The notes under the pieces: model-generated
The model's database searches: none
The model's input: only the letters and a program-made list of their open reading frames with translations
Told to the model about the DNA's origin: nothing
Assembly (NCBI RefSeq): GCF_007829035.1
Contig: NZ_VIVQ01000001.1
Span: 992,001 to 1,056,000 of the forward strand
Reading direction: 5' to 3'
Length of the DNA stretch: 64,000 bases
Source: Rudaeicoccus suwonensis
Lineage (GTDB): Bacteria > Actinomycetota > Actinomycetes > Actinomycetales > Dermatophilaceae
Made by a program: the position numbers and the translations under genes
Shown: piece by piece, positions 1 to 64,000 of the stretch
How positions within the stretch are numbered: the first letter of the stretch is position 1
Layout: each line of letters starts with the position of its first letter

Positions 1-183
1 ACCGATCCGGAAGCGTTCTTCCCCGAAAAGGGTGGATCCACGCGCGAAGCCAAAAAGGTCTGCGTCGGCTGCGAGGTCAAGGGCGAGTGCCTTGAATACG
101 CGTTGGCGCACGACGAGCGCTTCGGGATCTGGGGTGGTCTCTCCGAGCGCGAGCGCCGCAAGATCAAGAAGCGGGCGGTCTGA
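1..183 (+). CDS. whiB2: WhiB-family iron-sulfur regulator, WhiB2/WhmD-like, 3' end only
   Basis: The reading frame is open from the first base, so the start lies outside the window; 60 codons and the stop are seen. Visible are three of the four cluster cysteines (VCVGC then EC), the G[IV]WGG turn (FGIWGGLSERER) and the basic tail KIKKRAV that contacts DNA in WhiB proteins. The first cysteine would lie upstream. In the family these bind a 4Fe-4S cluster and act with the main sigma factor; WhiB2/WhmD is linked to septation and division. The WhiB2 assignment rests on context: the downstream Rv3259-like, DUF3499 and manB block matches the Mycobacterium whiB2 neighbourhood. Confidence 0.9.
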   Translation, partial: TDPEAFFPEKGGSTREAKKVCVGCEVKGECLEYALAHDERFGIWGGLSERERRKIKKRAV

Positions 184-239
184 CCGCGTCGACAGCCCGG
201 CTTTCCCGGCATGAGGTTGAGGTCGACCGCGCCGGGCGT

Positions 240-3200
240 TTGCTGACGGACGACGAGCCCTCCAGCACGGTGTCCGTCACGGCATTCCTGATCGTGCAGC
301 ACGCCGACCATCCCCGTCTGAGCAGCACCATCGAGGCTGTGGTCAACTCGACCCGTCAGCCCGACCGGGTCGTCATCGTCGACGGCACCCCTGAGCGGGA
401 CCTGCCTACGCGGCTTCACGAAATCCCCGAATTCGCAGGGCGATTCGCTGACCTGTCCGTCGTCACCGTTCCACCCGGGGCACCTTTCGCCGAGATCGTC
501 GACACTGCTGTGAGCGCTCTGCCGGCACCTGGCGACGACGCTGTGGTGGCGTTGCGTTCGCGCGGCCGCGCCCGCAAGCGCGCCGTGCACCCCACCGACC
601 GTGACCAGTGGTTGTGGCTCCTGCACGAGGACACCGCTCCCGCCGCCGATGCTCTCGAACAACTCGCCCTGGTGGTCGAACGCAGCGACCGCATCGGTAT
701 CGCCGGGTGCAAGGTGGTCGACAGTGACGACGAGCGGCACCTGGTCAACGTCGGTCTCGAACTCACCCGTACCGGGCGTTTCCCCGGATTGCGTGCCAAT
801 CTCGAACCCGACCAGGGGCAGTACGACGCTCGCCGCGACGTGCTCGGAGTCAGCAGCGCCGGCATGCTCGTACGCCGTGATGCCTGGGCCACGCTCGGCG
901 GATTCGACCCGGCCTTCGACGGCGACGGTGACGGCCTCGATCTGTGCTGGCGTGCCCACCTGACCGGTCGCCAGGTGATCGTCGTGCCGTCGGCACGTGT
1001 CCAGCAGCGCAGCAACGACGCCACCGGCGAGCGCGACCAGCCGACACCGGACGCACCGCTGTCGTTGCGGCGCAATCGGCAGGTGGCCCTGGCCCGGTGT
1101 TCCCTCGTCGGGCTGCCCTTCATGGCCCTGTGGGTCCTGATCTCCTGCTTGTTCTTCGGTCTCGTCGCACTGCTGATGAAACGGCCGCGACGGGCGCTCG
1201 CCGAGTTCGCCCAGGCAACAGCGCCGCTGGGGATCACCCGGATCGTCGGTGCGCGGGCTCGGTTCTTCGGACGCGCGAGCACCCGGCGACGGAATCTGCG
1301 CGGTCTGTTCATCCCGTGGCGCTCGGCGTTGCGGGACTCCTGGGATGCGCTGGTGCACGACCTCGGCCGCGCACCCGGCGCCGCGACCGTCGCGCCCTTC
1401 ACCGACGACGATCCGGCGGACAGACACCGCACTCCGCTGTGGCGCCACCCGGCGCTGTGGTTGACCATCGTGCTGCTCGCCGCGGCGGCAGTGCAGTGGC
1501 GTCACCTGCTGACCTCCGGTGCCCTGCGCGGCACCGGAGTCGGGCTCACCGGCGGCCAGTTGCAGCCGTTCGCGACCGATGCCGGTGGCGTATGGCGCAT
1601 GTGGCGCGAGGCGTGGACCGGGCCGGGGCTGGGTGGCGGCAACCACCCCGCGCCATACCTGGTGGTCCTCGCTCCGCTCGCGTGGGTGGTCCAGCAGGTG
1701 CCCGGCGTCAACGGATCAGCCTCCGCCGCCACGGTCGTGGCGTGGCTGCTGCTATTGGCGATGCCGCTGTCGGGCATCGCGGCCTACCGTGCCGGCCGGG
1801 TCGCGACCCGTGCTGCCTGGCCTCGTTTCGCGGCGGCGCTGGCCTGGGCATCGCTTCCGACACTCACCACGGCGATCGGTGCCGGTCGACTCGGCCCCGT
1901 CGTGGGTCACATTCTGTTCCCCTTGGTGTTCGCAGGCGTTCTGGCGATCGGCCGCCGCCACGCCTCGACCAGCCTCACCGCCGCGACCGCGATCGCAGCT
2001 GCGGTGATGGGTGCTTTCGCCCCGGTACTGCTCGTCGTAGCGACGCTGGTTGCGGTCGTCCTGCTGGTGATCGGCCCCGGCTGGGCCCGGATGCGCGGGC
2101 TGTCGGTCGCGGTGCTGCCCTGGCTCTTGCTGTGGCCGTGGACCTGGGCTCTCCGCAACGACTGGCGTGCGGTGCTTGCGGGGCCCGGCGGTCTCGACGT
2201 CGTGCGTGGCACGCAGCCGTGGCAATTCGCGTTGCTGCACCCCGGTGGGCCTGCGTCATACCTCACGTGGGTGTCGGTGCCGGTGTTGGTCGTCGGTGTC
2301 CTCGGACTGGTTCGTCGCGGTTTCGCCAAGGCGTCGTCCGCGCTCGTCGTTCTGGGGCTGGTCGGCCTCGCCGCGGCACTCGGAGCCGGTCATCTGCGCC
2401 TGGCCGGTTGGCCCGAGGGCGCTCGCACGCCATGGGCGGGCTACGGCATCGACCTGTTCGCCGCCGCGCTGCTCGGATCGGCCCTGTTGTCGGTGCGCGG
2501 CTCGGTCCGCGCCGACCACACCTCGCGGCCCGGTATGCCGAAGAACCTCCTCACCTCTGCGGTGGCCGCCGCGTGCGCCGTCTTCGCGGCGGTGCTGGGG
2601 GTGGCCGTGTGGACCGCTGCGCCCACCGGTCTGCGGGCCGCGTCGGCGCCCTATCCGGGTCTGGTCGCCGACCAGGTGAGCGGTCCCGACGCCATGCGCG
2701 CGCTACGCCTGACGGTGTCCTCGCGCGACGCCGTCACGTACCAACTCCTTGGTCGCGAAAGCGGGCTGCCCAACCCCGGCCTCACCGCCCCTGCCTCGTC
2801 CGGTGGCACTCTCACCGCCATTGCGGTCACCGGACTCCTGCACCCCGGCAGCGGCACCAGCGCGACTGTCAGGCGCCAATTGCTCGACGTCGCAGTCGGA
2901 TTCGTCGTCGTCGATGGTCCCGGCAGCCACGCCGCCATCAACGCGGCACTGCAGCAACTCGCCGGTCTGACCCAGGTCTCCGCCAACCCCGACCAATCGG
3001 TATGGCGCCTCGACCCCTCTGTCGCTGCGGGCGGCGCTGTCCTCGGCGCACCGAGCAGGGTCTTCGTGGAACAGGGCCGCCAGTCGGTGCTCGCTCTGCC
3101 GTCGATCGCGGATCATGCCCGGTCGACGACGTCGGTGCCCGCCGGGCCGTCGGGCCGGACGCTCGTGGTGTCCGAAGGCACTGGCTGGCGGCACGACGGC

Positions 3201-3404
3201 GTTGTGCGTTTCGACGGCGTCGCACTGACGGCCCAGGTGACCGGCGGAGTGCTGACCTATCCGCTGCCACCCCAGGCAGGCATGATCACCGCCGACCCCG
3301 GCCTCGCGCACCCGATCGCCGATCTCGCTGACGGTGTACTTGCCGCGCTGCTGATTTTCCTCGCAGTGCCCTTCGGGCGACGTCGCGTGGACGGTGTCGC
3401 GTGA
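240..3404 (+). CDS. Membrane-bound family 2 glycosyltransferase, about 1,050 aa
   Basis: The N-terminal 270 residues are a GT-A (GT2) domain: a donor-binding start (TAFLIVQHADHP), an acidic WLLHEDTAP segment where the metal-binding DXD usually lies, and the acceptor-side GGFDP...DLCWRA motif. The rest is a membrane domain, starting with a helical pair near 285-310 and continuing with many hydrophobic segments from about 405 to 800, then an extracytoplasmic region and a last helix near 1030. It likely transfers a lipid-linked or nucleotide sugar to an envelope polymer; substrate unknown. The GTGA stop/start overlap couples it to the next gene. The TTG start at 240 is uncertain; GTG at 270 is an in-frame alternative. 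Confidence 0.85.
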   Translation: MLTDDEPSSTVSVTAFLIVQHADHPRLSSTIEAVVNSTRQPDRVVIVDGTPERDLPTRLHEIPEFAGRFADLSVVTVPPGAPFAEIVDTAVSALPAPGDDAVVALRSRGRARKRAVHPTDRDQWLWLLHEDTAPAADALEQLALVVERSDRIGIAGCKVVDSDDERHLVNVGLELTRTGRFPGLRANLEPDQGQYDARRDVLGVSSAGMLVRRDAWATLGGFDPAFDGDGDGLDLCWRAHLTGRQVIVVPSARVQQRSNDATGERDQPTPDAPLSLRRNRQVALARCSLVGLPFMALWVLISCLFFGLVALLMKRPRRALAEFAQATAPLGITRIVGARARFFGRASTRRRNLRGLFIPWRSALRDSWDALVHDLGRAPGAATVAPFTDDDPADRHRTPLWRHPALWLTIVLLAAAAVQWRHLLTSGALRGTGVGLTGGQLQPFATDAGGVWRMWREAWTGPGLGGGNHPAPYLVVLAPLAWVVQQVPGVNGSASAATVVAWLLLLAMPLSGIAAYRAGRVATRAAWPRFAAALAWASLPTLTTAIGAGRLGPVVGHILFPLVFAGVLAIGRRHASTSLTAATAIAAAVMGAFAPVLLVVATLVAVVLLVIGPGWARMRGLSVAVLPWLLLWPWTWALRNDWRAVLAGPGGLDVVRGTQPWQFALLHPGGPASYLTWVSVPVLVVGVLGLVRRGFAKASSALVVLGLVGLAAALGAGHLRLAGWPEGARTPWAGYGIDLFAAALLGSALLSVRGSVRADHTSRPGMPKNLLTSAVAAACAVFAAVLGVAVWTAAPTGLRAASAPYPGLVADQVSGPDAMRALRLTVSSRDAVTYQLLGRESGLPNPGLTAPASSGGTLTAIAVTGLLHPGSGTSATVRRQLLDVAVGFVVVDGPGSHAAINAALQQLAGLTQVSANPDQSVWRLDPSVAAGGAVLGAPSRVFVEQGRQSVLALPSIADHARSTTSVPAGPSGRTLVVSEGTGWRHDGVVRFDGVALTAQVTGGVLTYPLPPQAGMITADPGLAHPIADLADGVLAALLIFLAVPFGRRRVDGVA

Positions 3405-4852
3405 AAGGTGTGGGCGTGATCCGCGCCGTGGTGACCGCAGGCGTGGGCTGCGGTCTGGTCTTCGGTGCGACGCAGGTGCACTCGACAGTGTCGGCGACGC
3501 GGCACTGGGACGTCTCACCCGTCATCCGTACGGGGTCCGACGGAGTTGTGGCGGCAACCGACCTGACGTGTGCCGGTCCTGACCGCGCCGGGGCACCGGG
3601 ATCGACCGACACCCAGCAAAAGGTCTCGATGCTGCTGGCTTCGGCTCCGTCGGTGCTGACGTCGCGCGCCACCGGGGCAGGTTCGGTCACCTGGTCCGGC
3701 GCATCCGGTCAGGGCGGCCCGGTCACCCTGCAGCGTGGCGGCACCGGCGACGTGACCATCGCCGGGGACAGCAGCGGACAGGCAAAGGCATCAGGGGCCA
3801 TGGCCGCCGGATTCTCCGCCTCGCAATGGACTCTCGATTCGAGTTCCACGCAGCGCGGTCTCAACCTCCAACAGTGCGGCGTGCCGACCCGGGATGCCTG
3901 GCTGTTCGGGGGCGGCACCGACAAGGGCCGGGTGGCGCGACTGGTGCTGGCCAACCCCGGCGCGACCCCGGTGACCGTCGATGCCGCGGTCGTCGGCACC
4001 ACGGGAGTCGACGCGACCAGTTCCGTTCACGCGCTGGTGATCCCACCTGGAGCACGCAAAACTGTCGTCCTCGGCGCGTTGGCCGCAACCCTGCAGGCAC
4101 CCGCGGTGCATGTGACATCCGTCGGTGGCGGCGTGGTCGCCGCGCTCACCGACAGCTGGATGTCGGGTGAGACCCCGGTGGGGGAGTCGACGTCCGGTCC
4201 GGCGGCCCCTGCCGCCACCTCGCAGGTGCTGCCGGCTGTCACGGTCGGTGCCGTTGCTCCGCAGGTGCGGGTGGCCGTGCCCGGGGCCAGCGAGGCCATC
4301 GTTCGGGTCCGAGCGGTCAACGCCTCAGGTGCCGTGCTCGATGATCAGGTGCAGACGATCGCCGCTGGCACCACCGCCGCGATCACACCGACCGGTCTGC
4401 AGGCGGGCACCTATGCCGTGCAGGTGACCGCGGACGAGCCGGTCGTCGCCGGTGCATTGACCCGGACGGCTGCTTCCGGGGTGAGTGACATCGCGTGGCT
4501 GCCGTCGGCGACAGCCGTCACCGGCCTCGCCGGTCTGGCGCTGCCGCAGTCGGTGCCGGCCGGACAAAGCCAACTGGTGCTCGTCGGATCGGCAGCAGGG
4601 TCCGCCGCACGGGTGGTGGTGACCACCGCTGCCGGCACCACCACAAAAGACGTCGCCCTTGCAGCTGGCCGCCCGACGGTGGTGTCGGTCACCGGTGCGC
4701 AGTCGGTGTGGGTGAAGACGACCAAGGGAAGCGTTTACGCCGGCCTCGTCATACAGGGCAAGGATTCAAAGGGCGCGCTCATCGCCGAGGTGCCGCTCGC
4801 TCCGGCAGTCGAGCCGGACACCGGCCTGAGCGCCACAGCAGCGCGTTACTGA
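3401..4852 (+). CDS. DUF5719 family secreted or membrane-anchored protein
   Basis: A 483-residue protein with one hydrophobic segment at about 5-25 (signal anchor or signal peptide) and then a long Ala/Gly/Thr/Val-rich beta-type extracytoplasmic region with few charged residues and two widely spaced cysteines. It resembles the DUF5719 proteins that sit directly after the large GT2 glycosyltransferase next to whiB2 in many actinobacteria. The start overlaps the glycosyltransferase stop by 4 bp, so the two are probably translationally coupled and may form an envelope glycan unit. No catalytic motif was recognised. Its last 7 bp overlap the convergent SDR gene. Confidence 0.75.
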   Translation: MKGVGVIRAVVTAGVGCGLVFGATQVHSTVSATRHWDVSPVIRTGSDGVVAATDLTCAGPDRAGAPGSTDTQQKVSMLLASAPSVLTSRATGAGSVTWSGASGQGGPVTLQRGGTGDVTIAGDSSGQAKASGAMAAGFSASQWTLDSSSTQRGLNLQQCGVPTRDAWLFGGGTDKGRVARLVLANPGATPVTVDAAVVGTTGVDATSSVHALVIPPGARKTVVLGALAATLQAPAVHVTSVGGGVVAALTDSWMSGETPVGESTSGPAAPAATSQVLPAVTVGAVAPQVRVAVPGASEAIVRVRAVNASGAVLDDQVQTIAAGTTAAITPTGLQAGTYAVQVTADEPVVAGALTRTAASGVSDIAWLPSATAVTGLAGLALPQSVPAGQSQLVLVGSAAGSAARVVVTTAAGTTTKDVALAAGRPTVVSVTGAQSVWVKTTKGSVYAGLVIQGKDSKGALIAEVPLAPAVEPDTGLSATAARY

Positions 4853-5682
4853 CCGGAGTTGCCTTCGGTGGCAAGCCATTCGGCATACGTGCGCCCACCG
4901 CGAATCGCTCCGGGCCCAGGCAGATTGGACCCGTCGGCCAGGCCGCGCAACACTCCGCCGATCGTCGGCAGGTGGTACATCCTCGGTGCCCGCTTGCCCC
5001 GCACGTGCGCGGTCAGCGCAGACAGATCCCGCACCGACATCACCTCGGGCCCCGCGAACTCCACCGGGTCGGGCGACACGTGCTCGTCGAGAGCGAGGTC
5101 GACCAAGCCCTTGGCCAGCCAGCGTGAGTCGCACGACGCGAAGCGCAGATCGCGGACGCCGAGCGCGAGACCGCCCAGGCGAGCGCCGACCAGTCGGGCA
5201 ACGAACTCGTGCACCTGCGTCGCGCGCGCGATCGTGTGAGGGCGGCCGGAGGTCGTCACAACCGTCTCGGACTCGCATTTGATGCGGTAGTACGGCAAGG
5301 GGTTGTCCCAGCAGCCGACGATCGAGACGTGGATCAGCTGCGCTTCGGGGTTGTGCCGGGCGAGCGCGTCGCACAGCAGACGAGTGCCGTCGACGTCGAC
5401 CTGCTGACCCTGGGCGGGGTTCGTGGCGCAGTGGATCACCGCCTGCACACCCTCGACTGCGCCGGCGAGGCCGAACCCGGCGGCGAGGTCACCCTCGACC
5501 TGCTCGCCCGGGCTTCCGGGCCGGGGAAGTCGGGTCAGGACCCGGGCCGGAACCTCGGACTCCAGCAGCTCGGTGACCACCTGTGAGCCGATCGTGCCGG
5601 TGCCGCCGGTGACGAGCACCGGCATACGGGTCAATCCGGGCAGTCCGGGGATCAGCGGCGGCGGGTCGGTTGGTCGCGCCAT
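4846..5682 (-). CDS. NAD(P)-binding SDR / NmrA-like protein
   Basis: A 278-residue Rossmann-fold protein. The nucleotide-binding GGTGTIGS motif lies at about residues 26-33 after MPVLVT, followed by an arginine (VLTRLP) that suggests NADP(H). This is the atypical or extended SDR group related to NmrA and complex I assembly epimerases; it lacks a clear YxxxK pair, so it may be a sensor or act on a sugar or quinone-linked substrate. The start at 5682 shares its A with the stop of the upstream gene (TGATG), which supports it over the internal MPV methionine at 5625. The 3' end overlaps the DUF5719 gene convergently. Confidence 0.7.
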   Translation of the reverse strand: MARPTDPPPLIPGLPGLTRMPVLVTGGTGTIGSQVVTELLESEVPARVLTRLPRPGSPGEQVEGDLAAGFGLAGAVEGVQAVIHCATNPAQGQQVDVDGTRLLCDALARHNPEAQLIHVSIVGCWDNPLPYYRIKCESETVVTTSGRPHTIARATQVHEFVARLVGARLGGLALGVRDLRFASCDSRWLAKGLVDLALDEHVSPDPVEFAGPEVMSVRDLSALTAHVRGKRAPRMYHLPTIGGVLRGLADGSNLPGPGAIRGGRTYAEWLATEGNSGQ

Positions 5683-6065
5683 CAGTCCTCCAGGTCATCG
5701 GGGTTGATGCCGAGCAGATGAGCCACATGTTCGGCGAGGACGTCCTCGACGAGGTCGCCGAGATCCGCGGCATCCGACGCCCGGCTCTCGACGGGTCGCC
5801 GGTAGAGCACCACGCGCGGCGCGCCGTTCTTCGTCGCTGCGAACGACCGGCCCAGGGCCAGCCGTCGCTCCCATGGCGGCGGATCGCTCGACGGCACGTC
5901 CTCGACGGCGAACTCGATGTCGGCGAGCGAGCGATGCAGCCGGCGTTCCAGGCTCTCGACGGCGTCCAGCACCAGATCGTCGAATTCCTCCGACCTGCTA
6001 CGCATCGCCGGCACCGGGGGCCAGGCCAGCGGGCCTCGGTGTCCGCGTCCGTGCCGGTCGTTCAT
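5682..6065 (-). CDS. Rv3259-like protein of the metallopeptidase (zincin-like) family, altered zinc motif
   Basis: From ATG 6065 it is 127 residues, close to Mycobacterium Rv3259; the frame stays open further upstream but the added sequence looks non-coding. Visible are the family start GPLAWPPVP.RSRSEEFDDLVLDAVESLERR and the C-terminal helix where zincin-1 peptidases carry HExxH. Here that segment reads LAEHVAHLLGI, so the first His and the Glu are swapped (EHVAH), and a zinc protease activity is doubtful. Position between whiB2 and DUF3499-manB is conserved in Mycobacterium. It is divergent from DUF3499 and coupled by TGATG to the SDR gene. Confidence 0.75.
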   Translation of the reverse strand: MNDRHGRGHRGPLAWPPVPAMRSRSEEFDDLVLDAVESLERRLHRSLADIEFAVEDVPSSDPPPWERRLALGRSFAATKNGAPRVVLYRRPVESRASDAADLGDLVEDVLAEHVAHLLGINPDDLED

Positions 6066-6295
6066 CACAGGGCCGACTGTAACGAGCCGCCCACCCCACC
6101 CGGCTGTATGCCGCAGGTTTCGGCGGGTCGCCGGTCGCACACATGGCAGGAGTCCGCCGCGGAACCGCCGCTGCATCGCCCGGGGACCGAGCGAGTGTTC
6201 GGTGCATCGTCACCTCGCGGACTGCTGCTACGCGGCGTGCCGATCCGGTCAGCGGGTCACACTGACCTACAGTCGTCTGTTGTGACGAGGTGTGC

Positions 6296-6652
6296 ATGCT
6301 GAAACGACAGTGCTCGCGAACCGCCTGCCGCGGTGCGGCCGTGGCGACTCTGACGTATGTGCATGCCGATCGCACCGCTGTGCTCGGTCCGCTCGCGACG
6401 TATGCCGAGCCGCACACCTACGACCTGTGCGCCGACCACACCACCCGGATGACCGCCCCTCGCGGCTGGAATGTCGTGCGCCTGGCCATCGATCTCAGCG
6501 AACCGGAGCCCACGCCGGACGACCTGCTCGCGTTGGCCGACGCGGTGCGCGCGGCGGGCTCGCCGCAGCGGAGTCGCGCGCCCGAGGCGCCGTCCGGCCG
6601 TCCGACGCTGACCGTCGTCCCGGGCCTGCCGGGTCAATCACCCCGCCGGTAG
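6296..6652 (+). CDS. DUF3499 family protein (Rv3258c-like), putative zinc ribbon
   Basis: 118 residues starting at ATG 6296, preceded by GACGAGG at 6284-6290 with good spacing; a GTG two codons earlier is less likely. The core is typical: CSRTAC at the N terminus, then ATLTYV.ADRTAVLGPLATYAEPHTYDLC..H and APRGWNVVRL. The cysteines (two near the start, one with a following His in CADH) suggest a bound zinc. The function is unknown, but in actinobacteria it is nearly always found between the Rv3259-like gene and manB. The C-terminal 40 residues are low-complexity. Confidence 0.85.
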   Translation: MLKRQCSRTACRGAAVATLTYVHADRTAVLGPLATYAEPHTYDLCADHTTRMTAPRGWNVVRLAIDLSEPEPTPDDLLALADAVRAAGSPQRSRAPEAPSGRPTLTVVPGLPGQSPRR

Positions 6653-6663
6653 GCTTCGCCCCT

Positions 6664-8082
6664 GTGACAGTGCACCTGGCCGATTTCGTCAAGGCCTACG
6701 ACGTTCGCGGCGTCGTGCCCGAACAGCTCAACGATGACAGCGTTCGCGCATTGGGCACCGCGTTCGCCGAGGTGGTCGTCATACCCGAGGGAGCCGACCG
6801 GATCGTGGTCGGACGCGACATGCGCCCGAGTTCGCCCGAGTTGGCGCAAGCCTTCGCCGAAGGCGTCGCAACCGCAGGTGTCGCCGTCACGTTGATCGGG
6901 CTCTGCTCCACCGACGGTCTGTATTTCGCCAGTGGTTCGCTCGGTGTGCCCGGCGCGATGTTCACCGCCAGCCACAATCCGGCGAAGTACAACGGAATCA
7001 AGCTGTGCCGCTCCGGTGCCCGCCCGGTCAGCACCGACACCGGGCTGGCCCGCATCACCCAACTGGCGCAAGCGGCTCTGGACGGCACCCGCACCGCAGA
7101 CACGGCACCCGTGCCTGGCGCCATCGACGAGAGCGACATCCTCGGCGACTACGCGCGATTCCTGCGTGACCTGGTCGATCTGCGCGGCAACCGCCCGTTG
7201 AAGGTCGTCGTCGACGCCGGCAACGGGATGGGCGGCCACACGGTGCCGGCGGTTCTCGGAGAGGGAGCCGGCCTGCCGGCGCTTCCGCTCGAGGTCGTGC
7301 CGCTGTATTTCGAGCTCGACGGCACCTTCCCCAACCACGAAGCCAATCCGCTCGATCCGGCCAACCTGCGTGATCTGCAGCGTGCGGTGGTCGACCACGG
7401 TGCAGACATCGGCCTGGCCTTCGACGGCGACGCCGACCGGTGTTTCGTCGTAGACGAGCGCGGCGAGCCGGTGAGCCCGTCGGCGGTCACGGCTCTGGTC
7501 GCGACCCGCGAGCTGCGCCGCGTCGGTGGCAGCGGCAATGTGGTCTACAACCTCATCTCTTCGCGCGCGGTGCCGCAGATCATCACCGAGCACGGCGGAC
7601 ATCCGATTCGCACCCGCGTCGGGCATTCCTACATCAAGGCCGAAATGGCCTCGCACAACGCGGTTTTCGGTGGTGAACACTCAGCGCACTACTACTTCCG
7701 CGACTTCTGGTTCGCTGACACCGGCATGCTCGCGGCGATGCACGTGCTGGCGGCGCTGGGTGAGCAGGACCGGCCGCTGTCCGAGCTGACTGCGGCATAC
7801 AGCAGGTATGTCGCATCCGGTGAGATCAACTCGACGGTGGCCGACGCTGAAGCCGCCCGTCAGCGGGTTCGCGAATGGATGAAGTCGCGGGGCGGCATCG
7901 ACGAAGACACCCTCGACGGCATCACCTGGACCCACGAGGGCCCGCCGATGTGGTGGGCCAATGTGCGCGCCAGCAACACCGAGCCGCTGCTGCGGCTGAA
8001 CGTGGAGGCATCTGATGCCGCGACAATGGAACGTGTCCGGGACGTCGTGCTCGGGCTGATTCGACTGGAGGAAAGTAGATGA
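6664..8082 (+). CDS. manB: Phosphomannomutase / phosphoglucomutase
   Basis: 472 residues, normal for the alpha-D-phosphohexomutase family. It interconverts mannose-6-phosphate and mannose-1-phosphate, feeding GDP-mannose for mannosylated lipids and glycoproteins. The catalytic phosphoserine is Ser103 in TASHNPAKYNG, the magnesium loop is DGDADR at 254-259, the sugar-binding loop is GGEHSAHYYFRDF near 335-350, and the C-terminal phosphate loop is RASNTEP. The frame is open further upstream, but GTG 6664 (VTVHLADFVKAYDVRG) aligns with the family start and lies 11 bp after the DUF3499 stop. It overlaps the next gene by ATGA. Confidence 0.95.
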   Translation: MTVHLADFVKAYDVRGVVPEQLNDDSVRALGTAFAEVVVIPEGADRIVVGRDMRPSSPELAQAFAEGVATAGVAVTLIGLCSTDGLYFASGSLGVPGAMFTASHNPAKYNGIKLCRSGARPVSTDTGLARITQLAQAALDGTRTADTAPVPGAIDESDILGDYARFLRDLVDLRGNRPLKVVVDAGNGMGGHTVPAVLGEGAGLPALPLEVVPLYFELDGTFPNHEANPLDPANLRDLQRAVVDHGADIGLAFDGDADRCFVVDERGEPVSPSAVTALVATRELRRVGGSGNVVYNLISSRAVPQIITEHGGHPIRTRVGHSYIKAEMASHNAVFGGEHSAHYYFRDFWFADTGMLAAMHVLAALGEQDRPLSELTAAYSRYVASGEINSTVADAEAARQRVREWMKSRGGIDEDTLDGITWTHEGPPMWWANVRASNTEPLLRLNVEASDAATMERVRDVVLGLIRLEESR

Positions 8083-8282
8083 CGAGCATCGAACCCTGGC
8101 TGCGCGAGATCCTGCGCTGCCCGGTGGGGCACCACGAACTCATCGACGCGGTGGGCCCCGACGGCGCCCCGGAGTTGCAGTGCGCGACGGAGTGCGGCGA
8201 GCCCGGGTGTCGTCGTGCATACCGCATCGATGGTGGTGTGCCGGTTCTACTTGCTGACGAATCCCGTTCTGTTCCGATGTGA
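8079..8282 (+). CDS. Trm112-family small zinc-ribbon protein
   Basis: 67 residues. It has the YcaR/Trm112 pattern WLREILRCPVGHHEL...C...C, then YRIDGGVPVLLADES, with cysteines that could bind zinc. Homologues of this size lie between manB and the SIS gene in many actinobacteria. Trm112-type proteins elsewhere activate methyltransferases or act as small chaperone-like partners; the partner here is unknown. ATGA overlap with manB argues for coupled translation. Confidence 0.85.
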   Translation: MTSIEPWLREILRCPVGHHELIDAVGPDGAPELQCATECGEPGCRRAYRIDGGVPVLLADESRSVPM

Positions 8283-8288
8283 TTCGGT

Positions 8289-9470
8289 ATGCCGTTCCTC
8301 GACGAGTCCTGGATCGACGACCCGCAGCAACTGGCGTTGCGCGATTCGCGGGAGACATTGCGTGCACTGGCGACCGCGGGGGCTCAGGTCCGCGAAGCGG
8401 TGACGCTTGCGGCCGAGGGCGGCGTGCACCGCGTTGCGTATGCCGAGCGACCTCGTGCCGTTGTCGTGGCGGCGTTGGGCGGCAGTTCACTCGTTGCGGA
8501 CGTGCTGGAGTTCCTGGCTGAGCCCTCGTCGCCCGTGCCGGTGACGGTGCGCCGCGATCTGCCGTTGCCGGGGTGGGTCGGTCCGCTGGATCTGGTGATC
8601 GCCGTCTCGCTGTCGGGCACTGCTGGGGGACCGCTCGCGATCGCGCGCGAGGCTGCCCGACGTGGTGCCTCACTGCTCACCGTCGGTGCGGAGGACTCAC
8701 CGCTGGCGCAGATCAGCCACCGGGCACGCGGCGTGCACATCGGCGTGGGCCGCAGCCGCACATCGTCGCGGACGTCGCTCTGGTCGTTGCTCACTCCCGT
8801 GCTGCGCGCCGCGGACGAGCTCGGCCTGGCCGACATACCGGAACACGTCTTCGGCCAGCTCGCCGATCGACTGGACGAGCAGGCCGACACCTGCCGCCCG
8901 TCATCGGAGTCCTTCGTCAATCCGGCCAAACTGATGGCGGTGCAACTGGCCGAAACGGTGCCGGTGGTGCTCGGTGACGGAGCGCTCACCGGCGTCGCCG
9001 CGCGGCGTGCGTCTGCCATGCTCGCGCGGACCGCGCGCATCCCGGCGACCTGCGGCGAGTTGCCCGATGCGGCCTCGCAGGTCGTGGCGTGCTTCGACGG
9101 CCCGTTCACCGCAGGCGGCGGTGCCGGGGCTCCGGCGGCACGCGGGGACGACGTTTTCGCCGATCCGTTCCTCGATGCTCCGGCGCAGCCGAAGCTGGGC
9201 CTGCTGATGCTGCGAGATGCGCTCCCGTCCCGTCCCACCCAAGAAACCGACACGGCCCTGGCACTGACCGACGCACTGCTGCAGACTGCTCGTGCGGCAG
9301 GGGTGAAGGTCATCGAATCCACAGCATCCGCAGGGCATCCCGTCGTGCGGTTGGGGGAGCTGGTCGCGCTGACAGACTTCGCTGCGACCTACCTCGCCAT
9401 TGGTCTGGGCGTCGACCCGGCCGTGTCCCCGCACATCGCGGATCTGCGTGACCGCACCACCGGTTTTTGA
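8289..9470 (+). CDS. SIS-domain protein, Rv3256c-like (phosphosugar isomerase fold)
   Basis: 393 residues. The region after about residue 55 carries SIS-type nucleotide/sugar-phosphate binding signals: VVVAALGGSSLVADVLEFL, then DLVIAVSLSGTAGGPLAIAREAARRGASLLTVGA, which is the classic S.SG.T..... loop. It belongs with the bifunctional phosphoglucose/phosphomannose isomerase group. In Mycobacterium the same gene sits between manB and manA; here manA does not follow, so this protein could supply mannose-6-phosphate isomerase activity, which is an inference. Seven bases separate it from the Trm112-like gene, so it is the last member of the manB operon. Confidence 0.8.
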   Translation: MPFLDESWIDDPQQLALRDSRETLRALATAGAQVREAVTLAAEGGVHRVAYAERPRAVVVAALGGSSLVADVLEFLAEPSSPVPVTVRRDLPLPGWVGPLDLVIAVSLSGTAGGPLAIAREAARRGASLLTVGAEDSPLAQISHRARGVHIGVGRSRTSSRTSLWSLLTPVLRAADELGLADIPEHVFGQLADRLDEQADTCRPSSESFVNPAKLMAVQLAETVPVVLGDGALTGVAARRASAMLARTARIPATCGELPDAASQVVACFDGPFTAGGGAGAPAARGDDVFADPFLDAPAQPKLGLLMLRDALPSRPTQETDTALALTDALLQTARAAGVKVIESTASAGHPVVRLGELVALTDFAATYLAIGLGVDPAVSPHIADLRDRTTGF

Positions 9471-9524
9471 TCGTGCGCGCCGTCCGCGCGCGGAGTCGAT
9501 CGGCTCGTCGGTAGGTTGCTTGTC

Positions 9525-10355
9525 GTGACCAGCGCAACCCCGCATGACATGTCGTATGCCGATTACCTCGACCTCGAGACGCTGCTGTCGGCCCAGCATC
9601 CGCTCGCGCAGCCGCCACAGCACGACGAACTGCTGTTCATCATCCAGCACCAGACCAGTGAGCTGTGGTTCAAACTGGTGTTGCACGAGCTGCGTTCGGC
9701 ACGAGACCTGATCGGCGCGGACGAGTTGCCCGCCGCGTTGAAGCGGCTGGCCCGTGTCAAGCACGTCCAGGCGACCCTCACCGGGCAGTGGTCGGTGCTG
9801 GCGACGCTCACCCCGAGTGAGTACGCCAAGTTCCGCGACTTCCTCGCGACGTCATCTGGCTTCCAGTCGGTGCAATATCGCGCGGTCGAGTTTCTGCTCG
9901 GCAACAAGAACCCCGACATGGTGCGGGTCTTCGACAGCGAGCCGCAGTGGCGGGACCTGCTGACCGAGATGCTGCACGAGCCGAGTCTGTACGACGTCTT
10001 CCTGCAACTGCTCGCCCGGCGCGGGTTCAGCCTTCCTGCGGAGGTCACCGACCGCGACTGGACACAGCCGTATGTCGCCAGCGACGCGGTGCTGCAGGTC
10101 GCGAGAGAGGTCTACAGCGACCCCGAGACGCACTGGGACATCTACGAGACGTGCGAAGAGCTGGTCGACCTTGAGGACAACTTTCAGCAGTGGCGTTTTC
10201 GGCACCTGAAGACCGTGGAGCGGATCATCGGCTCCGCCCGCGGCACCGGAGGCAGCTCGGGTGTTCCCTTCCTGCGACGGGCCCTGGAGCTGACCTTCTT
10301 CCCCGAGTTGTATGCCGTTCGCGGCGACATTGCGAACGGAGTCTCCCACCGATGA
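9525..10355 (+). CDS. kynA: Tryptophan 2,3-dioxygenase
   Basis: 276 residues from GTG 9525, the usual bacterial TDO length; a TTG nine bases earlier is in frame but adds only three residues. It opens the indole ring of L-tryptophan to N-formylkynurenine using heme and O2. Family signatures are all present: the Y.DYL.L..LL..Q start, DELLFIIQHQTSELWFKL, the FL..SGFQS.QYR segment, and the substrate loop GTGGSSGVPFLRRAL with the distal FFPELYAVR. It overlaps kynureninase by ATGA. The step in between, kynurenine formamidase, is not encoded nearby. Confidence 0.95.
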   Translation: MTSATPHDMSYADYLDLETLLSAQHPLAQPPQHDELLFIIQHQTSELWFKLVLHELRSARDLIGADELPAALKRLARVKHVQATLTGQWSVLATLTPSEYAKFRDFLATSSGFQSVQYRAVEFLLGNKNPDMVRVFDSEPQWRDLLTEMLHEPSLYDVFLQLLARRGFSLPAEVTDRDWTQPYVASDAVLQVAREVYSDPETHWDIYETCEELVDLEDNFQQWRFRHLKTVERIIGSARGTGGSSGVPFLRRALELTFFPELYAVRGDIANGVSHR

Positions 10356-11587
10356 ACGACGAATTCGTCCAGCGCGCAGCACAATTGGACGCAGAGGATG
10401 ACCTTGCGGCATACGTCGGCGAGTTCATGCCGGTCGAGCAGCCCGGCTTCGTCGCCTACCTCGACGGCAATTCGCTGGGCCGTCCGGTGCGCGCCGTCGG
10501 GCCGGCGTTGCAACGGTTGGTCACCGGTCAATGGGGCACCGACCTGATCCGCAGCTGGACCGACGGCGACGACCCGTGGATGCAGTGGCCCGAACGGGTC
10601 GGTGACGAACTCGCGGCGGCCTGCCTGGGCGCCGCCGCCGGGCAGACGGTGGTCGCCGACTCGACGACGGTGATGCTCTACAAACTCGCACGCGCAGCGG
10701 TGGCTGCTCGGCCGGGTCGCGACGAGGTCGTCATCGACACCGACAACTTCCCGACCGATCGCTATGTGCTCGAAGGGATCGCCGCGGAGCGCGGACTGCG
10801 GCTGCGGTGGATCGAGACCGACCCGGCCGAGGGGCTGTATGCCGAGCAGGTCGCGCAGGTCGTCGGCGAACGCACCGCACTGGTCGTGCTGAGCCAGATC
10901 GCCTATCGCTCCGGATGGATCGCCGACCTGCCCGCGATCACGGCCGTCGCCCATGACGCCGGTGCGCTCGTGCTGGCCGACCTGTGCCATTCGGTGGGTG
11001 TCCTGCCGATAGAGCTCGATGCGTGGGGCGTCGATCTGGCCGTCGGGTGCACCTACAAGTTCATCGGCGGTGGGCCGGGTGCACCCGCCTTCGGCTATCT
11101 CCGCCGCGAGCTGCAAGGCGATGTGCGGCAGCCGATCCAGGGGTGGATGGGCCGGGCCGATCCCTTCACGATGGGTCCAGGCTACGTGCCTGCTGCAGGG
11201 ATCAGGTCGCTGGTGAGCGGCACTCCGCCGATTCTGGGGATGGTTCCGGTGCGCGCAGGTGTCGAGCTCATCGGCCGGGCAGGCGTCGCGGCGATCCGCG
11301 AGAAGTCGCTGGCCCTCACCACCCTGGCCATCGAGATCGTCGACAGCTGGCCGGACAGCGCCGATGTGCGGGTGAGTTCACCGCGCGATCCGCAGCGTCG
11401 TGGTGGACACGTGACGATCAGCCGCGGCGACTTCCGTGACGTCAACGCGCAGTTGTGGGGGCAGGGTGTGATCCCTGACTTTCGCGCGCCCGACGGGATC
11501 CGGCTGGGCCTCGCGCCGCTGTCGTCCACGTTCGGCGACCTCGTCCGTGCGCTTGCGGTCATGCAGGAGATCGTCGTCGGCGGTTGA
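10352..11587 (+). CDS. kynU: Kynureninase
   Basis: 411 residues from ATG 10352, which overlaps the kynA stop by 4 bp; the frame is open further upstream inside kynA but that part is not coding. This fold-type I PLP enzyme cleaves kynurenine to anthranilate and alanine. Visible are YLDGNSLGRP at the start, the STTVMLYKL loop, the cofactor aspartate in ADLCHSVG and the Schiff-base lysine Lys236 in GCTYKFIGGGPGAPAF. With kynA it makes anthranilate from tryptophan, for catabolism or for export of signals. The gene ends convergently with an MFS transporter. Confidence 0.95.
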   Translation: MNDEFVQRAAQLDAEDDLAAYVGEFMPVEQPGFVAYLDGNSLGRPVRAVGPALQRLVTGQWGTDLIRSWTDGDDPWMQWPERVGDELAAACLGAAAGQTVVADSTTVMLYKLARAAVAARPGRDEVVIDTDNFPTDRYVLEGIAAERGLRLRWIETDPAEGLYAEQVAQVVGERTALVVLSQIAYRSGWIADLPAITAVAHDAGALVLADLCHSVGVLPIELDAWGVDLAVGCTYKFIGGGPGAPAFGYLRRELQGDVRQPIQGWMGRADPFTMGPGYVPAAGIRSLVSGTPPILGMVPVRAGVELIGRAGVAAIREKSLALTTLAIEIVDSWPDSADVRVSSPRDPQRRGGHVTISRGDFRDVNAQLWGQGVIPDFRAPDGIRLGLAPLSSTFGDLVRALAVMQEIVVGG

Positions 11588-11680
11588 TGTTGCGTCGGCG
11601 CGTCAGGTCGGTCGAATGAGGGCCGCGGGTGACTGTGCTGGTGTCTTCGGCGCCGGACGAGCTGGGTTTCCGGCCTGGCC

Positions 11681-12916
11681 CTATAACGGATTGCGTTGCG
11701 CGGAAAAGAGATTGACCACTCCGACGGCGAGCAGGATCGCCCCCGTGGCGACGAAGACACTGCGCAGTCCGAATCGTGCACCGACGGCCGCTCCGATGAG
11801 TGGCCCGCTGACCTGGCCGACATACTGCGCGGACACCGACCAGCCCAGCAGGCGGCCGACGACATCGCTCGGCGCGCGGTGGCGGATCGCTGCGGTGATG
11901 GCCGGCAGCAGTCCGCCCAGGGCGGCACCCATGAGCAGCCGCAGGACGGCCAGGGCAGGCACGTTCGGAGCTGCAGCCTGGGCGAGGAGGCAGACTCCGG
12001 CGACCAGCAGACAGCCGATGATGACGCGGCCGTGACCGACACGATCGGCCAACCTGCCCAGGCGCGGCGCCGACACGATGCTGCCGAGAGCGCCGAGCGA
12101 CATCACGATGCCGGCCCCCATCGACGCGTGCCGGGCGGTGCCGGCGAGCTGTTCGACGAACAGCGTGATGGTGGGTTCGACGGACATCGTCGCGAACATC
12201 AGCAGGCTCGCAGTGCCGAGCAGCAGGCCGACCTGGCCGGGGTTGTCCAGCCGTGACCAGAGCCGGTCTTTCCGAGACTGGCTCCCCTGCAACGGCTTCC
12301 GGTCTTCCTTGAGCAGAAACGTCGTGGCGAGAAATGCGACGAAGATGAGGGCGCCGGCGAGCAGGAAGGTCGTGCGCACGCCGACCAGCTCCGGCGCAAA
12401 GCCGCCGATCAGCGGTCCGGCGATGTTGCCGGCGAGTACGCCGGCGGACAACGTGCCGAGCGCCCAGGCGCTGCGATCGCGGGGTGTCTGGGCGGCGACC
12501 AGGATGGTGGAGCCGGAGGAGTAGCCGCCGAGCAGGCCGACCAGCAGTCGCATGCCCAGCAACTGCCAGACGTTCTGCACGAGACCGATGCACGACATAG
12601 CGATCGCCATACCGAAGCTGGCCCGGATCAGCATCGACTTGCGGCCGTACCGGTCACCGAGTGTCCCCCACAGCGGAGCCGTCAGGGCGGCGGTCAGGAA
12701 GGTCGCACTGTATGCCGCACCGGACCACGCGAGCACTCCGTCGCGGTCGTGAACCCCCAATTCCTGCACGAAGATCGGCAGGAACGGCACCAGCATCGTC
12801 ATCGCCACGATCGTGGTGAACGAACCGCACAGGCAGACCACGAGATTGCGCTTCCAGTGCACGTTGCCGTCGTCGTCCACGCGCTCGGGCGTCGTGGAGG
12901 AGGTGGATGCAGGCAC
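11681..12916 (-). CDS. MFS transporter, 12-TM multidrug-efflux type
   Basis: 411 residues with twelve hydrophobic segments in two halves. The MFS loop 2-3 signature is APLWGTLGDRYGRKSMLIR, with the related APRLGRLADRVGHGRVI in the second half. An N-terminal cytoplasmic tail of about 22 residues precedes TM1. It fits the DHA1 drug:proton antiporter group. The substrate is not deducible; being convergent with kynAU it may be unrelated to kynurenines. The start region is divergent from the MDMPI-like gene. Confidence 0.85.
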   Translation of the reverse strand: MPASTSSTTPERVDDDGNVHWKRNLVVCLCGSFTTIVAMTMLVPFLPIFVQELGVHDRDGVLAWSGAAYSATFLTAALTAPLWGTLGDRYGRKSMLIRASFGMAIAMSCIGLVQNVWQLLGMRLLVGLLGGYSSGSTILVAAQTPRDRSAWALGTLSAGVLAGNIAGPLIGGFAPELVGVRTTFLLAGALIFVAFLATTFLLKEDRKPLQGSQSRKDRLWSRLDNPGQVGLLLGTASLLMFATMSVEPTITLFVEQLAGTARHASMGAGIVMSLGALGSIVSAPRLGRLADRVGHGRVIIGCLLVAGVCLLAQAAAPNVPALAVLRLLMGAALGGLLPAITAAIRHRAPSDVVGRLLGWSVSAQYVGQVSGPLIGAAVGARFGLRSVFVATGAILLAVGVVNLFSAQRNPL

Positions 12917-13047
12917 GAATGCCAGGTTGCTACCGCTGGATCGTCAGAACATCACCTATCCGACATATGAGACAAATGTCCGACATGCGGACGACGATCG
13001 ATGGGGTCCGTCCGATGGCGAAGCGGTACCGTGCCGCTGTGCGAGCG

Positions 13048-13719
13048 ATGAACGTGACCCTGGAGCGCTCACGCACGGCTCTGCTCGCCGAGATCGGGGA
13101 GTGGCGCCGGGCGCTGGCGACCGTGAACGACACGGGCCTGCTCGAACCCAGCGGATGTCCTGGCTGGGCTCGGCTTGAGGTCGTGGTCCACGTGCGCGCG
13201 GGTCTGCAGGAGCTGCTCGCGTGCTTCACAGCCGGGACCGCCCTGGCGCCGGATCGCGATGCGGCGACGTACTGGCTGGAATTCGCCCCCGGTGGTGGAG
13301 GCGGAACTGTTGAAGGAACGATGTGGTTGCGGCGCACCTCCTCGGCGTATGCGCGACCCAGCGGTGCGGTGCGTCACCTCGCAGATGTGCTCGACCAGAC
13401 CGAGCACGCGCTCGGTGGATTGCAGGACGCCACGGTGCGCTTTCAGGGCCACGTCCTGAGCACCGGCGACCTGATCGCCACGTGGGCGGTGGAGTTGCAT
13501 CTGCACCGCCTGGATCTTCTTGTGCCGTATGCCGAAGCGTCGGACGCCGCGATGCTCGCCCGGGAGACGATCGAGGTCCTCGCCGACGGATCTGCGCCCG
13601 CCGCGAATCTCGTTGCGGCAGAGCGCTTTCTGCTCATCGGCAGTGGGCGGGTCGAGCCGACTGCCGATGAGCGGCAGGCGTTAGGGGGGATCGCTGCACG
13701 GTTGCCTGTCTTCGGCTGA
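13048..13719 (+). CDS. Maleylpyruvate isomerase / DinB-like family protein (mycothiol-type fold)
   Basis: 223 residues from ATG 13048; earlier in-frame starts exist (13015 and further back) but the domain begins at LERSRTALLAEIGEW. The pattern L..S.CPGW...EVVVHV (a divergent form of GW...D...H) is the N-terminal metal-binding helix pair of mycothiol-dependent maleylpyruvate isomerase-like proteins; a later TWAVELHLHRLDL supplies the third His. Such proteins use mycothiol as cofactor or resemble its transferases. The next gene, 24 bp downstream, is mycothione reductase, which fits a mycothiol role. The substrate is unknown. Confidence 0.7.
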   Translation: MNVTLERSRTALLAEIGEWRRALATVNDTGLLEPSGCPGWARLEVVVHVRAGLQELLACFTAGTALAPDRDAATYWLEFAPGGGGGTVEGTMWLRRTSSAYARPSGAVRHLADVLDQTEHALGGLQDATVRFQGHVLSTGDLIATWAVELHLHRLDLLVPYAEASDAAMLARETIEVLADGSAPAANLVAAERFLLIGSGRVEPTADERQALGGIAARLPVFG

Positions 13720-13743
13720 GCGGCACCGTCATACGCTGGGCGG

Positions 13744-15117
13744 GTGACGCACTTCGACCTGGCCATCATCGGCACCGGCTCCGGCAACTCGCTCGTGACA
13801 CCCGACTTCGACGACAAGCGGGTCGCCGTCATCGAGGAAGGCATCTTCGGAGGAACCTGCCTGAACGTCGGGTGCATCCCGACCAAGATGTTCGTGTATG
13901 CCGCCGACGTCGCCGACCAGGTGCGCGGTGCCGAGAGGTATGGCGTCGACGCGCATGTTGACGGCGTGCGCTGGCGCGACATCCGCGATCGGGTGTTCGG
14001 CCGGATCGACCCGATTGCCGCCGGTGGTAAGGACTATCGCGTCAACGGGCCCAATACGACGGCATACCTCGGGCATGCGCGCTTCGTGGGACCGAAAGCG
14101 CTCGAGGTCGATGTCGACGGCCGCACCGAGCACGTCACCGCCGACCAGATCGTGATCGCCACAGGGGCGCACCCGGTGATCCCGGACGTGATCGCCGAGT
14201 CGGGGGTGGCCTTCCACACCAGTGACACGATCATGCGCATCGATGAGTTGCCCGCCTCGATGGTCATCGTCGGTGGCGGTTTCATCGCGGCCGAGTTCGC
14301 GCACGTGTTCTCCGCATTGGGTGTCAAGGTCAAGATCGTCACGCGCGGACCCGGCCTGCTGCGCGCCGAGGACGACGAGATCTCCGCAGCCTTCACGCAG
14401 ATCGCGGCGCAGCAGTGGGAGGTGCACCTCGATGCGGTCGTCACGGGCGCCGAAGCCACCGGCAGCGGGGTCGCCGTGCAGCTGCACGGTGCCGATCCGG
14501 TCGAGGGGGAGCTGTTGCTCGTGGCGACCGGTCGTCAGCCGAACACTGCTCGCCTCGGTCTCGAATCCGCAGGCGTGGAGCGACATTCCGACGGTCGTGT
14601 GCAGGTCGATGCGCATGGGCGCACCAGCGTCGACGGCGTGTGGTCGCTGGGTGACGCCAGTTCGGACTATCAGCTCAAACATGTCGCCAACCACGAGGCA
14701 CGGGTCGTTGCGCACAACCTGGCGCACCCGGACGACCTGCACTCGTTCGACCACCGGTTCGTGCCTGCTGCGGTGTTCACGCACCCGCAGATCGCGTCGG
14801 TAGGACTCACCGAGAAGCAGGCGCGCGCGGCCGGTCATGACGTCACGGTCAAGGTGCAGAAGTTCGGCGACACGGCATACGGCTGGGCCATGGAGGACAC
14901 CACCAGCATCTTCAAGGTGGTGGCCGACCGGCGTTCTCGCCAGTTGCTCGGCGCCAGCGTCATGGGGCCCGAGGCCAGCATGCTGATCCAGCCGGTCGTG
15001 CAGGCGTTGAGCTTCGGCCTGAGCGCTCCGGAGATGGCCCGTGGGCAGTACTGGATCCACCCCGCGCTCACCGAGGTCATCGAAAACGCGCTGTTGGGCC
15101 TGGATTTCGAGGACTGA
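13744..15117 (+). CDS. mtr: Mycothione reductase
   Basis: 457 residues of the FAD-dependent disulfide reductase family. It reduces mycothiol disulfide with NADPH in the cytoplasm. The FAD motif is IIGTGSGNS at 8-16, the redox-active pair is Cys39 and Cys44 in GGTCLNVGCIPTKM, the second nucleotide-binding motif is IVGGGFIAAEFAHVFSALG near 175, and the C-terminal catalytic dyad is His439-Glu444 in HPALTE. The short GTGSGN and MFVYAADVADQ features separate it from lipoamide dehydrogenase. Start GTG 13744. Confidence 0.92.
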   Translation: MTHFDLAIIGTGSGNSLVTPDFDDKRVAVIEEGIFGGTCLNVGCIPTKMFVYAADVADQVRGAERYGVDAHVDGVRWRDIRDRVFGRIDPIAAGGKDYRVNGPNTTAYLGHARFVGPKALEVDVDGRTEHVTADQIVIATGAHPVIPDVIAESGVAFHTSDTIMRIDELPASMVIVGGGFIAAEFAHVFSALGVKVKIVTRGPGLLRAEDDEISAAFTQIAAQQWEVHLDAVVTGAEATGSGVAVQLHGADPVEGELLLVATGRQPNTARLGLESAGVERHSDGRVQVDAHGRTSVDGVWSLGDASSDYQLKHVANHEARVVAHNLAHPDDLHSFDHRFVPAAVFTHPQIASVGLTEKQARAAGHDVTVKVQKFGDTAYGWAMEDTTSIFKVVADRRSRQLLGASVMGPEASMLIQPVVQALSFGLSAPEMARGQYWIHPALTEVIENALLGLDFED

Positions 15118-15196
15118 TCTGGCGCGGACCGGCACACGCCTGCCGGCCGGCCACGGTCGTTGAGCAGCACAACTCCGCGCTACCGAACGGGTCAGC

Positions 15197-15661
15197 TCAG
15201 TAGTCGCCCTTGATGACGAAGTACGACCCGCGGATCGTGCCGGCCAGTTTTGACTTCTGCCGCGCGAACTTGAACCTCTCGGCGAGTTCCGCAGGCACCT
15301 CCATACCCTCGGACAGCTTGAAGCCCACCGCGCGCTTGCCGCCGCCGTCGAGGGTCCACAGCACATTGACGGCGAGTCCGCTCTGGTAGAACACGTGCAC
15401 CCAGCGGATGTTCTCGACCCGGAAGTCGCTCGCCTGCAGCGGTGGTGAGGCGAATTCGATGTCGCGTTCTTCCGTGAGGATGCGGTCAACCCACTCGATG
15501 GTGGGTTGCGCGTCCGCCGCTGCTTCGACGGCGAAATCGTGGTCGTACTTGTTCTTGAAGTAACGAGCCTCGTTGGCGCGCAGGCCAGCGAGGGCTGCTG
15601 CCACCGGCGACGACTCCAAACCGTCGGTCGACACCTGTTTGAAATCCACGATCTGGGCCAT
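15197..15661 (-). CDS. Conserved hypothetical protein, 154 aa
   Basis: From ATG 15661, with a strong Shine-Dalgarno (GGAGAGG, complement of 15665-15671), the protein is 154 residues; the longer open frame upstream overlaps the CDF gene's promoter region and is unlikely. It is mixed alpha/beta, with a charged middle (YFKNKYDHDFAVEAAADAQPTIEWVDRILTEE) and a beta-rich end (WVHVFYQSGLAVNVLWTLDGG). No signal peptide, membrane segment or known motif was recognised. It may be a cytoplasmic actinobacterial conserved protein; no function is proposed. Confidence 0.6.
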   Translation of the reverse strand: MAQIVDFKQVSTDGLESSPVAAALAGLRANEARYFKNKYDHDFAVEAAADAQPTIEWVDRILTEERDIEFASPPLQASDFRVENIRWVHVFYQSGLAVNVLWTLDGGGKRAVGFKLSEGMEVPAELAERFKFARQKSKLAGTIRGSYFVIKGDY

Positions 15662-15770
15662 CGGCCTCTCCCTACGACTCGTGCCGGACGCCGGCTCTGC
15701 AACTGACGATCCTATCGCCGGCGGTGACACGAGGTCCTGAGACTGGGTACATCCTGAATACACTCGCGCC

Positions 15771-16733
15771 ATGTCCCACGAAGGCAGCAACAAGGCGATC
15801 CTGGCCGCGCTCGGAGCCAACCTCGGCATTGCGATATCCAAGTTTCTCGCATTCCTGCTGACGGGAATGAGTTCGATGCTGGCCGAATCCATTCACAGCG
15901 CGGCGGATTCCGGCAATCAGCTCCTGCTGCTGGTCGGTGGCAAGAAGGCGCAGCGCAAGGCCACCTCCGAGCACCCGTTCGGCTTCGGTCGCGAACGCTA
16001 TGTCTACGGGTTCATCGTGTCCGTGGTGCTGTTCAGCGTCGGCGGTCTGTTCGCGCTCTACGAGGCGTACCACAAGTGGCACGAGGCTCACCTGGGTCAC
16101 GGTGAGAAGCCGGGCGTTCACCAGCAGTGGTGGTGGGTGCCGATCGTGATCCTGCTCGTCGCGATCGCACTCGAGGGCATGTCCTTCCGCACCGCGGTCA
16201 ATGAGTCGAATGTCCTTCGGGGAGAGTCCGGTTGGCGCGAATTCATCCGCGGCGCGAAGGCACCTGAGCTTCCGGTGATCCTGCTCGAGGACTTCGCCGC
16301 CCTGATCGGTCTGGTGTTCGCGCTCTTCGGCGTCGGGCTGGCGGTCATCACTGAGAATGCCGTGTGGGATGCCATCGGCACCGGTCTGATCGGCGTGTTG
16401 CTGGTCACGGTCGCAGTCGTTCTGGCGATCGAGATGAAGTCGCTGCTCATCGGCGAGGCGGCGGCGCCTGCCAAGGTGACCGCGGTGCGTGAGGCACTGG
16501 AAGCTGCCGACGAGGTCGATCGCGTGATCCACCTCAAGACCCTTCACCTCGGCCCGGAAGAACTGCTGGTGGCGGCGAAAATCGCTGTCGGAACCGCAGA
16601 TTCGGGCAGGGTCATCGCTGCCGCGATCAACGATGCTGAGGCTCGCGCGCGAGCGGCCGTGCCTGACCTGAAGCTGGTGATCTTCCTCGAGCCCGATATC
16701 GACGCGGCCGCGAAAGACGCGTCGACCACCTGA
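15771..16733 (+). CDS. Cation diffusion facilitator family metal exporter
   Basis: 320 residues with six hydrophobic segments and a C-terminal cytoplasmic domain. TM2 carries the metal-site sequence AESIHSAADSGNQLLL (HxxxD) and TM5 carries LLEDFAALIGLVFAL (ExxxD-type), the expected tetrahedral metal site. A His-rich loop (WHEAHLGHGEKPGVHQQW) lies between TM3 and TM4. It likely exports Zn2+, Fe2+ or a similar ion in exchange for protons. It is monocistronic, divergent from the 154-residue gene and convergent with bioD. Confidence 0.88.
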   Translation: MSHEGSNKAILAALGANLGIAISKFLAFLLTGMSSMLAESIHSAADSGNQLLLLVGGKKAQRKATSEHPFGFGRERYVYGFIVSVVLFSVGGLFALYEAYHKWHEAHLGHGEKPGVHQQWWWVPIVILLVAIALEGMSFRTAVNESNVLRGESGWREFIRGAKAPELPVILLEDFAALIGLVFALFGVGLAVITENAVWDAIGTGLIGVLLVTVAVVLAIEMKSLLIGEAAAPAKVTAVREALEAADEVDRVIHLKTLHLGPEELLVAAKIAVGTADSGRVIAAAINDAEARARAAVPDLKLVIFLEPDIDAAAKDASTT

Positions 16734-16792
16734 TGTCCGCGAAGCGTGCCCGACGGATCAGTCGCGCGCAGTCAGTCGCTTCGTGACGTTTC

Positions 16793-17461
16793 TCAGGCGA
16801 AGAAGGGCAGCGCAGAGACTGCCGCGCGTTTGAATGCGTCCGGTGGCAGTTGCGGCATACCCGTCGGCAGCACTCCGAGCAGGGGAGCGTCCTGCAGGTA
16901 GGCGCGATTGTCGATCTCGATCTCGTCGGGACTTGTCGGCCACGATCCGATGATCACACCGAGCGATCGAATCCCTCGGCGCTGCAATGCCTCTCGCGTC
17001 AGTGCAACATGATTGAGCGTACCCAGCCCGCTGCGCGCGACGAGCACGATGCCGCAGTGCGGCACCGCCACGGCGAGGTCGGCCAGCGTCTGGGCTCCGT
17101 CGGTGAGTTCGACGAGCAGGCCCCCCGCCCCCTCGACCAGCACGTGGTCGTATGCCGACGTGAGCCGCCGCACCTCGGCCAGATGTGCTTCTAGATCGGG
17201 CAGTGCGACGGCCTCACGAGCGGCGGCCGCGCGCGGAGCCATGGGCGCGATCAGTCGGGTGCCCTCCGACGTCGGCACCCCGGTCAGGCGGGCCACGACG
17301 TCCATGTCGCCGGGGTCGGCGCCGGTCACGCCGGTCTGCGTCGGTTTGTATGCCGCAACCGACCGCCCAGCGTGCTGCAGACACGCGGCAATGGCAGCAG
17401 TGGCAACGGTTTTGCCGACATCGGTGTCTGTTCCGGTGACGACGATGACCGCAGGGATCAC
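16793..17461 (-). CDS. bioD: Dethiobiotin synthetase
   Basis: 222 residues. ATP-dependent ring closure of 7,8-diaminopelargonic acid with CO2 gives dethiobiotin. The P-loop is GTDTDVGKT at 10-18, followed by the substrate lysine in YKPTQTG, the VEGAGGLLVEL magnesium/substrate loop near 110-120, and the LVARSGLGTLNH segment. It is the last gene of the bioB-A-F-D operon, overlapping bioF by 4 bp. The 3' end faces the CDF gene. Confidence 0.95.
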   Translation of the reverse strand: MIPAVIVVTGTDTDVGKTVATAAIAACLQHAGRSVAAYKPTQTGVTGADPGDMDVVARLTGVPTSEGTRLIAPMAPRAAAAREAVALPDLEAHLAEVRRLTSAYDHVLVEGAGGLLVELTDGAQTLADLAVAVPHCGIVLVARSGLGTLNHVALTREALQRRGIRSLGVIIGSWPTSPDEIEIDNRAYLQDAPLLGVLPTGMPQLPPDAFKRAAVSALPFFA

Positions 17462-18582
17462 AGCAGCACCGCTGTCTGAGCGGCAACACTACGTATGGCG
17501 CGTGCGACCTCGCCCAGCGGCAGATCCGCGCGAGCGGTGATCCGCAGACGGGATACCCCGTCCGGCACACTCGGCGGCCGGAAGCAGCCCACCAGAACGC
17601 CCTGCGCCGCGAGCGCGTCGCGCGCCGCGACCGCAGCGGCCGGACTGCTGATCGGCACCGACTGCACTGCTCCCGCAGACGGTTCGATGTGCAGCGCGTC
17701 GGCGATGAGCGCGGCACGCAGACCGATGCCGGCGACCCGGTCGGGCTCGTCCACCACGATGTCGATCGCTGCGATCGCGGCTGCGGCAGCGGCCGGCGCG
17801 AGGCCGGTGTCGAAGATGAAGGTGCGGGCGGCGTTGACCAGGTGCGTGCGCAACTGCGGCGAGCCGAGCACCGCACCGCCCTGTGCGCCAAGGGATTTCG
17901 ACAATGTCGCGGTCACCAGGAGGTGGTCTCCACCGGCCAGTCCGGCGGCGTGCACGCTGCCGCGACCCGCGCCTGTGACGCCGATGCCGTGCGCTTCGTC
18001 GACGAGCAGCAACGCGCCGTGTCGTCGGCAGACGTCGGCCAACTCGATCAGCGGAGCGGCGTCGCCCAGCACGGAGTAGACCGACTCCACCGCGACCAGC
18101 ACGCGCACCCCGGACAACTCCGCGAGACGGGCGTCGAGCGCGGCGACATCGTTGTGCGCGAAGAGTTCGTACGGCGAGCGGCACATGCGGGCGGCGTCAT
18201 GCAGGGACGCGTGAGCGTGGGCGTCGAGCAGCAGATGGGCGCCGCGGCCGGTGAGGGCCGTCACCGCAGCGATATTGGCGGTGTACCCGCTGGAGAACAC
18301 GAGCGCCGCCGCGTTTCCGGTCAACTGGCACAACGCCGCCTCGAGGTCGTGATGCACCGGGAGGGTGCCGGTCACCAGTCGGGATGCGCCGGCAGATGCG
18401 CCATACGTGCGCAGCGCCTGCACGCCCGCAGCAACCACCCGTGGGTCAGATGCCAGACCGAGGTAGTCGTTGGATGCAAGATCGATCGAATGCTTCTGCC
18501 GCAGAATGGCGTCGGTGCGTTCCGTGCCACGCGCGTGACGCAACGTGGCGCGTTCGTCGAACCATGCGTTCCAGCCACTCAT
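17458..18582 (-). CDS. bioF: 8-amino-7-oxononanoate synthase
   Basis: 374 residues of the alpha-oxoamine synthase family. It condenses pimeloyl-ACP/CoA with L-alanine to give 8-amino-7-oxononanoate. Visible are SNDYLGLASDP, the glycine-rich YGASAGASRLVTGT, the PLP-stacking segment, LLVDEAHGIGVTGAGRG and the Schiff-base lysine in ATLSKSLGAQGGAV. It overlaps both neighbours by 4 bp (bioA upstream, bioD downstream), so the operon is translationally coupled. Confidence 0.95.
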   Translation of the reverse strand: MSGWNAWFDERATLRHARGTERTDAILRQKHSIDLASNDYLGLASDPRVVAAGVQALRTYGASAGASRLVTGTLPVHHDLEAALCQLTGNAAALVFSSGYTANIAAVTALTGRGAHLLLDAHAHASLHDAARMCRSPYELFAHNDVAALDARLAELSGVRVLVAVESVYSVLGDAAPLIELADVCRRHGALLLVDEAHGIGVTGAGRGSVHAAGLAGGDHLLVTATLSKSLGAQGGAVLGSPQLRTHLVNAARTFIFDTGLAPAAAAAAIAAIDIVVDEPDRVAGIGLRAALIADALHIEPSAGAVQSVPISSPAAAVAARDALAAQGVLVGCFRPPSVPDGVSRLRITARADLPLGEVARAIRSVAAQTAVLL

Positions 18583-19931
18583 CCGTGCACCTCACGCACG
18601 GCACCGACCAGGCCGTTGCAGATGGTCGCCACATCGTCGCTGGTGCTGACGTACGGCGGCATGGTGTAGACCAGATCGCGGAACGGGCGCACCCACACCC
18701 GGCGTTCGATGGCGGCGCGAGTGACCGCAGTGACATCGACCGGTCCGTGCAGTTGGATCACGCCGACGGCTCCGATGGTTCGCACGTCGCTGACCGAGGC
18801 GAGGGCACGTGCCGGCTGCAAGCCGTCGTCGAGTGCGGAGGCAACTCTGGAAACGTCGTGCTGCCAGCGTTTTTCGAGTAGGGCGAGGGACGCATTCGCG
18901 ATACTGCAGGCCAGTGGGTTGGCCATGAAGGTCGGGCCGTGCAGCAATGCCCGGAAGTCCGACGCCGTGATCACGGCACCGACGTCGGCGGTGGTCAGGA
19001 CTGCGGCCAGACTGAGATATCCGCCGGTCAGCGCCTTGCCGACGCAGATGATGTCCGGGCGCGTGTCCGCCCACTCAGCGGCGAACAGTCGCCCGGTGCG
19101 GCCGAATCCGGTGGCGATCTCGTCGAGGATCAGCAACAGGTCGAATTCGTCTGCGATCTCACGCAACGCCCGCAGACACTCCGGTGGATAGACATGCATG
19201 CCACCAGCACCCTGCAACACCGGCTCCACGATGACAGCGGCGAGTTCGTCGCGCTGCAATCGCGCTGTCTCCCAGACGGCATCCCGCCAGACGGCCAGCT
19301 CGACTTCGTCGTATTCCCAGTGTTGTTCGCCGTCATGCACGACCAGTCGAGCTGATGGCGGCCGCGGCGCGAAACTGTGGCGAGCCAGCACGCCTGGGAA
19401 CGCCGAGTGCATCCCGTCGACGGGATCGCAGACGCTCATCGCCGCGAACGTGTCGCCGTGATAGCCGCCGCGCACCGTCAGGAAGCGTTGGCGTGCCGGT
19501 CGCCCGGCTGCGGACTGGAACTGCAGCGCCAGTTTGAGAGCGACCTCGACCGACACCGAACCCGAGTCGGCGAAGAAGACGTGAGCCATGGGTCCAGGCG
19601 CCATCGCGACCAGCCGCTCGGCGAGGTCGACGGCCGGGTCGTGCGTGAGACCGCCGAACATCACATGGCTGAACCTGTCGATCTGGGCGTGCGCTGCAGC
19701 GTCAAGGGTCGGGTGGCGGTAACCGTGCACCGCGCACCACCACGACGCCATCGCATCGACGACCTCGTGAATGGTGCCGCGCTCGTCCTCCAGGGTGAGC
19801 CGTACCCCGGAGGCGGCACGCACGGCGTATGGCGCGGGCCCGTCGAGAGGCGCGTAGGGATGCCAGACCAGGCCCTGATCTCGCGTGATCGTGCGGGACA
19901 GGGACGCAGGCGTCTCGACTCGCTCAGGCAT
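18579..19931 (-). CDS. bioA: Adenosylmethionine-8-amino-7-oxononanoate aminotransferase
   Basis: 450 residues from ATG 19931; the frame is open 20 codons further upstream but [28 protein letters not shown] matches the family start. This class III PLP aminotransferase moves the amino group of S-adenosylmethionine to make 7,8-diaminopelargonate. Motifs: [57 protein letters not shown] and the PLP lysine in [11 protein letters not shown]. The ATG lies within the last codons of bioB (8-bp overlap). Confidence 0.95.
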
Positions 19932-20985
19932 TGGGCACGGCGGCGGTGCCGGCACCGCGACGACGGATCGCGGGGTCGTGGGACTCGGCATGCGGCCCGA
20001 CCTGCTCCGGTGACCCGAGCACGACGAAGCCGTTGTCCCGGATCAGCGCCAAGTCGGCCTCGGCCGCCTGTCCTTCGGAGGTGAGGTAGTCGCCGAGGAA
20101 GATCGAATTGGCCAGGTGCAGAGCCTGTGCCTGCAGCGAACGCAGGTGCATCTCACGACCACCGGCGATCCGGATCTCCTTGTCCGGACAGACGATTCGC
20201 GCCATCGCGAGGATCTTGAGACAGCGCAGGGGAGTGAGTTCCCAGGTGTGCTCGAACGGAGTGCCGTCGAAGGGCATCAGGAAGTTCACCGGGATCGAGT
20301 CCGAGTCCAGGTCTTTCAATGCGAACAATGCCTCGACCAGTTGCGTATCGCTCTCGCCCAGACCCGCGATCAGACCCGAGCACGGCGACAGCCCGGCTGC
20401 CTTGGCCTTGGTCACCGTGTCGACGCGATCGGCATACGTGTGCGTCGTGACGATCGAGTCGTGATGAGACTCAGCGGTGTTGATGTTGTGGTTGTAGGCA
20501 TCGACTCCGGCGTCCCGGAGCCGCTCCGCCTGTCCGTCCTTGAGCAGCCCCAGGCAGGCGCACACCTCGACGTCCGGGTGCTCGTCCTTCAACGCACCCA
20601 CCATCGACGCCACCCGCTCGACGTCACGGTTGGTCGGCCCGCGGCCACTGCTGACGAGGCACACCCGGGTGGCGCCGCCGCGCAGACCTGCAGCTGCCTG
20701 CTCGATCGCTTCGTCGGTCTGCAGCCACTTGTATTTCAGGATGTCCGCCTGCGATCCGAGCGACTGCGAGCAGTAGTGGCAATCCTCCGGGCACAGACCG
20801 GATTTGAGGTTGACCAGGTAATTGACCTTGACGGTGTTGGAGAAGAACTTCCTGCGCAGCCGGGCGACTGCCGCGACTAGGTCGAGCACGTCCTCGTCCG
20901 GTGCCCGCAGCACCGCGAGCGCGTCCTGCTGCGTGGCGGTGTCTCCCGCCAGGATGTCGTCGACGCGGTTGCTGATGGTCGGCAT
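19924..20985 (-). CDS. bioB: Biotin synthase
   Basis: 353 residues of the radical SAM family. It inserts sulfur into dethiobiotin. The 4Fe-4S cysteines are Cys65, Cys69 and Cys72 in [11 protein letters not shown]; further conserved pieces are [32 protein letters not shown] and the iron-sulfur cluster ligand arginine in IRIAGGRE. It is the first gene of bioB-A-F-D, with the BioQ-type operator just upstream. No bioC, bioH or other pimeloyl-forming genes are in the window. The last 25 residues are a charged tail. Confidence 0.96.
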
Positions 20986-21032
20986 GATGCTCCTTGTGAT
21001 CCGTCGGTCAGCTGTCGACCCGCACTGCCGGG

Positions 21033-21087
21033 CGACATACCTGAACGGTGTTCAATGTCCTCTATTGAACACCGTTCAAGTATGTCG
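21033..21087. promoter_or_regulatory. Double BioQ operator inside a 55-bp inverted repeat, bioB/bioQ divergent promoter
   Basis: Two copies of TGAAC-N3-GTTCA occur: TGAACGGTGTTCA at 21042-21054 and TGAACACCGTTCA at 21066-21078, 24 bp apart. Each is a palindrome and they are also inverted copies of each other. The larger inverted repeat has 23-bp arms (21033-21055 and 21065-21087) with one mismatch and a 9-bp spacer. The half-site matches the published actinobacterial BioQ box, as I recall it. The site lies between bioB and the TetR gene, so the regulator probably controls both. Confidence 0.88.
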
Positions 21088-21129
21088 GGAGCCACCGGCT
21101 GGCCGGCGCGTCACAGAAGGGCGAGCGGT

Positions 21130-21681
21130 ATGCCGTTGACGACCGACCGGGTGATCGAGACTGCTGCCGCGATCCTGCGGCGGCACGGCTTGGCGGATCT
21201 GTCGATGCGGCGTCTGGCGACCGAACTGGGAGTGCAGCCGGGGGCGCTGTACTGGCACGTCGAGAACAAACAGACTCTGCTGGTGCGGGTTGCCGACCGG
21301 ATGCTCTCGGACGTCGATCTGCCGGACGCAGGCCCGGGTCGGACATCGGACACAGTCGCCGCCGCTGCAGCCATCGAGACGCTGGCAGCAGGGGTGCGGG
21401 CCGCGGTGTTGCCGGTGCCCGACGGTGCCGAAGTCGTCGCGCTCGGGTACGCCCTCGACCCCGCCTCGGTGCAGGCCTTCGTCCGATTGCGGGGGCTGGT
21501 CGGTGGTCTCGGCATCGCCGGCCGCGAGCGGGCTGCCGTCACCGATCTGATCGTGCATCATCTGCTGGGATGCGTCGGCGCAGAACAAAACCGGCGTCTC
21601 GCCGGTCTGTCGACGCGCGGCGCGGGTGCGTCATACGAGCGTGGCCTGCGGCTGATCCTCCGTGGACTCGCCACACGGTGA
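21130..21681 (+). CDS. bioQ: TetR-family regulator, BioQ-like biotin repressor
   Basis: 183 residues from ATG 21130; the frame extends to 21055 but those bases form the operator. The N-terminal helix-turn-helix is clear: DRVIETAAAILRRHGLADLSMRRLATELGVQPGALYWHVENKQTLLVRVADRML. The C-terminal part is a TetR ligand/dimer domain with a TetR_C-like composition. The adjacent doubled TGAAC-N3-GTTCA site and the divergent bio operon support BioQ. In actinobacteria BioQ represses biotin genes in response to biotin supply, with BirA and not BioQ itself sensing biotinoyl-AMP. Confidence 0.85.
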   Translation: MPLTTDRVIETAAAILRRHGLADLSMRRLATELGVQPGALYWHVENKQTLLVRVADRMLSDVDLPDAGPGRTSDTVAAAAAIETLAAGVRAAVLPVPDGAEVVALGYALDPASVQAFVRLRGLVGGLGIAGRERAAVTDLIVHHLLGCVGAEQNRRLAGLSTRGAGASYERGLRLILRGLATR

Positions 21682-21964
21682 CCACCCACGGAGGATCGGG
21701 TGCGACTCAGCCCGCCAGTGCCATGTGGTGACATGTGGTGGCCGAGAGGCTCTCATCCGGCCGCTAAACTGGTGCGCGGCCGGCGTGGGTGATGACCCTT
21801 GCCTTCGCAGCCCAGAGGGGCGCGCCGGGTTCTTGAACCGCGAAATCACGATCGAGCGGGCGCGATGCAAGCAGGGTCGGCGCTCCTCGGGCTGATGCCC
21901 GATCGACCACCGCTGGTATGCCCGCCGACATCGTTGATGCAACCCATGAGGAGTTCGGACGAAC
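21682..21964. other. Intergenic region upstream of ahcY; no recognised element
   Basis: 283 bases separate bioQ from ahcY. There is a CATGTGGTGACATGTGG duplication (short repeat GTGGTGACATGTGGTGG) near 21724-21742, and a GAGGAG Shine-Dalgarno precedes the ATG. I looked for an S-adenosylhomocysteine or SAM riboswitch, because these often precede ahcY, but the GAGGAGCGCTGC core on the sense strand was not found. A promoter is expected here but could not be placed. Confidence 0.4.
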
Positions 21965-23401
<1,437 letters not shown>

Positions 23402-23460
23402 TCCGGTGCGGGTGCGCGGCGGCATACGTCGCGAATCCGGGACCACCTGATCGCACCAAG

Positions 23461-23491
23461 CGGGTCGCGCGGGCATTGCCTGCGCGGCCCG
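23461..23491 (+). terminator. Hairpin terminator after ahcY
   Basis: A 14-bp stem with two G-U pairs and a 3-nt loop starts 60 bp after the ahcY stop. It has no clear T-run, as is common in high-GC actinobacteria. It would separate ahcY from mtrA. Confidence 0.55.
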
Positions 23492-23613
23492 CCCTCGCAT
23501 GTGCCGTTGCCTCGCCCCAGGAGGCGAAGCGCGAGGCATGTCCCGCGGCATACGGTGCGGTGTGTGTGAAGATTGACAACGGGGCAGTGGACAACCGAAA
23601 GGGCAATAACCAG

Positions 23614-24291
23614 ATGGACGGGCGTGTACTGGTCGTCGACGACGATCCTTCGTTGGCGGAGATGCTCGGCATCATCCTGCGCAACGAGGGCCTCGACGTG
23701 AGCCACTGCGCCGACGGCGGCCAGGCGATGTACGCCTTCCGGGAGCACAAACCGGATGTCGTGCTCCTGGACGTCATGCTGCCCGGGATGGACGGTATCG
23801 AGGTGTGCCGGCGCATCCGCGCGGAGTCCACCGTCCCGATCGTGATGCTGACGGCCCGCACCGACACCATCGACGTGGTCGGCGGTCTCGAGAGCGGAGC
23901 CGACGACTACATCACCAAGCCCTTCAAGCCACAGGAACTCGTGGCGAGGGTACGCGCACGGTTGCGGCGCGGCGACGAACCCGACTCGGAGTTGATGGAG
24001 CTGGGCGACCTGACCATCGACGTGACCGGCCACTCGGTGAAGCGTCACGGCGTGCCCATCTCGTTGACGCCACTGGAGTTCGACCTGCTGGTGGCACTGG
24101 GGCGCAAACCCTGGCAGGTCTTCAGCCGCGAATCGCTGCTGGAGCAGGTCTGGGGTTACCGGCATGCCGGTGACACCCGGTTGGTCAATGTCCATGTCCA
24201 GCGCCTCCGCTCGAAGGTCGAGCGCGATCCGGAGAACCCCGAGATCGTGCTGACCGTGCGCGGAGTGGGTTACAAGGCCGGACCGGCCTGA
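23614..24291 (+). CDS. mtrA: Response regulator MtrA, OmpR family
   Basis: 225 residues from ATG 23614, preceded by AAAGGG; the frame is open 46 codons upstream but MDGRVLVVDDDPSLAEML is the usual start. The receiver has the acidic cluster Asp9-Asp11, phospho-acceptor Asp53 (LLDVMLPGMDG), Thr in MLTARTD and Lys in KPFKPQELVARVRARLRR. The winged-helix domain contains LTPLEFDLLVALGRKPWQVFSRESLLEQVWGY and RLVNVHVQRLRSKVE. It controls cell-wall and division genes with MtrB and is modulated by LpqB. It is the first gene of mtrA-mtrB-lpqB. Confidence 0.96.
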   Translation: MDGRVLVVDDDPSLAEMLGIILRNEGLDVSHCADGGQAMYAFREHKPDVVLLDVMLPGMDGIEVCRRIRAESTVPIVMLTARTDTIDVVGGLESGADDYITKPFKPQELVARVRARLRRGDEPDSELMELGDLTIDVTGHSVKRHGVPISLTPLEFDLLVALGRKPWQVFSRESLLEQVWGYRHAGDTRLVNVHVQRLRSKVERDPENPEIVLTVRGVGYKAGPA

Positions 24292-24314
24292 CCCGCGCCG
24301 CAGATGCTGTCGTC

Positions 24315-25985
24315 GTGAGAGGCCGACTCGGCCGGTCCCTGGTCCGTGCCGGCCGGGCCGTCGTGCATGCCTGGCTGCGGTCGCTGCACTTCCGTGTCGT
24401 CGCTGCGACGGTGCTGCTCGGAACCCTCGTGGCTCTCGGCCTCGGCACCTACATGTACCACCGCATCGCCGACGGCCTCGTCAGCCGGGCAACCAGCCTG
24501 ACCCAGCAGGAGGCCCTCACTCAGCGAGACAATGCACAGGGGCAGTTCAACAACGCGACACAGACCGATCTGACCTCGCTACGGCTGCTCGCCCAGCAGA
24601 TCGCCGGTTCGGTAGGCCCGCGCGTGGGTGACCAGTCCGTCGGCGTCATCATCGAGCGGCCCGCGGACAACACCTTCCCTCCTATGGGAACCGTGAGTTC
24701 GGCCGGGATCAGCCCCTCGATCGTGCCGGCCAAGATCAAGGCGGCCGTCTACCACGATCCGACGCACCTGCAGATCCAGATCATCTCGATGTCGGTCGAT
24801 GGCAAGCGGGTTCCGGCCGTCTTGGTCGGTTCCAGGGTCAACATCCCCAACGCCGGCGAATACGACTACTACCTCGTCTCCCCGATGATCGCCGAGTCGC
24901 AGATGCTCGGCATCGTCAAGACCGCCTTTGGGCTCGGTGGACTTGCCTTGGTGCTGTTGCTCGCCGGCATCGCGTATGTCGTCACCCGCATGGTGGTGAC
25001 GCCGGTCCGCTCGGCGGCGCATGTCGCCGAGCGGTTGAGTGCGGGCGCCTTGAACGAGCGCATGCAGGTGTCGGGGGAGGACGACCTTGCCCGCCTGGCG
25101 ATGTCGTTCAACGCGATGGCCGACAGCCTGCAGCGACAGATCCGTCAGCTGGAGGATCTGTCGAAATTGCAGCAACGCTTCACCTCCGATGTCTCTCACG
25201 AGTTGCGCACGCCCTTGACGACGATCCGTATGGCGGTGGACATGATCTACGCCAGCAGGGAGGATTTCGCGGCTCCGGTGGCCCGCTCCGCCGAACTCCT
25301 CAGCCGCGAGCTCGACCGGTTCGAGTCGCTGCTGACCGACCTGCTCGAAATCAGCCGCTTCGACGCCGGCGCCACCGCTCTGAAGACCGAGCCCGAGGAC
25401 CTGCGTGAGGTGGTCACGCGGGTCATGGACGCCACGCAGACCCTCGCTGCTGCGAACAACGTGCGTTTGCGGCTGCATGCCCGCAAACCCGCTGTCGCGC
25501 CGATGGATTCACGTCGCATCGAACGCATCGTCCGAAATCTCATCGTCAACGCGGTCGAGCACGCGGAGGGTCACCCCGTCGACATCACGGTCTCGGCGAA
25601 TGCCACGGCCGTCGCGGTCGCCGTTCGCGATTACGGCGTCGGTCTGCGCCCGGGGGATCCGTCGATGGTCTTCAACCGGTTCTGGCGCGCCGACCCGGCG
25701 CGCGCCCGCACCACTGGTGGGACCGGCCTCGGCCTGTCCATCTCGCTGGAGGATGCCGCTCTGCATGACGGATGGCTGCAGGCATGGGGTGAGCCGGGCA
25801 AGGGGGCCTGCTTCCGCCTGACGCTGCCGGTCCGCGCAGGTGTTCCGATCCGGCGATCACCGGTGACGTTGTCGCCGGACGATTCCGAGGCCGGTGTGGC
25901 GATGCCGACCGGCAACAGCCTGACCATCGGCACCTCTGCCGCTGGGCGCATCGATCTGATCGATCCCACCAGGGGCATGCGATGA
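24315..25985 (+). CDS. mtrB: Sensor histidine kinase MtrB
   Basis: 556 residues from GTG 24315. TM1 is near 25-45, an extracytoplasmic sensing domain follows, and TM2 is near 197-217. A HAMP domain (TPVRSAAHVAERLSAGAL) leads to the HisKA helix with His295 in DVSHELRTPLTTIR. The ATPase has the N box ERIVRNLIVNAVEHA, G1 box VRDYGVGLRPGD, F box VFNRFWRADPAR and G2 box TGGTGLGLSIS. The last 40 residues are an extra Ser/Pro-rich tail. It overlaps lpqB by ATGA. Confidence 0.95.
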   Translation: MRGRLGRSLVRAGRAVVHAWLRSLHFRVVAATVLLGTLVALGLGTYMYHRIADGLVSRATSLTQQEALTQRDNAQGQFNNATQTDLTSLRLLAQQIAGSVGPRVGDQSVGVIIERPADNTFPPMGTVSSAGISPSIVPAKIKAAVYHDPTHLQIQIISMSVDGKRVPAVLVGSRVNIPNAGEYDYYLVSPMIAESQMLGIVKTAFGLGGLALVLLLAGIAYVVTRMVVTPVRSAAHVAERLSAGALNERMQVSGEDDLARLAMSFNAMADSLQRQIRQLEDLSKLQQRFTSDVSHELRTPLTTIRMAVDMIYASREDFAAPVARSAELLSRELDRFESLLTDLLEISRFDAGATALKTEPEDLREVVTRVMDATQTLAAANNVRLRLHARKPAVAPMDSRRIERIVRNLIVNAVEHAEGHPVDITVSANATAVAVAVRDYGVGLRPGDPSMVFNRFWRADPARARTTGGTGLGLSISLEDAALHDGWLQAWGEPGKGACFRLTLPVRAGVPIRRSPVTLSPDDSEAGVAMPTGNSLTIGTSAAGRIDLIDPTRGMR

Positions 25986-27808
25986 GACGGGCAACTCGGT
26001 GGCTGCTGCTCATGCTCGCCGTGCTGACCCTCGCCGGCTGCGCGGGTCTGCCCAGCAGAAGTGGAGTTCGCGCCGGTGTCCCGGTCGACAACACGCCGGC
26101 CCCGACCCAGGTGGAGGTCAACTATCCAGGTCCACAACCCGGCGCCCGCCCGCAGGACATCGTCAGCGGCTTCCTGGCCGCCAACGCCGGCCTCGATCAG
26201 GACTACCAGAAGGCGCGCGAGTTCCTCACCACCTCGGCCAGCAAGGAATGGGATCCCACCACCGTCTCGATCTATTCAGGGTCGCGCCCTATCACGGTGA
26301 CGCCGACCGGGTCGTCGACGGTGGTTGCAACCATCCGACGCACTGCCACCCTCGATGCGACGGGACACCTGACCCAGGAAGCGGGCGCCGAGCCGTACTC
26401 AGCGCAGTTCGGGCTGACCAAGGTCGGCGGACAGTGGCGGATCTCAAGCATTCCCAGCGGTTTCGGCACTTTCATCAATGCCACCGACTTCACCGGACGG
26501 CTCTATCAACCCGAGACCGTCTTCTATGCCGCGGCCACCGGACACACGCTCGTGCCCGACACCCAGTGGTTCCCCACGACGGGCCTGGTCACAGCACTCG
26601 CGACCGCGATCCTGCGAGGGCCACCATCCTGGATGTCCGGTATGACGATGGCACCGTTGCCGTCCGGCACCCGCCTGCAGGTGGCCTCGGTGCCGATCGA
26701 CAACAACGGGGTCGCAACCGTCGACCTGACCGAGGATGCGCTACGGGCGAGCAACACCCAACGCAGTGGCCTCTGGGCGAGCATGATCGCGACCCTCGCC
26801 CAGGTGACATCGGTGCAGCGGGTCAACGTCGTCGTCGACGGAGTCCGGCTCGCAGCGAGCGGGCTGCCGCAAACGCCGTTGGAGCCCAGTGACGTCGGCT
26901 ACCAGATCGATCCGGGCGGCGCGACGACCGTGATCGCCCGCACCAGCGAGACCGCCCTGCAGTGGGTCGACCCGGTGACCGGGTCGGCGGGGTCTCTCAA
27001 TGAGCACGTGACGCCCAACGCCGGTCTGCCGGCGCTACCCGTCGTTTCGCAGAATTGGTATCACTTCGCGGCGATCTTCGGGGGCACCCAGCTCGCCGCA
27101 GTTTCCGGTAGCAATTCGCAACTCGGCCGCTGGATCAACGGCAAGCTGACGATCCTGCCGAGCTTCGGCTCCAACCTGGTCAAGCCCAGCTTCGGCACGA
27201 TCCAGACCAGTGACTCCGGTTCGTTGACCGAGCTGTGGGTGGCCGGCATCACCGACGCCGGCCCCGCACCACACCGCGCTCCGGATGGCACCGCTGCCGT
27301 GTGGGTCATCAACACCTCGCAGCCCGTGGCCAATGCCCAGCCGCAGCGGGTGAGTGTCCCCTGGCTCGACGGCGGCACCATCCTGGCGCTGAAGGTCGCC
27401 CCCGACGGAACACGAGTCGCCATGGTCGTCCGCGACCGCAACGGCGTCAGTCACACTTACGTCAGCGCGATCGCTCGCAATCCCAAGTCCGACAGCGCGC
27501 AGTCGCTGGGCACGCCCCTGACGGTGGCCACCGACATCACCGGCGTCGTCGACGTCACCTGGGTCAATGGCACGACTCTCGCGGTGCTCGGGGCCGATCC
27601 GACGAGCGGGATCGTCGAGCCGGAGCAGATCCAGATCGGCCAGTTCAGCAGCTCGCTCAACGTCGCTCGCGGGGCAACCTCGATCATGGCCACCGGTGGT
27701 GATGGGGCGTTCTACGTTACGACGAACCAGAACACCGTGCTGACGCGGGTGGGTGCCCAGTGGCAGCCGTTCGGTGAGGCCCGTGACGTCATCGTTCCGG
27801 GCACCTGA
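25982..27808 (+). CDS. lpqB: Lipoprotein LpqB, MtrAB accessory protein
   Basis: 608 residues. The signal peptide RRATRWLLLMLAVLTLAGC ends in a lipobox with Cys20. Two GerMN-type modules come first (about 50-320), then a beta-propeller-like C-terminal half. LpqB proteins sit outside the membrane and interact with the MtrB sensor domain, affecting MtrA phosphorylation and multidrug resistance in mycobacteria. It overlaps mtrB by 4 bp. A short CCCGCC/GGCGGG hairpin follows its stop. Confidence 0.95.
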   Translation: MRRATRWLLLMLAVLTLAGCAGLPSRSGVRAGVPVDNTPAPTQVEVNYPGPQPGARPQDIVSGFLAANAGLDQDYQKAREFLTTSASKEWDPTTVSIYSGSRPITVTPTGSSTVVATIRRTATLDATGHLTQEAGAEPYSAQFGLTKVGGQWRISSIPSGFGTFINATDFTGRLYQPETVFYAAATGHTLVPDTQWFPTTGLVTALATAILRGPPSWMSGMTMAPLPSGTRLQVASVPIDNNGVATVDLTEDALRASNTQRSGLWASMIATLAQVTSVQRVNVVVDGVRLAASGLPQTPLEPSDVGYQIDPGGATTVIARTSETALQWVDPVTGSAGSLNEHVTPNAGLPALPVVSQNWYHFAAIFGGTQLAAVSGSNSQLGRWINGKLTILPSFGSNLVKPSFGTIQTSDSGSLTELWVAGITDAGPAPHRAPDGTAAVWVINTSQPVANAQPQRVSVPWLDGGTILALKVAPDGTRVAMVVRDRNGVSHTYVSAIARNPKSDSAQSLGTPLTVATDITGVVDVTWVNGTTLAVLGADPTSGIVEPEQIQIGQFSSSLNVARGATSIMATGGDGAFYVTTNQNTVLTRVGAQWQPFGEARDVIVPGT

Positions 27809-27813
27809 GATAA

Positions 27814-27830
27814 CCCGCCGCCGAGGCGGG
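27814..27830 (+). terminator. Weak hairpin after lpqB
   Basis: A 6-bp GC stem (CCCGCC, 27814-27819; GGCGGG, 27825-27830) with a 5-nt loop starts 6 bp after the lpqB stop. It could end or attenuate the mtrAB-lpqB transcript; there is no T-run. Confidence 0.35.
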
Positions 27831-27918
27831 CACACAGCAACGCGCCGCTGCCCGGGTTGTCCACAGTCCAGGTCGCCGTACCGCACCTGCACTGCCGCGG
27901 TGAGCGAGCATCGGCGCA

Positions 27919-28638
27919 GTGCGACCTCTCGCTGCCCTCGACGCGCTCGCCGAGTTGGCCCTGCCGCGCACCTGCGCCGGTTGCGGCCGCTCGGGCGTCT
28001 CGCTGTGCCGCACCTGCGACATCGCGCTCGATCGGCCGCTGCTGCAGGACGCCGCGGCGGTGCGTCCGCTCCCATGCCCCGTGGGTATGCCACCGACGTG
28101 GTCCCAGGTGCCGTATGCCGGGGCGCCGGCACGCGCGCTGCGGGTCCACAAGGATGCCGGGCGATCCGATCTTGCGCCGAGGCTGGCACGGCTGCTGCGA
28201 GCGGCGGTCGCCGGTGCCGTCGAGCACGACCCACTGGTCGGCGATGCCGTGATGGCGGGGGCGCCGGTGCTCGTCATACCGATGCCGACACGGGGCACGT
28301 CGGTGCGTGCTCGCGGCGGCGACCCGATGCTCACCCTGACGCGACTGGCCTGCGCGGGTGCTGTCCCGCTGAGACTGGTGTCCGCACTACGTGTGTCGGG
28401 TCGTGGGCGTGATCAGGCCGGCCTGTCGGCGCTGGAGCGCGCTGTCAATGTCCGTAACTCGATGGCGGTGCGCGGTCGCTGGGCGAGTGTCGTCGAGGGC
28501 GCGACCTGTGTGATCGCCGACGACATCGTGACCACCGGATCCTCACTGACCGAAGCGGCGCGAGCCCTGCGGCAGGCAGGAGCCGGTCACGTGGCGGCAG
28601 CGACGGTGGCGTCCACCGTGCGACATACCGGACGATGA
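27919..28638 (+). CDS. ComF-family phosphoribosyltransferase-like protein (Rv3242c-like)
   Basis: 239 residues from GTG 27919. A zinc-finger start (CAGCGRSGVSLCRTC) precedes a type I phosphoribosyltransferase-like domain whose PRPP-binding loop is CVIADDIVTTGSSLTEA near 196-212; DQAGLSALERAVNVRNSM is the flanking ComF pattern. ComF proteins aid uptake of single-stranded DNA in naturally competent bacteria; here and in Mycobacterium the homologue sits between lpqB and the HPF gene, with no competence genes nearby. The role in actinobacteria is not known. Confidence 0.85.
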   Translation: MRPLAALDALAELALPRTCAGCGRSGVSLCRTCDIALDRPLLQDAAAVRPLPCPVGMPPTWSQVPYAGAPARALRVHKDAGRSDLAPRLARLLRAAVAGAVEHDPLVGDAVMAGAPVLVIPMPTRGTSVRARGGDPMLTLTRLACAGAVPLRLVSALRVSGRGRDQAGLSALERAVNVRNSMAVRGRWASVVEGATCVIADDIVTTGSSLTEAARALRQAGAGHVAAATVASTVRHTGR

Positions 28639-28857
28639 AAGTTCCACGATGGTGCAGGTATTCGCGCGCCGGACATTTCCCTGTGGCCCTCCGTTTACGT
28701 GGGTCAGGCCGGTGGACTACCGTCAGGTCATGGAGCACCCGCTGCCGTCGTCGCAGCGCACGAGCGTGCTCTTTCCCGCCCTTGGTCGGGGGTGGTGTCG
28801 CGGCTGACCGGAGTGCCGCCCCATCCACGAACGTGTGTCAATGCCAAGGAGTGCACC

Positions 28858-29499
28858 ATGGAAATCACCGTTACCGGTCGCCACGTCGACGTGCCCGAGC
28901 GCTTTCGCCGCCACATCGAGGAGAAGCTGAGCAAGGTCCCCCAGGTGGACCCGCGGGTCTCCCGTTGCGACGTCGTCGTCACGCACGAGACCAACCCTCG
29001 GCAGGCAAAGGAAGCGGAACGGATAGAGATCACCTGCCATGCCAAGCGCTCCATCATCCGTGCGGAGGCCAGTGCGGACGAGGAGTATGCCGCCCTCGAT
29101 CTGGCGATGACCCGACTGGGCGAACGCCTCCGCAGAGTCAACGACAAGCGCCGGGTGCACCGAGGTCGTCGGCACCCGGTGTCAGTACACGACGCCACTG
29201 CTTCGCTTCCCGGGCCCGATGCTCCGACGGGGCAGGAGACAGCACAGGAGTTGCCCACCCATATCGCCAAGGTCGGCGGCGACGAGGACTGCCCCATCCA
29301 GCTACGCGAGAAGGTGCACACCAGCGAGCCGATGGGCGTCGACCAGGCGCTCAACGAGATGGAGCTTGTGGGACACGACTTCTACCTCTATCAGGACGCC
29401 GATTCCGGCAGGCCGTGCGTGGTCTACCGCAGGCGCGGCTGGTCATACGGGTTGATCCAGCTCGACGTCGTTCGCGAGTCCGTGGGCGCCTCAATCTGA
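28858..29499 (+). CDS. hpf: Ribosome hibernation-promoting factor, long form
   Basis: 213 residues from ATG 28858 with an AAGGAG Shine-Dalgarno at 28846-28851; an open frame runs upstream to 28699 but lacks features. The N-terminal HPF/YfiA domain (MEITVTGRHVDVPERFRRHIEEKLSKV, about 1-105) binds the 30S subunit; a linker follows, then the C-terminal dimerisation domain (REKVHTSEPMGVDQALNEMELVGHDFYLYQDADSGRPCVVYRRRGWSYGLIQL). It makes inactive 100S ribosomes in stationary phase or low oxygen. Located just before secA in Mycobacterium; here two GNAT genes intervene. Confidence 0.95.
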   Translation: MEITVTGRHVDVPERFRRHIEEKLSKVPQVDPRVSRCDVVVTHETNPRQAKEAERIEITCHAKRSIIRAEASADEEYAALDLAMTRLGERLRRVNDKRRVHRGRRHPVSVHDATASLPGPDAPTGQETAQELPTHIAKVGGDEDCPIQLREKVHTSEPMGVDQALNEMELVGHDFYLYQDADSGRPCVVYRRRGWSYGLIQLDVVRESVGASI

Positions 29500-29527
29500 A
29501 TCTCACTGGCAGATAACAACTTTCGCA

Positions 29528-29560
29528 ACGGCGGCCGCGCACCGAGTGTGCGGCCGCCGT
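29528..29560. terminator. Bidirectional hairpin between hpf and the GNAT genes
   Basis: A 15-bp stem with one G-U pair and a 3-nt loop, 28 bp after the hpf stop and 25 bp from the end of the opposite-strand GNAT gene. The convergent arrangement suggests a shared terminator. Confidence 0.7.
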
Positions 29561-29584
29561 GCTGTGCCTCAGCCCCGCGAGGCG

Positions 29585-31864
29585 TCAGTCGCTGACCGGC
29601 AGCCGCTCGAACAACAACAGGTCGACCACCGACCCGTCGCCGAGTCGTTCGGCGTTGTGCGCACGACCGATGGTGCTGAACCCGCACCGCTGCGCGATGC
29701 GAAGCGATGCGGCGTTGCCGTCGGCCACGTGCAGCACGAGGCGGTCCAGGCCGAGTCCACCGCGTGCGCGCGGCATCAGTCCATAGGTCGCGGCAGCCTC
29801 GGCTGCAGCCGACGCAAGGCCACGTCGGCGCGCCTCCGGATGCAGCCAGTAGCCGAGTTCTCCTGTGCTGGGCCCGGATCCGGTGAAGTTCTGCAAACCG
29901 ACGGCCCCGGCGAAGTCAGCGGAGCCAGGCAGGCAGATGGCCCACCACACGCCGTGAGTCGGCACGTCGACGTACCGCTTGCGCCCGATGTATGCCGCAG
30001 CTTCCTGTTGCGTCGGGTGCGCAGGAAGGTCGAGCCAGTGCTTGCTGATCGGATCGGCCCACGTCTGCCGGATCCGCTCGGCATCAGTGGCCCGCAACGG
30101 TCGCAACCGAATGTCGGGGAAGTCCAGCACCGGTGGAAGCACCGCGCGCTGCGCCTCGCGGTCGTCATCATCGAGCACTTCGAAGTAGGCGCCGTCGCTG
30201 AACTCACCGGAACTGGTGGTGTACGCCCGGCGATCCGTTCCCCAGCGGATGAAACCCGCGCGCCGCAGGATCGCCTGCGAGGCGAGATTGTCCAGATCGG
30301 TGGCGGCATGCAGTCGCGTCAACCCGGCGCCACCGTGCGATGCGGGCGAAAACGCATAGTTGACAGCGACTTCCAGCGCTTCCTGCAGTCGGCCCGCGTG
30401 GCGCGCCGAGGGATACAGCCAGTAGCCGATCTCGGCGGACGTCGCGGTTCCCTGACCGATACCGAACAGCGCGATGTTGCCGAGCGCCCGGTCGTCGTCG
30501 CGGTCTGCGATGCACCATGAGATCGCCGAGCCGGAATCCCGTCGGTCGGCTTGCCGCGTGAGCCAGGCCCCGAAGGTCTGCGGTGAGGGCATGGCGCCCG
30601 CTGGCATGAAGCGCTCAGCGGCCTCGTCCGGCCGGTCCTCGTCGCCTGGCAGATCACTCTCACGCCATGGGCGCAGGCGCAGTCGGTCCGTTTCGAGCAC
30701 CGGGACCACGGCCGGTGAAACTCGTTGCTCTGCAGCGTCGTCCGTGGCCAGCAGCTCCCACGTTCGGCCGCCGGTAGGCGCCCGGTCGCCATACGTGAGC
30801 ACGCCCTGTTCTTCGCCGGCCAGCCGGAAGCCTGCCCGGCGCAGGACGCGCGCCGAGGCGCGGTTGGCGACGTCGGTGCCGGCCTGCAGCCGATGCAGAC
30901 CGACGCCGGTCGAGCCGCTGTTGTCGGATCGGTCGGCGAACGCATGCGGCCGTAGCAGTTCGATCGCCTCTCCGACGACGCCGCGCCCGCGCGCCGACGG
31001 ATACAACCAGTAGCCGAGCAACCCGCTGCCACGGGTGAGCATCGCATCCAGGTGCAGCAGCTGTATGCAACCGAGGGCTTGGTCGCTGGTGCTGTCGGCG
31101 ATGCACCAGAAGACCGCCGATCCCGCCGCCATACGTTCACGGCGCTGCAGCAGCCAGTCGGCGTAGGTCTCCGGCGCCGGCTGCATCTCCTCGACGAAGT
31201 GCTGGGCCACGTCGTCGGTCGCCTGGAGTGTCTCGTCGTCGCGCCACGCTCGCAGCCGAATACTGTTGCTCTCCAGCGTCGTCGGCTCCCACCACGGGTG
31301 CGCTGGCACACCGCGCGGTGCGCTCGCGTCGAGATGCCCGATCCACAGATCCTCGGTGTTGCCCGACCCGTCCGTCGACTGCGCCGGCCACACACCGTCG
31401 ACGGTGAAACCGGCCGCCCACGCGACCCTGCGCGAAGCCCAGTTGCCGCGACCGGCACGCCACGTCACCGTCGACAGGTGCCGGACATCGAAGGCGTATG
31501 CCGTAACCAGCCGTGCTGCCGCGGTCATCACCCCTCGCCCACGCACCGACGGGTGGCCGTTGTAGCCGAGTTCACCGGCGGCAGGGGAGCGGTGATGCAG
31601 GTTGATCGTGCCGGCGTACTCGCCGTCGACGTCGAGCGCCCAGAACTGCTGTTTCCCCGAGCACCAGTGCTGCCGGATCGTGGCGAGAAACTCCCGGGCG
31701 CAGGTTTCGTCGTACGGTCGGGGTAACGACAGCCAAGCCAAGGTGCGGGGATCGTTGCAATTGCTGACAATTCGCGGAATGTCGCTGTCGCGATGGGCGC
31801 GCAGGGTGACAGTGCCGTCGGTCAGCACCGGGACGTCGTCGGGGTAAGCGAACTCCCGTGTCAC
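29585..31864 (-). CDS. Protein of four fused GNAT acetyltransferase domains, 759 aa
   Basis: Four consecutive RimJ/RimL-type GNAT repeats of about 185 residues are seen, with acetyl-CoA loops: ELGYNGHPSVRGRGVMTAA (domain 1), LLGYWLYPSARGRGVVGEA (2), EIGYWLYPSARHAGRLQEA (3) and ELGYWLHPEARRRGLASAA (4). Each also has the C-terminal N.AS..../GF helix (GNWASRRVAWAAGF, NRASARVLRRAGF, NLASQAILRRAGF, NAASLRIAQRCGF). Domain 3 has lost the RGRG/RRRG form, so it may be inactive. Single-domain GNATs are about 180 residues; four in one chain is unusual. The start overlaps the stop of the paralogous triple-GNAT gene by 4 bp. Substrate unknown. Confidence 0.85.
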   Translation of the reverse strand: MTREFAYPDDVPVLTDGTVTLRAHRDSDIPRIVSNCNDPRTLAWLSLPRPYDETCAREFLATIRQHWCSGKQQFWALDVDGEYAGTINLHHRSPAAGELGYNGHPSVRGRGVMTAAARLVTAYAFDVRHLSTVTWRAGRGNWASRRVAWAAGFTVDGVWPAQSTDGSGNTEDLWIGHLDASAPRGVPAHPWWEPTTLESNSIRLRAWRDDETLQATDDVAQHFVEEMQPAPETYADWLLQRRERMAAGSAVFWCIADSTSDQALGCIQLLHLDAMLTRGSGLLGYWLYPSARGRGVVGEAIELLRPHAFADRSDNSGSTGVGLHRLQAGTDVANRASARVLRRAGFRLAGEEQGVLTYGDRAPTGGRTWELLATDDAAEQRVSPAVVPVLETDRLRLRPWRESDLPGDEDRPDEAAERFMPAGAMPSPQTFGAWLTRQADRRDSGSAISWCIADRDDDRALGNIALFGIGQGTATSAEIGYWLYPSARHAGRLQEALEVAVNYAFSPASHGGAGLTRLHAATDLDNLASQAILRRAGFIRWGTDRRAYTTSSGEFSDGAYFEVLDDDDREAQRAVLPPVLDFPDIRLRPLRATDAERIRQTWADPISKHWLDLPAHPTQQEAAAYIGRKRYVDVPTHGVWWAICLPGSADFAGAVGLQNFTGSGPSTGELGYWLHPEARRRGLASAAAEAAATYGLMPRARGGLGLDRLVLHVADGNAASLRIAQRCGFSTIGRAHNAERLGDGSVVDLLLFERLPVSD

Positions 31865-33546
31865 TCGGCGACCTCGGCGCGCAGCAGTTCGAAATACGCC
31901 CCGTCGCAGATCGTGCCGTCGAGCGCCACGAACGACCGGTGGTCCTGACCCCAGAGCCGGAAACCAGCCGAGGCGAGAGTCAGCATCGAGGCGTGGTTGG
32001 TGTCGACCGTCACGGCGTCGAGGCGCTCAAGGTCAAGGCCTTCCGGCGAGAACGCATAGTCCACAACGGCTTTCAACGCTTCGCCAGCGCGACCGTGGCC
32101 GCGCGCCGGCTCTTCCAGGGTGTAGCCGATCGTCCCCGATCGCAGCCGTAGGTCGATCCGGCGCACCACGATCGATCCGATGGCGTTGTCCGTCGAGGCG
32201 TCGGCGATGCACCAGCCGACCGATCGTCCGTTGAGTGCGCGGCTGCGGTGACGAGCGAGCCAGGTGCTCCATCCCGAGCGCGTCGGGCGCAGATCCACGC
32301 CCATATTCGCGGCGAGCACCGGATCGGGCGCCGGATCGGAGACGGGCCGGTCGGTGTCGCGCCATTCACGCAGCACGAGTCGATCCGTGCGCAGCATCGG
32401 CACCGGCAGCGCGTGCGCGCGCTGCGCCGGGCGGTCGTCGTCGCGCAGCAGCTCGAAGGTGAGTTGTGCCGTCGGCGGATCATCGGCATACGTGAGCGAC
32501 TGCTGCTCGACACCACTGCGGCGGAAACCCGCCGCCCACAGCGCCCGCTGCGAGGCGAGATTGTCGGCGTCGACATTCGCCGCGAGCCGGTGCAGACCCA
32601 TGCCGCCGGCGCGCGGGTTTCCGAACGCGTGCGGCAGGAGCGCATCGAAGGCAGCACGAAGCACGCCACGCCCGCGCGCATCCGGCGTGAGCCAGTACGC
32701 CACCATCGCGCTGCCCGCGTGCACGGGCGAGTTCATCCGGAACAGCTGGATGCCGCCCAGAGCCCGATCGCTCGTCGGATCGGCGATGCACCAGAAGGCG
32801 CCTTCACCCTCTGCCTGCCGCTCCTGTCGAACCGTCAGCCACTGCTGAAATCCGTTCGGGGTCGGTGCCGAGCCCATCATGTAGCGGCTCAGTGCGGGGT
32901 CCGGAGGATCGACAGGTATGTCGTCCGCGCGCCACGCGCGCAACCGGATCCCGTCACCGGACAGCGCGGTCGGCACGAACCACGGATGCTGCGGCGTGCG
33001 CGGGGCGGTGGCCAGCAGGTGCGCGTGCCAGGTGTCGGTGAGAGTGCCGTCCGGCGCGGTGCGACTGGCCGGAAGCGTTGCGTCATACGTGAAGCCCACC
33101 GACCAGGCGACTCGACGTGAGGCCCAGTTGCCACGTGCAGCCCGCCAGAGCAGCACCTGCAGACCCGGGTCGGCGAAGGCGTGATCGACGATGAGCCGGG
33201 CGGCCCGCTTCATCACGCCTCGCCCCCTGACGTCCGGGTGGGCGCCGAAGCCGACCTCGGCGGTGCCGATCGCCCGTGCTGTCAGTCCGATCGACCCTGC
33301 CCACCGGCCGCCCGTCTCGATGGCCCAGGTGTGTGGTCGCTCCGGCTGCTGCCAGTTGGAGCGCACCTGCGCGATGAACTGCCGTGCTTCGTCCGGGCCG
33401 TATGGCGCCGGCAACGACTGGACAAATTCACGTGATGCGGGGTCATTCGCGAACTCGACGATGCGGTCGGTGTCGCTGTCGCGAGTTTCACGCAGGGTCA
33501 CGACTCCGTCGGTCAGGACGGGCGCTTGGTGAAGGTGGACCGGCAT
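31861..33546 (-). CDS. Protein of three fused GNAT acetyltransferase domains, 561 aa
   Basis: Three GNAT repeats with loops EVGFGAHPDVRGRGVMKRA, MVAYWLTPDARGRGVLRAA and TIGYTLEEPARGHGRAGEA. It parallels domains 1-3 of the next gene: both start PVLTDG.VTLR...DSD..RIV, both share the GNWASRRVAW helix in domain 1, FWCIAD.TSD.ALG.IQL in domain 2 and DGAYFE.L at the end of domain 3. So the two genes are probably a duplication, with one later gaining or losing a domain. ATG 33546 is preferred; a TTG at 33558 is in frame. No strong ribosome site was seen. Confidence 0.83.
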   Translation of the reverse strand: MPVHLHQAPVLTDGVVTLRETRDSDTDRIVEFANDPASREFVQSLPAPYGPDEARQFIAQVRSNWQQPERPHTWAIETGGRWAGSIGLTARAIGTAEVGFGAHPDVRGRGVMKRAARLIVDHAFADPGLQVLLWRAARGNWASRRVAWSVGFTYDATLPASRTAPDGTLTDTWHAHLLATAPRTPQHPWFVPTALSGDGIRLRAWRADDIPVDPPDPALSRYMMGSAPTPNGFQQWLTVRQERQAEGEGAFWCIADPTSDRALGGIQLFRMNSPVHAGSAMVAYWLTPDARGRGVLRAAFDALLPHAFGNPRAGGMGLHRLAANVDADNLASQRALWAAGFRRSGVEQQSLTYADDPPTAQLTFELLRDDDRPAQRAHALPVPMLRTDRLVLREWRDTDRPVSDPAPDPVLAANMGVDLRPTRSGWSTWLARHRSRALNGRSVGWCIADASTDNAIGSIVVRRIDLRLRSGTIGYTLEEPARGHGRAGEALKAVVDYAFSPEGLDLERLDAVTVDTNHASMLTLASAGFRLWGQDHRSFVALDGTICDGAYFELLRAEVAE

Positions 33547-33696
33547 ACGCACAGACAATCAGATCTGTCGAGTGATCTGGCCGCAGCGCCGGGAGGTCCG
33601 CCGGAGTTTCGCAGCGGCATGGACGTGCCGACCGGTCGGCGCGTCGCCGCGCTCGCGGCGGGGCGACGTCATGCGCGCGCAGTCGTCGAGGGTCCG

Positions 33697-33795
33697 TCAG
33701 TGGCGCTGCTTGCGGCTGCCGCCGGAGCCGACCACGACGGTGAGCGCAATGACGATGAGCCACATGGCGATGACGACCAACCAGAACCAAGTCAC
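33697..33795 (-). CDS. Possible 32-residue single-span membrane protein
   Basis: GTG 33795 opens a frame ending at TGA 33697. The product starts VTWFWLVVIAMWLIVIALTV, an unbroken hydrophobic helix, and ends with a basic tail GGSRKQRH. That composition is rare by chance in high-GC DNA and fits a small membrane protein oriented by its positive C terminus. A TATCTT hexamer lies about 8 bases before the GTG, which could be a -10 box for a leaderless transcript. No Shine-Dalgarno was seen. Family unknown. Confidence 0.45.
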   Translation of the reverse strand: MTWFWLVVIAMWLIVIALTVVVGSGGSRKQRH

Positions 33796-34040
33796 GCCCG
33801 CAAGATAGGCACGCTGGCTGAGCGGAACCTGGGCATCCAGCGTCCGTGTCGCTGTATCCGACGGCAGGCCGCGGCCATGGCCCGTTCACTTCTCGCGCCC
33901 GAATCACGCCGGACCGCTCGGAGCGGGTGTGACGGCAGCCGCACGGTCGGGCCCGTGAGCGGCGACCGGTGGATTAAGCTTGTCGGGTCTGTCCACCGGG
34001 AGGGACGTACCACCTGCCCGTCCGTTGATAGGGAGCATTC
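33796..34040. other. Upstream region of secA
   Basis: 245 bases between the small membrane frame and secA. The secA ribosome site (AGGGAG, 34030-34035) is clear. A likely promoter lies near the AT-richer GGATTAAGCTTGTCGG (33971-33986), but no -35/-10 pair was certain. The region shows no further gene. Confidence 0.35.
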
Positions 34041-36776
<2,736 letters not shown>

Positions 36777-36803
36777 GGTGTAATGACGCGTGCTGTATGA
36801 CGC

Positions 36804-36859
36804 GCGCCGGAAATGACCAAGGCCCCGCCGATCGGCGGGGCCTTGGTCATTTCCGGCGC
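36804..36859. terminator. 56-bp perfect palindrome, bidirectional terminator
   Basis: Every base from 36804 to 36831 pairs with 36859 down to 36832, with no mismatch and no spacer (centre GATC). As RNA it would fold with a small tight loop in either direction. It lies 27 bp after secA and 66 bp from the end of the opposite-strand Rv3235-like gene, so it can end both transcripts. Confidence 0.85.
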
Positions 36860-36925
36860 ACCCGGAACCGCGAATCGGTCTGTTCGATGCACGGTCACCT
36901 TCGATGGGCACTCTCAGGCAACCGG

Positions 36926-37480
36926 TCAGCCGAGTTCGAGAGCGGTCACCATCCAGCGGCCGTCCATTCCGATCATCCGCACGGCCATCGCCCGGATCCG
37001 GCCTTCGTACTGCACCACGACGGAAGCTTCGACGATGCCGTCGTCGGGTTCACAGATGTGCACGCGGCGGATGACTGCGCATCGGACCGGCGTGACGCCG
37101 CGCCGGCGGGCGATGACATTGAGCCGGCAGATGCGGTCGTGCAGGCGCGGCGTCATCCACCGGGCCACCTGATTGGTCGGTCGCACACCCGACATGCACT
37201 CCAGGATGGCGCTACTGAGCTGACGCAGCCACTCCTGCGGCTCCGGCAGTTGGCGACGCGGAGTCGCCTGCGGCGCGAACAGCGGGTCGGTGTCATCCGG
37301 CACGGGATGCAGGTCGACGGGGTGCAGGTCTATGGCCGCCTGCACATAGCCGTGGTCAGCACGTCGCGGCGCGGCAGCATCGGCATACAGCAGGTCCACG
37401 GCGTCGTCGTCGAGGGCGGACGGTTGCCAGGCGCTGGCCTGCCGGATCTGCAGGGGCGTGGCGTAGGCGGTCTGGCCCAT
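36926..37480 (-). CDS. Rv3235 family protein
   Basis: 184 residues from ATG 37480, which shares its A with the LysM stop (TGATG); a GTG one codon earlier is possible. The N-terminal half is disordered and rich in Pro/Asp. The C-terminal half has the family pattern EPQEWLRQLSSAILECMSGVRPTNQVARWMTPRLHDRI, then a beta-rich end with VHICEPDDGIVEASVVVQYEGRIRAMAVRMIG..GRWMVTALELG. The function is unknown. It is in an operon with the LysM gene and close to secA, as in Mycobacterium. Confidence 0.75.
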   Translation of the reverse strand: MGQTAYATPLQIRQASAWQPSALDDDAVDLLYADAAAPRRADHGYVQAAIDLHPVDLHPVPDDTDPLFAPQATPRRQLPEPQEWLRQLSSAILECMSGVRPTNQVARWMTPRLHDRICRLNVIARRRGVTPVRCAVIRRVHICEPDDGIVEASVVVQYEGRIRAMAVRMIGMDGRWMVTALELG

Positions 37481-38430
37481 CACTTGGTTCCTTCCAGGAC
37501 GAGGTCGGGTGCGCGTAATTGCTGGCCGACGAGCAGCACGTCGGGGTCGTCGCCGATGAGGTCACGGTTGGCGGCATACCATCGCGGCCACTCGCCGGCG
37601 ATCGTCGTCGCGTCGGCTGCGGGCCCCAGGTGGGCGGCGGCGATCGACCAGAGAGTGTCGCCACGTCGCACCACCACCGTCCCTGAGTCATCGGTCGCAC
37701 CGCAGCCGGTGATCAGGCTCGCGGAGTCCTCGGCGAGTTGCGAGGTGCGTCCGGGGTTCTGCGGCAGCCAGGACGGCACCGGTATGTCGCACCCCGGCTG
37801 ATCGGCCGATGGTGATGCAGCTGCGGTCGATTCAGCGCTCGAGGTGGATCCGCCGACGGAGGCCACCGGTGCGTCGTCCCTCGAGGTCGGTGATCTGTCG
37901 AAGGATGGCGCAGGGATGCTGCCCTCGTCCGAGATCTGTGGCATCGCAGTCGTCGTGGATGCGGTGCCAGGGATGGTGTCCGGAGAGGCCGCCGTACTTG
38001 TCGCGACAGTCATGGCAGGGCCGACGGAACTGGCGGACGCGGTCGAAGTGCCCGTCGTCAGCGATGTCAGGGTCAGCAGCACCCCGACGGTCCACATCGC
38101 TGCGCCGGAGGTACGAGCGTGTCCCGGCATCGTCGGGCCATCAGTGTGGCCGGCTCCTGACGGGTCGATTCCGTTGCCGTTGCGAGCGACCGATGCCATG
38201 GCGACCGCGACGACCGTCGCCGCCCAGAGCAGGGCCACGGCGAGCGCGGCCCACAGCGACAGGAGGGCCGCCTCGGTGCTGCCGGTTGTCAGCCGCTCGG
38301 AGAGCCTGTCGTATTCCGTCCTGGCCTGAGCGGCTGCCAGACCTGCGGCGATCAGCGCGACCACCAGCAGCACGGCACCGAGCATGGCGGCGCGCAGCCG
38401 GTGCGCCCATCCGATTGGCGGCTGTTGCAT
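37480..38430 (-). CDS. LysM peptidoglycan-binding protein with an N-terminal membrane region
   Basis: 316 residues from ATG 38430, with an AAGGAG ribosome site (complement of 38436-38441). TM segments occur near residues 15-37, about 55-80 and 115-135. A long Ser/Thr/Ala-rich low-complexity stretch follows, then a C-terminal LysM fold (VVVRRGDTLWSIAAAHLGP...WYAANRDLIGDDPDVLLVGQQLRAP). It likely sits in the membrane and touches peptidoglycan. It is coupled to the Rv3235-family gene by TGATG. Confidence 0.8.
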   Translation of the reverse strand: MQQPPIGWAHRLRAAMLGAVLLVVALIAAGLAAAQARTEYDRLSERLTTGSTEAALLSLWAALAVALLWAATVVAVAMASVARNGNGIDPSGAGHTDGPTMPGHARTSGAAMWTVGVLLTLTSLTTGTSTASASSVGPAMTVATSTAASPDTIPGTASTTTAMPQISDEGSIPAPSFDRSPTSRDDAPVASVGGSTSSAESTAAASPSADQPGCDIPVPSWLPQNPGRTSQLAEDSASLITGCGATDDSGTVVVRRGDTLWSIAAAHLGPAADATTIAGEWPRWYAANRDLIGDDPDVLLVGQQLRAPDLVLEGTK

Positions 38431-38605
38431 GGCATCTCCTTGGTCCGAGCAAGTCACGATGGGTATCAATCGACAACAAATGACATTAAACGCACATTAA
38501 TGCAGTCATCTGCGGTTGTCCACAGATGATGTCGTTCAAGGTCTGTTGATGACATCTGATGCCATCGATGGCGGTGGACCTCCGAGCACGCGTTACCGTC
38601 GGGCC

Positions 38606-39148
38606 ATGCGCTGGCAGGAGCTTTTTGCCGATCTTGAGGCCCAACTCGTCGCGGCCGACCGCCGTGAGCAGCAGCTCGAGGTGGCTGACCGCACCCGCAG
38701 AGAGCGCGCCGACGTGTCGTGGCTGGATCGAGCCGCGTGCACGGTTGGCCGCGAGGTCTTGGTGGTCACACCGGCCGGCGCGGTGCGCGGCCGGCTGGAC
38801 GACCTCGGTCGGGACTGGTTGCTGGTGCAGGAGCAGGGTCGTCATGCCGCGGTGATACCGGTAACCGCCGTGACTGCGGTCGTCGGACTGCAGCGGCGCA
38901 GCGACGACGACCGTGGGTTGGGGCGGCGGTTCGGGCTCGGTGTTGCGCTCCGGGCGATCGCCCGGGACAGGGCCGTGGTCGCTGTTCACGACATCGCGGC
39001 AGGGCTAGCGACCGGGACGATCGACCGCGTCGGTGCCGATCATCTCGACCTCGCCGAACATCCCGCGGATGCGATGCGCCGGGCAGCGGCCGTGACCGGT
39101 CATCGGGTCGTGCCGTTCACTGCAATCGGAATTGTGCGTCGCGCCTGA
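38606..39148 (+). CDS. Conserved actinobacterial protein of unknown function, 180 aa
   Basis: ATG 38606 gives MRWQELFADLEAQLVAADRREQQLEVADRTRRERADVSW, a form I recognise as conserved; a longer frame from 38516 is less likely. A helical N terminus is followed by beta-rich segments (REVLVVTPAGAVRGRLDDLGRDWLLVQEQGRHAAVIPVTAVTAVVGL) that resemble an SH3-like or Sm-like barrel. No membrane segment. It is convergent with the HTH gene. Confidence 0.65.
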   Translation: MRWQELFADLEAQLVAADRREQQLEVADRTRRERADVSWLDRAACTVGREVLVVTPAGAVRGRLDDLGRDWLLVQEQGRHAAVIPVTAVTAVVGLQRRSDDDRGLGRRFGLGVALRAIARDRAVVAVHDIAAGLATGTIDRVGADHLDLAEHPADAMRRAAAVTGHRVVPFTAIGIVRRA

Positions 39149-39199
39149 GTCGACGAAGCGCCGACCTCTGGTCGCCGGAGTCGAGGAGATGCCCACCGG

Positions 39200-39233
39200 G
39201 CGGTATCTCTGTCGACGCGGTATCTCTGGCGAC
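39200..39233. repeat. Two tandem 17-bp repeats
   Basis: Two adjacent copies of a 17-bp unit containing GCGGTATCTCTG.CGAC (one mismatch) in the convergent gap between the 180-residue gene and the HTH gene. Confidence 0.6.
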
Positions 39234-39299
39234 GGAGTCCGCACCGCGGGAACCGCTGTCGGTCAGGTCCCGTCGCGAGAATTGCTGACGGGTCGGCGG

Positions 39300-39515
39300 T
39301 CAGTCGCCTGCGTCGAGGGTGCCGGCCTCGACCCGCGAGCGCGTGTCGGCATACTGCCGCTGAATGAAGTTCTCCAACTCGGTGAGTTCGATGCGCCAGG
39401 ACTTGCCGACCTTGATCGCCGGCAGCTCGCCGGAGGTGACCAAGCCGTACGCCTGGCGAGATGAGATGTTCAGAGTCTCGGCGACGTCGGCGACGGACGC
39501 GAAACGAGCACTCAT
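39300..39515 (-). CDS. BldC-like MerR/excisionase-type helix-turn-helix protein
   Basis: 71 residues from ATG 39515, with GGAGGAG as ribosome site; a longer frame starts at 39557. The winged HTH reads FASVADVAETLNISSRQAYGLVTSGELPAIKVGKSWRIELTELENFIQRQY, as in BldC and AlpA-type proteins. BldC binds direct repeats and controls development in Streptomyces. It is next to the SAF/CpaE-like genes and divergent from them, a pairing often seen in actinobacteria. Confidence 0.85.
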   Translation of the reverse strand: MSARFASVADVAETLNISSRQAYGLVTSGELPAIKVGKSWRIELTELENFIQRQYADTRSRVEAGTLDAGD

Positions 39516-39722
39516 CCGGACATCTCCTCCTCGTGGTTGATTGCGCCCCATTGTCACGCATCCTGGCCCGTCGCGCTGACGACCCTGTGGATCGACACGT
39601 GGAACGGTGTCTGCGGGCGACCGCGTGCGGTTCGCCGTCCACGGGGGAGACCGGTCGTGCTGACAGCGCGTACACGTTCGTGGTGAGATGTCCCGTCAGC
39701 GCATATCACAGGGAGACGATAA

Positions 39723-40412
39723 ATGGCTGAGTATCGACGACGCGGGGGCAACGACGACTTGCCACGACCGACCGCCAAGCGGCTGCAACGACCGTCGTGG
39801 CGAGACACGCGTCTTGTCGTCGGGGTGCTGCTCATGCTCGTCGCGACGGTGGGCGGTGCCACGGCCATGCGTCACTACGACTCTTCGGTCGAAGTCCTGC
39901 AGGCTGCGCACACCTTGGTGCCCGGGCAGCGGATCGATTCCGACGACGTGCGCACGGTGAAGGTGCGTGTCGACGGAGCGGCGAAGATCTATTTCTCCGG
40001 CGCGGATGCAGCACCCGACGGCGAAGTGCTCCGGGAGGTTCGCCCCGGCGAGTTGCTGCCGCGGTCGGCGGTCGGCGACGGTTCGCAGGTGCAGGTCAGC
40101 ACCGTCGCGCTTCCGGTCGATGCAGCCCAGTCGGCCACCCTCGTGCGTGGCTCGATCGTCGACGTCTGGGTGTCGACCAAGGCCAAGAGCTCCACCGGTC
40201 AGGAGTCATATGAAGCGCCGCAACGGATCATCCTGCGCGCGCTCGTGGCGCAGGTGCCGCAGCAGTCCGGTGGGTTGAGCGTCAGCTCCGGCCAAGGCGC
40301 CGTCCATGTTCTCGTGCCCGAGGCGAAGGTCGCCGCGGTTCTTGCCGCGGTCAACCAGGGCGCCAAGGTCAACCTGGTGCCGGCCGCCGGATCTCCGCTG
40401 AAGGGCTCCTGA
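39723..40412 (+). CDS. SAF-domain (CpaB/RcpC-like) membrane protein
   Basis: 229 residues. One TM helix at about 30-50 (RLVVGVLLMLVATVGGATAM) leads to a SAF domain (VEVLQAAHTLVPGQRIDSDDVRTVKVRVD...GELLPRSAV) and a C-terminal extracytoplasmic part. CpaB/RcpC proteins belong to Flp/Tad pilus assembly, but no pilin, TadA or TadB gene follows here. The stop overlaps the CpaE-like start by one base (TGATG). A GGGAG ribosome site precedes the ATG. Confidence 0.8.
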   Translation: MAEYRRRGGNDDLPRPTAKRLQRPSWRDTRLVVGVLLMLVATVGGATAMRHYDSSVEVLQAAHTLVPGQRIDSDDVRTVKVRVDGAAKIYFSGADAAPDGEVLREVRPGELLPRSAVGDGSQVQVSTVALPVDAAQSATLVRGSIVDVWVSTKAKSSTGQESYEAPQRIILRALVAQVPQQSGGLSVSSGQGAVHVLVPEAKVAAVLAAVNQGAKVNLVPAAGSPLKGS

Positions 40413-41818
40413 TGAGCATCGGCGTCGTGACCGGGATCGGGGTGCACATGGAGGCGACCGTCGCAGCTTCGATCGGGGCCGCGAATGGCGTGCGCCTGGT
40501 GCGTCGGTGCCCGGATGTGGCCGATCTGCTCGCTGTGGCCGGTGCGCACCGTGCCGAGGTCGCTGTCATCGCGACCGATCTGCCCGGCCTTGATCGCTCC
40601 GTTGTCGGCGATCTGCGCTCGGCCGGTCTGGGCATCGTCGGTGTGCACGCACCCGGCGACGAGGAGCACCAGCGGGTGCTGCAGCAGTGGGGCATCACCA
40701 GCCGCGTTCCCTCGGATGCGTCGTCGGCCGTCCTCGAGGCGGCGGTGCAGGCGGCCGCGCGCGTCGTGACGACGGATACCGAGAGTGTCACGAGCGGTCG
40801 ACACCGCGAAGCCGCGGCACCGGACGACCACGGCAGCGAACGTATGCCGCACGCTGGTGCTGCCGATCTCGATCGCGAACTCGCCGACCTGTCCGCAGGG
40901 GGCGCTGCGGCATACGCCGCGGGCGACCCGTTCCACCCGCACGGCGACAGGGACGGTGACGTGCCGGAACCGGACGGCGCCGGCGATCGTCGGGGCCAGG
41001 TCGTGGTCGTCTGGGGGCCGCCGGGCTCTCCGGGGCGCACTGTCGTGGCCGTCAACCTCGCCGCGGAGGCCGCCCGACTCGGGGTGCCCACGCTGCTGAT
41101 CGATGCCGACACCCACGCTGCGTCGATAGCGCAGCACCTGGCGCTGCTGGACGAAGCGCCCGGCATCGCGGCAGCGACCCGGCTGGCGGATTCGGGCCAT
41201 CTGGATGTCCCCGGGCTTGCCGCTGTCGCTCCCGAAGTGGCGCCGGCACTGCGGGTGCTGACCGGTCTGCCGCTCGCCGACCGCTGGCCGGAGGTGCGCG
41301 AGGACGCGCTCGAGGCGGTGCTCGAGCACAGCCGCTCGGTTGCCGCGCTCGTCGTCGTCGACGTCGCCGCCAGCCTCGAGGACGACGAGGATCTCAGCTA
41401 CGACACTGCTGCACCCCGCCGCAATGCCGCGACATTGACGGCGCTCGGCGCTGCCGACACCGTGCTCGCCGTCGGTGCAGCCGATCCGGTCGGTCTGCAG
41501 CGACTGGTGCGTGGGCTCACGGAGTTGCGAGCCGTGGTCGGTGGGTCACCGCGTGTCGTCGTCAACAAGGTGCGCGCGGCGTCGGTGGGCAATTCCCCGG
41601 AACGCAAGGTGACCGAAGCGTTGGCGCGATTCGCGGGTGTCGACGATGTCACGCTCGTCTCCGACGACCGCGCGGCATGTGACGGCGCGCTGCTCGCGGG
41701 CCGCACTCTGGCCGAGCATGCCGCGAATTCGCCCGCCCGACAGCAGATCCAAGCTCTCGCATCGGTGTTGGCCGAGGTGCCGGTGCCGACGTCACGACGG
41801 CGGTTGGCCAGGACCTGA
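40412..41818 (+). CDS. CpaE-like P-loop ATPase (MinD/ParA family)
   Basis: 468 residues. The first 180 form a divergent receiver-like/linker region rich in Ala; the ATPase follows from about 190. Its Walker A is VVWGPPGSPGRTVVAVNLA: the expected KGGxGK[ST] is replaced by GPPGSPGRT, as in the actinobacterial CpaE-like group. Walker A' DADTHAASIAQHL and switch II-like VVVDVAASLE follow. CpaE localises pilus machinery; here Tad genes are absent, so the job is unclear. Confidence 0.78.
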   Translation: MSIGVVTGIGVHMEATVAASIGAANGVRLVRRCPDVADLLAVAGAHRAEVAVIATDLPGLDRSVVGDLRSAGLGIVGVHAPGDEEHQRVLQQWGITSRVPSDASSAVLEAAVQAAARVVTTDTESVTSGRHREAAAPDDHGSERMPHAGAADLDRELADLSAGGAAAYAAGDPFHPHGDRDGDVPEPDGAGDRRGQVVVVWGPPGSPGRTVVAVNLAAEAARLGVPTLLIDADTHAASIAQHLALLDEAPGIAAATRLADSGHLDVPGLAAVAPEVAPALRVLTGLPLADRWPEVREDALEAVLEHSRSVAALVVVDVAASLEDDEDLSYDTAAPRRNAATLTALGAADTVLAVGAADPVGLQRLVRGLTELRAVVGGSPRVVVNKVRAASVGNSPERKVTEALARFAGVDDVTLVSDDRAACDGALLAGRTLAEHAANSPARQQIQALASVLAEVPVPTSRRRLART

Positions 41819-41983
41819 GCCGTGTGGAGCCGGCGCACCATCAGAGCCGCCGCCGGGCGCGCTGGCCGGGCAGGACCGGCCACGGGAGGTCCTGCCCGGT
41901 CGGGGTCCTGTCCCGCACAGCAGCACCCGACCGCGACGCAGACGGCGGAGCGGGGCTGCGCCGCGGCCGCTGATGGTGACAGC

Positions 41984-43432
41984 ATGGCGTTCGTGACCGA
42001 TCGGCTGAGCGCACTCGACGCGTCTTTCCTGTATCTGCAGGACCGCACCACGCCGATGCACGTCGGATCGGTGCTCGTCTTCGAACCCGCCGAGGGCTTC
42101 TCCTACGAGGGCCTGGTCAGTCTCGTCAGCAACCGCATCGCCTTCGTGCCGCGTTACCGGCAACGGGTGCGGCAGTTGCCCGGCCGGATTCTCCCGCCGG
42201 TGTGGGTGACCGACGACAACTTCGATGTGACCTACCACGTGCGACGCTCGGCGCTGCCGCGGCCGGGCACCAGCGAGCAACTGGAAGAGTTCGTCGCTCG
42301 GGTGCAGTCCCGTCAGCTCGACCTGTCGCGCCCGCTGTGGGAGCTCTACCTGGTCGACGGTCTGCAGGACGGCAGATTCGCGATCGTCACCAAGACCCAC
42401 GTGTCACTCGTCGACGGCATCAACGCGATCGACATCGGGCAGATCCTCGTCGACCGTGATGTCGAGGCGGAGCCATCCGCGCCTGTGGGCACGGCGCGTG
42501 GTGGGGGCGACCTGGACATGTTCGTGGCGTCCGCGCTCGACTTCGCCCGGCGGCCGGTCCGCGTGCTCGACGTTGCGCGCAGCGGGCTGGCCGGCGTCAC
42601 CACCGAGGCCGTCAAGGTCGCCGGTCGGGGAGCGTCGGTTGCCGGATACGTCGCGGGGAACATCGTCCGGTCCGCGGCCAGGCCGGCGCCGTCCAGCCCG
42701 CTGAACCAGGAGGTCGGTGCGCACCGCCGCTTTGCGATGGTGTCGACGGATCTGGCGGATTACCAACAGATTCGGCGCGTGGCCGGTGAGCGTGGCGAAC
42801 CCGTCAGCGTCAACGACGTCGTGCTCGCGACGGTCACCGGCGCGCTGCGCGGATGGCTGCTTGCACGGGGCGCGGTTGTCTCGACGGGGCAGACGGTGCG
42901 CGCTCTGGTCCCGTTGAGCGTTCTCAGCGAGACCGCGCGCGACGGCGACACCGTGACGCAGCAATCGCAGCGTGAGCACATCGGCGAAGAAGTGATGCCG
43001 ACCTTCGTGGACCTGCCTGTCGGTGAGGCCCGTCCGATGATGCGGTTGCATCAGATCGCGTTCGCCATGCAGCAACAGCTGGATGCCGGTCACCCGGTCG
43101 GCGCGCGCTCGCTGTCCGGGATCGCCGGCTTCGCCCCGCCCACACTGCATTCCCTCGGAGCGCGGTTGGGCAGCGCCATGTCGCGGCGGATGTTCAACCT
43201 GGTCATCACCAATGTGCCCGGGCCACAACGCGCGCTGTCTGCCGCGGGCGCGTCGCTGGTTGCGTCATACCCGGTGATCCCGCTGGTCAAGGGGCAGGCG
43301 CTCGCGATCGGCCTCACGTCATACAACGGGCGGGTCGACTTCGGACTCAACGCCGACCGTGATGCGATGGTCGACATCGAACTTCTCGGTCAGTGCATCG
43401 TCGATGCGTTGGACGAGCTACTGGACGAATGA
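41984..43432 (+). CDS. WS/DGAT family O-acyltransferase, second active-site His replaced
   Basis: 482 residues from ATG 41984; an open frame upstream to 41822 lacks family features. The domain begins LSALDASFLYLQDRTTPMHVGSV and ends with LVITNVPGPQRALS and GLTSYNGRVDFGLNADRD, standard for wax ester/triacylglycerol synthases. The active-site motif HHxxxDG reads HVSLVDG, so the second His is a Val. The M. tuberculosis tgs3 region is nearby in the same order. The residue change makes acyltransfer activity uncertain. DUF6912 follows after 10 bp. Confidence 0.85.
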   Translation: MAFVTDRLSALDASFLYLQDRTTPMHVGSVLVFEPAEGFSYEGLVSLVSNRIAFVPRYRQRVRQLPGRILPPVWVTDDNFDVTYHVRRSALPRPGTSEQLEEFVARVQSRQLDLSRPLWELYLVDGLQDGRFAIVTKTHVSLVDGINAIDIGQILVDRDVEAEPSAPVGTARGGGDLDMFVASALDFARRPVRVLDVARSGLAGVTTEAVKVAGRGASVAGYVAGNIVRSAARPAPSSPLNQEVGAHRRFAMVSTDLADYQQIRRVAGERGEPVSVNDVVLATVTGALRGWLLARGAVVSTGQTVRALVPLSVLSETARDGDTVTQQSQREHIGEEVMPTFVDLPVGEARPMMRLHQIAFAMQQQLDAGHPVGARSLSGIAGFAPPTLHSLGARLGSAMSRRMFNLVITNVPGPQRALSAAGASLVASYPVIPLVKGQALAIGLTSYNGRVDFGLNADRDAMVDIELLGQCIVDALDELLDE

Positions 43433-43442
43433 GGCTGGTGTG

Positions 43443-43874
43443 ATGAAGGATTCGCGGGTTTACATTCCACTGGGCGTGGCTGAGATGGAGGAGTTGTCCG
43501 CCTCGCGGTCGCTGTCGGCGCTGCCCGTGGCCGGATTCGCTGTCACCCCGGAGTTGCGCAGCGCACATCCGGGCGAAGATGACGAGGGGTGGGAGTACCT
43601 CGCGATGCAGGACGCTGCCACGGGCGCGGCCGGCAGGGGGCTGCGCGTCGTGGCGGCCGCTGACCTTCCTGACAGCAGCGTCGGTGAGGGCGCTTCCAGC
43701 GACGACCCGGCCGAGGTGACGATCATCGACGAGGTGTCGCTGCGGCGGATCGCCAGTCTGCACGTGCTCGACCCCGCGGGGGAGCGCGACGTCGACAGCG
43801 ACTTCGAGCTGTCGTGGTACGACGTGACAGAGCTCGATGTGGTGATCGACCTGGTGCGTGCCGACCGCTCGTGA
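43443..43874 (+). CDS. DUF6912 family protein
   Basis: 143 residues from ATG 43443. The start MKDSRVYIPLGVAEMEELSA and the later WYDVTELDVVIDLVRADRS match DUF6912, with a short VA..AFAVTPELR core. It is a small acidic cytoplasmic protein of unknown function, found next to lipid acyltransferase and secA genes in actinobacteria. Confidence 0.75.
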   Translation: MKDSRVYIPLGVAEMEELSASRSLSALPVAGFAVTPELRSAHPGEDDEGWEYLAMQDAATGAAGRGLRVVAAADLPDSSVGEGASSDDPAEVTIIDEVSLRRIASLHVLDPAGERDVDSDFELSWYDVTELDVVIDLVRADRS

Positions 43875-44158
43875 TCTTCATTGCACGTGATCGGTGACGG
43901 TTCGTTCGGTGAGTTGATTCGGGACGGTTCCGAAACGGTGGCGTCGTCACCTGTGGTGCGTAACCGAATAACGTTGTCAATGCTGCACACTCGTGCGTCG
44001 CGATGCTCCCGCTCGACGTGGTGTCGACGTGACGACCTGATCTTGTCGGCGCCAGGCGCCCCTTCTGTGGGTCCGCGGCCGATCGAGGCCGTCAGTTGCA
44101 GTGGGAGGATGGCGGCACTGCAATCCGACACCGAGCCCCCACGAAGGAGCCACCACTG
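43875..44158. other. Intergenic region upstream of pruA
   Basis: 284 bases. It holds the pruA ribosome site (AAGGAG, 44143-44148) and an AT-richer CGAATAACGTTGTCAATG stretch near 43964-43981 that may be promoter. No gene or hairpin was recognised. Confidence 0.35.
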
Positions 44159-45787
44159 ATGGACGCTGTCACCCAGGTCCCCGCGCCGGTCAACGAAACT
44201 GTTCTCGACTATGCACCCGGCAGCCCCGAACGCGCCGCACTCGAGGTCGCACTGGTCGAAATCGGCTCCGAACAGGTCGAATTGCCGAACACCATCGGTG
44301 GTAAGCGGGTCATGGGCAGTGGTCGGGCCATCGCGGTGCGACAGCCGCACGCCCACCGGAAGGTTCTCGGCACGATGAAGAACGCCTCGGTCGCCGACGC
44401 GCAGTCCGCCGTCGAAGCGGCCAAGAAGGCCGGACCTGCCTGGCGCGCACTGTCGTTCGACGACCGCGCCGCCATCCTGCTCAAGGCAGCGGACCTGCTG
44501 TCCGGGCCGTGGCGTGCCCGGCTGAACGCCGCCACGATGCTGGGTCAGAGCAAGACGGCGTACCAGGCGGAGATCGACGCCGCGTGCGAGCTGATCGACT
44601 TCTGGCGTTACAACGTGCACTTTGCCCGGCAGATCCTCGCCGAGCAGCCGATCGCCAATTCCAAGGGCGTGTGGAATCGCACCGACCACCGCCCGCTGGA
44701 GGGTTTCGTCTACGCGATCACGCCGTTCAACTTCACCGCCATCGCCGGAAACCTGCCGACCGCACCGGCGCTCATGGGCAACACCGTCGTGTGGAAGCCG
44801 TCGCCGACGCAGCAGCGTGCCGCCCAGTTGACGATGGAACTGCTCGAGGCGGCCGGTCTGCCCGATGGCGTGATCAACCTGGTCACCGGTGACGGCATCA
44901 ACGTCTCGAAGGTCGCACTTGCCGACCCCGATCTGGCCGGCATCCACTTCACCGGCTCGACGCCGACCTTTCAGGGCCTGTGGCAGTCGGTGGGCACGAA
45001 CCTGCCGAACTACCGCACCTACCCGCGCCTGGTCGGCGAGACCGGCGGCAAGGACTTCATCCTGGCGCACCCGTCGGCGGACCCGGATGTCCTGCGGACG
45101 GCCATGATTCGCGGTGCGTTCGAGTTCCAGGGCCAGAAGTGCTCGGCTGCGTCGCGCGCGTATGTTCCGGCCAGTCTGTGGCGCAAGATCAAGTCGGACC
45201 TGGTCGGCATCACCGACTCACTCTCGATGGGTGATGTGACGGATCTGAGCAACTTCATGGGTGCCGTCATCGATGCACGCGCGTTCGCGAAGCACAAGGA
45301 CGCCATCGACATGGCGCATGCGCACAAGGACATCGAAGTCATCGCCGGCGGCACGTATGACGACGCCGTGGGCTACTTCGTGCGTCCGACGGTGCTGGAG
45401 GTCTCGGATCCGGCCAATGCGGTCTTCGCCAGTGAGTACTTCGGCCCGATCCTGGCAGTGCACGTCTTCCCGGACCGCCAGTTCGACAAGGTGCTCGATC
45501 AGATGGAGTCGTTCGCGCCATACGCGCTGACCGGGTCGATCATCGCCCAGGACCGTATGGCGATCGCCGACGCGCAGGAGCGACTGCGGTTTGCCGCCGG
45601 CAACTTCTACATCAACGACAAGCCGACGGGTGCTGTCGTGGGGCAGCAGCCGTTCGGCGGGGGCCGTGCGTCGGGCACCAACGACAAGGCCGGCGCGGCG
45701 ACCAACCTGATGCGTTGGACCAGCCCGCGGTCGATCAAGGAGACCTTCGTCCCGCCGACGGAGCACTCCTACCCGCACATGGGCTGA
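44159..45787 (+). CDS. pruA: L-glutamate gamma-semialdehyde dehydrogenase (delta-1-pyrroline-5-carboxylate dehydrogenase)
   Basis: 542 residues from ATG 44159. NAD-dependent oxidation of glutamate semialdehyde to glutamate, the second step of proline breakdown. The catalytic Cys is Cys328 (QGQKCSAASR), the general-base Glu is in LVGETGGKD near 300, and the NAD loop is HFTGSTPTF. Signature pieces TPFNFTAIAGNLPTAPALMGN and SEYFGPILAVHVF are typical of the single-function P5CDH group. No proline dehydrogenase gene is adjacent. A tandem repeat starts at its stop codon. Confidence 0.95.
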   Translation: MDAVTQVPAPVNETVLDYAPGSPERAALEVALVEIGSEQVELPNTIGGKRVMGSGRAIAVRQPHAHRKVLGTMKNASVADAQSAVEAAKKAGPAWRALSFDDRAAILLKAADLLSGPWRARLNAATMLGQSKTAYQAEIDAACELIDFWRYNVHFARQILAEQPIANSKGVWNRTDHRPLEGFVYAITPFNFTAIAGNLPTAPALMGNTVVWKPSPTQQRAAQLTMELLEAAGLPDGVINLVTGDGINVSKVALADPDLAGIHFTGSTPTFQGLWQSVGTNLPNYRTYPRLVGETGGKDFILAHPSADPDVLRTAMIRGAFEFQGQKCSAASRAYVPASLWRKIKSDLVGITDSLSMGDVTDLSNFMGAVIDARAFAKHKDAIDMAHAHKDIEVIAGGTYDDAVGYFVRPTVLEVSDPANAVFASEYFGPILAVHVFPDRQFDKVLDQMESFAPYALTGSIIAQDRMAIADAQERLRFAAGNFYINDKPTGAVVGQQPFGGGRASGTNDKAGAATNLMRWTSPRSIKETFVPPTEHSYPHMG

Positions 45788-46041
45788 CGACAGCCTGGTG
45801 AGGATCGCAGCGCAGTGAGGACCGGAGCCAGGCGCGGAGTCAGTCCGAACGGGTATGGGCTGACGACAGCCTGGTGAGGATCGCAGCGCAGTGAGGACCG
45901 GAGCCAGGCGCGGAGTCAGCCCGAACGGGTATGGGCTGACGACAGCCTGGTGAGGATCGCAGCGCAGTGAGGACCGGAGCCAGGCGCGGAGTCAGCCCGA
46001 ACGGGTATGGGCTGACGACAGCCTGGTGAGGACCGGAGCCG
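45779..46041. repeat. 76-bp tandem repeat, three copies plus a shortened fourth
   Basis: Units start at 45779, 45855, 45931 and 46007, exactly 76 bp apart; the last lacks 17 bp. The copies are almost identical (one difference, AGTCAGTCC versus AGTCAGCCC, in copy 1). The first copy overlaps the last codons and stop of pruA. Each unit contains GCCTGG...CCAGGC inverted ends around two TGAGGA repeats, so it can fold into a hairpin. Confidence 0.93.
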
Positions 46042-46048
46042 GGCACAC

Positions 46049-46540
46049 CTACTTTTGGAGGAAGGTGTGCCCGGTCTCGGCTTCGATCTTGACGCCGCTG
46101 GTGAATGCCGGTGCCGCTGCGTTTTCGATCCGACCGCCGATGAACATCACCCGTGCCTTGAGTTCGCCGAGCACGTGCATGTGGGTCTGATCCCCATCGG
46201 CGGTCATGGTGATCGTGCCGCGGTACGTCACCGGAACGCCGACGAGGCTGACGTCGAGGTCGGCGATGCGGCTGCCCGCGGTGTCGGCCTCGCCCCAGAT
46301 CTGCGTCTCGACGATCTTCAGCTTCGAGCCGATGATCTTCGTGACCTGGTCCGGCAGGCCGGTGGTGGCCATCTCGCGGTGGGTTTCGATGATCTGCAGT
46401 GGCTTCTTGGCCGTGATGACGACCTTGTGGGACAACGCATTGGTCGCGGCGCACTTGGCCTCCTGGAAGGCCGGGTCGACCATCATCGCGATGACGCGAT
46501 CGGCGGGCGCGGCATACGTCCAGCGTTCCTCGATCTTCAT
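46049..46540 (-). CDS. DUF2505 family protein (START-like fold)
   Basis: 163 residues from ATG 46540. The start KIEERWTYAAPADRVIAMMVDPAFQEAKCAATNALSHKV is a START/polyketide-cyclase-like N terminus, followed by a beta-sheet core (VTYRGTITMTADGDQTHMHVLGELKARVMFIGGRIENAAAPA) and a long C-terminal helix. Proteins of this kind bind hydrophobic ligands. The stop lies only 8 bp from the 76-bp repeat array. It overlaps the next gene by 4 bp. Confidence 0.82.
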   Translation of the reverse strand: MKIEERWTYAAPADRVIAMMVDPAFQEAKCAATNALSHKVVITAKKPLQIIETHREMATTGLPDQVTKIIGSKLKIVETQIWGEADTAGSRIADLDVSLVGVPVTYRGTITMTADGDQTHMHVLGELKARVMFIGGRIENAAAPAFTSGVKIEAETGHTFLQK

Positions 46541-47094
46541 GACCGAAGGGTATCCGCCGCTGCTGCGCGTGCGACTGCCTCGGCGTCGAGGATACGCTCG
46601 AGAATCCTTTGCGGCATTGCCGATTCGGCGCGCAGCGCGGTTTCCTGTTCGTTCAGGGTCTCGGCGAGTTCCTGGTGTGCCGTACCCAGGTGCGTCAGTG
46701 CCGACTCGATGGCGGCACCATCGGCCGCGGCGGGAGAATCGGCGGGCAGCGCGTCGATGAGCCGCCTGACCTCTCTGGCGAGTTCGCGCAGCGCGGCCGC
46801 GCCCGCAGCCAAACTGCCGGTGTCGGTGGCCAGTTCTCGAGCGTTGATCTGAGCGACGAGGTCGGTCGTCGGTGCGATACGGGTCGGAGCCGTCGTGGCG
46901 ACTTCGGCGAGAACGGCAGCGGCCGGGGGAGTCGCACCGGCGAGTTCGTCGTGCCATCGCAGCAGCGCCTCGGCGATGCGCTCGATTGCGGCCGACAGCG
47001 CCTCGGCCGTCTCGGGCTGAGCAGCATCGGCGTGCACGTCCAGCAGGCGCGGCACCATCGTCGCGACACGGCGGCTGAGTTGGCTCGGGTGCAT
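46537..47094 (-). CDS. Hypothetical helical Ala-rich protein, 185 aa
   Basis: From ATG 47094 the product is mostly alpha-helical and Ala/Leu/Glu-rich with no membrane span, a possible coiled-coil or four-helix protein. No family was recognised. It overlaps the DUF2505 gene by ATGA, which supports it as coding. The frame is open upstream to 47451 but runs into the NAD-glutamate dehydrogenase start region. Confidence 0.5.
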   Translation of the reverse strand: MHPSQLSRRVATMVPRLLDVHADAAQPETAEALSAAIERIAEALLRWHDELAGATPPAAAVLAEVATTAPTRIAPTTDLVAQINARELATDTGSLAAGAAALRELAREVRRLIDALPADSPAAADGAAIESALTHLGTAHQELAETLNEQETALRAESAMPQRILERILDAEAVARAAAADTLRS

Positions 47095-47261
47095 CGAAGG
47101 CACACTAACGCGGCGCTGCGCGCGGTGATCCCGGCACCGATGCAACTGGGGACGAGGCGGACCCGATGTGGCATGCGACACGTGCGCGGATACCCTGGGA
47201 AACCGAGCAACAACGACGTTGCTCATTCGCGCTGAAGTCACAATTGAGGTTGAGACAGTCG

Positions 47262-50200
47262 ATGTCCGCGGCTCCTGGTTCCCGCTCGTTCCTTCTTCCT
47301 TCCACCAGCGAAGCGGGCGGGGGTGATTCATCGGATTGGCTTGCATCGCGGTACTTCCGACATGTTGCCGATGAGGATCTCGCCGCCTGCGGTGCCCAGA
47401 GTCTCGCCGGGATTCTTCGCTCCCATCGCACGTTGGCACAGACCCGCGCACCAGGTCAGCCGAAGGTTCAACTGCTGCACCCGACGCAGGATGCCGACGG
47501 GTGGTCGTGCGCGTATGCCGTCCTGCAGATCGTCACCGACGACATGCCGTTCCTCGTCGACTCGGTGATCGCCGAGCTGACCCGCCAGGACCGTAGCGTC
47601 CACTCCCTGATCCACCCGCAGTTGTTCGTCCGTCGCGACGCAAGCGGTGACATCGCGCAGATCTACGACGCCGACGCCGCGCCCGCGATCGGGTCCGGTG
47701 AACTCGAGCCGGTGTGCGAGTCCTGGATGCACTTCGAGATCGACCTCGGTCTCGACGACGCGGCCGACCAGAAGCTCATCGACGGCGTGACGAAGGTGCT
47801 CGACGACGTGCGCTCGGCGGTCAACGACTGGCCCCGCATGCACGCCGAGTGCGAGCAATTGATCGCCGAACTCGACCGCACGCCGCCGTCCACGGTGCCG
47901 GGTGAAGCGATCGCGCGCACGCAGGGATTCCTGCGCTGGCTGGTCGACAACCACTTCACCTTCCTCGGTTACCGCGAGTACACCCTCGACACCGTCGACG
48001 GCGAAGACGTGCTGCGCACCAAGGCCGGCTCCGGTCTGGGCATCCTGCGCGACGCGGACGGATCGTCATACAGCAGGTTGACACCGAAGGCGCGTCAGAC
48101 CGCCCGCGAGCCGCAGCTGCTGACCATCACCAAGGCGAACTCCCGCGCCACGGTCCACCGCCCGTCATACCTGGACTACATCGGTCTGCGGACGTTCGAC
48201 GCGCAGGGCAATGTCATCGGTGAGAAGCGCTTCCTGGGGTTGTTCACCTCCAGCGCCTACACCGAGTCGGTCCGCCGCGTCCCGGTCGTGCGCGAGCGGG
48301 TGGCCAAGGTCTTCGCTCGCACCGGGTTCTCCCCGGACAGCCACTCCGGCAAGGACCTGCAGGAGGTCCTCGAGACCTACCCGCGCGACGAGCTGTTCCA
48401 GACCTCCAGCGAAGAGCTGTTCCACATCGCGACCCAGGTGCTGCGCCTGCAGGAACGTCGTCAGGCCCAGATGTTCCGTCGCACAGACGAATTCGGCCGA
48501 TTCGTGTCGGTGCTGGTCTACCTGCCCCGCGACCGTTACACCACGACGGTGCGTCGCCGGATCGAGAACATCCTGCGCGACGTGTATGCCGCAGAGTCGG
48601 TCGACTACACCACCCGCGTGAGTGACTCGGTCCTCGCTCGCATCCACTTCGTCGTGCGACTTCCGCGCGGCACCGAGGTTCCGGAACTCGACGACGCCGC
48701 CCTGCAGGAACGACTGCTGGAGAGCACCCGCACCTGGGGCGAACGCCTGGGCGAGACCGCCCGACAGGAAGACGGCGAGGACGCCGCGGCGCGCGTGATG
48801 AGCTTGTACTCGCGGGCCTTCCCCGAGGCCTACAAGGAGGACTTCAGTCCGCGCCAGGGCGTGGCCGACCTGCGACGCCTGGAGGCCCTCGAGTCCGACC
48901 AGCACACACTGCTGACGCTCTACCGCGACCCCAGCGCCGATCCCCGTGAACGCCGGTTCAAGCTGTTCCGCCGGGACTCGGTGATCCTGACCGATGTCCT
49001 GCCGCTGTTCACCCACCTGGGTGTCGAGGTCACCGACGAGCGGCCGTACGCCATGGAGCGTGCGGACGGTGTCGAGGTGCACATCTACGACTTCGGGCTG
49101 CGCGCCGCCGGCGAGCAGGTCTGGGGCAGCACCGACGCCGAGGTGGCCGACGTGCGCGAACGCTTCCAGGACGCCTTCACCGCGGTCTGGGAACGCCGAG
49201 CCGAGAGCGACGGACTCGGCGCTCTGGTGCTGCGTGCGGGTCTGAGTTGGCGCCAGGTGGTCTACCTGCGCGCGATCAGCAAGTACCTGCGGCAGATCGG
49301 CTTCACCTTCAGCCAGCACTACATCGAGACCGCGCTGCTCGGCAATGTCGACCTCGCGCGTGGTCTGGTCGAGTTGTTCGAGGCGCGCTTCGACCCGGCC
49401 CGCGACGATGCCGGGCGTGACGCGGCGCAGGCGCAGATCATCGAGCGGCTCGAAGCCGCTCTGGATGACGTCGCCAGCCTCGACCACGACCGCATCGTGC
49501 GCACGATGCTCGGCATCATCCGAGCCACCTTGCGCACCAATGCATTCCAGCGCGATGACAAGGGTGAGCACAGCCCCGTCGTCAGCTTCAAGCTCGACTG
49601 CGCCGCCGTACCTGGTCTGCCCGACCCGCGCCCGAAGTTCGAGATCTGGGTCTATGGTCCGCGCGTCGAAGGTGTGCACCTGCGGTTCGGCAAGGTCGCG
49701 CGCGGTGGTCTGCGCTGGAGCGATCGCCGCGAGGATTTCCGCACCGAGATCCTCGGCCTGGTCAAGGCGCAGATGGTCAAGAACGCCGTCATCGTGCCGA
49801 CCGGTTCCAAGGGCGGTTTCGTCGGCAAACAGTTGCCCGACCCCGCCGATCGTGAGGCCTGGCTGGCCGAGGGCATTGCGGCATACAAGTTGTTCATCTC
49901 GGGTCTGCTGGACGTGACCGACAACCTGGTCTCCGGTGAGGTGGTGCCGCCGCGCGACGTGGTCCGCCACGACGAGGACGACACCTATCTGGTGGTCGCG
50001 GCCGACAAGGGCACTGCGACCTTCTCCGACATCGCCAACGGTGTCGCCCAGGATTACGGTTTCTGGCTCGACGACGCCTTCGCCTCCGGTGGTTCGGCGG
50101 GCTACGACCACAAGGTCATGGGCATCACCGCCCGCGGCGCATGGGAGTCGGTCAAACGGCACTTCCGCGAGATGGGCGTCGACACCCAGACGCAGGAGTT

Positions 50201-52112
50201 CACCGTCACCGGTGTCGGTGACATGAGCGGCGATGTCTTCGGCAACGGGATGCTGCTGTCCGAGCACATCCGGCTGCTGGCCGCCTTCGACCACCGCCAC
50301 ATCTTCCTTGACCCGAACCCGGTGGCGGCGACCTCCTTCGCCGAGCGTCGCCGGTTGTTCGACCTGCCGCGGTCGTCGTGGGCCGACTACGACACCTCGC
50401 TGATCTCCGCCGGCGGCGGCGTCTTCCCACGCAGTGCGAAGTCGATCCGCATCACCGACGAGGTCCGCGCGGCGCTCGGCCTGCAGGCGGGCGTGCGGTC
50501 GATGACGCCGGCCGAGTTGATGAAGGCCATCCTGCTCGCCCCGGTGGACCTGTTCTGGAACGGCGGCATCGGCACCTACGTGAAATCGGCCGTCGAGTCC
50601 AACACCGACATCGGCGACCGCGCCAACGACGCGATTCGTGTCGACGGAAAACAGTTGCGCTGCAAGGTGATCGGTGAGGGCGGCAACCTCGGTGCCAGCC
50701 AGTTGGGTCGCATCGAAGCCGCGCAGCACGGGGTGCGGGTCAACACCGACGCCATCGACAACTCTGCCGGCGTCGACACCTCCGACCACGAGGTCAACAT
50801 CAAGATCCTGGTGACCGACCTGATGCGCCAGGGCCGCTTCGACCTCGAGCAGCGCAACACGCTGCTGCACTCGATGACTGACGAGATCGCGGTGCAGGTG
50901 CTGCGGGACAACTACGAGCAGAACACCCTGCTGGGCAACGCGCGGGCGCAGACCCACGCGATGCTGCCGGTGCATCAGCGGCTGATCCACTGGCTGGAGG
51001 AGCGCGGCGATCTCAACCGAGAACTGGAGTTCCTGCCGAGCGACGCCGAGATCGCCCGTCGCGCATCCGCCGGGCGCGGGCTGACATCGCCGGAGTTCTC
51101 GGTGCTGGTGGCCTACGCCAAGCTGGCCCTCAAGAACGACCTCGCTGCCGGCACCATCACCGACGACCCATGGTTCGGCGGCACCCTGTCGGACTACTTC
51201 CCGGCCCAGATCCGCGATGGTTATGCCGCGGAGCTTACCCAGCACCCGCTGCGCCGCGAGATCGTCATCAACTCCATCGTCAACTCCCTGGTCAACCGCG
51301 GGGGCATCACCTTCGCCTTCCGGCTGGCCGAGGAGACCGGCGCTTCGCCGGAGCAGGTGACGCGCGCGTTCGTCGTGGCTCGCGAGATTTTCGACATGGC
51401 CGGTTTCGTCGTGCAGGTCGAGGCGCTGGACAACATTGCCACGACGCAGGCGCAGACCGAGCTGTATCTGGAGTTCCGTCGGCTGCTCGACCGTGCCGTG
51501 CGCTGGCTGGTGCACAGCCGTCCGGCGAAGCTGGACATCCAGGCCGAGATCGACCGGTTCAGGCCGGTCATCGCCCAGCTCGAGTCGCAGGTGCCCGACC
51601 TTCTGCAAGGCAGCGAGCACGCCCGCTGGGAGGCGCGTCGCGACCAGCTCGGCGTCGACGGGGTGCCCGAGGCACTCGCCGGCCGAGCCGCAGCTCTGCT
51701 GGATGGCTTCTCGTTGCTCGACATCACCGAGCAGTCCAAGGGGACCGACACGCCGGTCGCCGACGTCGCCGCGGTCTACTTCGCAGTGTCCGAGCGCATC
51801 GGCATCGACCGGATGCTGTATGCCGTGTCGCAGCTTCCGCGCGACGACCGGTGGGATGCGCTGGCGCGTGGTGCTGTGCGTGACGACCTGTATGCCGTGC
51901 TCGACTCGTTCACGGCTGCGGTCATCGCCGGCACGTCGGGAGCACACCCCGCCGAGCGCGTCGACACCTGGACGAACGACAACGCCGACTCGGTCGCTCG
52001 CGCACAGCAGGCCCTCGAAGGTGTCGCCGGCCAGGAAAAGCCCGGCCTGGCGTCACTGTCGGTGGCCCTGCGCACTCTGCGCTCGGTCGTGCGCTCGGGT
52101 TCGGCACGCTGA
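47262..52112 (+). CDS. gdh: NAD-dependent glutamate dehydrogenase, 180-kDa type
   Basis: 1,616 residues from ATG 47262, close to Rv2476c; an open frame upstream to 47166 is less likely. It deaminates glutamate to 2-oxoglutarate and ammonia. The N-terminal third holds ACT-like regulatory repeats (DDMPFLVDSVIAELTRQDRSVHSLIHPQ). The catalytic part carries RWSDRREDFRTEILGLVKAQMVKNAVIVPTGSKGGFVGK with substrate lysines, VVAADKGTATFSDIANGVA and TGVGDMSGDVFGNGML for NAD. A C-terminal helical domain follows. It pairs with PruA nearby to channel proline carbon into the TCA cycle. Confidence 0.96.
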   Translation: MSAAPGSRSFLLPSTSEAGGGDSSDWLASRYFRHVADEDLAACGAQSLAGILRSHRTLAQTRAPGQPKVQLLHPTQDADGWSCAYAVLQIVTDDMPFLVDSVIAELTRQDRSVHSLIHPQLFVRRDASGDIAQIYDADAAPAIGSGELEPVCESWMHFEIDLGLDDAADQKLIDGVTKVLDDVRSAVNDWPRMHAECEQLIAELDRTPPSTVPGEAIARTQGFLRWLVDNHFTFLGYREYTLDTVDGEDVLRTKAGSGLGILRDADGSSYSRLTPKARQTAREPQLLTITKANSRATVHRPSYLDYIGLRTFDAQGNVIGEKRFLGLFTSSAYTESVRRVPVVRERVAKVFARTGFSPDSHSGKDLQEVLETYPRDELFQTSSEELFHIATQVLRLQERRQAQMFRRTDEFGRFVSVLVYLPRDRYTTTVRRRIENILRDVYAAESVDYTTRVSDSVLARIHFVVRLPRGTEVPELDDAALQERLLESTRTWGERLGETARQEDGEDAAARVMSLYSRAFPEAYKEDFSPRQGVADLRRLEALESDQHTLLTLYRDPSADPRERRFKLFRRDSVILTDVLPLFTHLGVEVTDERPYAMERADGVEVHIYDFGLRAAGEQVWGSTDAEVADVRERFQDAFTAVWERRAESDGLGALVLRAGLSWRQVVYLRAISKYLRQIGFTFSQHYIETALLGNVDLARGLVELFEARFDPARDDAGRDAAQAQIIERLEAALDDVASLDHDRIVRTMLGIIRATLRTNAFQRDDKGEHSPVVSFKLDCAAVPGLPDPRPKFEIWVYGPRVEGVHLRFGKVARGGLRWSDRREDFRTEILGLVKAQMVKNAVIVPTGSKGGFVGKQLPDPADREAWLAEGIAAYKLFISGLLDVTDNLVSGEVVPPRDVVRHDEDDTYLVVAADKGTATFSDIANGVAQDYGFWLDDAFASGGSAGYDHKVMGITARGAWESVKRHFREMGVDTQTQEFTVTGVGDMSGDVFGNGMLLSEHIRLLAAFDHRHIFLDPNPVAATSFAERRRLFDLPRSSWADYDTSLISAGGGVFPRSAKSIRITDEVRAALGLQAGVRSMTPAELMKAILLAPVDLFWNGGIGTYVKSAVESNTDIGDRANDAIRVDGKQLRCKVIGEGGNLGASQLGRIEAAQHGVRVNTDAIDNSAGVDTSDHEVNIKILVTDLMRQGRFDLEQRNTLLHSMTDEIAVQVLRDNYEQNTLLGNARAQTHAMLPVHQRLIHWLEERGDLNRELEFLPSDAEIARRASAGRGLTSPEFSVLVAYAKLALKNDLAAGTITDDPWFGGTLSDYFPAQIRDGYAAELTQHPLRREIVINSIVNSLVNRGGITFAFRLAEETGASPEQVTRAFVVAREIFDMAGFVVQVEALDNIATTQAQTELYLEFRRLLDRAVRWLVHSRPAKLDIQAEIDRFRPVIAQLESQVPDLLQGSEHARWEARRDQLGVDGVPEALAGRAAALLDGFSLLDITEQSKGTDTPVADVAAVYFAVSERIGIDRMLYAVSQLPRDDRWDALARGAVRDDLYAVLDSFTAAVIAGTSGAHPAERVDTWTNDNADSVARAQQALEGVAGQEKPGLASLSVALRTLRSVVRSGSAR

Positions 52113-52144
52113 GACGCGGGGACTGAGGTCGGTAGGCTCGCGCC

Positions 52145-53617
52145 ATGCCGTCGATGAACGACGTCTTGTCGCAGCGCACCGACCTCAGTCAGGCCGGTCG
52201 TGAATGGTTGCACCTGCTGGTCAGTGACTGGCAGCTGCTGGCCGATCTGTCATTCGCGGACCTGGTGTTGTGGGTGCCCACCCGCGATGCCGACTGGGTT
52301 GCTGTCGCACACGTACGGCCGACCACGGGCGTCGGGGTTTTTGTCGACGACCTGGTCGGGCAGCCCATCGACCGCACCCGATCCCGCCCGGTGGCCGAGG
52401 CTTTCGCCGAGCGGCGCATCGTGCGTTCGCAGACGACGATGTGGCGTGACGATCTGCCGGTGCGTGAGGAATCGATCCCGGTCGTCTTCGGCACCAGCAC
52501 GATCGCGGTGCTGACGCGGCATACCAATCTGGCCTCGATGCGCACGCCCAGCCGCCTCGAAGTCACCTACCTGGCTACCGCCGACGCCCTCGCGCGGATG
52601 GTCGCCACCGGTGACTTCCCGGACGTCGCGGCTGCTCCCGCCGGGCGGCGAGGTGCGCCGCGTGTCGGTGATGGAGTGCTGCGGCTAGATGCCGACGGGG
52701 TGGTGACCTACGCCAGCCCCAACGCGGTCTCGGCGATCCATCGTCTCGGGCACGAGGCCGAGATCGTCGGGGTGCGACTCGCGACGATCTTGCGTGACCT
52801 GCTGCCCGGCAACGGTCCGGTCGATGAAGAGCTCACCATGGTGCTCACCGGCCGGGTGCCGTGGCGCACCGAGGTGGAATCACGCAGCGCCAATGTCAGC
52901 GCGAGGTCGATCCCGCTGTCCGAAAGCGGTCGGCGGATCGGTGCCGTGCTGCTGGTGCGTGACGTGAGCGAGTTGCGCGGCAGGGAACGCGAGCTGCTGA
53001 GCAAGGAGACGACGATTCGCGAGATCCACCACCGGGTGAAAAACAACCTGCAGACGGTGGCGGCGGTGCTCCGGTTGCAGTCACGCCGGCTGGCGGACCC
53101 GCAGGCGCAGGCCGCCCTCGCCGGTGCGGTGCGCCGGGTGGCGACGATCGCGACGGTTCACGAGACGCTCAGCGGCACGCTCGACGAGACGGTGTCCTTC
53201 GACGAGGTCGCGGCGTCCTCGCTGCGTGCCGCGGTCGACATCAGCAACCGCTCGCAGGAGCGCATCCGCGCGCAGATGACGGGAAGCTTCGGAGTGCTGC
53301 ATTCCGACGATGCCACCGCGGTCGCCATGATCACCGCCGAACTCGTGCAGAACGCCATCGAACACGGCTTCGGCATGTATGGCGGAACGGTGGTCCTCGA
53401 CGCGCGGCGCAGTGTCGAGGCCGGCGGGGCCGATCTGCTGACGGTCACTGTCACCGACGACGGCTCCGGGCTGCCTGCGGGCTTCAGTCCCGGGGCGTCC
53501 GGACTCGGCATACAGATCGTGCAGTCATTCGTGCAGGACCTGCGTGGCGAGATCGACTGGTGCGCGTGGGGCGAGCACGGCACCCGGGTGCGCTTCGTCG
53601 CTCGGCTACGGGGGTGA
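52145..53617 (+). CDS. pdtaS: PdtaS-type sensor histidine kinase, HisKA_2 family
   Basis: 490 residues. An N-terminal GAF-like domain (20-150), a PAS-like domain (about 170-280), then the HisKA_2 motif EIHHRVKNNLQTVAAVLRLQSRRL with the phospho-accepting His at 295 or 296, and an HATPase (ELVQNAIEHGF, VTDDGSGLPAGF, SGLGIQIVQSF). No membrane segments, so it is cytosolic like M. tuberculosis Rv3220c, which signals to the RNA-binding antiterminator PdtaR. pdtaR is not in the window. It is convergent with whiB1, as in Mycobacterium. Confidence 0.93.
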   Translation: MPSMNDVLSQRTDLSQAGREWLHLLVSDWQLLADLSFADLVLWVPTRDADWVAVAHVRPTTGVGVFVDDLVGQPIDRTRSRPVAEAFAERRIVRSQTTMWRDDLPVREESIPVVFGTSTIAVLTRHTNLASMRTPSRLEVTYLATADALARMVATGDFPDVAAAPAGRRGAPRVGDGVLRLDADGVVTYASPNAVSAIHRLGHEAEIVGVRLATILRDLLPGNGPVDEELTMVLTGRVPWRTEVESRSANVSARSIPLSESGRRIGAVLLVRDVSELRGRERELLSKETTIREIHHRVKNNLQTVAAVLRLQSRRLADPQAQAALAGAVRRVATIATVHETLSGTLDETVSFDEVAASSLRAAVDISNRSQERIRAQMTGSFGVLHSDDATAVAMITAELVQNAIEHGFGMYGGTVVLDARRSVEAGGADLLTVTVTDDGSGLPAGFSPGASGLGIQIVQSFVQDLRGEIDWCAWGEHGTRVRFVARLRG

Positions 53618-53667
53618 TCTCGCGGTGTGCGGAAGGCGCTCCGGGGAGTGAGGTGTTCGCGGACGGG

Positions 53668-53916
53668 TCAGCCGGCGCGCCGGGCGCGGGCGTTGCGCCG
53701 CTTGAGAGCGCGTCGTTCGTCTTCGGACAGGCCGCCCCAGACACCGGCATCCTGGCCGGACTCCAAGGCCCACTTCAGGCAGGTGTCCATGACCTCGCAG
53801 CGCCGGCACACCTGTTTGGCGTCTTCGATCTGCTGCAGGGCAGGGCCGGTGTTGCCGATCGGAAAGAACAGCTCCGGGTCCTCGTCCAAGCACGCAGCGC
53901 GGTTGCGCCAATCCAT
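53668..53916 (-). CDS. whiB1: WhiB1-like iron-sulfur regulator
   Basis: 82 residues from ATG 53916, like WhiB1; the open frame reaches 53946 but MDWRNRAACLDEDPELFFPIG is the family start. The four cluster cysteines are Cys9, Cys37, Cys40 and Cys46 (CRRCEVMDTC), the same positions as in M. tuberculosis WhiB1, followed by GVWGGLSEDERRALKRR. WhiB1 is essential and NO-sensitive in M. tuberculosis. The promoter region at 53917-54178 shows no clear CRP palindrome. Confidence 0.93.
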   Translation of the reverse strand: MDWRNRAACLDEDPELFFPIGNTGPALQQIEDAKQVCRRCEVMDTCLKWALESGQDAGVWGGLSEDERRALKRRNARARRAG

Positions 53917-54178
53917 GTGAGTCTGCTCCTTGCATCCGCCGTGCACGCTTGAGGGCGCGGAACGGCATCGGTCCGTAGGGGTTGAAGGCTAGGGGTTCCT
54001 GCTGATCGTTGCCTGCGTCTGAGATAACGTCGGCAGGTCACACGCTGTTCCCCAAGCGTCACAGATACGCACAACACTCCACAAGTGGTTTCGCCGAGAT
54101 TTTCGGCCTCGAAGGTGAGGTATCCGTCACATTGCTGTCCAACCAAAGGCGCCGAGAAGTCTCGAGCGCGGCACCGCG
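53917..54178. other. Divergent intergenic region upstream of whiB1
   Basis: 262 bases hold the whiB1 and 132-residue-gene promoters. GTGTGACC and CTGTGACG occur as direct repeats about 20 bp apart on the whiB1 strand (54035-54063), but the TGTGA-N6-TCACA form of a CRP site was not found. Confidence 0.3.
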
Positions 54179-54577
54179 ATGGTGAAGTGCTGGCCACTGA
54201 GCGCGGTGCTGATGGGTCTGCAGACGCTGGTGCTGATCGTCCTCGCGGGGGATCTGGTGGTCGTCGGTGCGACCGGCGGAAGTGACAGCGGGGCTCGTGC
54301 GATCACCGAGGGCATCACCGTGCTCGTGCTCGCGGCCTGCAGCGGTCTGCTCGCCTACGGATTCGCACGACGACGCAGCATCGCCCGCACGCCCACGCTC
54401 GTCTGGAACCTGCTTGCCGCGCTCGTGGGTGTGTCCCTGTGGTCCGGAGGAGCGCACGCTGTGGGTGCGGTCACAATCGCGGTCGGCGCGGTGACCTTCG
54501 CCTGCTCGCTCGGCGTGCCGCGCTACGACCTGGACGATCTCGACGAGTCGGACGAGCACGACGCCTCGCAGCAGTGA
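54179..54577 (+). CDS. Small membrane protein of unknown function, four hydrophobic segments
   Basis: 132 residues with hydrophobic stretches near 8-30, 43-62, 75-90 and 94-112 and an acidic C-terminal tail (DLDDLDESDEHDASQQ). No family was recognised. It is convergent with the lipoprotein pair, 33 bp from its end. Confidence 0.6.
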   Translation: MVKCWPLSAVLMGLQTLVLIVLAGDLVVVGATGGSDSGARAITEGITVLVLAACSGLLAYGFARRRSIARTPTLVWNLLAALVGVSLWSGGAHAVGAVTIAVGAVTFACSLGVPRYDLDDLDESDEHDASQQ

Positions 54578-54610
54578 CCGCGATGCACGCCGGTCACATC
54601 CGCGCGCCGG

Positions 54611-55384
54611 TCACATCCGCGCGGCGAGCAACTGCATCAACAGCGGCATGATCTGCTGATTGAACGTCGCGTTGTTGTCGCTGAAGTTTCCTGGTGCGAA
54701 CTGGAACAGATTCTCCGCCGTCATCGTGATCTGTGCGGCAGTTGTGCCGTTGCCGATGACGACGCTGTAAGTCGGATCGTTGGTCGCGTTGCTGACCGAC
54801 AGTCGCTGGGTGTTGTACGAACCGTCGTCGAAATAGATGTAACCGGACGCTGGTTTGCCGTCGGCGTTTGTGTTGGTGGCTCTCGAACTGCTGCGGGCCG
54901 CATCGAAGGCGTTGAGGATCTGGGTCTCGGTGCCGACCGATGTGATGGTGAACTGGAACGTGGGGTTGATGGTCGTGTTGGGAAGAAAGACGGTGATCTT
55001 CAGCGAGTTGGTGCCCGTGGGATCCAGCGCAATCTTCGCAGCGTCCGGAAACACCGCCGACAACTCCTTGATGCTGAACAGGTAGCCCGCGACCGGCCAC
55101 TCGGTGGTTGGCACGCTTCCGTTCACGACCGGCGGGTTGAACACCGGCAGACTCGAGTCGTAGACCACCTTGCGGCCGACGGTGTTGGCGACGACCACAC
55201 CCTGCGAGTCACCAGGTGACGGGGATTGCTTGGGGAAGCTCACGGCGCCGGTCGGTCCGGACGTCGAGCTGGCGACGCCCACCGAGGAACTGCTGCCGGA
55301 GCAGCCTGCGAGGGTGACCGGCAGCGCGGCCACCACAACGGCGGCCATCAGTGCGGAGCTGCGATGGTGGCGCAGGAGGTTCAT
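54611..55384 (-). CDS. Predicted lipoprotein, 257 aa, downstream member of a pair
   Basis: The signal peptide MNLLRHHRSSALMAAVVVAALPVTLAGC has a lipobox LAGC, so the mature protein is anchored outside the membrane. A Ser/Gly/Thr-rich linker follows, then a beta-rich domain (VVVANTVGRKVVYDSSLPVFNPPVV, FQFTITSVGTETQILNAF, YIYFDDGSYNTQRLSVS). No known domain was recognised. It overlaps the upstream lipoprotein by ATGA and probably shares a transcript with it. Confidence 0.7.
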   Translation of the reverse strand: MNLLRHHRSSALMAAVVVAALPVTLAGCSGSSSSVGVASSTSGPTGAVSFPKQSPSPGDSQGVVVANTVGRKVVYDSSLPVFNPPVVNGSVPTTEWPVAGYLFSIKELSAVFPDAAKIALDPTGTNSLKITVFLPNTTINPTFQFTITSVGTETQILNAFDAARSSSRATNTNADGKPASGYIYFDDGSYNTQRLSVSNATNDPTYSVVIGNGTTAAQITMTAENLFQFAPGNFSDNNATFNQQIMPLLMQLLAARM

Positions 55385-56127
55385 GCGTACTTCCTCGGGA
55401 GTTGGTCGGCGATGTCCTTGGCGAGCACCGGGAAGACGCCTTGCATCAGCGAGGTGCTCGCATTGCTGCCGCTCAGGGAGTAGAAGCCGGTGAAATTCAG
55501 ATCGATCCAGCCGGCAAGGTTTCCGTCCGAGACCAGAACGGCCGACTGGTGATTCGCCAGGATGTAGCTGCCCTTCGCACCGAAAGCGCCCTCCTGGTAG
55601 AACCGGTCGGTGGACTGGCGGTCCTGGTAGAGACTGCTTTCGGCGGCGTTCCATGCGCTCGTCATCGGCCCGTCCGCGCCGAACGCGACGATGCTGACCT
55701 GGATGCTGCTGGACAGCCCGGCGCTGTCGCCGGGCAAGCTGACCGTCCAGGTGCACGACTGGTTCTTCGACGTGGTCGCACCGGAGGAACTCGTGCCTTT
55801 GGTGCAGCTCTGCAGTTTGACGGTCGTGGCTTCAGGCACAGCAGCCTTCAACTGGGCCTGCGTCAGGATGTTCTGAGCGTCCGGCCACAGGTTGGTCGGC
55901 ACGTTCGGGTTCTGTTTGTCCGGCAGACTCAGGTTCCAGGCGGTCGGATTGGCAGCCGTCGACCGGGTCGGAGAGCCGCCGATGGTCGTACCGGCCAGGT
56001 ATGACGTGTTACCGGCAGAAGCCGACCATGGCGGCGGGCTCGCGGTCGCGCCGGATCCGCCTCCGCAGCCTGCGATGGCCGATGTCACTGCCGCGGCCGC
56101 GACCAGCGCGCCCGCTGTGCGTGCCAT
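55381..56127 (-). CDS. Predicted lipoprotein, 248 aa, first of a pair
   Basis: From ATG 56127 (GAGGGG at nine bases' spacing) the signal peptide ARTAGALVAAAAVTSAIAGC has a lipobox IAGC; an ATG at 56133 is the alternative. The mature part is Ser/Thr-rich, with two extra cysteines (LQSCTKG, NQSCTWT) that could form a disulfide and a domain ending FPVLAKDIADQLPRKYA. Not recognised. The pair may sense or bind an extracellular ligand; no transporter or kinase lies next to it. Confidence 0.7.
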   Translation of the reverse strand: MARTAGALVAAAAVTSAIAGCGGGSGATASPPPWSASAGNTSYLAGTTIGGSPTRSTAANPTAWNLSLPDKQNPNVPTNLWPDAQNILTQAQLKAAVPEATTVKLQSCTKGTSSSGATTSKNQSCTWTVSLPGDSAGLSSSIQVSIVAFGADGPMTSAWNAAESSLYQDRQSTDRFYQEGAFGAKGSYILANHQSAVLVSDGNLAGWIDLNFTGFYSLSGSNASTSLMQGVFPVLAKDIADQLPRKYA

Positions 56128-56226
56128 GTGCATGTGCCCCTCGGTTCCCTTGTCCCGTGTCTCCATCCCCCCTCGGTGGGATGGCCAAGCGTGCAGTCAT
56201 TATGGCCCGAACCTGCCCGGCTACGG

Positions 56227-56265
56227 CGAAAGGCTCCACGCGGCGAGTGCGCGTGGAGCCTTTCG
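56227..56265 (-). terminator. Terminator hairpin after the MFS exporter gene
   Basis: A 15-bp perfect stem (56227-56241 with 56251-56265) and a 9-nt loop, 61 bp beyond the MFS stop on the minus strand. The sequence ends in CCTTTCG, a weak T-run. Confidence 0.75.
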
Positions 56266-56325
56266 TCCGGTGTGCCGGTGATTCAGTCTGTATGCCGGGA
56301 GTGACTCACTCCGGCATACAGCCCG

Positions 56326-57891
56326 TCAGCCCAGATGTGCTGCACCCTGCCCGTCAGTCGCCAGCTCGGTGTGCTTGACATTGAGGAAGACCAGCGTCGC
56401 CAGCGCTCCGACCAGCACCATCCCGGCCGCGAACCAGAAGCCGTGTGTCGACCCGAAGGTCTGCGCCTGCAACTGGATCTGGTGGGTCGCAGCTGCGATC
56501 TGATCCTTGTTCGGCGTGTGCCCCGACTGCGCTGCAGCCGCGGCCTGGGCCTTGGCGGCCGCGCCGAGCTCGTTGCCCTTCTGCGTGGCGTAGTGCGTGA
56601 ACACCGTTGTCAGCGCAGCGATCCCGACAGCTCCTCCGATTTGCTGTGCGGTGTTGAGCGCGGACGCGGCAGCACCGGAGTCCTCTGTCCCGATGCCGGC
56701 GGTCGACGTCAGTGTCAACGGGATGAACAGCATCCCCAGGCCCACCGCCAGGATCACGATGTAGGGCAGCAGATGAGACGCGTAACCACTGCTCATCGAT
56801 AGGTTCGTGAATCCCCACAGTCCGATCGTGGCAATGACTCCGCCGACGCCGGAGATCCAGCGCGGATCGATGCGGCTGACCAGCTGCGAGGCAATGCCGG
56901 CCGAGACCACGATGCCGACGCTGAACGGCAGGAATGCGAAGCCCGATTTCACCGGCGAGTACCCGAGCACCTGCTGGGTGAACAAGGACAGGAAGAAGAA
57001 CATCGAGAACATCCCCGCGCCCACCAGCATCATGGTGAACAACGACACCCCGCGGTTGCGGTCGGCGACGACCCGGACGGGCAGCAACGGGTGCGCGACC
57101 CGTTGTTCCACCAGGACGAAGGCGATCAGCAGCGCGACGCCCGCGACCAACGGCAGCACGGTCAGGGCATCACCCCAGGACGCGCCCTGCTGGGCGGCGT
57201 GAGACAGGCCGTAGACGATCGAGAACAGGCCCGCTGTGCCGACGATCGCACCCCAGACGTCGAGGCGTCCGTCGCTGCTCTCGGACTCCACCAGCACCCG
57301 TGGGGCAAGCACCGCGACGACCAGACCGATCGGCACGTTGATGAAGAACGTCCACCGCCAGTCCAGCCACTCGGTGAGCACGCCACCGAGGATGAGGCCG
57401 ACGGCGGCGCCGATACCGGACATCGCGGCATACACCGCCATGGCCCGGTTGCGTTCCTTGCCGGCCGGGAAGGTCGTGTTGATCAGTGCGAGCGCGGCCG
57501 GTGAGGCCAGCGCGGCGCCGGCGCCCTGCAGCACGCGACCGGTGATCAGCCATGCGGGGTTGAGGGCGAGCCCGCCGAACAAGGAGGCGACGGCGAAGAT
57601 CGCGACACCGATGGCGAACATGCGACGGCGCCCCATCAGGTCACCCAGGCGGCCGCCGAGCAGTAGCAGAGACCCGAAGGACAGCGAGTACGCCGTGACG
57701 ACCCACTGCAACCCGGAACTGCTGAAGGTGAGGTCGGTCTTGATGTGGGGGAGTGCGATGTTCACGATGGTCGCGTCCAGCACGATCATCAGCTGCGCCA
57801 TCGCGATGACGATGAGAGCGACGGTGAGATTGGCGGATTTCGGGCGGGTCAATCCGTTCTCTGGCGCCAGCTCGAGGTCTGTTGTGGACAT
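56326..57891 (-). CDS. MFS exporter, 14-TM DHA2 (EmrB/QacA) type
   Basis: 521 residues from ATG 57891, with AAAGGAA as ribosome site. About fourteen hydrophobic segments. Motifs: LDATIVNIALPHIK (motif D1), GGRLGDLMGRRRMF (motif A), GRVLQGAGAALASPAALALI (motif B) and AAVGLILGGVL..WLDWRWTFFINVPIG (motif C), all typical of drug:proton antiporters. The C-terminal 60 residues include a Gln/Ala-rich loop before the last TM. The TetR gene lies 184 bp upstream on the same strand. Confidence 0.93.
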   Translation of the reverse strand: MSTTDLELAPENGLTRPKSANLTVALIVIAMAQLMIVLDATIVNIALPHIKTDLTFSSSGLQWVVTAYSLSFGSLLLLGGRLGDLMGRRRMFAIGVAIFAVASLFGGLALNPAWLITGRVLQGAGAALASPAALALINTTFPAGKERNRAMAVYAAMSGIGAAVGLILGGVLTEWLDWRWTFFINVPIGLVVAVLAPRVLVESESSDGRLDVWGAIVGTAGLFSIVYGLSHAAQQGASWGDALTVLPLVAGVALLIAFVLVEQRVAHPLLPVRVVADRNRGVSLFTMMLVGAGMFSMFFFLSLFTQQVLGYSPVKSGFAFLPFSVGIVVSAGIASQLVSRIDPRWISGVGGVIATIGLWGFTNLSMSSGYASHLLPYIVILAVGLGMLFIPLTLTSTAGIGTEDSGAAASALNTAQQIGGAVGIAALTTVFTHYATQKGNELGAAAKAQAAAAAQSGHTPNKDQIAAATHQIQLQAQTFGSTHGFWFAAGMVLVGALATLVFLNVKHTELATDGQGAAHLG

Positions 57892-58075
57892 GGCTGTTCC
57901 TTTCGGTGGGTCCGGTGGCTGTCGTGGTCTGCTGGGCACGGCACAGTCGGTGCGCGGGCGTGGTCGAACGCACCGTCACGCTGCACTGCGCGACGGAGCG
58001 GTGAGTCGGGGTTGGGTCGGGCGTCGTCGGTCGACCGACGGTGTTCTGCCGGTCCGGGATGACGCTCTCAGCGGT

Positions 58076-58717
58076 TCAGGACGGTTTCTGTCCGTTGGGA
58101 GGTGTGGCCAGGGTGGCGTTGCAGGCCGGCAATAGAATCTGCTGAATCACCTGCAGTGCGAACTCGTCGGACGGATGGTGCTCGCCGGTGAGCATCATGT
58201 GGAACTTCATGGCAGGCAGGACCCGCGACAGCATCTCCAGATCTGCGTCGGGGCCGATCTCGCCGCGTGCTTGCGCTCGATGCATCACCTCGCGCAACTC
58301 CCGCGCCCGCGGCTCAAGGAAACGCTGAGTGAAGATCAGGCTGAGTTCGGGATCCCGCTTCAGCGCTGGTAATGCCGCGGCGGCGATCTCGGTCATCTGA
58401 TCGAAGGCGGCTCCACTGTGACAGAAGGCATCCACAAGGTCGCCCTCAAGGCTGCCCGTGTCAGGTGCGCCGTGACCTTCGCGCGCCCGCTCGAACAGGT
58501 ATTCGACCGCACTCACCAACAGTTCGGGCTTGGAGGGCCAGCGCTTGTAAAGGGTGGCTTTGCTCGCGCGAACCTCTGCGGCGACGGCGTCGAAGGTCAG
58601 TCGGTCGTAGCCGACGTCGATGAGCACCTTCAGTGCCCCCTCGAAGATCTCTGCCTCGCGCTCGCCCTCGACACGCGGCTTCAGCGCCGCGTGCTCGGTG
58701 CTCGGCGGGACGTTCAT
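58076..58717 (-). CDS. TetR-family regulator of the adjacent exporter
   Basis: 213 residues. The HTH is AEIFEGALKVLIDVGYDRLTFDAVAAEVRASKATLYKRWPSKPELLVSAVEYLFERA; the C-terminal domain has the TetR_C_16/33-type look. It lies upstream of the MFS gene in the same direction, with a candidate operator over its own promoter, so it probably represses exporter expression until a drug binds. The 184-bp gap to the MFS gene may hold a second promoter. Confidence 0.88.
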   Translation of the reverse strand: MNVPPSTEHAALKPRVEGEREAEIFEGALKVLIDVGYDRLTFDAVAAEVRASKATLYKRWPSKPELLVSAVEYLFERAREGHGAPDTGSLEGDLVDAFCHSGAAFDQMTEIAAAALPALKRDPELSLIFTQRFLEPRARELREVMHRAQARGEIGPDADLEMLSRVLPAMKFHMMLTGEHHPSDEFALQVIQQILLPACNATLATPPNGQKPS

Positions 58718-58753
58718 GGTGAGACCTTTCTCAGGAGTGCGACTCCGCCATAC

Positions 58754-58778
58754 TTAGAACGAAACTGTTTTGTACTAA
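58754..58778. promoter_or_regulatory. Candidate TetR operator, imperfect 25-bp palindrome
   Basis: TTAGAACGAAAC and the inverted TTAGTACAAAAC flank a central T; 10 of 12 arm positions match. It is unusually AT-rich for this genome and lies 37 bp upstream of the TetR start. The AAAC/GTTT core is typical of TetR sites. Confidence 0.65.
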
Positions 58779-58905
58779 ATGAAAGCTAGACCCTCTTGCT
58801 CGCTGGTGCAAGCCGGGGAGTTCTGGTGAGGGCGCGTTCGGCATCGTCTGGATGTCGGAGTAAGTTCCTGGGCGCACGCTGAGTGGTCGAGACGAAGGAG
58901 AGCCG

Positions 58906-60303
58906 GTGGCGCACGAGCAGGGTCAGATCGTCGGTTGGCAGAGCCACCGCGCTGCCGTGGCAGATCTCCAGCGGCAGTTGTCCGACATTCCGCAGGGTGC
59001 GCCCGTCCGCCTGGCGAAGAAGACGTCCAATCTCTTCCGTCCTCGTGAAGCGAATTCGGTTCCTGGGCTTGATGTTTCGAGACTCCATGGCGTCATCGAG
59101 GTCGACGCACAGGCGCAGACCGCCGACGTGCAGGGCATGACGACCTACGAAGATCTCGTCGATGCGACCTTGCGCTTCGGTCTGATGCCGTACGTGGTTC
59201 CGCAACTGCGGACGATCACCCTCGGCGGGGCTGTGACCGGGCTGGGAATCGAGTCGAGTTCGTTCCGCAACGGCCTGCCGCACGAGTCGGTTCTCGAGAT
59301 GGACATCCTCACCGGCGACGCTGAGATCCTGACCGCCACACCGGACAACGAGCACGCTGACCTGTTCCGGGCGTTCCCGAACTCCTATGGCTCGCTGGGG
59401 TATTCAGTTCGGTTGAAGATCAAGCTCGAGCCGGTGCAGCCATTCGTGCACTTGCGCCATCTGCGCTTCACGGATCTGGCCGGGCTCACCGCGGCGATGG
59501 GCACGATCCTCGACGAGCGCACGTATGACGGAGAGTCGGTGGACTTCCTGGATGGCGTGGTCTTCTCCGGCGAGGAGAGCTACCTGGTGCTGGGCAGTTG
59601 GGCGGCGCAGGCGCCGTATGTCTCGGACTACACCGGCAGGCAGATCTACTACCGCTCGCTGCAGCAGCGCACCGAGGACTACCTCAGCGTGCACGACTAC
59701 ATCTGGCGGTGGGACACCGACTGGTTCTGGTGCAATCGTGCGTTCGGTCTGCAGAGGCCGGCCATCCGGCGCCTCGTCCCCAAGCGTTACCTGCGCAGCG
59801 ATGTCTACGGCAAGGTCATCCGCTGGGAGAACCGCCACGGTTTCTTCGCGGCGGTCGACGCTCGTCGCGGGAAGCTGCCGCGGGAACGCGTCATACAGGA
59901 CGTCGAACTGCCGTTGGGCCGCACGCAGGAATTCGTGCAGTGGTTCCTGGACAACGTGCCGATTGAGCCGATCTGGTTGTGCCCGTTGGCTGTTCGCGAT
60001 GCCGACCATGGCCCACAGCCCTGGCCGCTGTACCCGTTGCAGCGGGGTGAGAACTACGTCAACGTCGGCTTCTGGTCGACGGTGGAGATCGCACCGGGTG
60101 CAGCCGACGGCGACGTCAACCGCGAGATCGAGCGCATCGTGCACGAGTTCGACGGCCACAAGTCGCTCTACAGCGACGCTTACTACGACGAGGACGCCTT
60201 CTGGGCGCTCTATGGCGGAGACACCTATCACCAGGTCAAGAAGCAGTACGACCCCGACGGCCGTCTGCCCGACCTCTACACGAAGGCGGTGAAGCGGCGA
60301 TGA
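58906..60303 (+). CDS. tmsA: FAD-binding oxidoreductase of the 10-methyl fatty acid pathway (TmsA-like)
   Basis: 465 residues from GTG 58906. A FAD_binding_4 domain lies in the N-terminal half: VPGLDVSRLHGVIEVDAQAQTADVQG, then the flavin loop PQLRTITLGGAVTGLGIESSSFRNGLPHESV. The C-terminal half resembles DHCR24/DprE1-type oxidases. With the methyltransferase coupled downstream (ATGA) it would reduce the 10-methylene intermediate to 10-methyl (tuberculostearate-type) chains, as reported for TmsAB in other actinobacteria. The divergent TetR operator region is upstream. Confidence 0.82.
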   Translation: MAHEQGQIVGWQSHRAAVADLQRQLSDIPQGAPVRLAKKTSNLFRPREANSVPGLDVSRLHGVIEVDAQAQTADVQGMTTYEDLVDATLRFGLMPYVVPQLRTITLGGAVTGLGIESSSFRNGLPHESVLEMDILTGDAEILTATPDNEHADLFRAFPNSYGSLGYSVRLKIKLEPVQPFVHLRHLRFTDLAGLTAAMGTILDERTYDGESVDFLDGVVFSGEESYLVLGSWAAQAPYVSDYTGRQIYYRSLQQRTEDYLSVHDYIWRWDTDWFWCNRAFGLQRPAIRRLVPKRYLRSDVYGKVIRWENRHGFFAAVDARRGKLPRERVIQDVELPLGRTQEFVQWFLDNVPIEPIWLCPLAVRDADHGPQPWPLYPLQRGENYVNVGFWSTVEIAPGAADGDVNREIERIVHEFDGHKSLYSDAYYDEDAFWALYGGDTYHQVKKQYDPDGRLPDLYTKAVKRR

Positions 60304-61583
60304 CGCTCACTATCGGACAAATCTCGGACGAACTCTTCGGCACCGATGTTCCTTTTGCGCTGAGCGCGTATGACGGCAGCACCGGTGGCAACCCGGATGC
60401 GCCATACCGGATCAATCTCGACAACGAACGGGCGCTGCGCTATCTCGTCAGCGCGCCCGGCGAGCTGGGGCTGGCTCGCGGATACCTGATGGGGGACATC
60501 TCGATTGAGGGCATCGACCCGGGTGACCCCTACGACTTCCTGCATGCCTTCCTCTACAACTTCGAGGTGCACCGGCCGACGGTGAAGAAGCTCCCCGAGC
60601 TGCTGAAATCGCTCGGTATCAACGCTTTTCGGCCGCCGCCGCTACCTGCGCTCGAAACGGCGCCGCAGTGGCGCCGTGGGCTCGAAAGCCTGGGCGCCCG
60701 GCACTCCAAGAAGCGAGACGCCGAGGCGATCCACCACCACTACGACGTGAGCAACGAGTTCTACGAGCTGGTGCTCGGCGAGTCGATGGCCTACACGTGC
60801 GCGTGCTATCCGGAGGAGTCGGCGACCCTGGAGCAGGCGCAGTTCCACAAGCACGACCTCGTGTGCCGCAAGCTCGATCTGAAGCCGGGCATGCGCCTGC
60901 TCGACATCGGTTGCGGGTGGGGCGGGATGGTGCGCCACGCGGTGGAGCACTACGGGGTGACAGCTCTGGGCGTGACGTTGTCGGCGGAGCAGGCGAGTTG
61001 GGCGCAGCAGAAGATCAAGGAGCAGGGTCTGGACGACCGCGCCGAGGTGCGCTTCATGGACTACCGCGACGTGGTCGAGAGCGACTTCGACGCCGTGAGC
61101 TCGATCGGTCTCACCGAGCACATCGGCGTCAAGAACTACCCGGACTATTTCGGCCGGCTGTACGCCAAGCTCCGGCCCGGCGGGCGCATGCTCAACCACT
61201 GCATCACCCGCCCCGACACCAAGGCGCCGGCTCTGACGCGCGGCGGTTTCATCAACCGTTACGTCTTCCCCGACGGCGAGATCACCGGCGTGGGCGTCAT
61301 CGTCTCGGCGATGCAGGACCAGGGCTTCGAGATCCGGCACGCGGAGGATCTGCGCGAGCACTACGCCAAGACGTGCCGCGCCTGGTGTAAGAACCTGTCG
61401 GCGAACTGGGACGAAGCCGTGCAGGATGCCGGCGAGCAGGTCGCGAAGGTGTGGGGTCTGTATCTCGCCGGATCGTCGGTCGGCTTCGAAACCAACAAGA
61501 TTCAGCTGCACCAGGTGCTCGGTGAGAAGGTCGACGACCGCGGTCACGGCAGCTATCCGCTGCGGCCGACCTTCGGCGTCTGA
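60300..61583 (+). CDS. tmsB: SAM-dependent fatty acyl methyltransferase (CFA synthase family, TmsB-like)
   Basis: 427 residues. The cyclopropane synthase-type core starts near 145: HHYDVSNEFYELVLGESMAYTCACYPEESATLEQAQFHKHDLVCRKLDLKPGMRLLDIGCGWGGMVRHA, with SAM loop DIGCGWGG; EHIGVKNYPDYF and LHQVLGEKVDDRGHGSYPLRP close it. It adds a methylene group to an oleoyl phospholipid chain; the FAD enzyme upstream then reduces it. A 60-residue N-terminal domain and an ADG-type linker precede the core. Confidence 0.88.
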   Translation: MTLTIGQISDELFGTDVPFALSAYDGSTGGNPDAPYRINLDNERALRYLVSAPGELGLARGYLMGDISIEGIDPGDPYDFLHAFLYNFEVHRPTVKKLPELLKSLGINAFRPPPLPALETAPQWRRGLESLGARHSKKRDAEAIHHHYDVSNEFYELVLGESMAYTCACYPEESATLEQAQFHKHDLVCRKLDLKPGMRLLDIGCGWGGMVRHAVEHYGVTALGVTLSAEQASWAQQKIKEQGLDDRAEVRFMDYRDVVESDFDAVSSIGLTEHIGVKNYPDYFGRLYAKLRPGGRMLNHCITRPDTKAPALTRGGFINRYVFPDGEITGVGVIVSAMQDQGFEIRHAEDLREHYAKTCRAWCKNLSANWDEAVQDAGEQVAKVWGLYLAGSSVGFETNKIQLHQVLGEKVDDRGHGSYPLRPTFGV

Positions 61584-61719
61584 ACCGTCGGACGAGGTGA
61601 CGCCGGAAATCATTTCGTGAGGCCCGGCGTTGCACCGTATGCTGAACCGCCGGTCGCCCGAGGGTGATCGACATACAACTGCACAGTGGTGACGTGCCCG
61701 CACATCAGGCAACATTCAT
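61584..61719. other. Gap between tmsB and ssrA
   Basis: 136 bases, presumably holding the ssrA promoter. GTATGCT and CATAC motifs occur, but no -35/-10 pair could be set with confidence. Confidence 0.3.
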
Positions 61720-62085
61720 GGGGGTGATCGGTTTCGACGTTGATCGCCGTCGCAGGAGAAGCGGGTCGAGGATGCACGGTTATCTCGTTAACGATCCGTG
61801 CAAAACCAATAGGTGCCAACTCACAGCGCACCGACTTCGCTCTCGCCGCCTGAGGCGATCGAAGTCCGTCAGCCTGAGCTCGTTCTCGTCTCAGTGTCTG
61901 GCGTCAGCTAGAGAACTTGCTGCAGCGTCAGGTCACGGGGCGCTGCGGGACTTTTACGTGACTGGGCCTGTCAGGGGACGTGTGCGCGCGAGCCCTGGGG
62001 CCGAGAAAATCCGTAGCGCACTGCACCCGGAGAAGTCCTGTCTCGCCGTCAGCGGACGCGGGTTCGATTCCCGCCACCTCCACCA
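61720..62085 (+). ncRNA. ssrA: Transfer-messenger RNA (tmRNA)
   Basis: 366 bases, one-piece form. The 5' end GGGGGUG pairs with CACCUCC at 62075-62081, followed by A and CCA (62083-62085); the GGUUCGAUUCC T-arm is at 62061-62071. The tag frame runs from the resume codon GCC at 61815 to the TGA at 61851-61853 and encodes ANSQRTDFALAA, an actinobacterial-type proteolysis tag. The middle forms the usual pseudoknots. It rescues stalled ribosomes with SmpB, whose gene is not in the window. Confidence 0.97.
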
Positions 62086-62225
62086 CCATGAAGGTCACGT
62101 CACCACTGCGCAGTTCCTCTCGCCGCTTCGACCGACCCCTCAGCCGTGTCGCTGCCGATGACCCGGCGACCTCGTTCGTCCCGTTGACGGACCCCGGTGT
62201 GCGAGATCGTGCCGGACCCACTTGA

Positions 62226-63746
62226 ATGACCTGTATGAGTGCGCAGCCTTCCGTGTCCAACTCCATCACCGTCCGCCTCGAACTACCGGGTCGAGCAACT
62301 GCCGTCAGTGAGCTGACCGGCTGTGTAGAGCGAGCTGGTGGTCTGGTCACCGCACTCGACATCACCCACTCCGACAACGACCGCCTGCGCGTCGACGTCA
62401 CCGCTGCCGCGCGCGACGGTGACCACGCCGACGAGCTCGTCGAGGCGATGCGCGGCGTCGAAGGCGTCGAGATCCACAAGGTCAGCGACCGCACGTTCCT
62501 GGCTCACCTCGGCGGAAAGCTGAAGATCGAGTCCAAGGTGCCGATCCGCAACCGCGACGACCTGTCGATGGTCTACACGCCCGGTGTCGCGCGGGTGTGC
62601 CTCGCCATCGCCGAGAACCCCGAGGACGCTCGCCGGTTGACCATCAAGCGCAACACCGTTGCGGTGGTCACCGATGGCACAGCGGTGCTCGGTCTCGGTG
62701 ATATCGGCCCGCTCGCCGCGATGCCGGTGATGGAGGGCAAGGCGGCTTTGTTCAAGCGCTTCGCCGACATCGACGCCTTCCCGATCTGCTTGGACACCAA
62801 GGATTCCGACGAGATCGTGCGCACGGTCAAGGCGATCGCTCCGGTCTTCGCGGGCATCAACCTGGAGGACATCTCAGCGCCGCGATGCTTCGAGATCGAG
62901 CGACGGTTGCGCGACGAACTCGACATCCCCGTGTTCCACGACGACCAGCACGGGACGGCCATCGTCGTGCTGGCGGCGCTGCGCAACGCGTTGCGCGTTG
63001 TCGGCAAGGAATTGAAGGACGTGCGCATCGTGCAGTCCGGTGCCGGCGCCGCCGGCACGGCGATCGCGCTGCTGTTGTTGCACGCTGGGGCGACGGACGT
63101 CGTGCTCGCCGACATCAACGGTGTGGTGCGGTCCGACCGCTCCGACATCGCCGGCGACCCCGACTCAGATCTGGCGAAGATCGCCAAGCACACCAACCCG
63201 CGTCAGGTGTCAGGCACGCTCAAGGACGCGTTGCGCGACGCTGACGTCTTCATCGGAGTGTCGGCACCGAACATCCTGACCGGCGACGACATCGCCACGA
63301 TGGCTGACGATGCGATCGTCTTCGCCCTGGCCAATCCGACCCCTGAGGTCGACCCCGCGGATGCCGCCAAGCACGCCAAGGTCGTCGCCACCGGTCGCAG
63401 CGACTTCGCCAACCAGATCAACAATGTGCTGGTCTTCCCGGGCGTCTTCCGGGGACTGCTCGATGCTGCCGCCAGCAAGGTGACCCTGGATGTGATGCTC
63501 GCTGCGTCTCGGGCGCTGTCGGACGTGGTGAAACCGGAAGAGCTGAACCCGGCATACATCGTGCCGAGCGTCTTTCAGCCGGACGTCTCCAAGGTCGTCG
63601 CCGCGGCGGTCGCCGAGGCGGTCAAGGCCGATCAGACCGAGAACGCCCACTCCGGAGCCGCCGGCGCGGACAATGCGCACCTGGCGACCGACGACGATGC
63701 CACTGCGGTGGCGGATGACCAGGCCGGAACTCGCTCGGGGGAGTGA
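62226..63746 (+). CDS. NAD-dependent malic enzyme with N-terminal ACT domain
   Basis: 506 residues from ATG 62226; an ATG at 62235 is in frame and equally possible. An ACT domain ([35 protein letters not shown]) precedes the malic core: [11 protein letters not shown] with the catalytic Tyr, [50 protein letters not shown], the metal site DDQHGTAIV, the nucleotide fold [20 protein letters not shown] and the [10 protein letters not shown] end. It makes pyruvate and CO2 from malate; the ACT domain may bind an amino acid effector. The C-terminal 40 residues are low-complexity. Confidence 0.92.
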
Positions 63747-63757
63747 GCGCTCGCGAC

Positions 63758-64000
63758 TCACGTCGGGCGAGTCGCCTTGCGACTGCCGGCACGTATGGCG
63801 GAGTTCACCGCCGTGCGCGCGACCGGTCCGAGATCGTCAACCGCGTCGATGATTGCTGCGAGGCTGGTCAGGGCTGCCAGTGCTTCGTCGGCTCCGGCGT
63901 GATCGACGCCGTCGTACAGCTGCAGTCCGATGAAGCCGGCGCTGACCGCCCGGGCGAGTGCGCCGGGGTCGGCGATCTCGGCAAGGACGTTGCCGGCCAG
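63758..64000 (-). CDS. TetR/AcrR-family regulator, C-terminal 80 residues (truncated by the window)
   Basis: The frame is open to the window edge and stops at TGA 63758. The product ends AVSAGFIGLQLYDGVDHAGADEALAALTSLAAIIDAVDDLG..VARTAVNSAIRAGSRKATRPT, like the C-terminal ligand domain of TetR regulators (FIGLQLYEGVD...A). The N-terminal HTH lies outside. It is convergent with the malic enzyme gene, 11 bp apart. Confidence 0.75.
   Translation of the reverse strand: MAGNVLAEIADPGALARAVSAGFIGLQLYDGVDHAGADEALAALTSLAAIIDAVDDLGPVARTAVNSAIRAGSRKATRPT

Follow-up and report, generated by a model that had tools for sequence, protein, structure and literature searches.

The DNA between hpf and secA of Rudaeicoccus suwonensis encodes seven GNAT domains in two overlapping genes, which raises the question of how these chains arose and which of their domains carry out the chemistry. 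The window, the whole stretch of 64,000 nucleotides that was analysed, contains the following elements. We take the two flanking genes to be hpf and secA.

31861..33546, minus strand: gene A, ATG start, 561 aa, three fused GNAT domains
29585..31864, minus strand: gene B, GTG start, 759 aa, four fused GNAT domains
33547..34040: divergent A-secA intergenic region, 494 bp
34041..36776, plus strand: presumed secA, conserved divergent neighbour outside the GNAT unit
28858..29499, plus strand: presumed hpf (ribosome hibernation factor family), conserved convergent neighbour

Two overlapping genes and seven acetyltransferase domains

The genes overlap by 4 bp (GTGA, 31861-31864), the GTG start of B overlapping the stop of A. 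A TTG four codons upstream of the ATG of A is a possible alternative start. Searches of the two frames with PF13302 (Acetyltransf_3) gave seven separate matches of 66.1-89.9 bits each, all above the curated cut-off of 25.4 bits. The preliminary description had read the locus as two genes with a 4-bp overlap and four and three fused GNAT domains; the frames and the seven matches agree with this. The whole-protein profile E-values are 1.6e-62 for A and 2.2e-86 for B, which together with the conservation in relatives rule out chance. The RimL equivalog model NF007539 scores B at 62.1 bits and A at 35.1 bits, both below its 184-bit cut-off.

Our tentative reading, which we hold at just short of an even chance, sees in A and B two paralogous N-acetyltransferases, multi-domain and RimL/RimJ-like (PF13302), that form a two-gene unit divergent from secA, with the fourth domain of B (B4) as the main catalyst of B and domains 1-3 serving mainly as CoA, substrate or pseudo-dimer partners.

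Domain types

The domain segments of A and B are 181-193 aa long and were assigned to four types.

32974..33546, minus strand: domain A1, type 1, aa 1-191 of A
32407..32973, minus strand: domain A2, type 2, aa 192-380 of A
31864..32406, minus strand: domain A3, type 3, aa 381-561 of A
31286..31864, minus strand: domain B1, type 1, aa 1-193 of B
30707..31285, minus strand: domain B2, type 2, aa 194-386 of B, both examined acidic residues absent
30137..30706, minus strand: domain B3, type 3, aa 387-576 of B
29588..30136, minus strand: domain B4, type 4, aa 577-759 of B, both RimL catalytic positions retained

Sequence comparisons of the two proteins gave identities of 48.7% for A1-B1, 47.6% for A2-B2 and 42.5% for A3-B3, with A2-B3 (45.7%) close to A2-B2. 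The in-order alignment of domains 1-3 proposed earlier was to be abandoned if a tree failed to pair them; a tree of 97 domain rows pairs 1-1, 2-2 and 3-3 between A and B. A1 and B1 fall in the domain-1 group of this tree, and L041 and L045 fit the domain types poorly.

The hpf-secA locus in relatives

The interval from hpf to secA contains multi-GNAT genes, on the strand opposite secA, in 57 of 92 distinct stretches (the window and 56 others), a fraction that is not an unbiased frequency as the stretches were selected for matching. The two-domain form is the commonest at the locus. These relatives beside secA combine domain 1 with an M-type or a fourth-like domain, usually in one gene, and are spread over many actinobacteria. 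They have the place, the orientation and the domain-1 type in common with A and B, and their second domain is related. Judged by these features, A and B are members of the secA-linked two-domain GNAT family, and they look like a local expansion of such an enzyme.

The domain numbers at the locus form a series of 2, 3, 4, 2+2, 3+3 and 3+4. Among the stretches examined, three- and four-domain forms occur in the window's family only. Among 186 genomes of the family, the window genome and five genomes of a single genus, Flexivirga, were seen to have the A/B pair; the same fusion does recur in other genomes. The chains had been called unusual for their length. This stands insofar as three and four domains are confined to the window's family, and needs qualifying insofar as they recur there and are tied to the commoner two-domain form.

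A single gene with a three-domain frame occurs in 11 of the 92 stretches. The third domain is of the third type in six of these, by the tree in L038, L039 and L040 and by best match in L120, L122 and L123. That of L047 clusters with a fourth domain through a long branch, and the remaining four were left untyped. Because six single three-domain genes end in a third-type domain, domain 4 is not needed for retention of the gene, a point against the tentative reading above.

Duplication and selection

The A sequences of four genomes form one clade and the B sequences of these genomes another (support 100/100 and 100/99), in line with the tandem duplication with gain or loss of a domain that had been suggested. 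On the sequences, the A/B duplication is shown to predate the split of the window genome and Flexivirga. The deep branches that separate the A/B split from other genera are weak, and the A-type first domains form no supported group of their own. Since fourth-like domains are also present in two-domain proteins outside the window's family, loss of domain 4 from A appears likelier than its gain in B, although the deep branches are weak. When the 2 kb behind six single three-domain genes was searched by tblastn (E up to 1e-3), no remnants of domain 4 turned up; the same search downstream of gene A of L031 recovered domain 4 of the neighbouring B.

Comparison of two relatives, L031 and L113, gave dN/dS values of 0.105-0.310 over the seven domains, the highest (0.31) in both A2 and B2, and 0.056 for SecA. 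Every domain is under purifying selection between these two relatives.

Acetyl-CoA loops

The Q/R-x-x-G-x-G/A loop retains its R and second G in all seven window domains, with G or A at the sixth position only in A3 and B4; this position is Ile in RimL. Among the typed domains, the second Gly is found in 148 of 155. The first Gly of the loop is retained by 17 of the 18 domains counted for the third type; B3 has lost it.

30389..30406, minus strand: acetyl-CoA loop of B3 (ARHAGR), aa 487-492, the usual RGxG minus the first Gly, with R and the second Gly present

The preliminary description had called this loop (ARHAGRLQEA) broken, which is too strong: the R..G core is retained and the first Gly alone is gone. 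A broken B3 was ruled unproven, as the loop R and G and the serine of the domain are all retained. In two relatives, the measured dN/dS puts the orthologues of B3 under selection. From its residues, the B3 loop is best called degenerate; they do not show it to be broken.

Catalytic residues

In RimL, S141 acts as the general acid and E160 as the general base, according to PMC4964394. Two residues of B4 align with them.

29705..29707, minus strand: Ser720 of B4, aligned with RimL S141
29648..29650, minus strand: Glu739 of B4, aligned with RimL E160

All seven window domains have Ser at the S141 position. The Ser-Glu pair is found in B4 only, the other six having Ser without Glu. With the E160 position matched by sequence alignment only, in a region gapped for type 1, Glu occupies it in 10/10 fourth-type domains counted, Glu or Asp in 15/22 fourth-like second domains and Asp in 17/24 M-type second domains, and the position is non-acidic in at least 53/63 type 1 domains. 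A Glu on beta-4 is present in 40/63 type 1 and 13/18 type 3 domains and could provide these two types with an alternative base; a catalytic Glu is reported not to be used by all bacterial GNATs. Given the RimL-like residues, N-acetylation of a protein or peptide is plausible.

In our preferred reading, B4 would do most of the chemistry in B, with acetyl-CoA as the acetyl donor, a protein or peptide amino group as the acceptor, Ser720 as the acid and Glu739 as the base. Domains 1-3, with the CoA loop and the serine and without the Glu at E160, would mainly bind CoA, shape a substrate groove or act as pseudo-dimer partners, by analogy with the non-catalytic domain of MshD and VipF. A, which lacks domain 4, may be a partner subunit of B or may use another base.

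An unlikely alternative is a multivalent enzyme, in which several or all domains act, either at different sites of one large substrate (an exported or ribosomal protein, for example) or on a number of substrates. The loop Arg in 155/155 and the S141-equivalent Ser in 154/155 typed domains, the purifying selection on all seven domains in relatives and the distinct invariant residues by which the domain types differ are what such an enzyme would be expected to have. However, type 2 mostly lacks both acidic positions (beta-4 Glu in 4/18, acidic E160 position in 0/18, the latter also in 0/18 type 3) and has the highest dN/dS, and several studied tandem GNATs are reported to have a single active domain.

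Predicted structures

The AlphaFold model of B has a mean pLDDT of 78.9 and four GNAT-like repeats of secondary structure. The GNAT fold was found by direct PDB match in the models of B1, B3 and B4, and by secondary structure only in that of B2. Structural comparisons of the B1 and B4 models with the PDB matched MccE (Z 22.0), RimL (Z 21.4) and M. smegmatis RimJ (Z 20.9); 1nsl (Z 21.1) and the bleomycin N-acetyltransferase (Z 20.6) were also matched. Among the matches listed by Foldseek and VIA-align, nearly all alignments span one domain; MshD, VipF and CBG are absent from the best 50 matches of each. The RimL dimer interface houses the protein substrate site, as PMC4964394 reports. The pTM values of two structure predictions (0.46 for B, 0.59 for B1-B2) leave the packing of the B domains, pseudo-dimers included, not established.

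Domain 1 fits MccE best, and AAC(6') is also among the matches listed, which would suit an N-acetyltransferase of small molecules or peptide antibiotics for self-immunity or resistance, an idea no more probable than the multivalent enzyme. MccE activity is reported for RimL itself (PMC4964394). However, RimL, RimJ and 1nsl tie or score close, so that the fold does not discriminate, and the fixed chromosomal place beside secA in the 57 stretches would be unlike that of a mobile resistance gene. MccE and the bleomycin enzyme resemble the modelled B domains in fold, whereas they act on antibiotics and have one GNAT domain matched per chain.

Relation to known systems

A and B share with RimL, RimJ and 1nsl the Ser at S141 and, in part, the CoA loop, the modelled B domains also the fold and B4 also the Glu at E160; they differ in having three and four fused domains in place of one per chain. 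MshD, CBG of the clavulanate cluster, VipF, NpuN and Eis are described as tandem GNATs, in which GNAT domains are repeated within a chain and one of them apparently has the catalytic role. These have two GNAT domains (Eis with an additional C-terminal region), whereas A and B have three and four, are paired genes, are RimL-like in sequence and lie beside secA. Multiple GNAT domains in one chain define the type V or class III KAT in PMC6456759, and the A and B sequences have them.

A mainly non-catalytic scaffold or sensor that binds acetyl-CoA and regulates a neighbouring process such as translation or export is somewhat less probable than either alternative above. The CoA loop is kept while the E160 position is lost in most window domains, and the genes lie beside hpf and secA; however, B4 has both catalytic positions, its Glu being constant in the fourth-type domains counted, and gene order alone at this locus is weak evidence of function. 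We consider it very improbable that A and B form a seven-domain complex for multi-site acetylation, grown stepwise from a two-domain hpf-secA ancestor, whose CoA-charged domains would work on one large substrate, such as hibernating ribosomes or nascent exported proteins.

A search of titles and abstracts, with the subscription literature mostly outside it, found papers on two-domain GNATs and no publication on the hpf-secA multi-GNAT locus or its two-domain family. The multi-domain GNATs of the literature consulted are few and have two domains, and the locus offers a graded series from two to three plus four domains at one place. The catalytic residues differ by domain type along this series, and the gain, loss and retention of extra GNAT domains become testable. 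The locus also draws attention to an acetyltransferase that is widespread as a neighbour of secA.

In some relatives, genes for a LuxR-type response regulator and an AlkZ-like glycosylase are located between hpf and the GNAT gene. Both are on the hpf strand and thus are not in an operon with the GNAT gene.

Gene structure and domain content

Genes A and B, whose GNAT domains are numbered A1-A3 and B1-B4 from the N to the C terminus, are arranged as follows.

31861-33546, minus strand: gene A, 561 aa, three GNAT domains
29585-31864, minus strand: gene B, 759 aa, four GNAT domains, GTG start

The stop of A and the GTG start of B share a 4-base overlap. All seven GNAT segments named in the preliminary description were recovered with PF13302 (A, three; B, four), with individual scores of 66.1-89.9 bits against a cut-off of 25.4. 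Among the 31 matches listed for the window's genome, only A and B have more than one such domain. The AlphaFold model of B, built with a six-row alignment as input, shows four GNAT-like repeats (mean pLDDT 78.9), and the PDB matches listed for it are GNATs (among them MccE, RimL, RimJ and 1nsl) that each align over about one domain. According to an excerpt of a review (PMC6456759), multi-GNAT KATs are "type V / class III" proteins of about 400 aa, of which Eis is the sole characterised example. Literature searches with phrases for three-, four-, triple-, quadruple- and multi-GNAT proteins found no paper. Relative to the known multi-GNAT proteins, the chain length and the paired genes are novel.

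Domain pairing

The sequence identities are 48.7% for A1-B1, 47.6% for A2-B2 and 42.5% for A3-B3, but A2 and B3 share 45.7%. In a quick tree with 97 domain rows, the chosen proteins have their first domains in one group (support 94), except for the one in L045 (this and similar handles denote matching stretches from other genomes). The second-domain set includes A2 and B2 (18 rows, support 87) and the third-domain set includes A3 and B3 (17 rows, support 96), showing that the domains pair 1-1, 2-2 and 3-3 as had been proposed. The second and third sets are sisters; joined by the second domains found in two-domain proteins of the same family, the Dermatophilaceae, they make up a larger set, M (43 rows, support 97). 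B4 clusters with five more fourth domains (6 rows, support 99), and the fourth domains of L033, L036, L041 and L046 are placed apart from this group. In two-domain proteins from the order's other families, the second domain falls outside the M set, close to the fourth domains in a part of the tree whose internal support is weak.

Tandem duplication and changes in domain number

Among 186 family genomes, the window's included, full-length relatives of A at ≥52% identity occur only in the window's genome, the one genome of its genus in the set, and in five genomes of Flexivirga, including F. endophytica and F. caeni. The window and three of these five have a 3+4 layout (GNAT domains in the adjacent genes), and the other two have 3+3, in which the second gene lacks domain 1. 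A tree of domains 1-3 together resolved an A clade (100/100) and a B clade (100/99) with the same four genomes in each. The claimed tandem gene duplication is thus upheld, and it is older than the split of those four genomes. In the first-domain tree, the A-type first domains form no supported group. The first domain of gene A in F. caeni (L030, 5989-9373) falls in the B set (100/99) and its gene B has no first domain, an arrangement suggesting that the tandem copies may have recombined; gene B of L116 likewise lacks domain 1. Elsewhere, the three-domain protein of L039 groups with the four-domain proteins of L032 and L037 (100/100), and that of L042 with four-domain L033 (97/94), indicating that domain number was altered more than once. 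No remnants of domain 4 were seen in the 2 kb downstream of six single three-domain genes.

Catalytic positions and predicted function

Residues were counted in 155 typed domains. Excluded beforehand were 44 domains whose loci are divergent or have a different arrangement (L041, L043-L047, L055, L057, L076, L084 and L105-L110), and 11 further family stretches were added after the count. The catalytic roles of RimL S141 and E160 are taken from PMC4964394. The S141 position is Ser in 154 of the 155 domains. At the E160 position, all 10 fourth-type domains have Glu. Among the second domains of two-domain proteins, 15 of the 22 fourth-like ones have Glu or Asp there and 17 of the 24 M-type ones have Asp. 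None of the 18 type 2 or 18 type 3 domains has an acidic residue at this position, and at least 53 of the 63 type 1 domains have a non-acidic one, as counted from the six commonest residues. The beta-4 Glu is present in 40/63, 4/18 and 13/18 domains of types 1, 2 and 3, and in 24/24, 8/10 and 21/22 of types M, 4 and 4-like. Within the window, only B4 combines the Ser with Glu at the E160 position, and no A domain has both.

We infer that B is a predicted RimL-like N-acetyltransferase with B4 as the main catalyst, and that its paralogue A has lost domain 4. This reading draws on tandem GNATs, several of which have a single active domain (a preprint, PMC13060382, notes exceptions to the C-terminal rule), and on RimL, whose protein substrate site sits at a dimer interface (PMC4964394). 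Among its weak points, at least 6 of the 11 single three-domain genes have no fourth-type domain, and the B4 Glu is matched to RimL E160 by sequence alignment, which makes it a putative equivalent.

A simple Nei-Gojobori count on a single pair of relatives (L031 vs. L113) gave dN/dS values of 0.23, 0.31 and 0.11 for A1-A3, 0.11, 0.31, 0.17 and 0.15 for B1-B4, and 0.06 for SecA. Every domain is therefore constrained in this pair, since all values are below 1, and type 2 is its least constrained domain type.

Distribution and genomic position

A search of 97 genomes with P0002 as query gave matches in 88 (counts include the window's own genome). When the class as a whole was surveyed with a two-domain profile, matches at 1e-40 came from 101 of 296 genomes, many rows covering one domain only; by row count, both domains are spanned (from position ≤7 to ≥345 of the 372-position profile) in 50 of the 296, again including the window's own. 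Gene positions were compared in a sample of 94, biased because stretches were picked for matching: 60 stretches, 20 class-wide, 11 further family stretches, two named Flexivirga loci and the window. Removal of two duplicates (L114 = L030, L115 = L029) left 92. In 57 of the 92, two markers that we take to be hpf and secA flank the multi-GNAT gene or genes, which have the opposite orientation to secA. Only secA marks the locus in 5, with the GNAT gene on the opposite strand in 4 of these, and neither marker is present in 22, of which 11 belong to the window's family (some of these on short contigs) and 11 to other families. Seven stretches have no multi-GNAT frame and one has another arrangement. 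The layouts of the 85 with such a frame, some counted from frames ending at contig edges (e.g., L044), are two domains (54), four (13), three (11), 3+4 (4), 3+3 (2) and 2+2 (1). None of the 31 stretches taken from other families has a frame with more than two GNAT domains.

Eight stretches from families f45 and f57 (L097-L104) carry a two-domain gene with both hpf and secA absent within the stretch fetched. The 2+2 layout, in another family (L110, 7053-9460), is an adjacent pair of two-domain GNAT genes beside secA and is a separate local duplication. In L105 (2617-4884), GNAT frames of one, two and one domains stand in series beside secA, which is another local expansion. Gene B of the window comes directly after hpf. 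In L051 (7965-10005) and L092 (6352-7638), hpf and the GNAT gene are separated by genes for an AlkZ-like DNA glycosylase and a LuxR-type response regulator, and open frames resembling them, as judged by eye, are present in L038, L062 and L067. The main AlkZ-like match in the window's own genome is located away from the GNAT locus, at G000:C1:1354711.
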